From: Scedosporium boydii | Taxonomy: Eukaryota; Ascomycota; Sordariomycetes; Microascales; Microascaceae | Assembly: GCA_002221725.1 (NCBI GenBank) | Contig: NJFT01000010.1 | Coordinates: forward strand, 62,001 to 126,000 | Direction of reading: 5' to 3' | DNA length: 64,000 nt | Part shown: positions 1-64,000 of the stretch, piece by piece | Layout of the letters: every line of letters starts with the position of its first letter | Numbering within the stretch: position 1 is the stretch's first letter | Program-made: the position numbers and the translations under genes | Notes under the pieces: generated by a model | Told to the model about the DNA's origin: nothing | Databases searched by the model: none | What the model saw: the letters and a program-made list of their open reading frames with translations, nothing else

Positions 1-450
1 GAGGTATAGATAAGATCTAGAGGAGGGCGGAGAGGGATATTAAGGAGCAGCAGGCTTTATATACAGCCAAGCAGCAGGAGGAGTCGTGTATTATAGTTTA
101 ATTATAATGTAAAGTAGTAATTAGCCGAAACTACTCTATAATTCGAGATGTGAAGCTGAGATAGCTCCTATGACCTCGGGCGTGGGCTTATGCGCGTCTG
201 CGGTATTGGCATGAAAAGTGCTTAAGTAAGCAAATTGGGCGCCCGGGGTGCCCCATTAGCCAAAGAGGGGTGCCTCTGTAGCCGTCGCTAAGGCTAGTAC
301 TATATTATTAATATTATAGATAATTCTAGAATAGAATACACTTTTAAAAAAGGCCTAGCTATTTTAAAAGACCTAATAGGCTACTACTATAATATAATAC
401 TTTTTCTTTTAAACCTCTTTTAGCTTCTTTTTAAATATACTACATCCGCC
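1..450. other. AT-rich degenerate DNA, possible transposon remnant
   Basis: The stretch is interrupted by stops in every frame. From about 300 onward it is mostly A/T with many TA dinucleotides, as expected of DNA altered by repeat-induced point mutation. Positions 20-95 read in one frame as a Lys/Glu/Gln-rich segment like the tail of pogo/Tc1-type transposases, but this is weak. GC-rich patches at 240-280 interrupt the AT-rich DNA. No intact gene is visible. Confidence 0.35.
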
Positions 451-681
451 TGCCCGGTGGAGGCCACCACGTACGGATACTACCCTTCACTAGGGCCTAA
501 CGCGGCGCTGCTCGCCGTCTACGCCGTTCTCTTCTTCTCTCAGATCACCGTGGGCTTTATGACAAAGGTCTACTCGTTTTCAGCCGCCATTGCGGCTGGG
601 TGCTTTCTCAAAGTGCTCCGCTATGCTGGCCGAATAATAATCCACGACATCCCTTGGAGCGACTCGGGAATGATAGGGTAA
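451..681 (+). pseudogene. RTA1-like membrane protein, 5' fragment
   Basis: The open frame starts with CPVEATTYGYYPSLGPN and continues through two hydrophobic segments to a HDIPWSD motif. This is the layout of the N-terminal third of fungal RTA1-like (lipid-translocating exporter) proteins, which have seven membrane spans. There is no ATG in frame. The frame closes at 681, and the following 150 bases show only scattered similarity with stops. The fragment directly abuts the AT-rich DNA to its left, so the gene was probably truncated by an insertion or rearrangement. Family assignment rests on motif recognition only. Confidence 0.5.
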
Positions 682-1213
682 TTATGGTTCATAATGGTCG
701 GCGCGACGCTACTGGCAACCGAGCGTGGCGGAGTCTTGCACTAGTTTGGGAAGATGTGGCCAGTCCAAGCCACGACCGAGGTTCTCGGAAAGCACCAAAG
801 CACCACGCTCCGCTCAGGCTGGTGGATGGGTCGGAGGCAGTTTAATGAGAGAGGGAGCATCGTACGCAGTTGAATGGAAATATATCTAATCATGACAGCA
901 AATGAATAAAATCTTAGGGTGAGGACCCATGCTTGTCCTCCTTCTAGATCCCCCGCCATGTTGCCTTGGATAGCGGACTTGCCCAGGTGGGAGAATTAAG
1001 AAGCAATTGATCTTGTACCAACCTCACCTCGGTTACATCTGGTATCGTATGATCAACCCGGGTATGCATTGATTGAGATTAATGAGCTTATATTGTACGT
1101 ATTCAATCCCTGCGACAAAAGAAAGCGTTCGAGGCCCAATCTTTGCGATGAAATCTGCCTTGTTCTCTCCTCCCCGCCTAATAAGCGTTCCACCGGAGAT
1201 GCAAGCTCCGAAG
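682..1213. other. spacer, no gene seen
   Basis: The stretch is short overlapping frames only, with no recognisable protein or RNA. Its first part may contain further decayed remains of the RTA1-like gene. Confidence 0.4.
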
Positions 1214-1651
1214 TTACACCAACGCTTTTCCTTCAGACGGTCGAAAACCATCTACCAACTGCCTGGAAACCTCCCTCCATTCGTCTAAAGCGGTGAATTC
1301 ATGGCGCAGGACCAATCGAATGGTATACGCCGTCGCCGTAAGCGAATCAAGTCCGAGCTTGCGTTCATCAACCACCCGCATCAGGTGGCAGAGATAGGTC
1401 CGGAGAGGCAGTGCCCTTGAGGCACGTACGAGGTGTTCGAGTGAACTGATGTCGAGATTCATAATCACAATATCCACACAAGGGGGGCCGCTGCGCCTAC
1501 ACGCTTCGGCCTGGCGGATCTCTCCGGTGTCGGGATCTTCGTATTTCCCGTCAACGATTGGGCAGTCCTTCGTAGAATGCCAATCCCCACCGTGGAATTC
1601 GTCGGGATGCCGCGGAAGAGTGAAGCGGGGGCAAACAGGACTGGAAGACAT
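1214..1651 (-). CDS. hypothetical protein (145 aa)
   Basis: The open frame extends further upstream, but I start it at the internal ATG (1651) because the upstream part is compositionally unlike protein. The product is 145 residues with no signal peptide or membrane span. The N-terminal half is polar, with CPRF, a GGDWHSTKDCP stretch and two nearby cysteine groups. The C-terminal half is predicted helical, with repeated Leu/Arg spacing. I recognise no family. It lies between a decayed membrane-protein fragment and a small secreted-protein gene, so context gives no function. It is moderately supported as a gene because the frame is the longest in the area and has a plausible start context. Confidence 0.45.
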   Translation of the reverse strand: MSSSPVCPRFTLPRHPDEFHGGDWHSTKDCPIVDGKYEDPDTGEIRQAEACRRSGPPCVDIVIMNLDISSLEHLVRASRALPLRTYLCHLMRVVDERKLGLDSLTATAYTIRLVLRHEFTALDEWREVSRQLVDGFRPSEGKALV

Positions 1652-2195
1652 GATTGTAGTATCGTGTAGTTGGAAATTTTTGGGGGTTGGGAAAGAGGGC
1701 AGTTTGCGAAGTGTGATAGTGAGAGTCGAAGGACGAAGCCCAACCTTGGTGTAATAGGGACGCCGCTTTATATTGAAGGATTGCCACTCACTCCCAAAAT
1801 GCAGCCATGATTCGCGAACTAGCCAATTTTCTGCTTCGAAATTAAGACGCTTTATTTGGATCATACGTTGGCTTTAATGTGTTTGATCCTTGTAATATAG
1901 GTTATATTGCCTAGCCCTGGCCGGCTTAAACCGCAATCCGTGGACAACCCGGAAGGACCAATTGCAGGAGCCCGGAGTCGTGTTGGTCATTTTGGGAGAA
2001 CGCCTTGCCATCATTGCCGCGAGGTGGTAAAACGCCCGGAGGCTCGAGAGAATGGTCTATTTAAGACGCGATCATTTCTGTTTGCTCCGACGGAGGGATG
2101 GCAATCGACAGTAGCACACTCCTAACTAAATCATTCTTGTCAATCGTTTCGGAATCTTCCCGCAGTCTATAGTTGCGGATCAGGCCTGTTAAGCA
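1652..2195. other. spacer between divergent small genes
   Basis: This lies between the leftward hypothetical gene and the rightward cysteine-rich gene, so it should carry both promoters. I see no other gene. Confidence 0.4.
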
Positions 2196-2679
2196 ATGGG
2201 CATGAAGGTACGCGAAAAGCCTAATCGCGTGTTCGAGATGATGTTGTCACTAACAGATAAGCACCTAGGGCCTCGTGATCCCCGCCGTCATGGCCGCAAT
2301 TTGGTCCATGGCCGAGGGAATACCAGCCGTGGACGCGCAAGGCGAACTTAAAGCGCGGCAGGGTTTCAGTCAGTGGTTGCTCAGTTGTCATCCCGACTTC
2401 GAGCAGGACTGCCTGGGCCCTTGCGCCACATACTGTGATCGTTGGGGGGATGTCAAGAGCAACTGCAATATCTGCTGGAGAGCCGCGTGCACCTGCGACC
2501 CAGGGTTGATGGGCTGTAGACCATACCCTGACCTCATCTGTGCTAAAGGGTCGGAGGATGCTGAGGGAGAAGATGCGGAAGGGGTGGTGAAATCCGAAAA
2601 ATCGTGGCCGGCGGAAATCGAGGCAGGAGAGCCGACCGAGATTGATACAGTCAATTTTGATATGACAGAGGCTACTTAA
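2196..2679 (+). CDS. small cysteine-rich secreted protein (candidate effector)
   Basis: Exon 1 is only 12 nt (2196-2207, MGMK). The intron is 2208-2268: donor GTACGC, branch-like CTAAC at 2250-2254, acceptor CTAG. Exon 2 runs 2269-2679. Splicing gives a 138-residue protein. Its N-terminus is a convincing signal peptide: Met-Gly-Met-Lys, then a hydrophobic stretch ending near VDA, about residue 27. The mature part carries ten cysteines within about 60 residues (SC, DC, PC, YC, NC, IC, AC, TC, GC, IC), followed by an acidic Glu/Asp-rich tail with no cysteines. I recognise no family. Size, secretion signal and clustered even-numbered cysteines fit the broad class of fungal small secreted cysteine-rich proteins. 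Without the intron the signal peptide is lost, which supports the model. Confidence 0.6.
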
Positions 2680-3163
2680 GGTTCGTCCTATATAGCACGT
2701 TGAAAGGGCATATCATGCAGTTGAGGGATTACCTCAAGATCGGCCCTTCGAGCATCGCGTAGTGAATGGTCTGCTTCTGGGCAAGCATGTTGATCAAGTT
2801 AGAAAATACAGGTACTACTGTGCACTCTAAAACCAAAACCGAGCGAAACTTTGATTCTTATTCGTCTCGGAAAACGAGTTAGTGGACACGGATGGGGAAT
2901 CACCATCCCGATTAACATATCGTTTCTCAGAAAACGTCTCTGTGGCTCATTTAGAGGCTCCGGGTCCCTGTTATCGTGTTTCGAGGAGAGTGGTAACGAG
3001 GTGATGATTGATATTAGCGAAGCGAACTTTTATTAGCATGTCCGACCGCTGCCTAAGTTAATTGCAATTCTCCATCACGTCCATTGATCTTCGTCACCCG
3101 TTGGGACTGTCAATGAGTTCTCTGGCCATGGTTATGTCGTGGTTTTGGAGCGTCGAACATCAC
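2680..3163. other. spacer, no gene seen
   Basis: No recognisable coding or RNA signal between the cysteine-rich gene and the tRNA. Confidence 0.4.
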
Positions 3164-3244
3164 GGCAAGATGCCAGAGTGGTTAATGGGTGTGACTAGAA
3201 ATCACATGGCTTCGGCCGCACAGGTTCGAATCCTGTTCTTGTCG
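3164..3244 (+). tRNA. tRNA-Ser (anticodon AGA)
   Basis: The acceptor stem GGCAAGA (3164-3170) pairs with TCTTGTC (3237-3243), including one G-U, and the discriminator base is G3244. The anticodon stem TGTGA/TCACA (3190-3194/3202-3206) encloses the loop CTAGAAA, giving anticodon AGA at 3197-3199. A long variable arm with a GGC-TTC-GGCC hairpin is typical of tRNA-Ser. The T arm ACAGG-TTCGAAT-CCTGT (3220-3236) contains a perfect B box. There is no intron. T runs from 3248 onward provide RNA polymerase III termination. Confidence 0.93.
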
Positions 3245-5354
3245 ATATTTTTTTTTCTTGCCACCTTTTTTTTTTTTTCTTTTTTCCCTTCTCCTTTCTT
3301 CTGTCCTTTATCTAACGCGTGGTCCTGGGACTAATTGCTATAATAACCTCGACGGACTTTTCATGTATGGGAACGACTTGGAGATTCCGGTTGTATGGGC
3401 GTATGTGTTACTAGAAAGTCTGCGGGATCATGCTGTGAACCTGTGACCAGTCGACCTTAATGCGAGCCCGCCAGAGATCAAAAACGGTCACCCGTTTTCG
3501 TTACCGTAGTGTGTTCCCTCTGGCGTGATTGAGGCAATTATTAATCCTAAATTGCGTGCTTGGACACTTCCGGGGATCTGCCCGCCCGCTTCGGCCCGCA
3601 ACGCCCGAAGGCGATTTTCCCCGCACGGAAATCTCCCCTCGGCCAATTCGCCCCGAACGCACCGAAGGGTAGCCAGGACCGAAGTTGAAACCACATACAA
3701 CAACTCCCTAGACTTGAGAATGTCCGGCGGATGAGTCCGGCATCTGGCTTTCCAGGGTGTTGAGTAGCCTTACTTGACCAAGATGTCGCCCTCGGAGCAA
3801 CGCTTCCGTGTCATTCCGTCCTGCCTGACATCCCACTGTCTCTCGTAGAATTTACTGGTGCTACTTCTATTTCTTCCTCTTAGGCTCAATCCAATGGCAC
3901 TTACACGGCTGTAAATAGTCTCTAACTAGTATTACTACCTGAGTATAACCAAAGGTCCGGTCTGGTTCCCGTGGAGAGGTAGCAATGTATTCGATACGTT
4001 GCTGGGCAAGACACCTATCAAGACAGGTAAGACACCTAGTTTCTAGCCGACAGGGTTAGGGAAGATACAGAAGCTTAAAAAACGAGTAGCCTAAGGTGAT
4101 GACCCTTGAAGTTTCAATTTCATGCTCCAGCACCAACCGCAATTGTAGACACTGTTGCACTATCTTCATGTTAGTAATTGATGCCATTTTCACTCATGAT
4201 GAACAAGGAAGGCGCGACAAACTGCCCCGCGAGAGTACACAACACTGTATATAGAAAAATACGATCGAAGCTGCCGGGTCAGTCATTACCCAGCAGTTTG
4301 AGTTTGCATTCGTGGCCCGGTTCGCCGGAGGTTATCGGTTCGAATCCGAGAGGGTGAAAAGCCATTTAATAACTCGAGCACAAGCTGTATGGATTGAAAC
4401 CGGGCGGGTGTGTCGGGACACCTGGACCCCGACCCTAATTTTTTTTTTCTTCTTGTTTTCTTTTCTCGTTTATTATTAGCTTCGTCTTCTTTTCCATTAG
4501 TGAGCCTTTCAATTTTCCGAAACACCACTCTACTTCATCGACGCGAACGATTCTACTTCTGGGCGATTCATGTGGAAGGACATCGCCCTGGAAGTGGGAC
4601 GTGTTATGATAAAGAAGGGCCCTCTGGAAAGCAGAACTGCTAGGACGCTCTCAGGCCAAGGATTGGTTTAGTTGCGTCGTCGACTGCTGTTAGAGGCTGT
4701 TTGATGTGACTTGTTTGACTCCCTATATAAATTTTATGCTCGTATCTCCCACCTGACACACTAGACTGGCGAGATCTGGGCTAGATTCGAGAGAAAGCCC
4801 TTTTCATTAATAGTCTAGTGTCTGTCTGGCGAAGGAGATATTGGATAACGATCGTTACTAGCCATTTCCCCGCAAGGAATGGTGCAAAAGATGCTGCGCC
4901 CGTTGAGATAGTAATACACAGTGGCTGGCATTACAGAGTAATCGCCCCGGGCCATGGAGATAGAAGCCTGTTGTCTAACTTAAACTTCGGATTTCTAATC
5001 GGTACGGCGTCTCTCATCGGCAAATGAGTCTTCCCGAGATCGAAATCGTAAAATATTCTCCGAGGGAGGGCGTGAGGATGACTCTTCTGCAGGTGCAGGG
5101 GGAAGTGACCGGATATCATGCAAGAGACGACGGAATCGAAGCGCTGACGGGCTTTGATTCGGCAGATACGTTTATTGCGTTGTCCTGGAGTAGTCGGACC
5201 GGGCTGCCCGGTGGACAACAGTTCGCCCGGGATCTGCGCTCCAAACACGACGCATCGGGTTGATTCATATGCTAGATTACGAATTTGGCAAATAATGTGA
5301 TTTGTTCTGTTCTCCTCGTCCTTTTTGTTATTTTAGGAACGTACAAAATAAAAC
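3245..5354. other. long spacer with T-rich tracts
   Basis: About 2.1 kb holds several T-rich tracts (3248-3300, 4439-4480) and a tRNA-like B-box fragment near 4300-4358. An open frame at 5024-5263 (79 codons, plus strand) has no recognisable similarity. No other gene is supported. Confidence 0.4.
4300..4358 (+). other. tRNA-like B-box fragment, possible tRNA relic
   Basis: GGTTCGAATCC near 4338-4348 is a perfect polymerase III B box inside a possible T arm. It is preceded by a CCGG-TTCG-CCGG hairpin that could be a variable arm. I could not fold a matching acceptor stem or anticodon arm, so this is at most a broken 3' half of a tRNA gene. Confidence 0.22.
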
Positions 5355-7587
5355 ATGAACCCTCCCGTCGCAAGGGCTGAGAGGAAAGCACCTCAGTCCT
5401 GGACATCTTTCGCGCAAAATTCCAACACGATGGCATCCGACAGCGACACCAGTGCGGGACGTTCCCAGATCGGAGAAGCGCGTGTTGAAGAGAAAGTGCC
5501 AGGTCCAAAGCTCTCCAAGGTCGAGGCCACACTTCCAGAAAGTACCGGACATGGAACCGACGAATCAAGCACCCCTACTTTAAAGACAAAGAGGTCTATC
5601 GTGGGCTTAAAGGTATCACTTCTTTCCTCAGCCAGGGCAGTCATTACAGTAGGAATCGCTAATCACTCGCTTTCGTGGCCTGCCTCGTCCCTTTAGTGGT
5701 TCTTCGCCTATGGATCCCTGCTCTCGACTGTTTTCCTCTTCGCTTTGGATGGTACAATCGTAAGTTGATAACTGCTTACGTCGACTGCCGAGCTCCAATT
5801 TCTAATACTGGTGGTAACGTTTACAGGTCGCAAACCTTCAGCCTTCCATCGTTGAAACCTTCAGAACCGAGCGAAACTTGGCATGGATCGGAGTCAGCTT
5901 CATGCTCGGCAACACAATCATTTTACCCCTGTGAGTCGCACTCGGACTGGCCAAGGAGCAGTCTACGAGAGAGGGACCCTGACGTACGATGTACAGGGGA
6001 AAGGCTTTCGGCACGTTTGATATGAAATGGGTCTTCATCATCTGCCTCATCCTGTTCGAGGTCGGCAGTGCCATCTGCGGTGCTGCCCATAATATGGACG
6101 CTCTCATCGTTGGCCGTGTCATCGCTGGAGTTGGCGGTTGTGGCATTTACGCCGGCGGTCTCAACTACGTTGCCATCTTGACTACGAACCATGAGCGCCC
6201 TCTGTACCTCGCAGGTATTTACTCTATCTGGGGTATCGGCTGCGTCCTCGGGCCCATTATCGGTGGTCTGTTCGCACAGAGTAGCGCGACATGGCGCTGG
6301 GGCTTTTACATCAACCTTCCCATTGCCGCCCTGTTTGCGCCTGCGTACCTCTTCTGTCTGCCAAGTATCCAGGCTCTGCCGGATATGGCCTTCGTGCAGA
6401 AGCTGCGCTTGCAGGATTGGATCGGCATGACGGTTTTCTTGACAGGAAGTACCTGCTTCAGCTTGGCCATCAACTTTGGCGGCACCGTCTTTGCCTGGAA
6501 CAGCGGCTCGGAGATTGCCCTTCTCGTGCTAACCGGGGTCCTTTTCATTGCGTTCGTTCTCGTGACCATCTACCACCCGGGCGTACCGGAAGCGCACAAA
6601 CTTTTGCCAGTAGAGTTCATGCGCACATTTGACCTTGCCGTTCTACCGCTGCAAGGCGCAATTGTGGCCGGTGCCATGTTCACGGCCATTTACTACACTC
6701 CACTCCTGTTCCAGTTCACCAAGGCAGACGGCCCCCTGGAAGGAGGCGTACGAATCCTGCCACTTATTTGCGCTCTTGTCGTTTTTGCCCTTTTGAACGC
6801 CTTTATGATGCCAAAGCTTGGATACTATATGCCGTGGTATGTTGCGGGTAATATCGCTGTCGTCGTTGGCTCTGCCCTCATGCGTAAGCTCCATCCTTCT
6901 CACATTTCCAATCCATGTTCTGGCAGAATGAACTGACTGGCCTGGCCCTCTCCGCTCTGTGAAATACAGTCACCATAGACTCGGACACGGCATCTTCCAA
7001 CATCTACGGGTACACTGTCCTCATTGGCGTTGGTATCGGTTGCTTCCAGAGCGCTGGAGTTGCTGTAGTATCGGCCATTGCTCCCCCATCTGAAGTGAAC
7101 CATGCTGTGAGCATCATGACAATTGGTACGTAAACGTTACATCCAGTCAATCACCCTGCTTATTCGCACGGGTCCTCTTGCTCACTCATTCGTAACCAAC
7201 TAGCCCAAGTCTCGGGGATCCTGGCCGCCCTTTCCATCACAGGGGCTATCTTCCAGAACCTCGTTGTGAAGAAAGTCAGCGGGGTACTCTCTGACTATTC
7301 ACTTGATGACATTGTCCACTTGACAACTGGAACAAGCAGTTCTCTGTTCCAAGACCTGAGCCCAGAACTTAAGCGGGGAGTCATCGCCCAAGTGACGGAT
7401 TCCATCCGCCAGGTGTTCATCTATATACTTGCCGTCTCTTCTCTTGGTTTAGTTCTATCATTCCTTCTCAGCGTGAGTGCTGCCCAGACTACTTCTCGGT
7501 AAATAACCTAGACGCCAGTAATCTAACTCCTCCACGTCCCTTTAGCGGAAGAGGCTCTATCTTGCAGGAGGTGAGGTTGCCAAGTAA
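5355..7587 (+). CDS. MFS efflux transporter, DHA2 (14-span) toxin/drug pump type
   Basis: Seven exons: 5355-5612, 5697-5759, 5827-5930, 5997-6883, 6970-7125, 7204-7472 and 7546-7587. All have GT-AG borders and joined frames, giving 592 residues. A start at 5430 (MASDSD) is equally plausible. A hydrophilic N-terminus of about 85 residues precedes the membrane region. Family marks are ALDGTIV in span 1, GRVIAGVGGCGIYAGG, the antiporter motif GIGCVLGPIIGG, and WRWGFYINLP. These are typical of fungal DHA2 pumps related to the aflatoxin-cluster exporter AflT. It should export drugs, toxins or metabolites across the plasma membrane in exchange for protons. The C-terminus (KRLYLAGGEVAK) needs the last intron; reading through ends four codons earlier in a less typical tail. 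The next substantial gene is an FAD monooxygenase, but a shared pathway is not shown. Confidence 0.88.
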
Positions 7588-8167
7588 TTAGGAGTAGAGT
7601 TGATGGATTGAGGAATATTTGGTAGCTTCATATTTGGATCCGTGACTAGGTGGAGCGACCGTCCCCCGGAATGGAATTTTCTTCTTCTACTTTTCTTTTC
7701 GTCTTCTCTCTCTTCATTCTTTAGTTCTTGTCCATCTATCTTCCTCCAGATATTATTGTTTAACATCGCTCCAAGCACCACAACATTTGAAACTGTATTA
7801 TACGGAGAAGCAGACAAAGCCATTAAATTAGATATACCGACACTCAACCGTTTTACTTTTCCCTCCCACGTTTTGAGACAGCAATCCATGTTTTCAGCCT
7901 TGCGCGAGGTGCCGCTGGGGCCATTGTGCAAGTGATGATACTAGGGGATGCGACAAAGTGAGAGGATATGGTTCCAGCGGTTAGAGCGGTTTCGCCCGAA
8001 CATGCGATCCAGGAAGTGGTGCATGCTCTGCTCTGGTCTTCGGGTAAGGGTCACGCGACCACGAAGACGTTTGCTGCAGGACGACGTGTTCCATTCAACA
8101 ACGTATGACATTGGAAGGATAGGCCCGAGGGTCCTTGGCGCTCTATTAAACATTCACTCGTTCTCGC
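7588..8167. other. spacer, no gene seen
   Basis: It begins as the 3' flank of the transporter and includes a T/C-rich tract at 7677-7745. I see no gene in it. Confidence 0.4.
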
Positions 8168-8395
8168 ATGGACTCCGCCGGACTGTTTCCTCGTGACGAG
8201 CTCCGTCTCTGGAACTCTCGGTACGCCAGGCTAGAGCAATTACGCCGCTCCTAACAGATATATCGTGGCGACAACAGGGAGATAGAGGACGTGCTTAAGC
8301 GAAAAGGGATTTACGACATTGATGAATACTGCTCCCTGAGCTATTTGAAGGGGCCATCGCGGCTCCTAGCTCGGATCGCCGTTCCGCCGGACTAG
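8168..8395 (+). CDS. possible small spliced gene (56 aa), unknown
   Basis: The ATG at 8168 opens a 53-nt exon (8168-8220). It is followed by a 57-nt intron (8221-8277) with donor GTACGC, CTAAC branch-like sequence at 8251-8255 and acceptor ACAACAG. Exon 2 (8278-8395) is open for 38 codons to TAG. The 56-residue product is charged and helical (for example REIEDVLKRKGIYDIDEY) with no signal peptide or membrane span. I recognise no family. It could be a true small gene or a surviving piece of a longer decayed gene. Good splice signals and a coherent protein are the only support. Confidence 0.35.
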
Positions 8396-8816
8396 CTTCC
8401 ACCAAGCCCCAAAAGGCCATCGACATTGTATTGAGAAGCTCTCTCGCTGGCTGCTAGGTTGTCTGTGATTAACTCATTCATTCTCAGGTATGGGATTCAT
8501 TATTTTCGAGTTTTGGCTGTCGTCTTTCCCTTTAAATGGCAAATAGTATTCCACCCACTCTATCCTTCGTTGAGCATATCCGCATGGCCTGGGTATTTCA
8601 AAACGTCTCATTACAACTTACGACTCATGCACGATTGGTGAGTGGTGGGTGAGGGGCCCTGAGGGGTGCATGTTGATTTTCAATCAAGGAGATCTAGATT
8701 TGTAAGGACTGAACAGCTGGTACCAGCTGGTACTGGGTGTCAGCCATTCTCTCATCTCCCCCGCTGATGGTGCTATCTCGAGTCCTCGACATCTCCTCTC
8801 TTCGGGGGATAAGCAG
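8396..8816. other. spacer, upstream region of FAD monooxygenase
   Basis: Holds a short imperfect repeat (CAGCTGGTAC twice, 8714-8733) about 85 bp before the monooxygenase start. Otherwise nothing recognisable. Confidence 0.4.
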
Positions 8817-10049
8817 ATGAGAATGTTCCGGCCCTTCCGTCAGCTCAACACGTTCATTTCATCACAGGCGAGAATGCCAGATAGAAAGCCGATCTTGATC
8901 TCGGGCGCCGGCCTGTCATCGCTACTACTTGCCCAGTCACTACGGCAGTCTGATATCCCCTTCAAGATCTTCGAGCGCGATGCGTCCTTTGTATTCCGCG
9001 CACAGGGTTACCGACTGCGCTTGTCGGCACAAGGCCTCGACGCGATCGAGTCTGTCTTGGATCCACAGTTGTTCCAGCGTTTCTGGGATACATGCGGCAA
9101 AACGGGCGGCAGTGGCTTCGTCGCATTCGATGCCGTGACTGGCGAGGAGACTGAACACAGGGCACCCGAGAGTCTGACATCGCGAGGCGGCAAGGTTGTC
9201 GGGATTGCTCGAGGAGACATGCGAAGGATCTTCGCGGACGGTTGCGAGGACCACATCGAGTGGTCGAAGCATGTCACGGGTTATGAGTTGACCGAGAACG
9301 GCGTGAAGGCCATATTTTCCGACGGAACTAAATCGGTCGAAGGCTCGCTGCTCGTCGGTGGCGAGGGCATATACTCCAAGGTCGCCAAGCAACTCTCGGG
9401 TGGGAAGCTAAAGGTCTACGACACAGGTGCAAGGGGTATCCACGGCCAGGCGCCCAGCACTGCCTTCAAGGGTCTGGGCGAAGGTGTCTTCAGACTCCGG
9501 GACGACTCGGGCCCCAATGGCGCAGTCTTTATCATTACCAATGTGCGCTCGGCTGATATGCACGACCCCAATGTCCAGTTTGGCTGGACAATGGGCGGAG
9601 AACCCGGCGTGATCGTCGCGCCTAACGAGGATTACACGATCGTGGGCAAGGAGGCTGCTGATCTCGCCAAATCGCTCACAAAAGATTGGCACCCTCGCTT
9701 CAAGCCGTTGTTCGACGAAATGAACGAGTGGGAGGCTGCCTTTTGGAAGATCACTTGTTCGACGCCGTCGGGTGTGCCGGAGTGGCCGAACGAGCCCCGC
9801 GTGACCCTCATTGGTGACGCTGTCCATTCCATGACACCAGCAGGAGGGAACGGTGCTAACACGGCCGTGAGAGATTCTGCTTTGCTGGGGAGGTTGTTGC
9901 GCGAAGCTGGCGGCTACCAGCCCGGCGTCACCGCTGCTTACGAGAAGGAAATGAGAGTTTACGGCAGCGAGGCCGTCCGGCAGAGTTATGGTACTGCAGT
10001 TGCCCAATTTGGAATTAAGATCGATGAAGGGTCTAGCCCCACGGTATAG
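8817..10049 (+). CDS. FAD-dependent monooxygenase (salicylate hydroxylase-like)
   Basis: Single exon, 410 residues; an internal start at 8874 (MPDRKP) is also plausible and would fit the usual family N-terminus better. The dinucleotide-binding motif ISGAGLSSLLLAQSL is followed by an acidic FERDA end of the second strand. The second FAD motif, near residue 340, reads GDAVHSMTPAGGNGANTA and contains the GD with downstream Pro typical of group A flavoprotein hydroxylases. These enzymes use NADPH and O2 to hydroxylate aromatic or polyketide-like substrates. There is no membrane anchor or signal peptide. The substrate cannot be read from the sequence. The DHA2 pump upstream and this enzyme could serve the same compound, but that is inference from proximity alone. 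Confidence 0.88.
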   Translation: MRMFRPFRQLNTFISSQARMPDRKPILISGAGLSSLLLAQSLRQSDIPFKIFERDASFVFRAQGYRLRLSAQGLDAIESVLDPQLFQRFWDTCGKTGGSGFVAFDAVTGEETEHRAPESLTSRGGKVVGIARGDMRRIFADGCEDHIEWSKHVTGYELTENGVKAIFSDGTKSVEGSLLVGGEGIYSKVAKQLSGGKLKVYDTGARGIHGQAPSTAFKGLGEGVFRLRDDSGPNGAVFIITNVRSADMHDPNVQFGWTMGGEPGVIVAPNEDYTIVGKEAADLAKSLTKDWHPRFKPLFDEMNEWEAAFWKITCSTPSGVPEWPNEPRVTLIGDAVHSMTPAGGNGANTAVRDSALLGRLLREAGGYQPGVTAAYEKEMRVYGSEAVRQSYGTAVAQFGIKIDEGSSPTV

Positions 10050-12582
10050 ATTGCGATAACGTCAAATAGATGGCGGTCTGAGAGAGGGGTGGGGGTTCGA
10101 AGTAGATTACCTAGACAGCTAGCTGCTCCAGACCCGCAATATTGGCAATTGCTAAACAGATTGGGAAGGACGCGAAACCTGCACGTGTTGAATCGGCATG
10201 CTTCTCGAATGATTCCTCCTCATAATACGATGTAGAGGCCACCTTCGATAGACCTCATCCACAAGGGTTCGGGAGCTGGAAGATTATTCCTGGTCACATC
10301 CCCAATACCACCTAATACGATAACGGAAGGAGTGATAAAGCTACCGTCACAGATCGTGTGGAGTCGTGTAAGGATATAGACCCACTGGCAGTATTTCCCT
10401 CGGCTACCCGCTGATATTCATTAGCTCGTTGATGACCGTGTCTGATTGCCAATCGGACTCGCTATCCATCATTCTTATCACTGGGCTCTGCAATTCAGTC
10501 AGAGGCAATGTCGATAGCGAGCTGGTCAAGGTCGACAAGCGACCATCGGCAACGCGTTCGCGCCAAATCTTGGCGTTTGCAGCTGCGGTTTCCCGCATAA
10601 AGTTTCAACAGAAGTTTGCTTGGCATCTGCTCCGGCTAATTTTAGGGCTATCATTCCTTCGGAAACCATTTCTCGTTCATCCATCAAAGCAGTGAGCGCG
10701 GAGTTCGTCTCTTCTCCATAGAAAGGAGCAGCTAGGCCGAGGATTGAAAGGAATAAGACCGTGGAGCAAGAGTGTGCTGCGCAACTTTCGCAAACCCCGC
10801 TGATTCCCGATTCCCGTTTGTCCGGCCCAAGCTCTGGATAAGAACCGAGCTAAAGTGGAAGAACATTCCACGCTACACTAGACTCGCACCCCTAATTGAG
10901 CCTTACAAAGTGGGTAGGGCAGAGGCAGGTTTCCAGTGCCACTAACATGGGCGGACTAGCATAGGCTGCGGTTTCATACATTGGAATTAATTCGACGATT
11001 GCACGTACCAGAAGTGGTTTAGATGGAAGTAGTTTTGGACGACAGGAGAGGAGAGAATATGAGCTAGAAAACTGTCCAGAAAGGGGAATAATCAAACGAT
11101 TCACGACGGAAGGAAATGCACGAAGCAGGCGATAAACAAATGTCACATGATCAAGACATGAACAGTGTACATTCTGCGCATGTCATGTCAGGTCAGTTTG
11201 TCCCTTTAAGGGGGCCACCTGGTGACACCCGTTTTCACCTATCAAGACCCTGCAGTGAATTTGTTTGACACAATTTCGTACGAGGAATTATTTTCCCATC
11301 TTCGTATCCCCTTTCCGGTCGAATGTTCCAAGGCTTCATACGAGGTGGCGCTAGAAGCTCAGGAGAGAGATTAGTTTTATCTTAGCCCCAGGCGTGGCGT
11401 CCTAGGGCTTCGCCTCTAACCGGAACCGGACGATGGACGCGGCATGTAGCACGACCTTGCATTAGCGTCCGAGCATTCGAGGTTTTAAAAGGGCCGAGAC
11501 TTAGGTGAGAAAAAAAGGAAATCAGCCCTCTGGTGAAATGAAATGACTTTGCTGGTCCCCGGCGCCACGGGGGTCCCGAGGCCGGAATCGACCATCTCCT
11601 TGGTATGAAGTAGACATCAATAAAGGCCAAAGAAATGAATCATTCAGACGTGGCGTCAAGGAAGAACAACATTTGAGCAGCTTAGTCCTTCCACCCCCTC
11701 AATTAAACCCAATTTGAGGATTTAGTCCGTCAGATTGACACGAGAGTTTCGCCGTAGATAGCCGCTGCCATTGGACGAAACTACAGTCGCCCGAGAATAA
11801 GCGGAGAAACTGGACGCCGTCGACGCCCGTGACGTGGACTAGGATAGGACAAGGGGCCCAGGCCAGGCCCTAGAGCACAGTGAGTGAAGCAATAAACCGC
11901 CCGCAACACGGGGAAGTTGGTGGGGAACCACGCCCTTTAAACCCCCAGAGAAGCAAGAGAAAGATCACTCGACTGATTACTTGCCGGGACCAGGCCTCCC
12001 CAGCGCAATCTGACGCTTGGTTCTGCTGGTTGGGTTCCCCGCGCTCTCCAGAGGACTCCGCTCCGGTTGCCACTCGAAATACCACCTCCCGATTAAAGGA
12101 TTGAAAAAGCCGATCACCTGCCACTTGGGGTTAGGATGAGGCCCTATCTAGAAAAAAATCCTGCTTCTGCACCATCATTCTCTTGCATGAGTCGGGCCAG
12201 TTAAAGCCAAGACTTGATATCACAGTGCAGCCCAAATGCTACTTGGATTCGAGTGGTGACACTGCTGAGTGGCACTGGGTGATTTTTTTCCCCGAGACGC
12301 AGCATCGAGCTTGAAGATAACAATTATATTAAAACTGCCTCCCTCTCGTGGTATGTCGATCCTCTGCCTTTTCGCGCCGTCTCTCCATTCGCTAATTCCG
12401 ATCCTCTTCCCAAGAACTCTTCTGAATCTGCGACTGCATCTCGCTTCCTTCAAGGATCACAGCCCAATTCAATTCCATTCTCTCTCTTTTCCCCCCAACC
12501 CTCATCCACCCTGAATTGAAACCACAGCACCGCCAAAGTCGACGCGCCTTAGCTCGACAGGCCGATCACAAGACAAGTCGTA
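10050..12582. other. long spacer with one decayed secreted-protein gene
   Basis: About 2.5 kb. Apart from the relic at 10404-10759 (minus strand) no gene is supported. The last 400 bases are pyrimidine-rich (CTCTCTCTTTTCCCC at 12478-12492) and probably form the promoter and leader of the amino acid permease. Confidence 0.4.
10404..10759 (-). pseudogene. decayed small secreted protein
   Basis: Reading from 10759 leftward, one frame gives a hydrophobic leader (VLFLSILGLAAP). It then continues as a helical region (ALMDEREMVSEGMIALKLAG) up to about 10602. The protein-like sequence then continues in a different frame from 10598 (MRETAAANAKIWRERVADG) to a stop at 10404. The switch lies in a short T run, consistent with loss of one base. 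There is no in-frame start codon at the 5' end. Layout (leader, Ala/Leu/Ser-rich helical repeat-like body) recalls small fungal cell-wall or hydrophobic-surface-binding proteins, but this is a guess. Confidence 0.33.
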
Positions 12583-14412
12583 ATGGAAAAATCGCCAACA
12601 GCAAGCCTGGGCGTAATAGAAAACGCCCCGAACGGCGACCCGACCTTCCACGATGTCGACGTCAGAGCATTAGACGGAGGATCGTCAGACCTCCTGATGA
12701 ACCAAAATCAGGTCAAGAGAGGGCTGAAAAGTCGGCATATTCAGTTCCTTGCCCTCGGTGGCGCGTAAGTTCTTTCCCAAACGCAAAATCTGTCATGGCA
12801 CGACAGCACAGTGAAGATAAAATTCTTTTTTTTTTTTTCTTTTCTATTTTAATTCCTACTTTTCAAAAATTTTATACTTTTGGCGCATGCCCGGCAAACA
12901 CCTGTGCTAACAATATTCGCCCTATGACGCAGTATCGGTACTGGACTCTTCGTCGGCTCCGGTGTGATTCTCTCCACCCTCGGACCCGCGCCGCTCTTCA
13001 TGGGCTACATCTCCATGATGATCGTCGTTTGGAACGTTATGAACAATCTCGCCGAGATGGCCACCTACCTCCCCCTCAAGGGTGTCTCGGTCCCCTATTT
13101 TGTCCAGCGATTCGTCGAGCCTAGCCTGGGCTTCGCATGCGGCTGGAATTATTGGTACGCCTACGCCATGCTTATCGGAGCCGAAGCGTCGGCCGGCTCC
13201 ATCCTCCTTGATTACTGGAACTCTCCCGTACCGGCTGCCGTGTGGATCACCATTATCCTGCTCGTGATACTAGGCCTTAACATTTTTGGCGTTGCCATTT
13301 TTGGAGAAGCCGAGTTTTGGTTCGCCAGTATCAAATTCATTACCATCATGGGACTCATCCTCGTTAGTCTGGTCATCATGTGCGGCGGAGCGCCCAACGG
13401 AGACGCGGTGGGATTCCGATACTGGAATGACCCGGGAGCGTTCAAGGAGTACATGGCCCCGGGTTCGACTGGTCGCTTCCTCGCCTACTGGAGCGGTTTT
13501 GCCCGGGCTGGTTTCGCCTTCATCACATCTCCCGAGCTTCTTGCGCTCGCCGCCGGCGAGACCGTGTCTCCTCGACGAAACATCCCCAAGGCCGCTGGAC
13601 GCTTCGTCTGGCGTCTCGCCATTTTCTACGGCCTTGGATCTCTCATGATCGGATGCATCACCCCCTCCAACGACCCCCACCTCTTGAACCCCGAGTCCAA
13701 CGCCAACTCGTCCCCCTGGGTTCTCGGCATTCAGCGTGCCGGTATCGGCGCTTTGAACCACATCATCAACGCCGCCATTCTAACTTCCGCCTGGAGCGCC
13801 GGAAACGCATTTTTGTATTCTGGCAGCCGTATCCTCTACTCCCTCGCCCTCAACGGCCAGGCGCCCAAATTCTGCGCCCGCACCGACAAGCGAGGTGTCC
13901 CCTACGTCGCCGTCCTCCTCACCTGGTCCATCGGCCTGCTGAGCTACCTCAACGTTGATAACAATGCCGCCAAGGTCTTCAACTGGTTCATGAACATCAG
14001 CACCATTAGCGGCTATATTGCCTGGATCGTCGTCATGATCACGTTCATCCGCTGGCGCAAAGCCATGGTGTTCCACGGCATGATGGACCGTCGGCCTTAC
14101 AAGACACCCTTCCAGCCCTACGCGACGTACTTTTTCCTATTTCTCCTGACCCTCTTGACTCTGACGAACGGTTTCCAAATCTTCTGGCCGTCCAAGTTTA
14201 ACGCGGCGGATTTCCTGGCGGCGTACATCACCATCCCTGCTTTCTTCATCCTTTACATCGGGCACAAGATCTGGTTCAAGACGCCCCTGGCGCGTAAGAT
14301 TGAGGATGTTGACGTTGCTACGGGCGTCAAGGAGATGGAGGAGCTTGCTGAGATGGACGAGGAACGCAAGCCGAAGAACATATGGCAAAAGATTTGGTAT
14401 TGGGTTGCATAG
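12583..14412 (+). CDS. amino acid permease, fungal YAT type (APC superfamily)
   Basis: Two exons, 12583-12764 and 12933-14412, with a 168-nt intron that contains a long T tract; 553 residues. A cytosolic N-terminus of about 50 residues precedes twelve predicted spans. Span 1 carries the family signature, split across the intron: ALGGAIGTGLFVGSG. Further marks are EMATYLPLKG in span 3 and a long conserved loop containing FITSPELLALAAGET. The C-terminus has the usual charged tail ending in KNIWQKIWYWVA. It should import amino acids by proton symport at the plasma membrane. Strong C-ending codon preference in exon 2 suggests high expression. It has no obvious link to its neighbours. Confidence 0.93.
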
Positions 14413-16375
14413 ATGTGCGGAGCGATTAAGTTCGATACCCTTCCCTCCACTATTCAGTTTAGAAAGAATAGATTATTTTATTGTTAGCGACACCTTGTGT
14501 ATTGTATCTGTGACTTTAATGATCTCTCTGAACGGAGCTGCTCATAAATCTCCGTCGCAACAGAATGAATCACTGTATCTTCCCCAACTCAGCCCAGCTC
14601 TGGGGGCCACATCTTGACACATTTCCCTCCTTCTTTTCCTTTAGAAGGAGTTGCTGTCCCTCCCCTGCCTAATCGAATAGCCTTTTTGCCTCCCCTCCTT
14701 GGACTCCAATCTAGAAGATGCCAGAGGGGTCGTATGAGTTGCGCCCCACCTAAAGACGCATCTTTATCTACTCTTCATAGCTGCCAATTAGACCCGGGGC
14801 CGTGTCCACGTGGCTAAGATGTTAAGCAATGTATACCTTATACCTCTTCTCTCCGCAAGGCATCCCCATGTTTGCCGATAAGTTCCGGTAACCGCCGCCT
14901 CCAAACAGCCTCGCTAGACAGCACAAAACACAGTAGTGACGGACAAGACCAGATTCTTCTCCTCTGGATGGCAGTCCGAGTGAGTTTCTCAACTCGGAAA
15001 ACATCCACTGGCGATATACTACTGGGACATTGTTTGTCTTCACTCTTCACGGCGTCTGTGTATGTTGCGGTTGAGACCAACTCGGTTATGGGCCATTTGT
15101 AATTTACTGATAGGTTAGACTCGGTCCGACGCTCTACATCCGATATGCTCTAGCGGCTGTGATTTTCGTTATCCTGCTTGTCTAGTCTGGCCCGATGCTT
15201 AGCCCTGCCAACAGGGACTGTCCACTCGGCCCACTCTCCTGAGGGCCGATCCCGGGGCCGTTCGGAGCCGGGTCACCCCCGCGGAGATTGAGCGCGCTTG
15301 CACAACGGGACATGTTTTAGGCATCTCTGCGGGAATTATCCTAGGTTATTCGTGATTTGTGGCAGAAATTGACCATCCTCAGTTATTAGAGGTAGAAATA
15401 CGAAATAGCACCACTTCCCAATTAGGTCTAGATTTAGTAATGAAGACCAAATTTCATCCACCTTCAACCTTGATCGGCTCCGAAACGCGCTCGGATGCCA
15501 AATTCGCCAAGATCCGTACGCATCACCTCATTCAGGCATCGAATCCAACCAACGGCAGACTTTCCTTCGTCATAATATAAGGTCTAGCCATGTCTGGAGC
15601 CTCCGACGCCGCCGTCCAAGGTGTGAACTACATGATTCGTCGCTCAGCATGGGGTATCCTTCTTTTGGTGGCAGCGCCACTGTCCCGCCCAACCAATCCG
15701 ACGAGTGCTCCGTCGGAAGTGCCGTCGCCAGTAACCTGGGAATCTTGCAATGTGAGGTGGTTACGCCTAGCTTTGTCGGGGGGGATGTGCCTGACCGGCT
15801 CGTCAATCGCCGTCATTCCATTCGCGTACCTCGCGACATCTCCCGACGTCGGCTCCGGCGTCAATTCCCGGCCGAGGTCGCTAGCGGACTTCCCTGAGAC
15901 CTCGTAAGCGGCCTGTCCGGCTGTTATTTTTGGCGCGATACGTGGGTGACCTCAGTGGATGAGCTGCGCATTCCCGGCACCAATTCAGTATTTCTGGACA
16001 TACTGCTGGGGAAATGGGAATGAATATTCCTGTACCGGAAATGCTGTGCTGGCGCAGTTGTAACGGGCGAATCTACGATGGGCCCGACAACATTTGCTGG
16101 TTTAGGCTTCTACTCTTGCCAGATCCTTCCCCCATTTTAATCTCAATTCAGGAACGGAAACGCGATTTGATGCCATCACAATCTGTATATTAAACTAATC
16201 CAGCATGAGACTTGCCGGGTCGACATCTAGTGGATGGCAATGTCAGTCTCAGAACACTTGGCTGGCTCTCCGGATGGAACGCCGAGAGGACCCTCAACTA
16301 CCCGTCCTCCGAGAATAAATCCATCCCCCCCGCTCGGCGACGTTATGTACCCTCAGCTGCAACTGAGGCAAACAA
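14413..16375. other. long spacer, no supported gene
   Basis: About 2 kb between the permease and the next transporter. A GC-rich segment at 15590-15907 is open in two plus-strand frames at once, but neither frame resembles a known protein. It could be a decayed gene. Confidence 0.4.
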
Positions 16376-17885
16376 TTAGACCGAAGCCACTCGCTCGTTT
16401 CGCCTCTTTAAAACTTCCTTTCGCTGCAAGAATCTCGTCAACAACGTAGACGAAATAAGCGCAATGGCAATGAACACCATGGACAAGAAGCCCTGATAAT
16501 ATTGCGGAGCATCCGTCTGCTTCCAAATGAGCAACGGGAGCCAGGCTTGAATGGCAGAGCCCATAGTGTTCATCGTGGCGATGACAAAAGCACGCTCTTC
16601 GCTATCGTCACCGCACACCTCGTTCGCCCAGGCCATCAACAAACCACCCAGACCGTTTGGCAACCCCCCAAGAATGTAGCAAGTCCATTTCCAACCGAGT
16701 GGGATGTCCCAGGCGGCGAGGCTGGCGTTGATGATGATGTTTGCGAGCCCCGCGAAGACGATTGGGGGCCACCGGCCACCGCTCCACAGGGAATCCGAGG
16801 TCCACCCGAATACAAGGGCAAAAATGACGGCAATGGCCAGTGCAATTGTGGGGTAGGTGTTGATTTGTTGGACCGAGTATCCTTCTGACTTGAGCCATAG
16901 TTGGAACCCGGGCTGCCCACCATAGTTTCCGTTGTTGTTGTACAGGACATACGTGAAGGTGAGAACGTAAATATGCCAGCTGGTGAAAATCTGCTTGAAC
17001 TTCGCCTTAGAGTAAGGCTTTCTGTCAGCCCGCTCCTCGAGAAGCATGCGCTGCTTAGCCAGTGCGATGTCATCGGCAGTCAACCACCAAGCACGTGTAA
17101 TCTCTGGGATATCGGGGAGGAGCAAGAAGCTGGCAAGGGCGATGGGAAGGGAGATAACTGCGTTGATGATGAACAGCCATTGCCAACACTTCCAGCCGTG
17201 CACGCCGTCCAGGTTGTAAGTGGCAGCCATAAGGTAACCCGAGAACATGGCGCCCACGAAGCTGCTGGCTTGAAAGATGCACGAGCGCTTAGCGAGCTCG
17301 TCCTTTCGATACCAAGAGCCAAGGATATACAGAGTTACGGGGTTAAAGGCCGCCTCGGACAACCCAACAAAGAAGCGCAAGGCATACATACCCTTGACAT
17401 TAGTGCATTTGATCATCAGGATGGTCAGAACCGACCAGATGACCTCGCAAGTGGGGATCCAAATAGACGGCCTCTCGGGTGAGGATCAGGTTGCTCGGGA
17501 TTTGGCCGATGACGTAGCCCACGACCCAGGAAGTGACAAGGTAATTGATCTCATTTCCGTAAAGGGACATGTCCTCCTTCATGCCAGAGACATAGGCGCT
17601 GCCGACGTTGATCTGGTCGAGGTACTTGATGAAACTGCCGAGGCAGGCCATAGTCAGGACGATGGCGTCCAGTTTGAAGAGGAAGCGGCGCTCCTCGGGC
17701 GACTTGTCCAGGGTGTCCCAGACGTAGGAGCGCCATGTGCGGGTGGGGTCCTTGGCCACCGCTTGCAGGCGCGGAGAACCCGCTTCGGACCCAGAGTCGG
17801 TCGGGCCGATTTTGTGGGGATGTTTCTCATCGTCCGGGGAAAAGACTTCTCCTTTCCGAGACATGACGGGTAGTAAGTGATTCAA
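16376..17885 (-). CDS. Dal5-type MFS anion:cation symporter with a broken reading frame
   Basis: Protein similarity runs continuously over two frames. The first part (17885 down to about 17470, or from MSRKGE at 17864) ends in GQIPSNLILTR. The second resumes directly with RPSIWIPTCEVIWSVL and continues to VASV at 16376. At the junction (about 17470-17480) too few bases remain for an intron, and about two nucleotides are missing relative to the family pattern (LTR-V-RP), so this is a frameshift. Otherwise it is complete: DKSPEERRFLFKLD, FIKYLDQINVGSAYVSGMKEDM, GQIPSNL, and twelve spans. Dal5/Tna1-type carriers import anionic nutrients such as allantoate, nicotinate or pantothenate. The other copy at 22689 is intact. 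Either the gene is newly dead or the base loss is a sequence error. Confidence 0.85.
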
Positions 17886-18721
17886 TAGGATGGACGGATG
17901 AAGGTACCCGAGGATATCTCAAAGGTAAGAACAGATGCTCGACGTTAATTTAGCTTTGGAGGAAACAGGACCTTGAGCCTTGACTTGAGAGCGTAGTAGG
18001 GTCTTGTAATTTCGATGGCCGAAGAGCAAGAGCCGCTCTGTAAGTAGTCTTTTCGAACAGAGAGGCCAAGCCCAAAAGCAAAGATCGCCACTCTGTGGCT
18101 GGATTTGCAATCGACTAGACTCGGGCTCGCAGCTCCGTCGGGCCGGGAATGAACCAATATCACCAACATCACCCTTGGCATGTCGGCGTGACCCTGGTCC
18201 ATGGAGCCGGGGTCTAATATACCGGATGCGAACGATAATGAGAGTAGAGCTGCCAAATTACTTCCTCTTATGGTCTTCGTAGATCAATCTTCATTGTTGA
18301 CGCATGCTACGGTAACATGAAGAGTCATCCCGACGCTTCGGGACTCAAGCAGGACTTACAACCAACATGACGATGCGGACCGTCGTGACACCCCCGTCTC
18401 CCCACCTCTGTTCCCAAAAGCCGCAAAATCACACAAATGTGCCAAAATTGCTTTCTGTGTTTGGCAAAAATTGATTTCCAATCCGGTCATGCATGCCCTT
18501 CTTGGACTAGACGACGGCTCGAGACCGTACAAGGCCGTTGGTTGTAGGATTGCATCCGGGCCGGCCACGCCGAGAGTTGCGGAACTTGCGCGAGACTTCA
18601 GCCGCATTGGCGAAAACCCCCGCTTCTTAAGCCTCTACTGTGGTTGGAAAGATTCGTGTAAGAGATTACTCTTCAACCCCCCTCTCTGGTTTGGATACGC
18701 ACCATTAGAAACGATTCGACA
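17886..18721. promoter_or_regulatory. shared upstream region of Dal5 transporter and flavin monooxygenase
   Basis: An 836-nt region between head-to-head genes, so it should carry both promoters. I see no gene and no clear operator. Confidence 0.35.
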
Positions 18722-20260
18722 ATGCCAATGATGAGTTCGGAGCTGGAGAGATATCGATTCCCGGCCCAGATCAAAGAGGTCGCCATAATTGGAGCCGGGC
18801 TCGCCGGTATCACATCGGCAGCTCACCTCCTCAAACAGGGGTTCTCGGTCACTGTTTTGGAGCGCTCGAGCGTACCCGGAGGCGTCTGGCACTATGACTC
18901 CAGAGTTGCAAACGAGCCCGACTATCCAAATGTGCGACCCCACGCGCCAACAGGCAACAAGCCCGGCGATAAAAGGCTACAAAACTTCAAAGAAGCCTCA
19001 TTGGAACACGCCCCACATGGAGCGTGCTACAAGGGCCTGAGGAATAACATTCCCACTCCCATCATGCGAACAACTCTGCTCGAATGGCTAGAGGGGACAC
19101 CGGAATACCTCACGCATGACGAGGTGGAGAAGTACATTCAAGATCTTGCCGTATATACGGGTGCACAAGAACACATTCTCTTCAACACGAACGTGCAAAG
19201 TATTCGTAAGGAGAGTGCTTCTGATACCGGCGCCAAATGGACTCTCTGCAAACGAACGCTCCGGAGAGTCGGAGAATCCGATTATGACCTCACTGACCGA
19301 GACTGGCATTTTGATGCCGTCATCGTGGCTTCCGGTCGATACTATATGCCAAAAATACCTGACCTCCCAGGACTCAAGGAATGGAAAGACAGATTGCCTG
19401 ATAATATCCTCCACTCGAAGGGGTATCGATCGCCCGAGTCCTTCAGGGGAAAGACCATCTTTCTTATCGGCAGTGGTGTCTCCGCCATGGACATTTCTAG
19501 AGAAACTGACAGCGTTGCGAAAAAGGTGTACCAGAGCTCTAGAAATGGCAAGTTCGACCTTCCTGCGGCCATGTTTTCCCCGGGAGTGCAGAGGGTTGGG
19601 GCTGTCGGAAGCGTTGTGCTCGGAGACGGATCTGCGTCTGGCGATGTTGTCCTCGAAGACGGACAAGTGATTCGGGAAGTGGACGTGATCATTCTTTGTA
19701 CGGGTTACATCACTTCGTATCCGTTTCTGGGACATCTTCAAGATCCGCTTGCTGCAAGGGACGAGGCGGATGAGAACATCATCATCACCTCCGACGGCGC
19801 TACGACTCATAACCTGCACAAAGACATGTTTTACATTCCCGATCCGACTCTAATTTTCGTGGGCATCCCCTACCATGCCTCAGCCTTTTCGCTGTTCGAC
19901 TTCCAGGCCGAGGTTGTTGCACGTATCCTCGCGGGCAAGGTAGAGTTACCGAGCCAGAACGAAATGCGCAAGGAGTACCGGAAGCGTGAGCCTGGAGTTT
20001 CCGCCGGGGGGCCAGCGTTCCACAGCCTTATGAAGAAAGATGTAGAATACATGAATGGCATCCTGGACTGGATCAACAGGGATGCGGCCAGGCTGGGGCA
20101 CGAGGCGATGAAGAAAGTTGACCCTGTGTGGATCGACAAGTATTTTGCGTTTATCGAGGAGATGAAAAAGTACAGATGGCCCGATGTGGGCGAGGACCAA
20201 GAGGCTCCGTTGGTCGGAGAGGGTTTGAAATTCGTGTCGGTCAATAGAGTGACTGCTTGA
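18722..20260 (+). CDS. flavin-containing monooxygenase (FMO-type)
   Basis: Single exon, 512 residues. The FAD site is GAGLAG (residues 24-29), followed by an acidic strand end (VLERSSVPGGVW). The NADPH site is GSGVSA (250-255). Just before it, ILHSKGYR corresponds to the H-S-x-x-Y core of the FMO signature, and CTGY in the C-terminal half matches the family's ATGY-like linker. These enzymes oxygenate soft nucleophiles (N, S) or act as Baeyer-Villiger-like oxidases using NADPH and O2. There is no N-terminal signal. It faces the frameshifted transporter and converges with the 2-oxoglutarate dioxygenase, only 92 bp separating the two stops. A common pathway with the two Dal5-type transporters is inferred from layout. 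Confidence 0.9.
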   Translation: MPMMSSELERYRFPAQIKEVAIIGAGLAGITSAAHLLKQGFSVTVLERSSVPGGVWHYDSRVANEPDYPNVRPHAPTGNKPGDKRLQNFKEASLEHAPHGACYKGLRNNIPTPIMRTTLLEWLEGTPEYLTHDEVEKYIQDLAVYTGAQEHILFNTNVQSIRKESASDTGAKWTLCKRTLRRVGESDYDLTDRDWHFDAVIVASGRYYMPKIPDLPGLKEWKDRLPDNILHSKGYRSPESFRGKTIFLIGSGVSAMDISRETDSVAKKVYQSSRNGKFDLPAAMFSPGVQRVGAVGSVVLGDGSASGDVVLEDGQVIREVDVIILCTGYITSYPFLGHLQDPLAARDEADENIIITSDGATTHNLHKDMFYIPDPTLIFVGIPYHASAFSLFDFQAEVVARILAGKVELPSQNEMRKEYRKREPGVSAGGPAFHSLMKKDVEYMNGILDWINRDAARLGHEAMKKVDPVWIDKYFAFIEEMKKYRWPDVGEDQEAPLVGEGLKFVSVNRVTA

Positions 20261-20352
20261 AACTGGTCAGGAACGTTGCAGAATTGGTATCTTTTAACAG
20301 TCTTGTATTTATTCACATTGCAGCTCAGTCGAGGTCTATTAGATTTCCAGTT

Positions 20353-21695
20353 TTATGCCGCCTCATCTTCGATTTGCAAGTTGCCAACAACAAACTTTTG
20401 ACCCTTCTTATTGGCGTAATCTTTGTGGTCATGATAGTTCTTTACCCGCTCCCTCACGTACTGCAGTCCCGTCACCGGCGCCTGGCCATCGCTATCTTCC
20501 TTCAGCAGTCCCAGCCTCTTAAGAAGTGGCGACGGAGCCGGCTTGATATCTACGGTATCTCCCGGGCGGACAAAATAGAACAGGCCTTGACGATAGATAG
20601 ACGCCTGGTCCTCCGGAGGGCGAATGACGCGGTGCGTCGTCGACTTGAAATATCCGGCCGTCCAAAAGTCGATCGTGTCACCGACGTTGCAGACGATGCC
20701 GTTGTCGACGGGCGGAACGTAGCGCCACTCGCCGGACTTGGTCTTGATCTGTAGGCCTGCGACGTCCTGGCTCCAGAGAAGAGTCAGGGAACCAAAGTCG
20801 GTGTGTGCCCTGGACCATGTGTGCTCGACCTTGTCATCCTCGCTGAGGGGTCGGGGGTGGTACGTCATGTACCTGACATGGTCTTCGCTGGGGGAGGAGT
20901 AGGCGTGTCGGGAGGAGAAGTAGTCTTCGGGAAGTTCGAGGATGATGGAGAAGAGGGTAAAGACTTTGCTGGCAAGGTCGAGGGATTTCTGTTAGAGGCA
21001 GTTGATGTTAGTATGACTTGAAACGAGCATTGCGAAATGTCAAAGACAGGTAGATTCGACATTACCCTAGAGAAGGCTTCTATTTCGGCCCGGTAAGGCT
21101 CGAAGAATGGATGAAATGCTTCATTGGCATATTGAGGGATGAACTTGGCAATGTTGAATGATTCTACATTGTCGAGGACATCAGTGCTCATGATGGTTTT
21201 CTCGTGGGCCTAGATACACCAACGATCGGAGTTGTCAGTCAAACAGGTCGAAGATGTGGGGATAAGATAGAGTGCAACAAAAGACACTTACAGGGCGGTA
21301 TCCAAAGTAGTGGCCCTTGGTAAAGTCACAGCGGTATTGGGGCTGGTCCTTTTCCTCCTGCGATAGACTGAAGAAGCCTTGGCCAATGTCATATTGCCTT
21401 TCCACCTCCTCGGGACTAAACCCCGTGTTGGTCAGGCTGAAGAAGCCCGTGTCATGCACCTGAGGGATTACTGATTAGTTTATTGACAGGGGGTTTGGCG
21501 TGATACCCAAGGAACTGGGGCGCTGATGCTCACCGCTTCGCGAAGCTCTTCGGCTAGTTCCTGCTTGCCACCAGGCTTGTCGAACTTGCTAAGATCAAGC
21601 ACCTTGATGTCGGCCCAGGGAAGGGACGCAGTCGTCTTTGCAGGGCGTTGCCACTTAGGCAAGGGAGCAGGCTCGGGCAATACAGCAGAAGGCAT
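20353..21695 (-). CDS. 2-oxoglutarate/Fe(II) dioxygenase, isopenicillin N synthase-like
   Basis: Four exons on the minus strand: 21695-21534, 21459-21292, 21209-21066 and 20988-20353. All have clean GT-AG borders, giving 369 residues. The N-terminal domain has the usual PWADIKVLDLSKF start and VHDTGFFSLTNTG. The catalytic fold shows the iron ligands His220 and Asp222 (HTDFGSLTLL) and His277 (TTHRV). Arg291 in RQGLFYF would hold 2-oxoglutarate; the usual Ser two residues later is Gly. Such enzymes hydroxylate, desaturate or cyclise small molecules. A gibberellin- or alkaloid-type role cannot be told apart from a catabolic one here. It converges with the flavin monooxygenase and faces away from the second Dal5-type transporter. 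Confidence 0.92.
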
Positions 21696-22688
21696 TCTGT
21701 TTTTGGTTTCGTTCTTTTTCCTTTTCTCTTCTTGTTTGACTTGATAACGGTTTATGAAAGTCCGGGATGGCTGGCTGATCCGTGCTCATTAAACACGAAA
21801 AGCGTCACGACGGCAGAAACAATAAATACACCCTCGACCATTCTTCGTCGTCCACCCAGTCGGTCTCGTCCGGCGCTCGGTATCACGATGCTCCGCTCCG
21901 TCCAGCACGCAATCATATCCTGGTATTGCGCAGGAGTGGGGTCTGCCATCTTTGGATCCAAGGAATTCAGCAACTTTGGAAGGTGCTAGTACTACTCCGG
22001 CTTAGAGTATCATCGACACCGCAACCGCACCTCTGGTTTCGCTGGTATTTTCACACCACATGGCACGAGTTCCCAGCTATCAAGATTATCTATTCTTTTT
22101 TCCGCCAGTGGTCCAAGACACGGGATGAAAGTTGTGCCTGGGCTTCATGTATGAGGCGCCGTTAGCGCGATCCCGGCACTCGGAGCCGGTTAGTGTCTCG
22201 GCTCGCCATCGATTACTTATTCCTGGCCCACAACTTTTTTCCGAATTTCGGAACCAAGAACGAGGAACTCTTTGCCGATACCGAGATTGGGTAGCTTGCA
22301 CCCTCCCTCAATAACCCATTATCCCCCCATGAAAGGATCCAATGATCCGCCAACGTAGGCCAATGAGACCTCGGAAGGATTCAAGTCCAGTGAGAACGTG
22401 GCTCACTGCAAATAGCCCCACAAAAAGACGTGCTTTGAATCCGCGGGATATTAGACTTCATTTGGAACTCTAGCCTGGAAAAACTTTGTCATAGATAGCA
22501 AGTAGATGCAAGGAGGAGAGATAATGAAGAGGAGATGGGTATTGAACCAGAGACCGGGGAGGGTCATGGATAGTAATATTTAATATGATCCCATAGTCGA
22601 CGATCTCTGACACTCTCGTCTAAGAGGAACCGTGCATGCGGAGTCTTGAGTCTCGCCGATCTTCACGCAAGCCAGAACATCAATCACA
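21696..22688. promoter_or_regulatory. shared upstream region of dioxygenase and Dal5-type transporter
   Basis: A 993-nt region between head-to-head genes. Open frames at 21752-21973 (minus) and 21782-22165 (plus) overlap each other and resemble nothing known. No operator is recognised. Confidence 0.35.
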
Positions 22689-24790
22689 ATGGCGCTAGCA
22701 TTCCTAAAGCACGGCAAAATCACCGTCGATGAAGAGGAGAAGCCAGTCCTCAAGGCTGCCCACCGGAAGGTGGACAAGAGGCTTCTCCTGTGGTATGCCT
22801 TCGTGTACCTCATCATGCGAATCCACGTCGGCAACATCAGCAATGCGGCCATCATCAACCTCGAGCAAGGCACTGGGATCAAGAAGCAGCTCGGAGGCCT
22901 CACCAGCTCTCAGTGGGCATGGACTCTGAGTATCTTCTACTACCCATACATGTTCTTTGAGCCGGCGGCCACCTTGTTGCTGAAGCGGTTCTCGCCTTCT
23001 GTGTGGATGAGCCGAATCATGATCACTTGGGTAAGCAACTATTAAGCATTCGATCCCGTTGGTAGCATGAACTATGAGGCAGAGGACTAATTATGATAAT
23101 GCGAAATCAGGGAATAATATCCATGTGCCAAGGAGCTACCCAGAATTATTCTGGAATATTAGCATGCCGATTTTTCCTAGGATTGGCAGAGGCAGGCTTC
23201 TACCCCGGAGTCTTGTACGTTGCAAATTAAAGAGCATTGCATCATGAAACCTAAAGCTGACGGACTCCTAGGTACCATCTGAGCTTCTGGTATCCCACTG
23301 ACAAGCTCCCTCTCCGAATTGTACGTTGAAGCTTTAGTATTGATCGTCGAAGCTGTGGCTTACCTGTGGATTTTCAGGCATTTTTCTACGCCTGCGGAAT
23401 GTTTTCTGGAACGATCAGCGGTCTCCTGGGTGAGTGGAGAATAGGACCTGTCTTAAAGTGCTGTGTGACAATTACCCTAATATTATGGTACAGCCTACGC
23501 CATCTCGTTCATGAACGGAGCTGGTGGCCTCGCGGGCTGGAGATGGGTGAGTTGCCTTGCCTGTCTATTATCACTTCAATACTTCTTGGAGCCGGACTCC
23601 CAAAGCTAACATTTGAGCCGCAGCTCTTCATCCTCGAAGGAATCCCCGCCATCCTTTGCGGCATCTACACCTTCTTCTTCCTGCCTAACTGTGAGTGTAA
23701 TCACGCATACTGGAAACAGAGACGTCTTGCATACAGATATCTAACATATCCCGGAAGACCCTGAAACCGCCAAGTTCCTAAGCGAGCCCGAACGAGAGGC
23801 AATCCTCAATGACCTCCCTGACCAGGCACCGACGATGAATGCCAAGACTTTCAGTGTCGAGCAGATGAAGAACCTACTAAAGGACCCTACCTTCATCCCA
23901 TTCCTCATGATTTGGATCACCCACGGCATTGGTGGATGGGGTATTTCCTTTGTCCTTCCAACCGTCATCTACGAGCTCGGCATTTCCAACACGGCCATCT
24001 CTCAGGTCATGACCATGGTAAGTGCTGAACTGTATTATCCCCAGACTCAGGTCATAATTTGGCTCGACTAACTCGCACAAGCCTCCATTCACCTTGGTTT
24101 TCGTCATCTTATTGACGCTGGCCTACTTCATCCACACCGGCCGTCTCAATTTGTGGGTCGCCGGATTGGGGGTTGAGATAGTGCAGATCATCTGTTATAT
24201 CCTCCTCATCACCATCAAGCAGCCGGTTGCCAAGTACATCTTCGTCATGATCGCCACTGCGGCTTCCCAGAGCTTCTTCCCAATCATCTGGCCTGGTAAG
24301 AATCGATGCACACATGGATCCTCTCATGATCTGCTAATATGTGGAACAGAACGTATCCGAGCAGCCAAGGGAACAACATCTGCGGGCCTGGCCATCGGCT
24401 TAACAAATGTAAGAAACCGATCACCCCTTCCCTCCCCCAGAGAACGACTGCTAATTTCATCTTCCACTCATAGGCATCGTGTCAATTGATGGGTATAGTT
24501 GTACGTAACAGCCCTCGCCCTCATCCTGGAGCCGTTGAGACGCCAAACTAACAATGCACCAGGGACCGCAAATCTATCAACCGAAATTCGGGCCTACGTA
24601 TCGAGTGAGCTTTTCGGCTTCGATCGGCATCTTGTCCGCCACGGTCCTCTCTGTGGCTTCCGCGTGGTTCTTTGTCGCTAGAGAGGACAACAAAGCGCGA
24701 GCGCAGGCTGACTCGGCGTTGGAAACGGGGGAATCAGACGGAACGAGCGGGTTCCCTGTACCGATTGAAAAGGGGGAACTAAAGGCGTGA
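22689..24790 (+). CDS. Dal5-type MFS anion:cation symporter
   Basis: Eleven exons, all joined in frame: 22689-23030, 23111-23214, 23272-23320, 23378-23429, 23494-23546, 23624-23690, 23758-24017, 24082-24295, 24350-24408, 24474-24500 and 24563-24790. The product is 484 residues, normal for the family. Signs of the family are KVDKRLLLWYAFVYLIMRIHVGNISNAAI in span 1, the RFFLGLAEAGFYPGVLYHLSFWYP block, MNGAGGLAGWRWLFILEGIPA, and FLPNYPET. Exons as short as 27 nt (24474-24500) are needed to keep the protein intact. It should bring an anionic nutrient or intermediate into the cell. It differs strongly in exon structure from the single-exon-like relative at 16376, so they are not a recent duplication. 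Its position beside the dioxygenase suggests a substrate shared with that enzyme. Confidence 0.9.
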
Positions 24791-25902
24791 TTACCGCCGG
24801 GAAAAGGATCGCTGTGATACCAAGTGAAAACTAGATAGATATTGATGGCGCGAAAAATGACAATCTCCCGACTCTTCTGAACCATTTTCTGGTTTTCTTC
24901 AGGAGGAGCATGACAATCATGTAGCATCCAATGGCCGGGACGTACAATACCATTCATGCTGCTTTTGTCCTTGATATCTACATCTGTACCTCGATCAAGG
25001 AACGGCTCTAATAATTGCTTTCGTTGAAAGGACCATGATTCTGCCCATGCCGCCCTTTCATCAAGCCTATGCAGATCTGAACTAGAGCCGAGCGTTAAGA
25101 AGTCCTCGGTTAAGATTCGTTTGTGTTCCTAACTCTAGCTACCTCGGGATTCCACTGCATGTTCAAATGCAATCTCTTTGACGCCGGCGATGGCAACTCT
25201 CAGTTTCCCCCGTCGGAGTCCCTGCTCCATCTCCTTTGAATGACCAGTCGAAATGAGACAGCCAAAGCGAGCGCCGAAATCGGATTGGACCCAGGAACTT
25301 GGGTGGCTAAGGTGGAGTAATCTGTAACGGACTAAGGAACTTCGGATGAAGCTCTCGGGTTCAGTTTGCTGCCGCCTTGCTGAATGTATCCCAATAATTA
25401 GATCATTGTGAATGCAACGCAAAAACACGCGGCTTGCGCTGAAGATAAGAAATGGACTGATATAACCCTGATCAGGATTTCGGCGAGCCGAGCCAACACA
25501 CTTCGCGAATCCTTCCAGCCATAAAGATGCAGGATGGATGAGGTGACCAAACTAAGAAGCCACGAGCACATCCCGAAGGCTAAAATGACAATACTATCGA
25601 ATTCCAAGGCCCTGTCGCTAGAATGGCGCCACGCGAAAAAAGTCCCTCCACAAACCTCCGCATTGCATGAACTAACAGCACACAACGGCTGGCGAATCGA
25701 CTAACATCACTAGACTAGAGGTAGGGCGAACAGGAATCTCTTAGCGCACTCCAAAACTGCCAGGAGCGAAAGGGCGTTCCGTAGGGCCAAGCTAGACACA
25801 AGTCTCCTTTTTGAACTTATTTTTGTCACAGGGCGAGTTCTGGGTAGTGGCAGGGATCGAGGCCGCGAGGAGGAATCAAACGAGCTCGGTTTCTCATCTC
25901 TG
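24791..25902. other. spacer, no supported gene
   Basis: About 1.1 kb between convergent genes. A minus-strand frame at 25398-25685 encodes a hydrophobic 95-residue peptide of unknown kind; too weak to call. Confidence 0.4.
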
Positions 25903-28900
25903 CTATTTCCTCCGCAAGAGTTCGACAATGTCGTCCTGTTCGCAAGCGCTGGCAACGTCTAGCGCGCTTCTACCCCTAGCGTCTTCCTTCAAAGGGTCGA
26001 GACCCTTGCCCATCAACATCTGGAAGAGGGCTTTTTCGTGCCCCTTGATTGCCCTAGTTGACTGTGGTCGCCTCGCCACCATGTGCAACGCCGTCTCGCC
26101 CTCGTTGTTCACCGCGAACAAATCAACGCTGCTGTCTGCTGGAAAAAGCTTGTCGAAGAAGTCGACATGACAAATGGTCGTGTACTTGTAGGCGTCCTTT
26201 TCCGGGGAAACGAGGTACTCGTGGAGTGGAGTGTTCCCTTCTTTGTCAGTCGCGTTGAAGGAACCGCCCTCCGCAATGAACCTGTTCCATAGGCCCAGGC
26301 ACCCATCGAAGTAGTCGTCCGGCAGATCGTTAAAGATGTGGCCTTCCCCGCGCGGCCGTCGGCTACACTCCAGGCAATGCCGCGCAATGTAATGCATGGC
26401 CGTCAGCCCCCTTGGGTCAGGCTCGAGCAGATCAGCGCCCTTGGCAAGCAATGCTTCGCACACCCTGGGTCGTAGAATATCCAGGGCGCAGTGGAATGGT
26501 GAGTAGCCAATCTTGTCCTTGGCGTGAAGAATCTGGGCAACTTCTTTGCGGTCAATGAATTGCAAAATCACATCGTCAGGGATACCCGGATTCCGGAGCA
26601 GGTAATGGAGGGCCGTCATCCCCTCGTTATCCACCAATGTTGGGTTAGCCCCGTGATCCAACATCCGCAAGGGTATTCCGACAGCCTTGGCGGACCAGTG
26701 TCTATGCGAGTAGCCAGGTAGGATCTGCCGCCAATAGCCTGCCGCCATCAAGACCGTCCGACCCTGTTGGTCGCGGCGATTAAGGTCGATCTGAGACACG
26801 CAAGGCTCTTTCATCAGCGCGTCCACCGTCTCATATTCTGCGTACTCGAAGAGGAAATGCACGAGAGTCTCTGTGTCGTTCAGCGGTAGGTACAAATCCG
26901 CCCCTCTTTCGACGAGGCAGCGGAGCAACGGCACCGAGTTGGACACGGAGGCGTTGATATTTGGGGCGATGCTGGCGCACACGAGCGCGTACAGCTTTCG
27001 GGACTTCTTCAGGCTGTAGTGTAGCTCGCGGCTATGGCGTTTTGCATCGAGGGAGTTGACGTCGACCCCTTGGTCCAGAAACGCCTCAAGAGCGGCCAGA
27101 TTCTGGTCGGCGATGACCTGGAAGAGCGGACTTCGCGCCCCAACCGACATGTTTGCGCCCGCGCGCAGTAGCTCCTTCAACACGTCTGGTGCAGCTGAGG
27201 CCTTATGGAGCGGCGACGTGTCCTCCTTGTCGAGGGCATTTAGATTTGCGCCGCGTGCGATGAGAAGGCGCACCACGGCGATCCTCCAGAACCCGCTAAT
27301 CTCCCCAGGATACGATCCGAAGCTCTTGCCGCAGGCTGCTATGTGGAGCGGGGTGCGGCCATATTCGTCCTCAGCCTCGATATCAGCCCCCCTTTCAATC
27401 AAATACTGCATCGCCTCGACCTGCCACCGGTGATTCGCTTGTGCCAGCAGGTGAAGCGTGTTCCCACCGGGCACGATTTTGCCCATGTCGCTCCCGAACC
27501 TACCCGCGGTCGCACACGGGGCGTCTATGTCGACCTGGACTTTTTCTACGAGCGTCTTGACCGTTTGCATGTTGGGCTTTTCCGACTTACACGCCAGCTG
27601 GAGAGCGGTAAAGGTCGTGCTTCCCTCGCCTAGGTATCTAATCTTTTGCTTTTCCGCTTCGAGCTTTTCCGCGACCGTGTCGTAGGAGCTGTAGTACAAG
27701 GCGAGAGTTGGTGACTTCTCGAGGATGTGGGCGTGTCCTGGCAGAAGGAGCTCTTCAAGGAGAGAATAGTAACGCGTGCTATTGTTTGCAGTTGGATCGA
27801 AGCCGTCGGTGATGACTTCGGCAACGTCATCCGTCGTGAGAAGTGGTAGGTATGCGTAAGGGTCCCTCAACACTTCATCACGTACAGCCTCATCTTGCCC
27901 GGCGACGACGAGGCAGCGTTTTGGCTGCATCAAGATCATTTGAGTCATGATGTATCTCCGGGTTTTTTCGCTATTCATGGAAGTTGTCTCGGACTGTTCC
28001 AGCCCCTGGGTCGCTTTAAGGAAGAGCTGAGGATCCTCGACAAAGACCTGGGCAAACTCGGCGCATCCCCAGTGGAGCGCAATGTCTAGAGCGGTGAAGT
28101 GCTTCTCGTCCGCAACGGCGGGGTCGCAGCCTGCCTTCAATAGAAGCTTCACGATTGCAGATACTCCCGGGGAAAATCTCGGGCGCGAATCTGGAATCGG
28201 TCCGCCGTATGCGCGATACCAAGGGTGAGAGCCCAGGTATGGCGAGTGGGAGGAAGCGGGCCGGTTCGGGTCACCCGCTGGGCCACGAAGCCAGGGCGCA
28301 CCCTGAACGTGTGCATCCCAGATTACCTGCTCGGCCTTGAACTCGGCGCATGCATGTAGCGGGGTACGGTTTACCTCGTCCACGACGTGCACGTCTGCCC
28401 CATGGTTCAAAAGGAGCGCCACTGATTCGGGATCCCCTGAGCTACAGGCGTAATGCAGCGGGGTCCTACCGAAGCTGTCCTTCTGATTGATGTCGATGGA
28501 GCCAGGGTCATCGAGGATCTGCCCGACGATGTTGGGCAAACGAGCCCTGCAGGAGAGATGCAGGACGTTTTGGGAATCCGCCGTGAGGAGGGCAATATCC
28601 GCCCCAGCCGCTACTAAAGTAGCTAGCTCTATCCCGGAGGTCATGCCCGCTACGTGAAGTGCGGACAGACCGTGCTTATCTCGGATCTCGAAATCGAGAT
28701 CCTTGTTAATGTTAATAGCGTCGACGAACGTGATACGCTTATGGATATTGTGTAAGGCGGATCCAATCCGTCCCTTCCTCTGCTCGACATGCAATGCGGT
28801 GCAGCCGTCCTTGTTGATGGCATTGACTGGTACGCCTATGCTGAGAAGCCAGCGCGCCTGCGCCGCCAACTCTGGCTCCATGTTGTAGCCTCTGGCAATG

Positions 28901-31900
28901 AGATGGAGGAGAGTATCGCCGTTGTTGTTCGTGCTGAGGGGATCCAGCCCCGTCTCCTTGATCAGCTGTTCCATGCTCTCCACGTTTGGCCGGAGCGAGC
29001 TGGTCCAGGCAAGTACATGAAGAGCGTTGTTCCCGAAGCTATCGACCGCGTCGCTCCTTGCACCATACTTGAGGAGCTCTCTCCTCATCCACCCCGATTC
29101 AACGCTTAATAGAAATAGAGTACGACCGTCGCTCGTTCTAGCGTCAATGTCTATTCCCTCCGCCAGTAGCAAGTCGATGTACTGACGGAATTTCTTCTCC
29201 CCTAATGACGATAGAGCGAACCAGCACTTCCTCTTGACCGACATATCCGTACATTTTGACAGCAGCAGTGGGAAGACTTTTCCTGATCCGCCGATCATCG
29301 CGCGGTAAACAAGAGATTCACCGTAGGCATCACGGAGGTTCGGATCGGCGCCTTTCTCGAGCAGGTAGTGGATAACGGCCGTGACTTCCTCCTTGTCTTT
29401 ACTATAGCAATTTCCGTTGTCTAAAACGCAGTGAAGAGGCGTTTGTCCGGAACGGCCGCCGGCCTTGTTTACGTCGCTTCCGCGCTCCACAAGAAGTTTC
29501 ACCGTGTCGAGGTCGCATTTGTTGGAGAGAAGGATATTCAAGACCGTATCTCCGCTGGCATGGGCTCTCGTGACGTCCGCTCCGGCTTCGACCAGGGCTT
29601 TCACAGCCGGGAGGGATGCGAAGTACGGTGGCGATCCGCCATGGCCCACCTTGCAACCGGCGGCAATTAAGAGGGGGGTAGCCCCCTCGGCGTCAGTTTG
29701 TTCCAGATCAGCACCGGCCTTGATTAGCATGCGGAGGACGTCTCGACACGTGGAATCCGTTTTCTGGTACCATTGTGCAAGTATGCGGTGCAGGGGAGCC
29801 ATTCCAATCTGTGTGGAAGGAATAGGGCCATATACGACCCTGGGGGGACTCCAGCAAGACATCTTGCACACATCTGCACCCTTCTTTATGAGTGCCTCAA
29901 CACACTTGGTGTTCAGCAGAGCACAGGCAAAGTATAGCGCCGTCGCGCCACGGTAGGTCGCGTCGGGCGAGACATCAGACTCTCGAAGTATGGCCAGTAC
30001 GGCGTCCGTTCGGCTGAACCGACAGCACTCACAAAGCATTCGCTCAAGAAGCTCTGGCTTGCAGAACGAGATCATGGCCACGATGGTTTCTGTATGTCCG
30101 CGCTCGCTGGCGTAAAGGATCGCACACTGCCCATAGGTGATTCTTTCTCCGCCCAGAAGACGACCGGTATGGTCCTCGCGGGTTTTGATGGTATCCGGTT
30201 CCACTCCAGCCTCGAGGAGGACTTTAACCACAGAAGCATGGTTTTTCAGTGCAGCAAGATGGATGGGTTTCAGGCCCCGGCCATCCGATGGGTTAGGATC
30301 CGCGCCGTTCGCGAGAAGCAGCGATACGACATTAACATGGCCGTTCGCAGCCGCCCAGTGCAAAGGAACGCGGTCTTGGGCATCCCGCTCGGAAGGGGAT
30401 GCTCCCTGTTCAATTAACTTTGATACCAGTTCAGCCATTCCGGAAAAGGCGGCGATGTGAAGGGCTGTCGGGATGCCCTCGGGACTCTCCTTGGTTTTGG
30501 ATGTGGACCCCCACTGGAGGACGAGCCATCTTCGAAAGGCCAGGCTGCCGGGATTGAGGAATTCCTCTACAGCATTAAAAAACTCCTCGTCATAGACGTC
30601 GTACCGGCTTGCATGGTATGCCCAGTTTTCTACGGCGTAACTGAGGAAGGGATAGAGTAAACGCGCATCCTGGTACTCGAAAGGGTCGCATTCTCTTTGT
30701 ATTCCTAGATGCGATCGTTCGTAGTGCTCCCTATCACGGTCTACCAGGAACTGCGGAAGAACATAGGTGATGGAAGGATCGAGATCCGCTTCTCCGGAAC
30801 GCTCTTCAGGTCGGAAGAGTGAGCCTGACTGGAGGTACCTGAGGGCATAAATCGCCAGGCGCTTGTGGGCTTGAGCAGAGTCGATGGTAGGAAATGTTCT
30901 TGAGGAAGCGGTATCAGCTGATGCACTATGCGTGTCACCTCGTAAGAACTCGGTGAATGAATGATGAATCACTTGTAAAGTCTCGTCTTCCAAGATCTCC
31001 ACCAACGGGCCACAAGACGCGGCAATCATGCGTTTGAATGCCTTTGGATCCGCCGCATCAGGATACACGTATTTGGCCAAGGCAGTCAGCTCATTCAATC
31101 GCAGGGGGCGAGCGGCGTGGGTGACCGCTCCGAGGACAAGTAGCTGGATGTCAAGACTGACGCCGCGTTCCTCGCGCTGTTTGGCAAGGACGCTCGCGTA
31201 AATCTGCTCCAGCCCGACAGGCAGAGACCGTTCGAATATAGCGAGATCGACCAGGTCATCCGACAGAAGAGCTGCTTCCACCTGGTCCATCGTGAGTTTG
31301 GCATAAAGGAATAGGCTCTCAGACCTTTTCGAGACCATGTCTACGACTTGTTTCTTGAGCTGCCGCCGAGCGTCGGATTTTTGGGCCGTATCAAATCGGT
31401 AGTTTAGGTACGAAATGATGTCTGCGTCGACTAATTTCTGCTGGAGGCTAATGTGGACAATGGAGGAATCGCGCAATGCGCTTTGGAGATACTGTTTCGG
31501 CCTGCTCGTGATGAGCAACTTTACTGAGCGAGGCCTGTAGGTAGCAAGGCCGTTCAGATGCTGGAGGAATAGCGTATTGTCTGATGACATCTCATCGAGA
31601 GCATCTGCAAAGCAGTACACCTTGGGTACGCTAGAAAGTCCATCGAGGAAGAGCTGGATCAAGTCGCCGTCCGAAGTCTCATCGATCTTTGTCTGCAGCC
31701 GCGACTCAAGCGCGAATTGCAGCTTGGGCGAGTAAGGCAGGAGCTGGGCCAGCCAGTCCTGGATGAGCGCGCGCGGAGAAAAGTTGGCCGCGACAATGTT
31801 GCGGAAAAAGAAGAAGAGCACGGGGCAATCCTCCGTAGCCTGCAAATGCTGGATGATGGATGCCGCAGTGACGGATTTGCCAGCGCCCGGGACGCCCTTG

Positions 31901-32139
31901 ATCCACAGGCTGCCATGGTCCGGAGAGTCGTGCCATTTCCGATACTCTTCCGTTTCGCAGACCCAGAGCCCGGTTCCGGGAGCCTGTGATGAGAGGTGGC
32001 GACGGAACTCGCCCGACTCGGCGAGATAGTCGGTGGGGCGGAGCCAGTCAGTGATTTGGGCGAGGACTTTCGGGCTCAATGCCGTCTCGTTGTGGCTGAT
32101 GATGTCGTATTCGTCGGCTGTATTGGTGGACTTGGGCAT
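25903..32139 (-). CDS. giant NACHT-ankyrin NLR-like receptor
   Basis: One uninterrupted exon of 2078 residues. I start at the ATG at 32139 (MPKSTNT); the frame is open 156 nt further up, but that part looks like leader. The N-terminal 80 residues include LSPKVLAQITDWLRPTDY, a linker found before many fungal NACHT domains. Walker A is GVPGAGKS (82-89), Walker B is around 174-183 ending in ALDEM, and LLITSRP is the sensor-like strand. From about residue 557 to the end there are roughly thirty ankyrin-like units (TALHIAA, VPLHWAAANGH, TPLHYACSSGD, TALHYLL, TPLHEYL). Such proteins are signal-sensing ATPases linked to non-self recognition and programmed cell death. The ankyrin array would bind the trigger. 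No effector domain is obvious at the N-terminus. Confidence 0.92.
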   Translation of the reverse strand: MPKSTNTADEYDIISHNETALSPKVLAQITDWLRPTDYLAESGEFRRHLSSQAPGTGLWVCETEEYRKWHDSPDHGSLWIKGVPGAGKSVTAASIIQHLQATEDCPVLFFFFRNIVAANFSPRALIQDWLAQLLPYSPKLQFALESRLQTKIDETSDGDLIQLFLDGLSSVPKVYCFADALDEMSSDNTLFLQHLNGLATYRPRSVKLLITSRPKQYLQSALRDSSIVHISLQQKLVDADIISYLNYRFDTAQKSDARRQLKKQVVDMVSKRSESLFLYAKLTMDQVEAALLSDDLVDLAIFERSLPVGLEQIYASVLAKQREERGVSLDIQLLVLGAVTHAARPLRLNELTALAKYVYPDAADPKAFKRMIAASCGPLVEILEDETLQVIHHSFTEFLRGDTHSASADTASSRTFPTIDSAQAHKRLAIYALRYLQSGSLFRPEERSGEADLDPSITYVLPQFLVDRDREHYERSHLGIQRECDPFEYQDARLLYPFLSYAVENWAYHASRYDVYDEEFFNAVEEFLNPGSLAFRRWLVLQWGSTSKTKESPEGIPTALHIAAFSGMAELVSKLIEQGASPSERDAQDRVPLHWAAANGHVNVVSLLLANGADPNPSDGRGLKPIHLAALKNHASVVKVLLEAGVEPDTIKTREDHTGRLLGGERITYGQCAILYASERGHTETIVAMISFCKPELLERMLCECCRFSRTDAVLAILRESDVSPDATYRGATALYFACALLNTKCVEALIKKGADVCKMSCWSPPRVVYGPIPSTQIGMAPLHRILAQWYQKTDSTCRDVLRMLIKAGADLEQTDAEGATPLLIAAGCKVGHGGSPPYFASLPAVKALVEAGADVTRAHASGDTVLNILLSNKCDLDTVKLLVERGSDVNKAGGRSGQTPLHCVLDNGNCYSKDKEEVTAVIHYLLEKGADPNLRDAYGESLVYRAMIGGSGKVFPLLLSKCTDMSVKRKCWFALSSLGEKKFRQYIDLLLAEGIDIDARTSDGRTLFLLSVESGWMRRELLKYGARSDAVDSFGNNALHVLAWTSSLRPNVESMEQLIKETGLDPLSTNNNGDTLLHLIARGYNMEPELAAQARWLLSIGVPVNAINKDGCTALHVEQRKGRIGSALHNIHKRITFVDAININKDLDFEIRDKHGLSALHVAGMTSGIELATLVAAGADIALLTADSQNVLHLSCRARLPNIVGQILDDPGSIDINQKDSFGRTPLHYACSSGDPESVALLLNHGADVHVVDEVNRTPLHACAEFKAEQVIWDAHVQGAPWLRGPAGDPNRPASSHSPYLGSHPWYRAYGGPIPDSRPRFSPGVSAIVKLLLKAGCDPAVADEKHFTALDIALHWGCAEFAQVFVEDPQLFLKATQGLEQSETTSMNSEKTRRYIMTQMILMQPKRCLVVAGQDEAVRDEVLRDPYAYLPLLTTDDVAEVITDGFDPTANNSTRYYSLLEELLLPGHAHILEKSPTLALYYSSYDTVAEKLEAEKQKIRYLGEGSTTFTALQLACKSEKPNMQTVKTLVEKVQVDIDAPCATAGRFGSDMGKIVPGGNTLHLLAQANHRWQVEAMQYLIERGADIEAEDEYGRTPLHIAACGKSFGSYPGEISGFWRIAVVRLLIARGANLNALDKEDTSPLHKASAAPDVLKELLRAGANMSVGARSPLFQVIADQNLAALEAFLDQGVDVNSLDAKRHSRELHYSLKKSRKLYALVCASIAPNINASVSNSVPLLRCLVERGADLYLPLNDTETLVHFLFEYAEYETVDALMKEPCVSQIDLNRRDQQGRTVLMAAGYWRQILPGYSHRHWSAKAVGIPLRMLDHGANPTLVDNEGMTALHYLLRNPGIPDDVILQFIDRKEVAQILHAKDKIGYSPFHCALDILRPRVCEALLAKGADLLEPDPRGLTAMHYIARHCLECSRRPRGEGHIFNDLPDDYFDGCLGLWNRFIAEGGSFNATDKEGNTPLHEYLVSPEKDAYKYTTICHVDFFDKLFPADSSVDLFAVNNEGETALHMVARRPQSTRAIKGHEKALFQMLMGKGLDPLKEDARGRSALDVASACEQDDIVELLRRK

Positions 32140-33314
32140 GGTCGAGGAATGATAGAAAACAGTGTAATGGACGTAGTTGGAAATGTAATAGACAAGAACA
32201 GACAATGAATCCAATCGTGGTTCAACAGCGGGGTGAATGATGATGGCGATGTTGAGAGAATCAGGAAGGATTTGAGGGGGAGGCGCAGGCAGCAACCAGA
32301 CGGGACAGCAAGGATGTCATCTCGATTAATCTGTGTAGCCCTGTCATATTTTGTATTGAACACTTCCAGTCCCACTTAGTATGTGTTCCCACAACCTACG
32401 TCCGAGGATAAAATCATCCCATTTTCCGAGTCACTGTTTCCTCCTTCGAAGCGCAATAAACGCAATTTGCATACAATACCCTTCTTCGGCCCGCGGCTCT
32501 ATGTTGATCGTGGCCAGCAAAAATTGACCGCTGAGTAGTTGGTTGAGGGTCGGGATGAGAGAGAATCCGGAATGCACCACTCGAACCGACCAGATCTAGC
32601 TCCCGCCAAGCTACCCAAGGCATTTCTTCATCTACCATTGACGCAGTTTATGCCGTGGAATACCATGGATGACCCGCATTTGCAATCTTCGCACGGGAAT
32701 CGGGAGGCTTAAGGGTACTGTCTACAGAAGTACCTAACTATACATAGTACTCATCGCCGAAGGGAAGGGTACATTTATAGTTAACCTATCTGAATTCTCC
32801 TCCGAATTTCCCGCAGTGCTTACGTAGTGCTCCATGGCAAATATCGAACTCCTGCCTTAGCTGGGCTCTCACGGTGCTCGTTACGGTACGTAGCAGACAA
32901 CTTAGTCCCATTCCAAAGGTATCTTAATGGGAAACATGCAATTTTTGGTCGTCGATGCCCAGCCCGCGGATTAGTCCATCTATCTATAGTTGAGCAAAGC
33001 AAGCTCTGCGGAAAGCAAATTAACAAACTGAGAAAGTGAGTAACAAGGGCAATTAAATTGAGCCATGTGTTAAATAAGCTAACACTAAATGCTATTCAAA
33101 GTTGGTGGGTTTGAGAATCAAAGCTGCGTCATCCCAACCCGTGCTGCTAAACTTAGCCCGAGCCCACCATCAACGGACTTAGCTCCACGTCCACTCGGCA
33201 CCAGCTAGATTCTGCTGTCAACGACGTTTTAAACAAAACCGCAAAATGGAGCTATAGTATCTTTAGACGCGGCCAAAGCGTCCCGACTGGCTTTCCGAAC
33301 CGAGTAGTCGGGAC
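32140..33314. other. upstream region of the NACHT-ankyrin gene
   Basis: About 1.2 kb containing no supported gene. The part next to 32140 is the promoter/leader of the receptor gene; the right part is the 3' flank of the ubiquitin ligase gene. Confidence 0.4.
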
Positions 33315-34653
33315 TTACAGACGGTTATATCTACATCTTCGACATGCTAGAAGATGGCATAGGCGGCATTCGAAAATGAAGTGAGGCAACGTGTCTCGGC
33401 ATTCCTCGCACCTATAACTTCCTCCAAGTCTTGCCCAAGATCCATGGTCGCACTGATGGTTCTGAATCAAGTTCTCCCGCTCCCGCGCCACTGCCCGTTC
33501 CCGGGCAAGCCCACCCAGACCATGTCGAATAGTCCGATTGGCAATCACATTTGCCCTTGCGAGAAGGCGGTTTTCGTCCCACTGCGCGCAGGAACAGTTT
33601 TTCCACGGTTCTCCGCAGAGGTAGCAGAATTGCGCCTTGCAGAGACACGCTAGAGTCTTGTTAGCAAACCTCCTTGTCTGTCTTTTTGCGAAGTATCAAT
33701 TAATGGTTCTCACTCATGTGGTAGCAACCCGTGTCCAGTTCAACCATCCGACGGCAACTGCGGCAGCGCTGCCAACCGCTATCGGAGGCTAGGCGAAGAA
33801 CCTCCTGCACGGCCGAATCTTCCGGGCAGTCACCCTTGTGGCGTGCGCCTTTGCAGATGATGCAGGTCTTATTCCCACATCCCGGGCACGTTGCAATGTC
33901 AGCTTTGATCGATGACGGCGGTATGAACTTTGAGCAGGTGACTCGGTGGCAATATGTTCGATTCGGAGTGCTGTATTCTACCTCTTTTTCGCGAAAGGTC
34001 TCGACGACGCTTGCGGGGAGAAATTCCGCGCACAATCCGATGGGGATCACCATTTTGCAGCAACGAGGGGGAAAGAGTGACTCGTCTGTGGCGGAGATCC
34101 TAAAGAGGTCTGTGACACAAGCGTGGCAGTAGTCATCAGAACAAGGGCAGTGGATGGACTGGGTCGACGATACCACGTCGCCGCAAGAAACACATTCTCG
34201 TTTCGTATTCATCGCCGCCGTGCGCTTGGCCGCCCAGGAGGATGACTCTGGGGCTGCAGAGACCGAGCTTGCGTCGTCATGGGATATGGCACGGCCCTTG
34301 ACCATGCCCAGGAATGGGTTGGAGGGCATAGGTTTTTGGGCTCCGGTCTTCGATGGTTCAGGACCGAGTCGCAGGGCCTCCATTCGATCATTGACAGCTT
34401 GCTCCTCAATCTGTGTGTGTGCTGCAATCGCATCGGCGTCCTGCTCGACGGCCCGAGCCATGCTAACACACAACCTCCGATCAGTGATATATTGGCTCAT
34501 CGATGCGAGCTCCATTCGATACGTCTCCATCGCGAGTTGGTCATCCGGCATTTCACCGGCCTTGTGTTTACCCTTTGCCATGGATTGGATATCGGCGAGT
34601 TGGAGCTCAATGACGAGCGCGAGGCTTTCTGGGTCGAGACCTTGGAACGACAT
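33315..34653 (-). CDS. RBR-type (RING-IBR-RING) E3 ubiquitin ligase
   Basis: Two exons, 34653-33714 and 33649-33315, with a 64-nt intron (donor GTGAGA, acceptor CTAG) that falls inside RING2; 424 residues. I start at MSFQGLDPES, the usual beginning in fungal relatives, although the frame is open to 34761. A helical N-terminus of about 180 residues precedes RING1 (CVSCGDVV ... CPCSDDYCHACV). The IBR follows (CPGCGNKTCIICKG), then RING2 (WQRCRSCRRMVELDTGCYHMTC, then CKAQFCYLCGEPW). The Cys of GCYHMTC is in the position that carries ubiquitin in RBR ligases. After RING2 there is an additional Cys-rich tail (CDHGSW ... CEECRD ... CRLCHLLACRRC) resembling another zinc-binding unit. It would transfer ubiquitin in the cytosol; the target is unknown. 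Confidence 0.9.
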
Positions 34654-35957
34654 GGCGAGACCTGCGGGGAAAATACACTGAGCACAAATAGACACTGAGG
34701 GAACTGAATGGCCCGAAATCGGTTTTGCAAGAGAAGAGCAAGACGGGCGGTCAACAAACACTTCTTCGGCAGCAAACAGCGACCAACCTTAAGGCGAGAC
34801 GGGCTTTCAATGGTTGGACAGTAATCACGTGTATTCCATGCAATCGAAGAGTGGCATAGGGAAAGGGTATCTAATTCAGTATGCGGCAGGCCAACTCAGA
34901 CAAGATTTCTCGAGAGCGGGCGGAAGCATGTGGTGGCGCTTTCCACACCGCCACGTTGGTATGAGATTGTTGGGTGGGTGTGCTAATGGCGGAACCCAGA
35001 TAGATTGTCCTTTAACAGAGAGGAAGGTTGTGTTGCTGGCGCACTACGGAATTATTGATATGAGAATGCTGGGTGAAGAGCTCGGCGGGAGTAATCGAAG
35101 ACAACATGAGAGGAATCAGTGTGTTGAAACCGGCCGCACCCAGGGTCGATATTCTTCTTGGGCGTCCTCGAAAACTGACGTCGAGCCCTTACTCCCCTCG
35201 CCTTCTCTCATTTCTTTCACCACGGAGGCGCGAAAACGATGGCCCTGCTCATATCTCTAGCACCCACGCGTCCTGATCGCAGTGCTCGAGACTTCGTAGC
35301 TTCTGGGTTCGTTACTACTACGGACATGACCGGGAGCCTCAGGGGATCATTACCCCAACGATCTCCTCTGCCGATGAAAAAGCCATCCCCTCCTTGTTGA
35401 GCAATCTGTAGGCTCTGGTCGAACGGTCTGCGGTCTTGAAGGCGCTACAACACTACTACAGACGAGATGAAGACTAAGCCCACGCCGGCTTTGATCTCGA
35501 TTAGCCGGTCTAAAGTACCTCATTCAGATATGTGGCATGACGGCGTGTGCCCCCATCGATACCGAAGATAAGGATCACACATTTCCATTGATATTCAATA
35601 CCGAGGGGAGAAGTGGAACGTAGCTGACAATGCGATGTTGGTATTAAGAGAGGCTTCCTTGGATGGAAGGTGTCCGGAGAGAGACCGCACTGCAGCTTCA
35701 GAAGACTTCAATGAGGTGCAACATGAGGCGAGTCAGGAGTCGGTCATTCCAAGCCTAAAATGATGAGCTTGACTTAATCCGGCCACAAATGCAACATTAA
35801 TAATTCACGGAGAAACCCTGAAGCTCGTAATCTTCCAAGTGTTGCATTTGTAATCAATTTGATCCTGGAATAGGAAAAGCTGGGCATAAACTTTGAATGA
35901 TTCCCGCCCTGCGTCCGCAAAACATCCACAACTTGACCGCGGCGTAACTCATGCGCC
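34654..35957. other. spacer between ubiquitin ligase and Zn2Cys6 regulator
   Basis: About 1.3 kb carrying both promoters. A plus-strand stretch at about 35300-35480 reads as protein-like sequence (YYYGHDREPQGIITPT, then ALVERSAVLKALQHYYRRDED) broken by a TAG, so it may be a gene relic. Frame 34814-35260 is open but unrecognised. Confidence 0.35.
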
Positions 35958-37331
35958 ATGTCCGCAGCAGACGTAACTCGGCCCAAAGCCTGCATCACCT
36001 GCGCGGCCTCCAAACGCAGGTGCGATAGGCAACTACCCGAGTGCCAGCGCTGCCTGGACAGGGACGTCGAGTGCCGGTACCCGCAGCCGAAGAGACGAGC
36101 GAGGGCTGCTCGTTCAATCTCCCGTCAAACCGGGCTATTGTCGTTTCCCGGCCCCCAGGACCATGTCGATACACTGGCACTAGGTCTCGGGGACTGGGCT
36201 ACTACCGCAGGAGCGAGCGCCCCTGGCCAGGATCTCTCATTTCTACCCAGTACGACCCTGATAACGGACGATGTTATCAATGCAACTACACTACTAGACC
36301 CCTTTACCGAGTCCGAGGAACAGGAACTCCAATTACTCGGAAGCGGGCAATTCTTCGTTGGTGACACGGACCTCTGGTTCCTCCAGGATGAAAGCTGGGC
36401 CAAACAGCACAAACGCCAACCGAAACCTCCACGTAAGAGTATAGACTTCGAGATGGAAGTCTTTATTGGTGCCGTGCGCGAGATGCTGCGATCCTGGGTG
36501 ACGGACGGCCACAATGGCTTCATTCATGAACAGTTATACAAGAAGGGCATGTGTGCCTGTATCCAGGATGCCTTCACGACTCTCGCGGCCTATACCAACT
36601 GTACCCCGGCGGTGAAGGGAACGATACTTCAGATTGCCGAAGACCGCTGCTCGGAGCTGGTCCTCCAGGGCCTGCCCGACGCTGCTGACGGCAGCGAGTG
36701 CGATGCACAAGCCGTGCGAATGGCTCTGGCCCGAGTCCAAGCCCTGTTCACCTACCTCTTTATCCTGATCTTCGACGGCTCCGTGTACGCCCGGGCGTCT
36801 GCCGAGCGCCGGGTCCCAATCCTCCGTGCGTGGCTAGTGCAGCTGTTGAGCGCGACGCAAAATCACTGTGACGAGTGCCGCCAATCTCTGGAGGGCCGTC
36901 TCCCACTCCAGCGGACTACTATTGCGGGCACATTCGATGACAACTACTACGAGGCCGCCGCAGAACTGTGGAAATACTGGATCCTCACCGAGAGCGTGCG
37001 GCGGTCCCAGATCGTCATCGAGGCCGTCCTCAACATCTACATGTGCATGGTCACGGGCTTGGCCGAGTGTACCGGCCTTATCAGTTTCACCGCGAGGCGA
37101 GGGCTGTGGGACGCCAAGTCCGCCATCAGGTGGCTCGAGCTGTCGTGGACGAGGACGCCGCTCCTGGCCTCGCCGGTGAGCGCGGAGTTCTGCATCTCTC
37201 AATATGCCGCTGAGGAGATTGATGAGTTTGCTAAGGTGGTTTGGGCGTGTGCGATTGGCGCAGAGAAGATGCAGTGCTGGACCGACGAGAGTAGTAGGCG
37301 CAAAGACACAAACCAATATAGTCTAGTCTAG
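35958..37331 (+). CDS. Zn(II)2Cys6 transcription factor
   Basis: Single exon, 457 residues. The zinc cluster lies at residues 12-40 with the pattern C-x2-C-x6-C-x6-C-x2-C-x6-C (CITCAASKRRC ... CQRC ... CRYP), followed by the basic stretch PKRRARAARS that contacts DNA. An acidic/hydrophobic middle (LITDDVINATTLLDPF) may activate transcription. The C-terminal half (CIQDAFTTLAAYTNCTP, then conserved LWKYWILTESVRRSQIV) is the type found in regulators sitting in secondary-metabolite or sugar-alcohol gene groups. It is next to the aldo-keto reductase in the same direction (513 bp apart), its likeliest local target. The frame ends in an unusual polar tail, so a short 3' exon may be missing. Confidence 0.88.
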   Translation: MSAADVTRPKACITCAASKRRCDRQLPECQRCLDRDVECRYPQPKRRARAARSISRQTGLLSFPGPQDHVDTLALGLGDWATTAGASAPGQDLSFLPSTTLITDDVINATTLLDPFTESEEQELQLLGSGQFFVGDTDLWFLQDESWAKQHKRQPKPPRKSIDFEMEVFIGAVREMLRSWVTDGHNGFIHEQLYKKGMCACIQDAFTTLAAYTNCTPAVKGTILQIAEDRCSELVLQGLPDAADGSECDAQAVRMALARVQALFTYLFILIFDGSVYARASAERRVPILRAWLVQLLSATQNHCDECRQSLEGRLPLQRTTIAGTFDDNYYEAAAELWKYWILTESVRRSQIVIEAVLNIYMCMVTGLAECTGLISFTARRGLWDAKSAIRWLELSWTRTPLLASPVSAEFCISQYAAEEIDEFAKVVWACAIGAEKMQCWTDESSRRKDTNQYSLV

Positions 37332-37843
37332 TCAAGTCGTGTGAATTTTAATATAAGTTATAATACGACAAACTACATTTTTATGGAATATTAAGTACTT
37401 TTCTTTCTTCATGTCGACAGATTATTTCCCCCTTTTGCTGTCATTCTTATCCTTATTTTTATTATGATTTTTCTTTTCTTCTCCTAAAGTGGTAATGGAG
37501 TCGGTTGCGGGAAACATGCGGACAATTTGCGGAAATCTAGCAGGAAACCTTTAACTTCTTTCATGACCGCCGCAATTCCCTAAAGGTGATTTCAAAGCAC
37601 TATTGAAGATAATTTCACATTGCGGATCCCTTACATTCAATGGAGGAAAAATTGATACAGAAGATAGGCGCGGATGTGGAATATAAAAAGCCTACTCTTC
37701 TTACCTCGAAGTCTTAGCACAACTGGTTTTATCTTCAAAGTACTCACCTTACTCTGCTCGTTATCGTCCATCTCTGGCAACACTCCATCACCTATTTCGA
37801 TACCCATACTCCCTTCATAGCACTCAAGTTTCGCTCAATCAAA
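37332..37843. promoter_or_regulatory. upstream region of aldo-keto reductase
   Basis: AT-rich 512-nt spacer with T runs at 37440-37480. Contains TATAAAA near 37682 about 160 bp before the start. No operator identified. Confidence 0.35.
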
Positions 37844-39094
37844 ATGCCGGAAGATCGTCAGCCAGTAGAAATTATCCTTGGAACCCATACGGTACATCAT
37901 CATATTTCTCCCCAGCAGTGAACCTTGTGACGGACTAACTGGGGCCCCACGTCAACAGATTGGAGATTCCTCGGCTCTGCCTGGAGTCATACACTTCGAC
38001 AATGTAGAAGACGTCCGAGCCGTGCTGGACTCGTTTTACAACCGTGGCTTTAGAACCATCGACACGGCGCGGAACTACACCGGATCAGAGGACCGTCTCG
38101 GCAAGGCCGACGCCGCCTCCCGGTTCACCATTCACACCAAAGTCCTCGACGGGCCTCCCGGATCCCACGAGCCTGCTAAGCTCGAAGCCAGCATCGACAA
38201 GTCGCTCGCCGATCTTCGGACCTCCTCTGTCGAGACCATGTTCCTGCACGTGCCCGACCGCCAGACCCCCTTCGGGGACGTGGCCGAAGCGATGGACAAG
38301 GCTTTCCGGCAGGGCAAGTTTAAGAATTTCGGGCTCTCGAATTACTCCCCGGCCGAAGTGCAGCAGTTCATCGACATCTGTGAGGAGAAGGGCTTTGTGA
38401 AGCCCAGCATATACGAGGGACACTATAATGCTATTGTGAGGGGCGGTGAGAAGGAGTTGATCCCGCTCCTCCGAAAGCATAACATGGCCTTCTTCGCTTA
38501 CAGGTGAGTTGGCGGCAGCGTCGGGAAAGTGAAGCAGCCTAGACTCGGTGTCTCGAAAAACTAACGAAAGGAACTACGGGGAGCAGCCCTGCAGCAGGTG
38601 GCCTGTTTACTGGTAATGCCGGTAATTCGACCGCCTCCAAGCGGTGGAGTAAGGACGTAAGTAGTCGATTTTTCCTAAAAGAAAAAAGAGAATAGGAATA
38701 AAAGAAAGAAAAAAATATATAAAGGAACCTCAAAGGAGATGGCATTCGGAATATTGTTCATTGCTTGCTAACAAGGTCCCAGAATATTATCGGGAAGGTG
38801 TATACTGACACGTACGGCAAGCCAACGGTTGAAGACACCGTTGCTGCTGTTCGCCAAGCAGCAGAGAAGTATAATGTGACTGGGCATGCAGCTGCGCTGC
38901 GATGGACAGCGTTCCATTCCATCTTGAATGGGAAGTATGGTGACGCCATTATATTCGGAGCGCGCAACATGGAGCAGCTCGAGCAGTCTCTCGATGCCTT
39001 TGAGGCTGGAAAACTTCCAACAGAGCTTGCCGACGCCATAGCCGCGGTTTACAAGGCAGTGGAGGGCGAAGATGAGCCTCCCTTTCACTTGTAG
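37844..39094 (+). CDS. aldo-keto reductase, AFAR (aflatoxin aldehyde reductase) type
   Basis: Four exons, 37844-37891, 37959-38503, 38587-38656 and 38783-39094; 324 residues. The first exon gives MPEDRQPVEIILGTHT, the usual start of the barrel. Catalytic pattern: Asp and Tyr in DTARNY, Lys in IHTKV, and His in FLHVPDR. The conserved SEDRLGKA, KFKNFGLSNYSPAEV and FFAYSPAAGGLFTG follow. The C-terminus (GDAIIFGARNMEQLEQSL ... EPPFHL) matches the AKR7-like fungal group. It would reduce aldehydes or ketones with NADPH in the cytosol. Joining exons 2 and 3 exactly at AG|C restores SPAAGG, which confirms that intron. The Zn2Cys6 regulator upstream runs the same way. Confidence 0.93.
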
Positions 39095-39392
39095 AATAGT
39101 TGAGGTGGTTGGTCTCATGAAATGGTATCTACGCTCGATATAGATATATGGTTATACGCTGAAAATGTACTCTGTTCCTAATTCGAACATAGAACGCAGA
39201 GTTTGCTCCACATATCAATGGAAGCCGAAGTGCAACGATGGCAGGACTACTTGTGTAGGCTACCGAGATTATTGCCACGAAGTTAGAATCCCAACATCTC
39301 GTTTTCATAGCAAGTAAAGCGGTAAAGAGAATGATAATAATATCTCCATAAAAATCCTTTATCTGTAGAATCCGCCGAAGATGATTGTAGAG

Positions 39393-40736
39393 CTAGATCA
39401 CCTTTACCGTCGCGACTTCAGATGAAAAAAATAGATCGTAAGGGTCTACACCCCTAGTATACAACTTCTGGACCCCAATCCCAACACGCTCGTACGTTTC
39501 TAGCGGCCCTCCGGGTTTTCCAACGCGCTTAAGAACGAGATACACGCTGCCAATTTGGGCAAAGTTTGGAAGGAGTATCTGGCTAGAGTCATGGGTCCAC
39601 TCGTAAGACGACAGCCTTAGGCAAGCGTATTCTGTGTCTCGTGGCCAGGCACAGCACCTTGAGAGGCACCGACCGACGAACCAGCATCTTGCTGTCTGCC
39701 CTTGTCTCTCGATTGTGGGAGGTTGCTCGATGTCGAGAATGATTCGCCACGTTCTTAAGGACCCGGTTCGAACTAATGCTGGTAGTTTCCGGTTCGAGGC
39801 ACCAGCACCGCAGAAGGAGTAATCTAAGACATTGGTAATGAAGGACACGTCATCTTCATCATGCAGTATAGCGAGTTCCACGGGTACAAGTGCGCCAGTC
39901 AGTATCATATGTGCGTTTTCGATAGCGCCATGGGGGTTTCTTGCGTCCACTAGCGTATATAAAATCTCTCTAATGACCACGTCGCTGGCACATTTCGAGG
40001 ACTCAAACGATTTTGAGACTCCAATCTCATGTTCAAGGGTTCCCAACGTAACCGGGCCGTCAATGGATGCCCATGACCACGTTGGTGCACAGTAGGTTGA
40101 GTATCTTGCGTGGCGACTGTGACCTGAACTCGCTAAAGCCCGTTGATCAACCATCCATCCGAGGCTTGGAATCAACGACCCCCTCCACATCCCGGCGATA
40201 TATTCACGGTTCGAATGAATGACCATTGGTTCCACGTGAAAGGAGATGGCGGTTCCATCCACAGTCGTCGTGGTCTGGCCGTCAACTCTTCCGCTACCCT
40301 CGATCAACCTTTGGAAAGCCTTGGCGAGACCAGACAAGGCAATGAGCTTGTCCGTCGATTTCGTTAATGAACGCGTGGAATATTGGGCCACAAGATAGCG
40401 CCACTCATGGTAGAGTCTATGTAGTTGGTGGCCGTCACGGCGATGTACGAATCTCTGATCGCCAGCGTGAAACTGGTCTTGTATGGCACCACCGTCTCTA
40501 TGGCCGCACTCGCATAGCGTTCTTTCCACGCAGGACCAAGAGAGCTCACACTCATCAGGGTCATCCTGGATGATGCAGAGGGCATCGACCCAGATATAGG
40601 ACGCGCCGAGTCCAGCACAAACTTGATGGCGTCTTGGCTTCCCGCACCTTTCCGCCTTGCCCCTCCAATCTAAACCAGGAACCCGCCACCATCCCGCTTC
40701 TAGTTTTGCACCTTTGTACTTCGTAGTGCTATTCAC
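39393..40736 (-). pseudogene. HET-domain (heterokaryon incompatibility) gene, decayed
   Basis: The longest frame (447 codons) carries pieces of the HET domain, including YIWVDALCIIQDDPDE. A later part (RSLTKSTDKLIALSGLAKAF) and the YCAPTWSWASIDGPV block typical of HET proteins follow. Between DDPDE and RSLT the family's usual 150-200 residues shrink to about 65 that do not fit. Just before YIWVDAL, the conserved DAIKFV stretch is in a different frame. The N-terminal part of the domain is missing and no convincing start exists. So the gene has frameshifts and an internal deletion. HET proteins trigger cell death on fusion between unlike individuals, and such genes are often lost or broken. Confidence 0.72.
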
Positions 40737-41148
40737 TTTTAGTGCAATTCATCGAAGATCGCATAGAATCATATTTATGCAATTGTTTTTCACAGGGTCT
40801 TGACACAGCATCTAGGTTCCCAATAGAACGGAAACCCGGTAGTCCTCTGGACAACCTCCCTTCAGCCAGTTGCGGAATTGAATTCTTTCTATGGAGGATT
40901 TAGCCGACCACCGCGCCGTTGGCAAGCGTCTGGTGGGAAATCGCATCTCTGCAAACACGATGTGACCTGGTCCCGTGAAACAAAGAACCTCATCCGTTTC
41001 GTGGAATAGTCACTTAAAAGTATTGTCGCAGGCAACATCTGGTCTTAGCCTTCCATATACACTAAAAGCAATCGAACCCGACATCTTCTTTCAATACCTC
41101 AACCGCTGCTAACACTCGCTGCTACCACTCGCTAGCGAAATCAATCCC
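40737..41148. other. spacer, no gene seen
   Basis: Lies between the HET relic and the 3' end of the 2EXR gene. It may include unrecognisable 5' parts of the HET gene. Confidence 0.35.
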
Positions 41149-42375
41149 TTAGGTGAGGATTGATAGCCCGAGCTCCGGCCAGTAACCCGACATATCAAAC
41201 ACCTTTTTCATCTTCCGCAAATCACCCTCAAGTTCACCCAGAGCTTCCGCGGGAAAGAGCCAAAACCCAACGGCCGGCCTCACAGCCTTTGCGAGGTCCT
41301 CCGGACTTTCGACCGGGGGCTCCTTTTTCTCAAACATCCTCACCATGGGACGCCATAGTCCGTGCTGGCCGGCGAGCCAACTCTTCTCCTCGTCTCTGAG
41401 GGAGAGGAACGCCGTATCGGCATTGTAAATCAGGTCGCGCGAGGGCCCGCTGTCAGCAAAGAGGACGCGCTCCCTGGGTGGGTGCTCCCGCTGGATGCGC
41501 CACGACTCCATGACCTGCCGCCATCGTACACGCATCATTCGGGGGTCCGAGCAGGCCGTCATGACGTAGCCCAAATCCGGTGCAATGGACCTCGGATCGC
41601 GCGGCAGGAGTTGGAAGAATGGCATGCTTGGCTTGATTGGCATGGAGCGATTGAATCGGACTCCGACGTTGCGCTCGAAGCCTTGAAACGGGAAGATTCT
41701 TCGCCCCGCCGGTGAGTGGGCTACCCAGATGATCTCCTGCACCCGCGATAAGAAGTGGATAAAGGCCGCTGTCGTGGGTCCCTGGGGAATTTCCGGCAGC
41801 GAATGTAGACCCGTCATAGTGTTAGCGGCTAACGCGATATTGAGAAGCCCGACATCTTCCGGGTCATGCGCTTTGACATCATGGATGAAGTCTAAGAGAC
41901 AGGTTGCATCAGATCCGTCTGATGTTAAGTGCAAAAAGTCGTATTCGGGATTAAGGTAGAGTATCCTCCGTATGGCCTCCTTGCGGTGATAGGACTCGCT
42001 AGACTTCCGAAAGTCAAACGGTATATGAACACGGTAGAACCGGAGTGCGACGCTGCGTGATTCGCGATTCACACGCAACAGTAGACTGTGTAGCCGGACA
42101 CCTTGTACCGTAGCAGTGTAGTTGCGACCGCTGACGATCTTGTTGAGCCGATTTACGGTCGAGTATAACAGACTGCTCGCCGAGCCCCGCACACGCCTTC
42201 CTGTGTCTGAGGGGGTTGCGACTTCGACCTCGAGTAATCGATATTGCCGCAAAGAAAACTGCCAAATTACGGCCCGGAGTTCCGCTGGGAGTAAAGGGAA
42301 TCGCTGAAACACGGCGTCTTGGTCGCTAGAGTAAGGGGTGTTTATAATCTGCATATGATGCGGAGGAGGCGCCAT
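41149..42375 (-). CDS. 2EXR-domain protein
   Basis: Single exon, 408 residues. The N-terminus has FPLLPAELRAVIWQFSL, the first strand-helix of the 2EXR domain, an F-box-like module expanded in filamentous ascomycetes. It is followed by LRVNRESRSVALRFY and then a long divergent part typical of the family (LNPEYDFLHL, FIHFLSRVQEIIWVAH). There is no signal peptide or membrane span. No reaction is known for the family. The F-box-like resemblance suggests protein-protein contacts, perhaps in ubiquitin ligase complexes. It lies between the HET relic and the secreted Cys/His protein, all on the minus strand. The spacer of 339 bp to the upstream gene should hold its promoter, which includes the inverted repeat TGTAC-GGA-GTACA. 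Confidence 0.8.
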   Translation of the reverse strand: MAPPPHHMQIINTPYSSDQDAVFQRFPLLPAELRAVIWQFSLRQYRLLEVEVATPSDTGRRVRGSASSLLYSTVNRLNKIVSGRNYTATVQGVRLHSLLLRVNRESRSVALRFYRVHIPFDFRKSSESYHRKEAIRRILYLNPEYDFLHLTSDGSDATCLLDFIHDVKAHDPEDVGLLNIALAANTMTGLHSLPEIPQGPTTAAFIHFLSRVQEIIWVAHSPAGRRIFPFQGFERNVGVRFNRSMPIKPSMPFFQLLPRDPRSIAPDLGYVMTACSDPRMMRVRWRQVMESWRIQREHPPRERVLFADSGPSRDLIYNADTAFLSLRDEEKSWLAGQHGLWRPMVRMFEKKEPPVESPEDLAKAVRPAVGFWLFPAEALGELEGDLRKMKKVFDMSGYWPELGLSILT

Positions 42376-42714
42376 TTTTCTCGCGATTCAAGCAAGTTAA
42401 TACGAAAGGGCAGCGATTGGAAAACAAAAGTTGTTGGACGCAAGACGGAAGGTCAAAATTAGATTCATGGATGCGGGGCAGTGCCCTTAAATAGACATAA
42501 ATAGTTCAGATATAAATAGATATATTCTGGCCCCCAGGCTCTGTACGGAGTACATGCACCTCTCTGTACCTCTGTACCTCCTCAAGTTCCGGGGTCCAAA
42601 ACTGCCGTCTCAGCAACAACAACAAAATCGGTAGTCTCCAGGGCCAGATGGATAAGAAATGTCTCAAGTATAAATATATATATATATATCCTCTTTTAAT
42701 CAAGGCCGCAGCTT
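42376..42714. promoter_or_regulatory. promoter region of the 2EXR gene
   Basis: Holds the inverted repeat TGTAC-GGA-GTACA (42542-42554), a tandem CTCTGTAC motif just after it (42562-42577), and a TA run at 42674-42689. Function of the repeat is unknown. Confidence 0.35.
42674..42689. repeat. TA microsatellite
   Basis: Eight AT units in the 3' flank of the secreted-protein gene. Confidence 0.8.
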
Positions 42715-44283
42715 CTACGACGGACGCTCGAGAGTAAACTGAGGCGTGCCCCCTGGTCTGAGTAGGATCTCGCCCGTCTGGCTAAACGGGTGGACTTCGC
42801 GTTGAACAATGCCGCATCCTACTAGGCGTTGCAGCGCTCCTTGAATACTCGTGTAGAATGGCTCCAACGCTCTTGCCTCGCCGTCCATGAATTCCCAGTC
42901 TTCTTCTTCCACGCCCTCTTCCGCCCAGTTAGCCCTGGTGTTGGGGATGTATATCCAGCCCCTCATATTAGTCAATTGAGCCTCGAGTGTGAGGTCTAGG
43001 AGCGTGTTGAACGTCTTTCGGATCTCTCCAAAGCCTTCGGCTCCGAGGCCGATGTGGGCTAGGAAAGTGGTGTCCCCGTTGGTTTTTTGAGCAGTACCCG
43101 TCACTGCGACTCCAACGCAGGTACCATATCCGCGTGACCACAAGTCTTTCCCACCTCTCTTAGTTCCCAGAACTCCACCCATTGGGACCTCATTGAATGT
43201 ACCTGCTGGCGGTTCGGCTCGGACCTCGAGGTTTCGCGATTCGAGATCTCTCATGGCCTTTTGCGGTGGGCCGGTCATAGGCGTGCTACAGTGCCGCATA
43301 AGAGTCTCCAGGATTGCCGCGCTGGGTGGCTCGAAACCTAGGTCGAATCCGCGCTTGGTGCGACGAGGAGTCTTTTTGTTGTTGTCGTTGTTGGGTCTGC
43401 TGCACGCGTTGGGGGCGCCGCCGTTATCCTTGTCCCTGTTGGGATCGTTGGACCTGTCAGGGGGATTGCTCTTTGGCGGCGGATCGGGCTTTGGATCCAT
43501 CTTCCTGCAACCCGCCTTGTTCTTCCGCAGACACCCCACGCTCGTAGCTGTCGAGTCAGGGGCGTTGGTAAGGCCGCCAAAGACCATGAAGATGTCAAAG
43601 TTCCAGTCTGGAACGCCGCAGGCGGGACCGACCCAACCACCAAAGAAGTTGGCAGCTTCGCCGCCATTTTCGAGGATTGTCTTGGCGCCCTGGACGGCTG
43701 CCTTCATACCTTCGCTTGCAATCCTGGCCTCGAATCCCACTGGAGTGGCGAGGGACCCGACTTCCAGGATTGTGTCAAAGACCTCGAGGAAGACGGCGCA
43801 TATAATGTTGTCTAACTTCGCCAGTCCATCGATGACTTCATTCAGAAAGAACTCAGCCACCTCGGTGATGCCTTCGCAGACGCACACGCCAGGCGTGAAA
43901 TCGTTTCCGTCATCGTCTTGCCAAACGATGCTCGGATCAATCTTATCTTTGGATTCTACAGGACCTCGACACTGTGACGTGGTATTCATTAGCAGCTTTA
44001 CCAAACTATACAAAGGTCCCGTGTTTGAAAAGAGCCAACCTACAAGAACCGGCCCATCTTGCTTCTGGACTTCTTTGCAATACTTGACACATGGACGCGC
44101 TGCCCTGTCCGGATCGTTGAGGTCAAAGTAGGAGAAGCACGAGCCAGTCTTTTCCCATGCTGCAATGGTCTGAGAGTCAGGCTGTCTTTCACGGCGTGTA
44201 ATGGCACGCGATACCGAGGGTACAGCATCAACTACAGTGGAAGTGATGCTGAGAGCGAGGAGAATTGGCAGAGTGAGCTTCAT
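42715..44283 (-). CDS. secreted multidomain protein with kexin sites and CheD/CNF1-like Cys-His core
   Basis: Single exon, 522 residues. Residues 1-20 form a signal peptide (MKLTLPILLALSITSTVVDA). The N-terminal part to about 255 has several cysteines and helical stretches. Residues 256-310 are a low-complexity Pro/Asp/Asn/Lys linker. Dibasic kexin-like sites occur at 30-31 (RR), 310-311 (KR) and 375-376 (KR). After the last one lies a compact domain with GTCVGV (Cys389), then FLAHIGLG (His410). This small-x-Cys-Val-x-Val ... His-x-x-Leu layout resembles the active sites of CheD, CNF1 and YfiH-like cysteine hydrolases/deamidases; the spacing of 21 residues is in the same range. I infer a proprotein whose last 146 residues may be a secreted enzyme. 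I cannot name a family; the CheD-like reading is a hypothesis. Confidence 0.75.
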   Translation of the reverse strand: MKLTLPILLALSITSTVVDAVPSVSRAITRRERQPDSQTIAAWEKTGSCFSYFDLNDPDRAARPCVKYCKEVQKQDGPVLVGWLFSNTGPLYSLVKLLMNTTSQCRGPVESKDKIDPSIVWQDDDGNDFTPGVCVCEGITEVAEFFLNEVIDGLAKLDNIICAVFLEVFDTILEVGSLATPVGFEARIASEGMKAAVQGAKTILENGGEAANFFGGWVGPACGVPDWNFDIFMVFGGLTNAPDSTATSVGCLRKNKAGCRKMDPKPDPPPKSNPPDRSNDPNRDKDNGGAPNACSRPNNDNNKKTPRRTKRGFDLGFEPPSAAILETLMRHCSTPMTGPPQKAMRDLESRNLEVRAEPPAGTFNEVPMGGVLGTKRGGKDLWSRGYGTCVGVAVTGTAQKTNGDTTFLAHIGLGAEGFGEIRKTFNTLLDLTLEAQLTNMRGWIYIPNTRANWAEEGVEEEDWEFMDGEARALEPFYTSIQGALQRLVGCGIVQREVHPFSQTGEILLRPGGTPQFTLERPS

Positions 44284-46990
44284 TGTGGGACGCTAGACGC
44301 TGATAGCCAACACGTCGATAAGATGGAGGGGACACTGCAGAAAAGTAACAAGAAAATGGGTTGATCGAATATTATCTTGGAGAATCTGGGTTTTTTTTAT
44401 CCAGTACCAATATTCTTGAGAACTTGCCCGTTCTTAAATACATTCGCGAGGACGCGCGGGTATTGTGAGTGTGTGCGTGTGTGTGCGGCTATTATGTGAA
44501 ACCTCACAGCTCCAAGACTCCAGCCACTGGCCCCCATGATCCTAGCAAATCCTTCAACCAACTTCTGAAAGCTCGACCCCACGGGCTCGCACACCAAAGG
44601 AAGTCTGCAACATTTTCTTTCTTTTTTTAAATGCAATTGTCTATTTAAAGGAAGCCAACTCCAGGAACGCCTTAGACACCCACCGTGGTAGAAGGTTGTT
44701 CGCATTTGTGCATGGCCTCAGGTCGATTATAATCTATTTCGGGAACATTGATCTAAAACAAGACCGACCGTTTGAAGAGCGTGAGCCTCCCTCTATAAAT
44801 GGCGATGTGAGGAAGAGTGCTGCTACGAGATCGTGCGCTTGATCTCCGAAGAGATGGGGGCTACAGTGAAATGACGGAGGAATTGTACCAGACAGTAAAC
44901 TTCCATAGTAAACCGAAGTAAAATTGGAGAAGAGATTTGGCAGAAATTCTTCGGGTATGGCGTCGTTTTGTGGAGCTCGCTCACCTTCCACTCTCTATCG
45001 TGGTTCTGTTCCTTATCATTCACATCGCCCTCTCATCTCTCGTCACCGCCGCCGTCTTCTAGAGAGTCTGAAATTTTGTTCCTTGCTTTTAACGACCAGC
45101 CTCATAATTCGTGAAGGGCCAAGTTTGTTCCTGGTGGATATAGGCCGGAAAACTGACCTTTACTACCGCCGAAAATAGCCACAGGACGACAACGCCTAAA
45201 AAGTACACGCCATACCTCTGGTAATTGCAGCTCTGCCAGTCTCCGACAGGACGCTCATGGTCGTGCAGCTAATCTGCTATAACGCGCATATCACATCAAT
45301 GAGGGTAAGTTGATCCATCAAGCCAGGTCCACTGTGAGGTACGACCGCGAGGGAGATATGCTTCGGATCAAGGTTGCTTCAAGCTCAGCCGCCATAAACC
45401 AGCACCAGGCTATCACCATTTCCCATTTCCTCTATCCATACTGTAGGGAGGAACCGCCGTGGGCTTGCGAACAAGTACTGACTATAATGGGAGGATCTGG
45501 AATTACAGTGGCTCTTCCCTACCTCCCGGACCATGTTCGGAGACGTACAACAAGCGCCAAGTGTAGGACATAACGTATTAGTTTCATTTGGGCGAACTAT
45601 AGGGAGACTTACATGTAAGCTATCGCAAGGAAAGAGCTTGTAGCGGTGGGAGCACGCTCTGATATTGAACTGGTCTTCTATGCCATATCCGAAGGCTGCT
45701 ATCGCGCTGCTGGAGATGGAGACTCGAGTAGAAAGAAGGCAGGCGGCGTCAGCAGGCGGCGTCAGCCAGAAGGAGGTGGGCGCTGTAGATCGGAATGACC
45801 CATCTGACTACGCTCCTAGCACTAAGGCGTTGTCGACCTAGCTTTCTGTATGCCATGGGAGGCCCGATCTAGGGTCTATTATCACTAGAGTAGTCCAGGC
45901 TAGACATGAGGAAGGTTCTTGAGTTGTAGTTATGGTATGTGGGCTGGCATTGATAGCAGATAGTGTCACAGCTGTGACTGTCGAGGTGATGAAAAGCCAT
46001 GGTGCTTTGATTACATATTTTGAAGAGTATTTAGCTGGTAGGCGGTGAGGTAATGTTCCCGCATCCCATAACATGGTCTGAAAAGGCGGCCAAGATCTCG
46101 AAGCCTCGAGAAGGGCTTAGACATAGACTGGAAATAATAATATGGGTTCCTCTGAGAATGGTCTGGTCACTCGGCTTTTTCGATTGTGATTCCCTGAACT
46201 GTGCCGGCGCTCGTGTTCTGTTTTACCTACGGTCTACTTATCCTCTTTCGATTTTCCATGCGGGCTGTCTCTGGGTAAAGCAGTTCACTAGAGTCCGTTT
46301 AAACATTTCCGCTCAACTTTTGGTATTCTATACCATGCTCGTTCCAGGGCTGTCCCGACTTATCTCTCCAGGTATTTTCAAACTCGTCAGATCGCCGAAA
46401 TCGATACCACCATCCAAGTTCATTAGCGTCTACACTTTCTCGTTAAACAATGGAAGGAGGAATATAACGATATGCATCTTCTGTACTATGCCTCAAGCTA
46501 AGGATGACGAAATATTTAGCTGTTGTGGCTGGGTGGACTATTTATAGTTAAAAAGGCGTAGTGGGCTTAGCTTCCCACGACGATTGGGTTCCTCTAATCC
46601 TTCCTAGGCGAAATCGGAACTATTAAGGTCGCAAGCCACGTTCGGACCATCCTCGCAGAATCTCTGTAGCAAAAGGCAGTGTCTTCGACGTAGCATAAGA
46701 GCAGAGACAACCACTCAGCACACATCATGGAAACACCCCTGTAGCAGGGATTAGTAAGTGGCTGGGGAGGATTAAATCCGGAATGACAGGTCTTGTCAGG
46801 TTGGAAAATCTGATTATTTCGGGCCAGCTGGCTTCTGGTCTTTTCCCATCTCCCAGACTCTTATTGTTATCCTCATCCCACTTCCTCATAACTTCAAGAA
46901 CAGAAAATGATAACGGAGGGTTGATAGGCAATTCGCGCCATAGAACACCCACCATCAAATTCAGAAGCCCACCAAGATCCCAACAGGCAT
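44284..46990. other. gene-poor spacer
   Basis: About 2.7 kb without a supported gene. It includes a TG-rich tract (44465-44488), an imperfect tandem GGCGGCGTCAGC repeat (45744-45768), and a plus-strand frame at 46053-46547 that resembles nothing known. Composition is mixed and stops are frequent. Confidence 0.4.
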
Positions 46991-47480
46991 TATGAGTACT
47001 CAACACTCCCTGAAGCGCTTCCAGAAGAGCTCCAACCTGGGGGGTTCATCTAGTGCGTGCTGCTTGAGAATGAAGCCGAGTCTAAGATTGCGTACAATGA
47101 CGCGGGATTAATCAAAGTCGACGATGGCGAAAAGCCCAAGGACGACACCCCGATCCAAGAGGGTCCAAATGCCCCGAATGCTCCGAATGCCACACCGCTA
47201 GTCCAGCCATGGTGGAGATAATGGTTAATCTGGATAATAATCGCAGCCATCGTGGTAGTTGTAATTGGTCTTGTCGTGGGATTGACTGTCGGCCTGTTGA
47301 CGAAGAAACACCGAGATGAACCAAAGTGAGTTCACCCCGAAAATGAAAACCGCCATCTTAACAAATAGTGAACTGATATGAACTCCTCTTTCAGACCAGT
47401 CGATACATGCACTTGGCGGGCACCTCCTCTGGGTGGTTTAGACGCACTGGCGGCCCCTAGAACTCCAGTGAACCTTGCGT
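46991..47480 (+). pseudogene. single-pass membrane protein, decayed
   Basis: One frame reads YEYSTLPEALPEELQPGG, then IAYNDAGLIKVDDGEKPKDD, and a hydrophobic span (IIIAAIVVVVIGLVVGL) followed by a basic stop-transfer KKHRDE. This layout is seen at the start of many fungal surface proteins, for example those with extracellular lectin propellers. Two in-frame stops interrupt it (TAG near 47051 and TAA near 47220). A GTGAGT donor at 47326 and a CTTTCAG acceptor at 47394 look like a surviving intron. The extracellular domain that should follow is absent. Confidence 0.5.
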
Positions 47481-47486
47481 AAGGGT

Positions 47487-47507
47487 CGCCACCTCACAGA
47501 GGTGGCG
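47487..47507. repeat. 9-bp perfect inverted repeat
   Basis: CGCCACCTC and GAGGTGGCG separated by three bases form a strong hairpin just after the membrane-protein relic. It could be a stem-loop in the 3' region or the end of a vanished element. Confidence 0.6.
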
Positions 47508-47690
47508 CCCAGCATAAGCAATCACGATAATACCACGGCACTACTTGTTCGAGAATGAAAAAAGCAATGCGGCCGCCTTAGGAAGCTTCGTCTCATTCGA
47601 TAACGTCGTGATTTACCATAGCTGACCTCTTTTTTTTCTTTCTTTTTTAACCCTTTAGAATCCTATTGAAGGTGCCCTCCTCTCCGCTTC

Positions 47691-47930
47691 ATGGGTGTAA
47701 GGGAAACCTTTGTTGCCGTAATAGCCACCAACCTGCCCGTTACATTCCCCCCACCTAAACACCGGCCCGAGCCTATAATCGCCTTTTCGAGCTTCCCTCT
47801 ACCATGTTATCGAAGGCAGCGGTTAGAAACAGTAATAGAAACGTCCCTAAGGGCCAACCATGCCGGCCCCGAGCCGATAGGCGCCGACACTTCTAGGAGA
47901 CAGAGAGCGCGGGGTCCTAGCACACTATAA
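47691..47930 (+). pseudogene. possible fragment of a fungal integral membrane (rhodopsin/PTH11-like) protein
   Basis: The start reads MGVRETFVAVIATNLPVTFP, which recalls the last membrane span and following tail (FVAVVTTNLP-type) of fungal seven-span rhodopsin-domain proteins. The rest is basic and Pro-rich to a stop at 47930. Only this 79-residue piece is seen. Confidence 0.25.
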
Positions 47931-48448
47931 CTAATATCAGTACTGAGCGTATCTAGGGGAGGTTAAATAGAAAGGTGTAGGGTATAGGTAAGCACTAAGG
48001 AGAACCACTTTCAATTCAAACACTATAGGCTTGGCGCTTATTGTGCTTATTAGATTTCGACAGGGGCGGGCGCCCCCCGTTGAGATGAGAAGATCCGGTT
48101 CGGTGTTGGGCAAACCAATCGTAGAGCGTAACATGGCTATCCCTGCTCCTTGACTGGGGCCGCCACGCTGGATCTCACGTCAGAGCAACGCGGGTTACGA
48201 ATCCTTCGCCCTAGCGTCGAAGGGATGAATTTAGGAGCTGGATCAAGTCCCGAACCAGACTCCTTGAAGAGCAGCTATAACTCCAGCAGTCCCGCCCCTC
48301 TTGGGAAGCCCTTTACCATGCATCCAAGTTCCACCCTCTCGCTTCAACTATCCGCACTTCTCTCTCTCCGACGCGTTTTGTCGATACGGGCATCTAGATC
48401 CACGGGCTTTCAATGCGCACCACTAGCGAGATACGGCCAGAACAAAAG
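47931..48448. promoter_or_regulatory. upstream region of acyltransferase
   Basis: 518-nt spacer leading to the acyltransferase; no gene and no recognised operator. Confidence 0.3.
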
Positions 48449-50031
48449 ATGGGCAAGAAACAACCCCAGTCACTGCCCCCAGTGGCCACTGACAAGGTCA
48501 TACCGCTCAACTCCTACGATGACAATGATGTCAACGCCTCAATCGTCATGTACTTTATGATCCGCTTTGACGATATCCTCGACCCCGAGAAGTTGCGCGC
48601 CGCGTTCGAAAAGCTTTTGAACCGGGAAGGGTGGAGGAAGTTGGGCGCAAGGCTCAGGATCAACGTAAGTCGTGGCCCAACTTCGAATTGTTGTCGCTTC
48701 AACCCGTTTCCCGTTGCTTCAATAGCAATTATTAACCCGTTGATTACCAACAGGCTGCCGGCAAGCTGGAATACCACGTCCCCGAACAGTACGGCGAGAA
48801 GCGCCCCGCCTTCGCCTACAGCCACGTCAACCACGACATGCCCATCGCGAAGCACCCCCTCGGATCCCAGGTCCCTAGCGGGTACGCGGGTGAAGGTCCA
48901 TCAGTCGTGTTCGAACCAAGAAAGGTCGCGGATCTGGCGGGCATCGAGACCGGGCCCAGGGTGCTGGCGGACTACGTCGGGCAGGACAGAGGCCAGCTCG
49001 GCCTCCACATCGAATCCTTTACCGACGTGACCTTGGTCACGCTGAACTGGTTGCACACTCTGTGGGATGCCATGGGTCGGAGAGAGTTCCTCCTGTCGTG
49101 GATCGCCATCCTTGAGGGCCGCGACGACGACGTGCGCCCCTTCCACGGCTTCGATAGCGACCCGCTTAAGGAGCTGGGACTGCACCCCAAGGAACCCTAC
49201 GAGCTAGCCAATCGCAGACTCTCCCTATTTCAACTCATCATCTTTGGACTCCGACGCTTCTGGGAGCAGTGGAGGCACGAAGAGGGTAGTCGAGTTCTCT
49301 GCGTCCCTAGTTCTTTCTTGCAGAAGCTTCGCGAGCAGGCTATGGCCGATCTCAAAGAAGAAGCCGCCAAGGACGGTCGCAAGGTCGACGAAGACTTCTT
49401 TCTCAGTGATGGCGACCTGCTCTTCTCTTGGATTGGTCGCTCCATCGTTAAGCACTCGCCCATCAGGCACAGCCGGACCATAGCCTTCTTCAACGCCTTC
49501 GGCATGCGTGGCCTCCTGCAAAAGGACGGCACGCTACCTTCAGATGAGGCCTACGTCTCGAACTGCGTAACCTCCGTATATACCCTCGTCTCCGCCGGCG
49601 ACGTCGTGAACCGTCCCCTCGGCTACACCGCATCGAGGATAAGGCAGACCCTCAAGGTGCAGGGAACGCGCGAGCAGCTCGAGGCCGGTCTGGCTCTCAT
49701 CAAGGAGTCGTACGAGGCGACGGGCTATCCTGCCCTCTTTGGCGACGCCACCATGCAAATGGTGATTCTATCCAACTGGTCCAAGGCCAGATTCTTCGAG
49801 ATGGACTTCTCCGCGGCCATCGTCGAAGGGTCGGGCGACCCGTCCAGGGAGGGTTCGAAGAAGCGCGGCAAACCTACTTATATCCAGCCTCTCGGCTACT
49901 CGGACTACTCGAAGAGGTGCGCGTTCAACGTGTCTGGGAAGGATAATGACGGTAACTACTGGCTGGCCGGTGGTTTGAGGAAAGCGGCCTGGGAGCGCAT
50001 GGAGGAGGCCTTAAAGCGCGGTGAATACTAA
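48449..50031 (+). CDS. acyltransferase, trichothecene 3-O-acetyltransferase/BAHD-like
   Basis: Two exons, 48449-48664 and 48754-50031, with an 89-nt intron; 497 residues from MGKKQPQ (the frame opens 36 nt earlier, at 48413). The N-terminus VIPLNSYDDNDVNASIVMYFMIRF and then LREAFEKLL-like AAFEKLLNREGWRKLGARL are typical of fungal members. The catalytic HxxxD motif is HTLWD (173-177), followed by AMGRREFLLSW. The second half shows NRPLGYTASRIRQTL and a C-terminal DFSAAIVEG in the place of the BAHD DFGWG motif. It would transfer an acyl group from CoA to a hydroxyl or amine of a metabolite. It is the nearest gene to the polyketide synthase, 2.6 kb from that gene's 3' end, and is a candidate tailoring enzyme for its product. 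Confidence 0.85.
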
Positions 50032-52643
50032 TGTTAGAGATATTTCGTTTCACGGGTTGAAAAGACGGGAAACTAGGGCGGACCACACCACACTTCTTAG
50101 GTACAATAGGCCTACTGGATGTCTTCTTATTTATATTTTAATTGTCGGCTCGCTCAGTAACCAGCTCTTGAAGGGCTGAATATCAAATGCAAGGGGTAAG
50201 CGCTCTTGTACTAACAAATGTGGGGGTAAGGGGAAAAGATGTAAGAGGGATGTGATCTGCTGAGGTTGACCGCTCAGGCCATCGATCGGGAGAATGCTCG
50301 GCGGGTGTTTCGTACCAACGCCATTGGCACATCAGAATTAGAACTAATTCTCGCCTACATGTACCTTCCATGAACTTTGCGCATGTGAGCCTGAGAGTCA
50401 AGCCCGCACGCACGTCGCGCATTCAACTATTTGCTGCCTCGCCGGGTATCCAGTGCGGCATTCCAATGACTTGCCCGATGGCGCTACCTCTCTTTGTGCC
50501 TGTCAAAGGGAAAGGGCCACAGTTGGAAGGCAGTGGCGTCGTTGTACGGTTGACGTCCGTGACCGTTCATTTTGAGATCATGAACTCCTGCACAGTGCTT
50601 CGTTTCGCGCCGTCCCCATATGCACAGACTATTTCGCCTGGGGACCGCTGTTTTCACAATATTCGATAATGGCTTCAATATTATAGCGGGATCTGCGCTC
50701 GCAGCCTCTCAATTCTGCCACTGACACTTTCGCCCCGCTGTGAAGACATTTTCGAACAGGGCAACGAGGAGACGATATATGATGCGTGAAGACGATGAGA
50801 TCGAGGATGACGATGTCGACGAAATAAAGAGGGCTATCGTTCGATACCGAAACGCGTTGGTTTGGGATAGCTCGTCAGAATAGGCAGAGTAATGTTGTCA
50901 TCGAGTTGGCGTCCGGCTCAAGTCAAGCCACGGCCGTCGCCATCGCGCGACGGCTAAGGGTGAGGAACAGTTGTCGCGTTTGTTCCCATGTAGAATAGCC
51001 ATGGTATCGATGACAACACTTCCAAATGCGTGTTGACTGGATAATTCCCTCGGGTTGCTCCTCATGACCCAAGATTCTTTCGACTAGAAAAGGCTTTGCT
51101 GCCTTGGCAACATATTGGCCCGGCGACAAAGACCTGGTTTCTACCCTTTTCTTTGACACTCTCCAGTCAGTCTTGGTGCGGCGCTCTCGTGCGGCAAGCG
51201 CAGACAACCTTCCTCCAAAGGTCGGCCAAGTATGTACAGCGAAGCCGCATCATATTGAACGCTGCGCTTGGCACGACAGTCTGGATCACCACAGGAGGCT
51301 GTAACGAAGTTGTATGAGCTTCACCATAAACACATACTCAACCGCAGCCGTTTTCTGAGTTGAAAAGTACAGGGTTTTCTTGAGGCTGAAGTCGTTAGAA
51401 GTGTTGGTGGTAAGCGCATATAGCGCAAAATTTTATGTCGATGCCGCCCTGAAAACGAGCTGGGTCGCGGCTCCATGACAGTAATTGTTGACAATTGGAG
51501 GTCTCTGGCCCTAGGACAAGTGGAGCTGGAAAGCTGACCACGCCTTCGAAAGAAACCGTATCGACGAACCCCAGGATTCTTCCATCCTCATCGCCGCGCA
51601 TGACATCCTTGACACTCAAGAGAAAATCGTCCTTCATCGTGGAATTTGTGGTCTTCGTTGAAGTTGTCCCCAGTCATTTCGGCGAGAATTGCCACGGTTG
51701 CCACTGTCGGCGGCTCAGTGGGCAGGATCGCGCTCGCAGGTCGTTGTCGAATGATGGGGTGAGGAAGCCACAACTTGACGATGATGGCAGGTTAGCAGCG
51801 GATGTAATGGCGCGAAGTTTAAATAGGTCTGACTTGTTGAGACGGAGCAGTGAAGGAGGGAAAGGCGCAGAAGGTGCTGGAAGAGGAAGCGGCTGTTGGG
51901 AAGAGATCGAGGCCAGAATTCGAGGAAGGAGCTCGAAGAGTATAAACCTGTGAGTCAAAGAGAGAGGGCACCAGAACTGACTCGACCCACTCTCGAATGG
52001 GGAAGGAACGGCGAGGGCTTGTGATTTTGTGGTTCAGGGCCAACCTTCTAGCTGCCGTTTTTGGCTCCGCCGTCTTCAGGCTTGAAAGGGCTTCACGAGA
52101 CCGTCTTTACCCCAGTCCGTCACTAGCGTTGAGAAACACTAGCAACGGGGTCAACGGGAGAGGGAACATGTTGTCTGTGGAGATGAAGGAGGGAGCTTGT
52201 CAACATGGTCAGGTGGGTGCCGGGGGGGGACTGTTCACGGCAGCCAAGATGGAAGCAAGATTTTTTTTTCATGCATTCGAATCCCGCTGTCATAGTTGAT
52301 AGCGTGTGATATTTCGCGCATCAAGCATGTGTCAAGCATGCGTGCAGGGAAGGAATGTCTTGAGAGACGTGATCGTGTGTTGATAACTTGATATTCTTGA
52401 CTTGTTCCAGTTAGTTTTCCTCCTGTATAGTAGTTTCCCTTTTGAATATCTCTTTCCCAAATCGAGTAAGTCTCGAGAATTTGGTGCACGACAGCCGATG
52501 TTCCTGTCAAATACCCACCATTGTTGCACATTGGTATACTAAATAGTTCTGGGCGAAGAGCATGTATCAATTGGAAAATAACTGAACAAAAGAAAATCAA
52601 TGTCGACTGACAGTCTGACAGTCAGTGTAGAAGTGGACAAGGA
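50032..52643. other. long spacer between acyltransferase and polyketide synthase
   Basis: About 2.6 kb. Minus-strand frame 51395-51637 looks somewhat protein-like (DEDGRILGFVDTVSFEG), and 50923-51207 contains a chromodomain-like piece (FLVERILGHEEQPEG ... HGYSTWE). Neither is complete or clearly real. Short acidic plus-strand frame at 50782-50883 (33 codons). I call no gene. Confidence 0.4.
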
Positions 52644-55600
52644 CTAATCTTCTGCCCGCGAAAACTTCTCACTCAAAAGGCCACTCTTCTCAACAACCTT
52701 GTATCCCACCAGCTGCAGCGAAGGCGCCTGTAAGATATCAAACACTGGAATATCCGCCTTAAACTCCCTCAACAACCAATTGCGCACCTCTACCGCAACA
52801 AGCGAGTCCACGCCATACGCCGAGGTAGGAGACGCAGCGTGGATGTCTTCCAAGGGAATCATAAGCGCCTTGGAGAGCTTCTTGAGGAGCGCATCTACGA
52901 CGATGGCAGCCGCGGCGTCGATGGACGTGGCCTCTTCCAACTGCTGCACGAGGGATACCTCCGCATCAGTCTTAGAACCAACGGTGCGCGCCCGCATCAT
53001 GCGCAGATGAGAAAACACGGGCTCGTTGAACCAATGCGGAATCTCGTGTTGTGTACGGTCGAAATATGCCTGCGTGCCGAGACCCGTGACGAACTGGCAC
53101 CTCTTCTCGCCGTCGTTGATGTTGCTCCCTTCCATGGCGATGCTCATCATAGCGAGGAATTCCTCCTCGTCGATCAACACGAAACCCCACCGAGACAAAT
53201 TGTTTTGCGTCGCACCTTCAGTCTCAGCGACATATCCCACCGACTGGATCATCCCGAGATCAACGACGGTTGCCGGGAGACCGCGGGAGGTGCGATAGTA
53301 GGCGAACGAGTCCTGGAATGCGTTGGCTGCGGCATAATTGCCTTGCGATAGATCACCGATCGTGCCGGCCGCGCTGGCGAGCAAGACGAAGAAGTCGAGT
53401 GGCTGGTTGAGAGTTGCGTTGTGGAGGTTCCATGTGCCGTGCACCTTTGGTCCAATAACTTTGGTGAAGGTCTCGTACGGCATATTGGCAAAGACTCGGT
53501 CCTGCGAAGCAAGCGTCAGTCAGCAAGTTGCATCATTACTGGAAAAGTTCGGTTAGGAGGAAGGGGTGTGGGACTTACCTCCAAGACCATGGAGGCCTGT
53601 ATCACTCCACGGATTGGCGGCAGCTCGGCTAACGCAGCACCCAAGGCGTTTTGTAGTTTGTCTTCATCCACGACGTCGCAAGCCAGGACGCGGACATTCG
53701 CACCGGCAGCCTCGAGCTCGTCGACTAGAGCTTGAGATTCCGTTCGACTTGTGCCGGACCGAGATACGAATATCAAGTTCCTAGCACCATGCTTCACCAT
53801 GTGCCGGGCGAGGCATCTACCTAGACCACCAAACCCACCCGCGAGCAGGTAGGATGCGTTGGGCTCAAACTTGTAGCCCGTTTTCTTTCGCGGGACGACC
53901 TAGTGACGTGATACATTGTTAGCTCGGGCACAAAATAAAACACAACTAACCTTGGCAACTTGAGAACCACATCGCAGAGAGATACAGATATACTAACCGG
54001 AACAATATCATCATGTTGCGGGGTCAAAACCACTTTGCCCATGTGTTTGCCCATCTGCATGTACCGGAATGCCTCTTCCATCTTGGAGAACGGGAACGTC
54101 GTGATTGGGGTGACGACGCCGATGCTTTCGTCGCGGAGAAGGGCCATGACACTGGTAATGAGATGCAAAGCAAGGTCCCGGCGTTGCTTGAACATCACCG
54201 TCAAGTCCACAGATGCAAACGTGACATTTCGAATGAAGGGCGCCATTCCGATGTGCGTGTTTTCCTCGATATCCTTCTTACCAATCTCGATGAATCGGCC
54301 GAAGGGTGCGATTATCGACCAGGATGCCTTGAGTGCCTCTCCCGACAGACAGTTGAGAATCACGTCGACGCCTTTCCCGCCCGTCTGGCGCTTGATGCCC
54401 TCTGCGAAAGAAAGGTTCCTGCTTGAGAAGATGTGGCTCTCGGGGATCCCGTACGTCGCCATGATGTGCTCCTTCTTTTGCTTCGTGCCGACCGTCACGA
54501 ATACTTCAGCACCGTAGAATTGAGCCATCATGATTGCGGCCTGGCCGACTCCACCAGCTGCAGCGTGGATTAGTATCGATTCCCCTTTGCGGATCCTCGC
54601 TTGATCGACCAGCGCGTAGTACGCCGTGCAGTACACAACGGGAATAGCAGCCGCAGTCACAAACTCCATGCTATCCGGAATCCTCTGGACCAGCTTGGCC
54701 GGGTTCTTGACGGAATTGCTGTAGCCTCCCATCGTCCAGGCGCAGACTCTGTCTCCCACTTTGAGGTGTGTCACCTCGCTGCCAATCTCAGTGACGATTC
54801 CGCTGCATTCGCAGCCGAGGAAGCCATCGACTAGCTGGCCCATGCTCACCATGATGTCACGGAAATTCAAGCCGACGGCGCGGACGTCGATCGTCACGTA
54901 GTCAGGTGGCAATTGCATGGGACCGGTTGGGTCATCGATGAAACGGAGAGTGTCAAGGAGACCAGGCACGGCGATGTCCAGGGTCAGTGGCCGATCGGGC
55001 TGGTAGAATGGCTCCATCTTTGTTTCAAGCCCCGAGGTCGCTTTGCCGCTCAATTCGGATATTCTGGCATCAAGGCTGGCCCCCTCCAAGCAACGCTTGA
55101 TGTAGATATGTCCTCCCTTTTCAGAGTACTCCGTGTCTTCCTCGGCAGCAGCCCTGGCCGACAGAACCTTTTCCAGCACCAAGTAGATTTTATCAAAACA
55201 TTCTGTTGCGGAGAGAGGGCTGTCGGTAGAGAAATCTAGCGTTATAAAAGGGAGTCCTGGGTGCTCTCCCCGAAGAGTTCGAGCAAGGCCATGAACAAGG
55301 GCGGCGTCCGGGTTGTTGGCTTCTTGAGACCCGCCCACCGTCAACCACAGGAGGCCTGCGGCTTTGTCGAGGACTAACTTGAGCTGTTCGAAATCAGCAG
55401 GGCTGATATCTTTAACAAGAGGCTGCCACATTTCAGCTTCAAAGATGCAGATCGCCGAAGTCAGCTCCTCTTCCGAAAGCTGTGAAACTGGCTTGGCTGA
55501 GGACGGAAGGCCCTTCTCTGAGAGTCTCTGTTGTAAACCTGCGACGAATTCTCCCTCTCCGTCAGCACGAATTTCCGTCGTTATGATGATGATGGACGGC

Positions 55601-58600
55601 GATGAACTTGCAAGCTCGCCGTTTGATTTGGGAGTTGGTGTGTCATGAATTGCTTCAGCAACCATGAGCCGACCGCATTGCAGACGAGAGTCACGATGAT
55701 CAGGGATACTCAAACTCAAGCCCCCAAACCCACACTTTCCGAGGACAGAATCCCAGGTCGCCTCATCCATCGTCGGGCCCCAAGGCCGGAAGTCCTCCTC
55801 CGACATCCACCATCCGGGAAGCGTGCCGAAAGGAAGGAAGCCTCGATTGAGAACTTGCGTCATCTCCAAAAGAAGGAGCTTGCCTCCCTCTTTCAATAGC
55901 TTTCTCACGTTCAAAATCGTATTGCTGATATTTGCAGTCGCATGCAGCACGTTGAAGGCCACGACGACGTCAAACTTTTCGTTCTCGGCAAAACCTTGCG
56001 ACACCGCGTCTTGCTCGATGTTCAACTTTCGGTACCGAATCAAGTCGCCCCAGTCACGGAACTTGTCTTGGGCCTTCTCGAAGAAGCCCGAGGAGATGTC
56101 TGTGTATGTGTAATCCTCGAACCTGGGATAGGTGCCTTTGTTGCCTCCCAACGCTTGGAGAATGGGCAACGTTGCTCCTCCGGTGCCCGCTCCAATCTCC
56201 AGGAACCTAAGATTGGGATGCTTGTGTGAAAGCAGGGTGATGTACTTTCCGAGCTGCGCATATGTGGTTGCCAAGCCTAATGCGTTTTCGTAATACTTGT
56301 AGAGAAGATCTCCCTCAAGCATTAATGCAAGAGGGTCAACATCGCCCTTTAGGATGCATGAGAGACTCTTCCCCACTCGGCAGAGTAGCATGGCTTCGTG
56401 GTCCGCAGACTCCACCGTAGAAATTAGATTTTCCATTTGTTCCTGGACTTCTGGTGTATCGAACTGCAGCCATTGTGCGGTTTGATGAGCTACCTTCCCG
56501 GAAGAAAGCTGCTCGCGGTGGTGTTGCATGTATCGGTATAATTTCTGGTGATGGGGCTGGACGACTTGGCTCTCTTCCACCTCCTTTAAAGCTTTCTGGT
56601 AAAAGTAGGACGCAACCATTTCCAGAGTTCCAATATAATCTGGTGACGTATCAGCAACACCGGTGTCCCCCAACAAGGCTTCCACCTCATCCTTTCCATT
56701 TAGGTCGAGATCTAGCGCCCACTGGACATCGAAACATAGCTTCTTCTCATCACCAGAAGATGCTCCATCCTCTCCGTGGTCACTCGATGTGACTGCCGTG
56801 CATCTCAAGCCCTGAACAGTCACAACAGGATTCTTTGATAGAGTATCCCGAACGTATATCGTACCAGAGGCCTGTCGGTATCCCGCAAAGGCAGCTTCAC
56901 TAACAGCTTCCAGTTCGAATCCAGGTTTATTGGCGGCGACCGAGTTCGAAACCTCGATTTTCTGAATGAATGTCGGCATGTACGCTTCCTTGATGTTCGA
57001 CCGGGTCAGGGCTGGGAAGAAGCTCTGTAGGAAGGCGTCGATGGTTGCGGGGTGGAGGAGATGTTCATGCTCGTACTCGAATGGCATCCCTTTCTTGGTA
57101 TCGGGAATCGTGATGGTGGCTGTGGCCTTGCCAGTTCCGTATGAGATGTTGGTTAGGTTGCGGAACGTTGGCCCGAAGAGAAGGCCGATGTTGGTGAGCG
57201 TTTCGTATACCTGAGATGTTGCAACCGGAGTTGTGCATTGCTTCTTGGTGCTGTCAAAGTTCTCGTCGTACCACGTAGTCGCCTCCTTGCTCTCTCGACC
57301 GTCGTCGACTACATCAGGCTGCTTCTGGGCGAGGGTGACTGTAAAGACGCCCCGACAGTGTTCCTGAGTTTCCCCAGGAGTCGAAAATGAAAAGACGCGG
57401 AACTCCTTCCATACATCGGACGAAGTCTTGCTGCTTGACCTCAGCGGCCTTACTTCGAACATGACTTCCACACCGGCGTCTGTCTGCGGGACTACAAGCG
57501 CTCGAGATATCACTATATCGGTAATGGTGTATCCGGTGACCCTCTCTTCGTCCTGAGACGATGTTAGTTGTCGAGCTGCTTCCAAAGCCATAGCGATGTA
57601 TCCGGCAGCAGGATAGATTACGGTGTCCTGGACCTGGTGATCCTTCACCCAAGGCTGTTCTTTGATGCGGATGAAATTCCTCCATCTTGGCTCTGTGGGA
57701 TTCCAGTCCGAGGCGGGCGCCCCGAGGAAGTCGATACGAGGAGCTGATCGGAAGCGATAGTCTGTGCTTAATCGCGATTCCATCCAGAATTTCTTGTGAT
57801 TCCAAGAATAGGAAGGAAGGTCAACAAGCACTTGGGGAGTCGAGGAGCTTTGCACGGGCTCGTTTGCTCTTTGCAGGCGGACAGAGACGCCGCGGGTCCA
57901 AAGCGATGCGGCAGCCTCTAGGGACGTTTCGCAGGCGTTTCGACCTCTGATGAGCGCCGAGAAATAAGAGATTGATCGATTGGCCCCAGACGAAGCTTTT
58001 TCCAGGGCCGACGAGACGATCTGCTTGACTGGTCCGGCGAGCGCAGAATGTGGGCCGATCTCGACGAGAATGGAAACAGGGCTTCTACCACCTCCAGTTT
58101 CCAGTGATTTTCTTGTCCTCGAGGAGGTGCCGCTGAGAAGTAGAGATTCGAGGCCTTCGGAGAATCGGACGGGAGAGAGCAGGTTGTCCACCCAGTACTG
58201 CGCGCCGAGGTCCACGTCCGCCGTGGAAGCGCAGGTCACTGTGGAGATCATCTCGCACTTCTGCAGGGTAGAAGCTTCGCGGGTTGGGATCTCCAGTTCA
58301 CCCAGAAGCTCGAGATACTGGCTCGCCACGTCCTTCATATGATGAGAGTGGTAAGCTGTTTTGACTTTCAGCTTCCTGGCAAAGATGCTCTCGTCTTCTT
58401 CTTTGATCATGTTCTCCATCGCTTGGATTGCAGTCAAGTCGCCCGATAGGGTAACGTTGGACGGGCTATTGATGCAAGCCACAACAAGCTTGCCGGAGGC
58501 GGGATCCAGTCGAGAGATTCTCTCTTGCGCATCCTGTGCAGAGAGACCACAGGCCATCATGGCACCTTCTTGCTTCACCTGCGACGACACGATTCCCCGG

Positions 58601-60982
58601 AAATATGCGACTTTCAGGGCCGAAGCAAAAGTCAGCTTGCCAGCTGCGTAAGCAGCTGCTATCTCGCCGCTTGAGTGTCCAATAACCATTTGCGGCAAAA
58701 CGCCCCAGTCGTTCAAGAGGTCGACCAGGGCGAGTTGCACAGCAGTGCAGGCGGGTTGGCTGACATCTGGGTCGTTGACCCGGGACGCTTCCTTGTCCGT
58801 GGGGATGATGACTTCGTCTATCAGGGACCAGGTACAACCCAAGGAAGCCAAGGTGTCATTTGCAAGTTGTATCGACTTTTGGAATACCGGATAAGACTCG
58901 AAGAGTTGCTTTCCCATGCCACACCATTGGGCGCCTTGGCCGGTAAACACGAAGGCGATACTAGGTGCCTGGTTTATCTTCACGGAAGAGTATGTGTTAG
59001 GAAAGAGTTTGAAGATGAACAATGAATTGGCCGGGGAATCCACCTACATCAGAACGGGTTGGACTTTGATTCAAGTTTTCCAGCTTAGTGGCAAGATTAT
59101 CCAGTGAGTCGGCAACCACGGAAACCTTGAAGGGCAAGGACGAACGCCGCTCCCCAAGCGTGTAGGAAAGGTTATTGAGGAAGGAAGCCTCGTCTTTTGG
59201 TCCTCTCGCGCCCTTCTGTTGCTTGAGATAGGAGGCATATGTTGCTGCTACCTGCTTTAAGCTGGTAGCTTCGTGCGCAGACCAGACGAATATCCGATGT
59301 TGGCTATCAGAGTCTGCAGTTTTCTGGTGGCCGTTAGTTTGGACACCATCGAATTCGATATGCGTGCCGTTGCCGTTAGTATGGCCATTAGCATGAGAGT
59401 GACCGTTAACACCATTTCCGTTAACACCACTGCCATTAACGCCGTTGCCGTTGACATTACCGTTGGTGTTCGTGACGGGAGTTAAGGGTTCATGTTCTCC
59501 TTGGAGACTGGGATTAACGGCAGTCCGGTGAGATCCCCTTAAGCCTCGCTGTTTCAGATAATTATAAGCATCATCTAGGATGGCGTGAACATTCGTGCCT
59601 CCGAACCCAAACGAGTTTATACCAGCTCTCCTGACTCCCGCAACCGGCCAGGGAGATAACTCGGTTGGAACACGAATTCTGCAGCCTTCAAAGTCAATCT
59701 TGTCGTTCCCGCGTTCAAAGTTAATATTTGGCGGAATCAATCCGTTCTCAAGAGTCAATACAGTCTTGATAACTCCGGCAAGACCACTGCATCCCTCCAA
59801 GTGGCCAATGTTTGTCTTAAAACTTCCAACGTATAGAGCATTTTCTCGGCCCTCGGGTCGATATTTGCCCAAAGCTGAGCCAATTGCGCCCGCTTCGATC
59901 GGATCTCCAACAATCGTTCCTGTTCCGTGCGCCTCGAAGTATCCCACGGCGGCAGGATCGCATCCGGCACTCTTATAAGCAGATGTGAGAAGGGCGTGCT
60001 GCGCTTCTCCCGACGGAAGCATAATCCCAGGTGTCCTTCCATCTTGGTTGGAGGTAGTTCCTCTGATGACTGCGCGGATGGTGTCGTTGTCTCGGATGGC
60101 ATCTGCCAGAGGCTTCAAGTATAAAGCGGCAATACCCTCTCCCCGAGAATATCCGTTCGCTCGATGATCAAACGTGAAACACCGGCCGTCGGGACCAAAG
60201 AAGCGAACATTGGACATGGCAACCATGGGATCTGGATTGAAGATGAGATTGGCGCCACCAACAATGGACGCCTTGCTCTCGCCGGCCCGGAGACTCTGGC
60301 AGGCGAGGTGAAATGCCACGAGACTGCTACTGCACGCCGTGTCGACGGTCAAACTCGGACCTTTGAGATCGAAGAAGTAGCTTATGCGATTGGATAGGAT
60401 GGCTGCTCCATTTCCGGTGCAGACATAGGCCGAAGACACCTCGAGGTCTCGGCTCAGCAACTCGTGGTAGTCTTTGGAAAAGCACCCGACGTAGCAGCTC
60501 GTATTCGAGCCCGCGAGCTTCTCCATCGGGACTCCGGCGTTTTCAACGGCCTCGTAGGCGCATTCCATCAATAGCCTCTGTTGGGGATCCATGCCCACCG
60601 CTTCGGCGGGAGAAATGGAGAAGAATGCGGCGTCGAACTCAGAAATGTCTTGCTCTAGAAAATGCGCCGCGCGGATGTTGAACTGCACACGCACACCGAG
60701 AATTGAGGGTCAAAAACAGTCTCAAGCGCTAGGGTCTATCGTGACAAGGGTTTAGCTTACCGATCCACCCCTGTCCGGGTCGGGGTGGTAAAACGCATCG
60801 ACGTTCATCCGACTTTTCGGGATCTCGGAGCGGCCCGAACGTTTGTTGGCGATCATTTCCCAGAATTTACTGGGGGTTGAGGCCCCGCCGGGCAATCTGC
60901 AAGCCATTCCCACGACAGCAATCGGCGGGAGGGCATCATCATCATGGGTGCCATTGGCGGTCTCTGGCGGCCGCGAAATCAT
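52644..60982 (-). CDS. highly reducing type I polyketide synthase (KS-AT-DH-MT-ER-KR-ACP)
   Basis: Five exons: 60982-60761, 60682-59048, 58977-53998, 53899-53579 and 53501-52644. All join in frame, giving 2671 residues. KS has Cys191 in VDTACSSS, His326 in EAHGTGT and His368 in NIGHLEG. AT has Ser721 in GHSSGE. DH has His1066 (VKDHQVQD) and Asp1266 (HPATIDAF). MT has LEIGAGTGG (1545-1553). ER has its nucleotide site AAAGGVGQA (about 2091-2099). KR has GGFGGLG (about 2299-2306), Ser2429 and Tyr2442 (GNYAAAN). ACP carries Ser2619 in GVDSLVA. There is no thioesterase, so release must occur in trans. An Asn/Gly-rich linker (about 478-525) separates KS from AT. All domains look active, predicting an alpha-methylated, strongly reduced chain. 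An alternative acceptor for exon 3 at 58968 would drop three residues. Confidence 0.96.
59327..59473 (-). repeat. Asn-Gly-rich repeat coding region in PKS linker
   Basis: Imperfect 6-nt and 12-nt repeats encode NGNVNGNGVNGSGVNG and then HSHANGHTNGNG between the KS and AT domains. The length is likely to vary between isolates by replication slippage without harming the enzyme. Confidence 0.8.
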
Positions 60983-62900
60983 AGTTGTGGTGGGTATGTG
61001 TGGTTAAGATTAGGTGTGAGAAGCAAAAAGGGCTTCATCTGTGTACTCCCTCGCTACCATAGAAACAGCAGGCGAGAGGGAATTAAGTAGTCGACAGCAT
61101 CCCGGACTGCAAGTCAACACTGAAAGTACCAACACGACCAACCGGTGGTTCGGCCGATCCCTTGTTCTCCGAGGCCAACGAGCCATGACGAAAATGGACG
61201 GAAAGTGGGGGGAGGAAAGAGGGGGAGGCGAAACGAAGAATCGCCGACGCAAAGGCAGGATGCAATCACCAGGTTGGATGAGAGAATTGGGCAATTCGAA
61301 TTCGGTCTGGAGATGCTAATTCTGGACATCCTTCCAGAAATCAAAGGCCTCAATTCTCCAATCCCATCCGCCTAATGCCGGGTCCGGCGGGCCGGGCTGC
61401 AGCACACCTCGCGTGCATAGAGAAACATGTGCGTGGCGAGATCCTGTAGGTCTGCGTGGGTTGGGTTACATCCTACCTCCGCCGGCGCGCTGAGGTGGAT
61501 GTCCGCTCCTACGGAGTACTACACGCTACCTCGAATTCCAATAGTGCGGGCAACGTCGTATGCGTATGCGAGTTACGTGGCACAACTTGAGTAGAAGATA
61601 TCGTACCATATATCTGGGTCATGACGCAGGAATTGGATTTGGTGTTGTGGTGAATTGGGTTTTACCAAGCATTTCACTTCCTTTGTGATCTCGTCCTCTC
61701 TGCGGAGAGACCAGTTCCAGATTCGGCTCGACCGGAAATGCAGGCGGGGACGGCGCCGACCAACGGCATTCGAGATAGCAGGCTGCGCGCCTGCGCTCGG
61801 GGATAGAGGCTCCAATCCGGACACTCTCCGAGTGGGAGGAATCCCCGGAATTCCAAATTTGGTCTCTCCGATGGAGATGGGCCGCAGGCGTTTTGATGCG
61901 GACCGTACTTCGTACATGCAGGGACCTTGTTTCGTTAAATGGACATAGCAGGTAAATGAGCTGTTTTCTTTCCACTCTCACCGTCACACTCCACATTCGT
62001 GTCCGAGTGAGGATCACAGACGTGATTTCCACGTACGTGGTAATATGGACTGGACTTCTAGTCATGTCGGTTGAGCTGTCAAGTGTGCCCCGACCGGGGA
62101 ATAGAACCCACACTAAGCTGCGGAACGGGCCAATGCTAATTCATGTAGCCTAACCTCTTCGGGCTCCTCATTGGCATTTTCGTATTCGAAGCCTGCAAGT
62201 TATTCCAAATTCAGTGAGTGACTTGCTCTTCTTGTCTACAACACAAATGTGTGAATGTCTGAAACTCCCGTGGTCAGAGGATTGGATTTGTAGGGCCATC
62301 ACGCAACGTGGGAAGATACCGGCCTGTGACCCACACCCCATCATGAAGCACAGAAAGATCCGAGGCTATTAATGGAAAACGTCTACGCCTGCTAGATAAC
62401 GCTCTGATGTCCTTCATGACCCACTACCCGGCCAGGAACCCTTGAAAGACGTCGTCGACCTGCGACTGGCAGGACCGGATTGAGATGAAGTCGACGTGGC
62501 ATTAAGGCGTCAAAGGATCAGTCAGTGCATCAAATATCTATGCCAAGCGTAAACCCCAGGTTATCATTTAGATGATGGAGGTCAGAATATCTTGGTAAGT
62601 CTTTTGTTGCTAGAACCCGAATGATGACTCTAACCCAAAACCCACGATCCGACAGTCTGGATCCGAGAGGGTCATGTCCGACCGGATCACTGCCGGCTTA
62701 CATAAGGGTTAAGTATGAGTGGCTCCAAGTTGTAGGCATGCATAATCTAAGTATGAGCTGCCGATTGATAATAGCCGGCAGGGATTGCGTCGTGTGTGCC
62801 AGACGTGGCGGATGAAGTTGGCTTGGCATTCAATGAAGACGTGTCATTTGGATTCGGCCACAACCAGTCCTTTCTCTCATGTCTCGTCCGTACCGCCATT
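60983..62900. promoter_or_regulatory. divergent promoter of PKS and hydrolase
   Basis: A 1.9-kb region between head-to-head genes, so likely to be co-regulated. TACGGAGTA at 61510-61518 also occurs within the inverted repeat at 42542. Frames inside (for example 61573-62113, minus) overlap each other and resemble nothing known. No TATA box or regulator site can be assigned with confidence. Confidence 0.45.
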
Positions 62901-63641
62901 ATGGACAAGAAGACGAGAGTTCTTTGCCTTCACGGGCAGGGGACTTCTTCTGAGGTATGTATGCTGCTCCTCCCTGGACATATCAATCATGTCCGTTTAA
63001 CACTGTCATTCGGACAGATCTTGAGGATTCAGCTGGCCCCATATCTCTTCCGACTACAAAGGGAGCTCGGCCTCGAATTCCACTTCACCAACGGACGTCT
63101 TCGCTGTGATCCTCACCCGTCCCTTGTTGGAATTTATAACGGAGAGACTTACCAGAACTACTCATGGGACGATGACCACGGTCTGCCTACCGAGGAAAAC
63201 AAGGTAGCTGTCAAGGATGCCTTCTCTGAGCTGGGAAAGGTGCTCCAGCGAGATGGGCCGTTTGACGGGGTTCTCGGCTTTTCTCAGGGCGCGTCTTGCA
63301 CATGTGGATTTTTGTTGAACAACGAACGTCTCAAAATTGGTTCCCGGACGGATGCTTTCCGCTTTGCCATCCTCTTCTCGGCATCTGGTATACCTGAGTG
63401 GGACATCAAAGATCAAAAAATTTGCAAGATTCGAGTGCCTTCGCTACATATCTGTGGGGAGGCGGACGCGGAATGGTTCCAGGACTCCAAGGCGGTTGTG
63501 GATAGATGCGAAAAAGGTTCGGCCGAGCTCATTGTGCACAAGGGAGACCATTCGATCCCGAGGGATAGACCAACGGTTGATAAGGTCGTTGAAGGTATAC
63601 GACGGCTACTGGAAAGATCACGAGAGGTCAATGAGCGCTAG
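62901..63641 (+). CDS. FSH1/LovG-type serine hydrolase (probable polyketide-releasing thioesterase)
   Basis: Two exons, 62901-62954 and 63018-63641; 225 residues. The 63-nt intron (donor GTATGT, acceptor GGACAG) has no stop and is a multiple of three, so the frame reads through it. Splicing gives GQGTSSEILRIQLAP, which fits the family. I start at MDKKTRVLCLHGQGTSS; the frame is open to 62796. The alpha/beta-hydrolase fold shows the oxyanion HGQG turn, nucleophile GFSQGA, Asp in ICGEADAEW and His in KGDHSIPRD. Relatives such as LovG release reduced chains from HR-PKS enzymes lacking a thioesterase, exactly the situation of the neighbour. It is transcribed away from the PKS over a shared promoter. 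Confidence 0.9.
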   Translation: MDKKTRVLCLHGQGTSSEVCMLLLPGHINHVRLTLSFGQILRIQLAPYLFRLQRELGLEFHFTNGRLRCDPHPSLVGIYNGETYQNYSWDDDHGLPTEENKVAVKDAFSELGKVLQRDGPFDGVLGFSQGASCTCGFLLNNERLKIGSRTDAFRFAILFSASGIPEWDIKDQKICKIRVPSLHICGEADAEWFQDSKAVVDRCEKGSAELIVHKGDHSIPRDRPTVDKVVEGIRRLLERSREVNER

Positions 63642-64000
63642 GGATGACATTACGAGTTGCAGACATGCCAAACGGTTCTCACTCTTGTGAGTTGTGAAGC
63701 ATTCATGTTGACCCTACACAAAAATATCTTAACTCTCTACTTGGTATTTTGTTTCTAGACAGGGATGTAGATTTGTCTCTCAGTGCAATGGCCTATTGAC
63801 ATGACACGGTTTAAAGGCACTAATATGATTTCACTTCCTGCTTCCTAGCTAGGCGCTCGACATGAGAAGCGACTCTATATTCCAACCAGGTATATCTACT
63901 AACAAGAGACACCAGCAAATGAAAGATTTCCGCTAAAAAAAAGTCCAATAAACTCCTCAAGATCAACTCTTAAAGCATCCACAACTAGGCACGATCATCG
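63642..64000. other. 3' flank of hydrolase, no gene seen
   Basis: AT-rich flank up to the window edge. Any further members of the polyketide cluster would lie beyond. Confidence 0.4.

Follow-up and report, generated by a model that had tools for sequence, protein, structure and literature searches.

The 64,000-nucleotide stretch of DNA analysed here (the window) lies on contig C10 of a 42.9 Mb fungal assembly. Its minus strand, to which all coordinates given below for this gene and its downstream neighbour refer, carries an open reading frame of 522 codons (42715..44283) for a predicted secreted modular proprotein, P0001. In a protein search, P0002 from Lomentospora prolificans matched 98% of the ORF at 48% identity, and a paralogue of the window protein is encoded on contig C179 of the same genome; the frame is therefore more than a chance occurrence. 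The C179 paralogue is in turn 88% identical over 316 residues to SAPIO_CDS2402 of Scedosporium apiospermum. Residues 81–104 of the ORF are most likely intron and not protein. They are missing from the aligned relatives that cover this point, and the corresponding nucleotides (43972..44043) form a likely 72-nt phase-0 intron, in frame and stop-free, with a GTAGGT donor, a GCTAATG branch-like site and a CAG acceptor; the intron of the C179 paralogue (L007) sits at the same place and contains a stop. Splicing would leave about 498 amino acids and turn Cys389 and His410, discussed below, into Cys365 and His386; residue numbers throughout are those of the unspliced 522-codon ORF. Elsewhere in the window, polyketide-synthase-type KR and ACP domains are found at 52647–53483 with large ORFs beside them (52644–60694), a transferase-family gene lies at 48838–50031, and the ORF two places downstream from the proprotein gene (39393–40736) matches the HET (heterokaryon incompatibility) domain over 25 residues, at precisely the Pfam cut-off.

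The predicted protein begins with a signal-peptide-like stretch recognized by eye (residues 1–20, 44224..44283; cleavage at about VDA before VP). It continues with a Cys-rich N-terminal domain, conserved in alignments and protein searches (approximately residues 35–260, 43504..44181), a low-complexity linker rich in Pro, Asn, Asp and Lys (approximately residues 261–306, 43366..43503), evident from the sequence and from alignment with relatives, and a C-terminal domain, referred to here as the tail (residues 350–522, 42718..43236). The signal peptide and the linker had both been described in an earlier note on this DNA, which was silent on the intron, on Cys490 in the tail, on the family-defining N-terminal half, on the exchange of tails and on the neighbouring 2EXR gene. 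The whole protein has no Pfam match and no match among PDB sequences at E-values up to 10.

Four dibasic pairs (30–31, 307–308, 310–311 and 375–376) form three clusters in the window protein, in line with the three sites claimed before. Release of the C-terminal domain had been assigned to the last of them, KR375–376 (43156..43161), with the domain starting directly behind it. Among the five proteins with the same type of tail (type A, see below), this pair is private to the window protein, its position reading QR in P0002, QD in P0013 and P0003, and QI in P0004; moreover, it lies inside the C-terminal domain, whose conserved region already begins at about residue 350. For these two reasons, a kexin cut at KR376 is unsupported, and the domain start has to be moved upstream. 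The pair at 310–311 (KR, 43351..43356) is KR or RR in all five type-A proteins. A second KR, 38 residues further on, occurs in all four type-A relatives and is absent from the window protein. As a predicted secreted fungal precursor with dibasic sites, the protein resembles the Kex2-processed repeat proteins (KEPs), as these are described in the portion of the literature used here; unlike them, it shows by eye no peptide repeats between its sites and no repeated peptide core among its four dibasic pairs.

Two protein searches, each scoring about 8,000 candidates, gave 10 and 21 relatives, 26 of them distinct, from Lomentospora, Scedosporium, Parascedosporium, Xylaria, Neoarthrinium, Aspergillus, Zopfia, Aureobasidium, Hypoxylon, Annulohypoxylon, Massariosphaeria and others. 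Adding two paralogues from the same genome and the window protein itself gives a set of 29, all of which fall into one BLASTP cluster by their N-terminal parts; this is partly so by construction, as most were gathered by that part. The piece on contig C271 enters the cluster through other members only, and is linked indirectly because part of its N-terminal half apparently lies on another exon. The order of elements throughout the family is the N-terminal part, a low-complexity linker, often KR or RR, and then one of several tails. Clustered by BLASTP (E 1e-3, at least 40 columns), the tails form three groups of 5, 7 and 11 proteins that no BLASTP link connects, with 6 proteins truncated or unassigned. 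Type A comprises P0001, P0002, P0003, P0004 and P0013 (one of them truncated), type C/D comprises seven proteins, of which the six that were aligned share [ED]HV.E.Q, and type B comprises 11 proteins with the motif C..DE[YFW]PP. We take the latter motif to be NucB-like; the NucA/NucB DNase model PF14040 matched none of these 11 proteins, whether at E 1 or at E 10, nor anything in the genome. Outside the three groups, P0007 clusters only with P0008, and P0016, P0018, P0019 and P0031 are singletons.

The genome that holds the window has type A twice (C10 and C179) and type C/D once (C271). Type-B sequence also occurs on C71 (L078:856-3146) and C230 (L079:1287-3139), apparently behind a different Cys-rich N-terminal half; if the pieces at each place form one gene, as we infer, this would apparently be reuse of the tail as a cassette. 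Between the two type-A paralogues, on C10 and C179, identity is 68% over residues 102–277, 37% over residues 261–511 (linker and tail) and 43% over the tail alone. Judged by sequence, then, the N-terminal residues, some 260 in number, define an unnamed ascomycete family with at least three kinds of tail that have no detectable kinship with one another.

A constant front with exchanged tails is, at the level of sequence, the architecture of bacterial polymorphic toxins, which likewise combine a constant N-terminal part with variable C-terminal domains, reuse the cassettes elsewhere and may have a partner gene downstream. Unlike these, the window protein is fungal and has a signal-peptide-like start, kexin-type sites and an unnamed N-terminal domain. 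At least 13 polymorphic toxin domains have been transferred to fungi, and Tox-CNF is recorded from gamma-proteobacteria only, according to the portion of the source available (PMC3482391). The family might instead be made of ordinary secreted hydrolases or adhesive proteins for nutrition or cell-wall remodelling, with tails swapped by fusion and with no toxin role, and the Aspergillus proteins P0007 and P0008, in which the N-terminal domain and linker are followed by no recognized folded tail, would suit such an origin. We consider this rather improbable, since three groups of tails behind one secreted domain, the faster divergence of the tails and a recurrent 2EXR neighbour (see below) would be unusual for nutritional enzymes.

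The earlier note had likened the type-A tail to the CheD and CNF1 hydrolases on account of a GTCVGV motif with Cys389 and an FLAHIGLG motif with His410, both of which are present. Across the five type-A tails, 26 of 93 gap-free columns are invariant, including Ser383 (43135..43137), Gly387, Thr388, Cys389 (43117..43119, the candidate nucleophile) and His410 (43054..43056, the candidate base). Invariance of the Cys and the His among homologues had been named as a test of the idea, and as both are invariant in 5/5 sequences the Cys–His proposal survives it. The tail itself has no Pfam, NCBIfam or PHROG match and no credible match among PDB sequences, where the single row (E 1.5) is a glutaredoxin-domain protein.

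Like the window tail, NTAN1, BLF1 and CNF1 combine Cys and His with Ser or Thr. The triads given in the accessible part of the source are Cys75/His92/Ser69 in NTAN1 and Cys27/His44/Thr21 in CheD, where the Ser/Thr orients the His, with a backbone carbonyl in place of the Ser/Thr in CNF1 (PMC7022378). Ser383, found in 5/5 type-A tails, fits such a triad because it stands six residues before the Cys, as the Ser/Thr does in NTAN1 and CheD; the Ser69/Cys75 spacing of NTAN1, as given in the same part of that source, equals the Ser383/Cys389 spacing. NTAN1 differs in its length of 310 residues and in an appended C-terminal region, by the same partial account (PMC7022378), whereas the window tail has about 170 residues and lacks that region. 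The active-site motif of BLF1 and CNF1 is L-S-G-C in the portion of the source used (PMC8960835); it does not occur in the type-A tails, which have Y/F-G-T-C instead.

For CheD, the receptor glutamine deamidase (PF03975), we took 24 bacterial or archaeal sequences from 50, of which 23 had a recognizable motif. Thr precedes the Cys by six residues in 19/23, and Ser or Thr directly precedes it in 23/23; the window tail likewise has Ser/Thr at both positions. Cys and His are 17 residues apart in 22/23 of these CheD sequences, compared with 21 in the fungal tail, and the window protein differs from CheD in being a secreted eukaryotic proprotein without a chemotaxis context.

The Cys may also have quite another role. 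Apart from Cys389, the window tail has a single Cys, Cys490 (42814..42816), a candidate for a disulfide, and both residues are invariant in the 4/4 tails that reach the latter. Two invariant Cys residues in a secreted domain suggest a disulfide, and a Cys389–Cys490 bond would take the nucleophile away. The tail would then be a non-enzymatic secreted domain with a binding, inhibitory or structural function, its GTCVGV...AH resembling CheD by chance. The relatives lean the same way, as they read GTCPGV or GTCPEV, both less CheD-like, where the window tail has GTCVGV, and do not score with the CheD profile. On the other hand, invariant Ser383, Thr388 and His410 around Cys389 are needless for a disulfide, and the tails of P0002 and P0013 contain a third Cys close to their ends, which also argues against a domain that is only disulfide-held. 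We regard this alternative as less likely than a hydrolase, but as a serious one.

Profile comparisons favoured CheD only weakly. The Pfam CheD model (PF03975) has no match in P0001 at E-values up to 10, and none in the whole genome. With a CheD profile, the isolated window tail came first among 574 open frames plus the family proteins, yet at a non-significant E 0.37 (E 1.7 for the whole window protein), and P0002, P0003, P0004 and P0013 gave no row up to E 100. A wider comparison with 1,596 pieces, in which the window frame was entered as a whole ORF, ranked it sixth (E 4.6). When the five tails were aligned with 27 CheD sequences by hhalign, the probability was 2.7%, and the Cys and the His of the tails were paired with those of CheD; among 200 column-shuffled CheD profiles, four equalled or exceeded the score, which the reversed profile did not reach. 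Conversely, the first half of the tail was made into an HMM and searched against about 1,640 sequences (about 1,590 frames, 24 CheD and 24 reversed CheD), and its top 18 contained 10 CheD and one reversed CheD. None of 100 column shuffles of it reached 10 CheD, and one of 100 reached the best score. This last result is not strong evidence, because the CheD sequences are mutually related and the frames are mostly non-coding. Both shuffle tests nevertheless run against a purely disulfide-held domain. The proposed CheD/CNF1-like hydrolase tail is partly supported by its invariant Cys and His, gains from Ser383 six residues before the Cys, and is favoured only weakly by the CheD profile; taken together, the resemblance of the tail to CheD is no more than suggestive.

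What looks like a small gene, spotted by eye on contig C255, provides a further lead. Its separate open-frame pieces (L085:2710-3462, minus strand) have a start that looks signal-like by eye; the first piece reads LSTYGLATCVGLAASGTAGHNG and has Thr six positions ahead of the Cys, and beyond an intron-like stretch follows VLAHCRC. Of all 1,596 pieces, this first one gives the window tail its closest match outside the family (phmmer E 0.031, BLASTP E 0.25); in a small set, its match to the window tail (E 0.029) is about as good as that to bacterial CheD (E 0.033). For the second piece there was no match below E 2, and genome searches with each piece found C255 itself only. The C255 gene may possibly be a stand-alone relative of the tail and a bridge to CheD.

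In CheD, the strand after the Cys and the His strand are followed by helix, strand, helix and strand. Two AlphaFold2 models of the tail, of low confidence (pLDDT 47.6 and 35.3), agree in a strand that begins just after the Cys, with the His in the next strand, and then helix-strand-helix-strand, so that these weak models place the elements in the same order as in CheD. Foldseek searches with the two models gave best E-values of 0.49 and 0.25, the first matches being a Top7 design and APOBEC3G, and no CNF1/YfiH-type hydrolase stood out in them. APOBEC3 chains appear repeatedly among the leading rows of both lists, one of which has RadC in second place, as would be expected if the tail had a deaminase/JAB fold related to APOBEC or RadC in place of the alpha-beta-beta sandwich of the CNF1/YfiH superfamily. 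These rows have E-values of 0.25–0.8 or worse on low-confidence models, and the motifs of those enzymes, HxE..PCxxC and HxH, are absent from the tail as judged by eye, which makes such a fold very improbable.

Directly downstream of the proprotein gene, on the same strand, lies a gene of the 2EXR family (41149..42375), with no signal peptide seen by eye. In Parascedosporium, one gene model covers a type-A protein and, behind it, a 2EXR protein with 34% identity to that of the window; as a single model spans both, the genes are probably adjacent there too. The genome has at least 31 2EXR matches. On C271, the type-C/D paralogue is followed after about 0.7 kb, in the same orientation, by a 2EXR gene that shares only the 2EXR motif with its counterpart in the window, and among the at least 31 genome matches listed none is on the contig of the C179 paralogue. 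The closest paralogue of the window 2EXR protein (48% identical, with internal stop codons) is on C31, where decayed pieces of a family member precede it (L081:3391-4037; N-terminal part E 2e-6 and tail E 0.015, in different frames); this pair was found only by looking beside 2EXR genes. A 2EXR gene thus adjoins two of the three family loci found by protein search in this genome, plus the decayed fourth. For a single locus, the chance that a 2EXR match falls within 1.5 kb is 0.0022, and for two of three loci it is 1.4e-5; as the window pair itself prompted the question, the fair count is one of two other loci, for which the same per-locus value gives about 0.004, a post hoc figure from a single genome. 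Among eight further 2EXR genes whose 5′ flanks were inspected over as much as 3.5 kb, C255, with pieces divergent to its 2EXR gene, was the only one besides C31 to have a candidate, and six of the eight showed none by eye. Most 2EXR genes examined do not adjoin the proprotein family.

The window protein is best described as polymorphic-toxin-like, probably with a CNF1/CheD-type hydrolase tail, on the evidence of family architecture and conserved residues. The reading that we prefer, tentatively, is that of a secreted modular proprotein of a fungal polymorphic-toxin kind, with an exchangeable effector freed by kexin, most likely a Cys-His(-Ser) hydrolase, and used in competition. The signal peptide would export the proprotein, and the Cys-rich N-terminal domain may serve export or docking. 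A kexin-type protease would probably cut in or after the linker at the conserved KR311, freeing the exchangeable C-terminal domain. The tail could then work like CheD, NTAN1 or BLF1, with His410 activating Cys389 to attack a side-chain amide of a target protein, and the targets of the effector may be other organisms or non-self strains. A more ambitious and doubtful proposal is an ascomycete toxin–immunity system, in which the secreted N-terminal domain would carry kexin-released, exchangeable warheads, a CheD/CNF1-type deamidase among them, and the cytosolic 2EXR protein would protect the producer. Among the best matches in the open-licence literature, we found no description of the N-terminal family, of a secreted fungal CheD-like tail or of the 2EXR partner, nor in the open-licence literature any study of the 2EXR family.

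The small size of the tails, and a family whose limits can be drawn from sequence, make the claim open to direct testing. Secreted proteins with a constant front and swappable tails would point to moulds fighting with proteins on the modular principle known from bacteria, and a deamidase-like domain, if secreted, would be a novel activity to search for where fungi compete or meet their hosts. The proprotein family would likewise offer a way into the 2EXR family, part of which, if the toxin–immunity reading is true, would consist of immunity or non-self factors.
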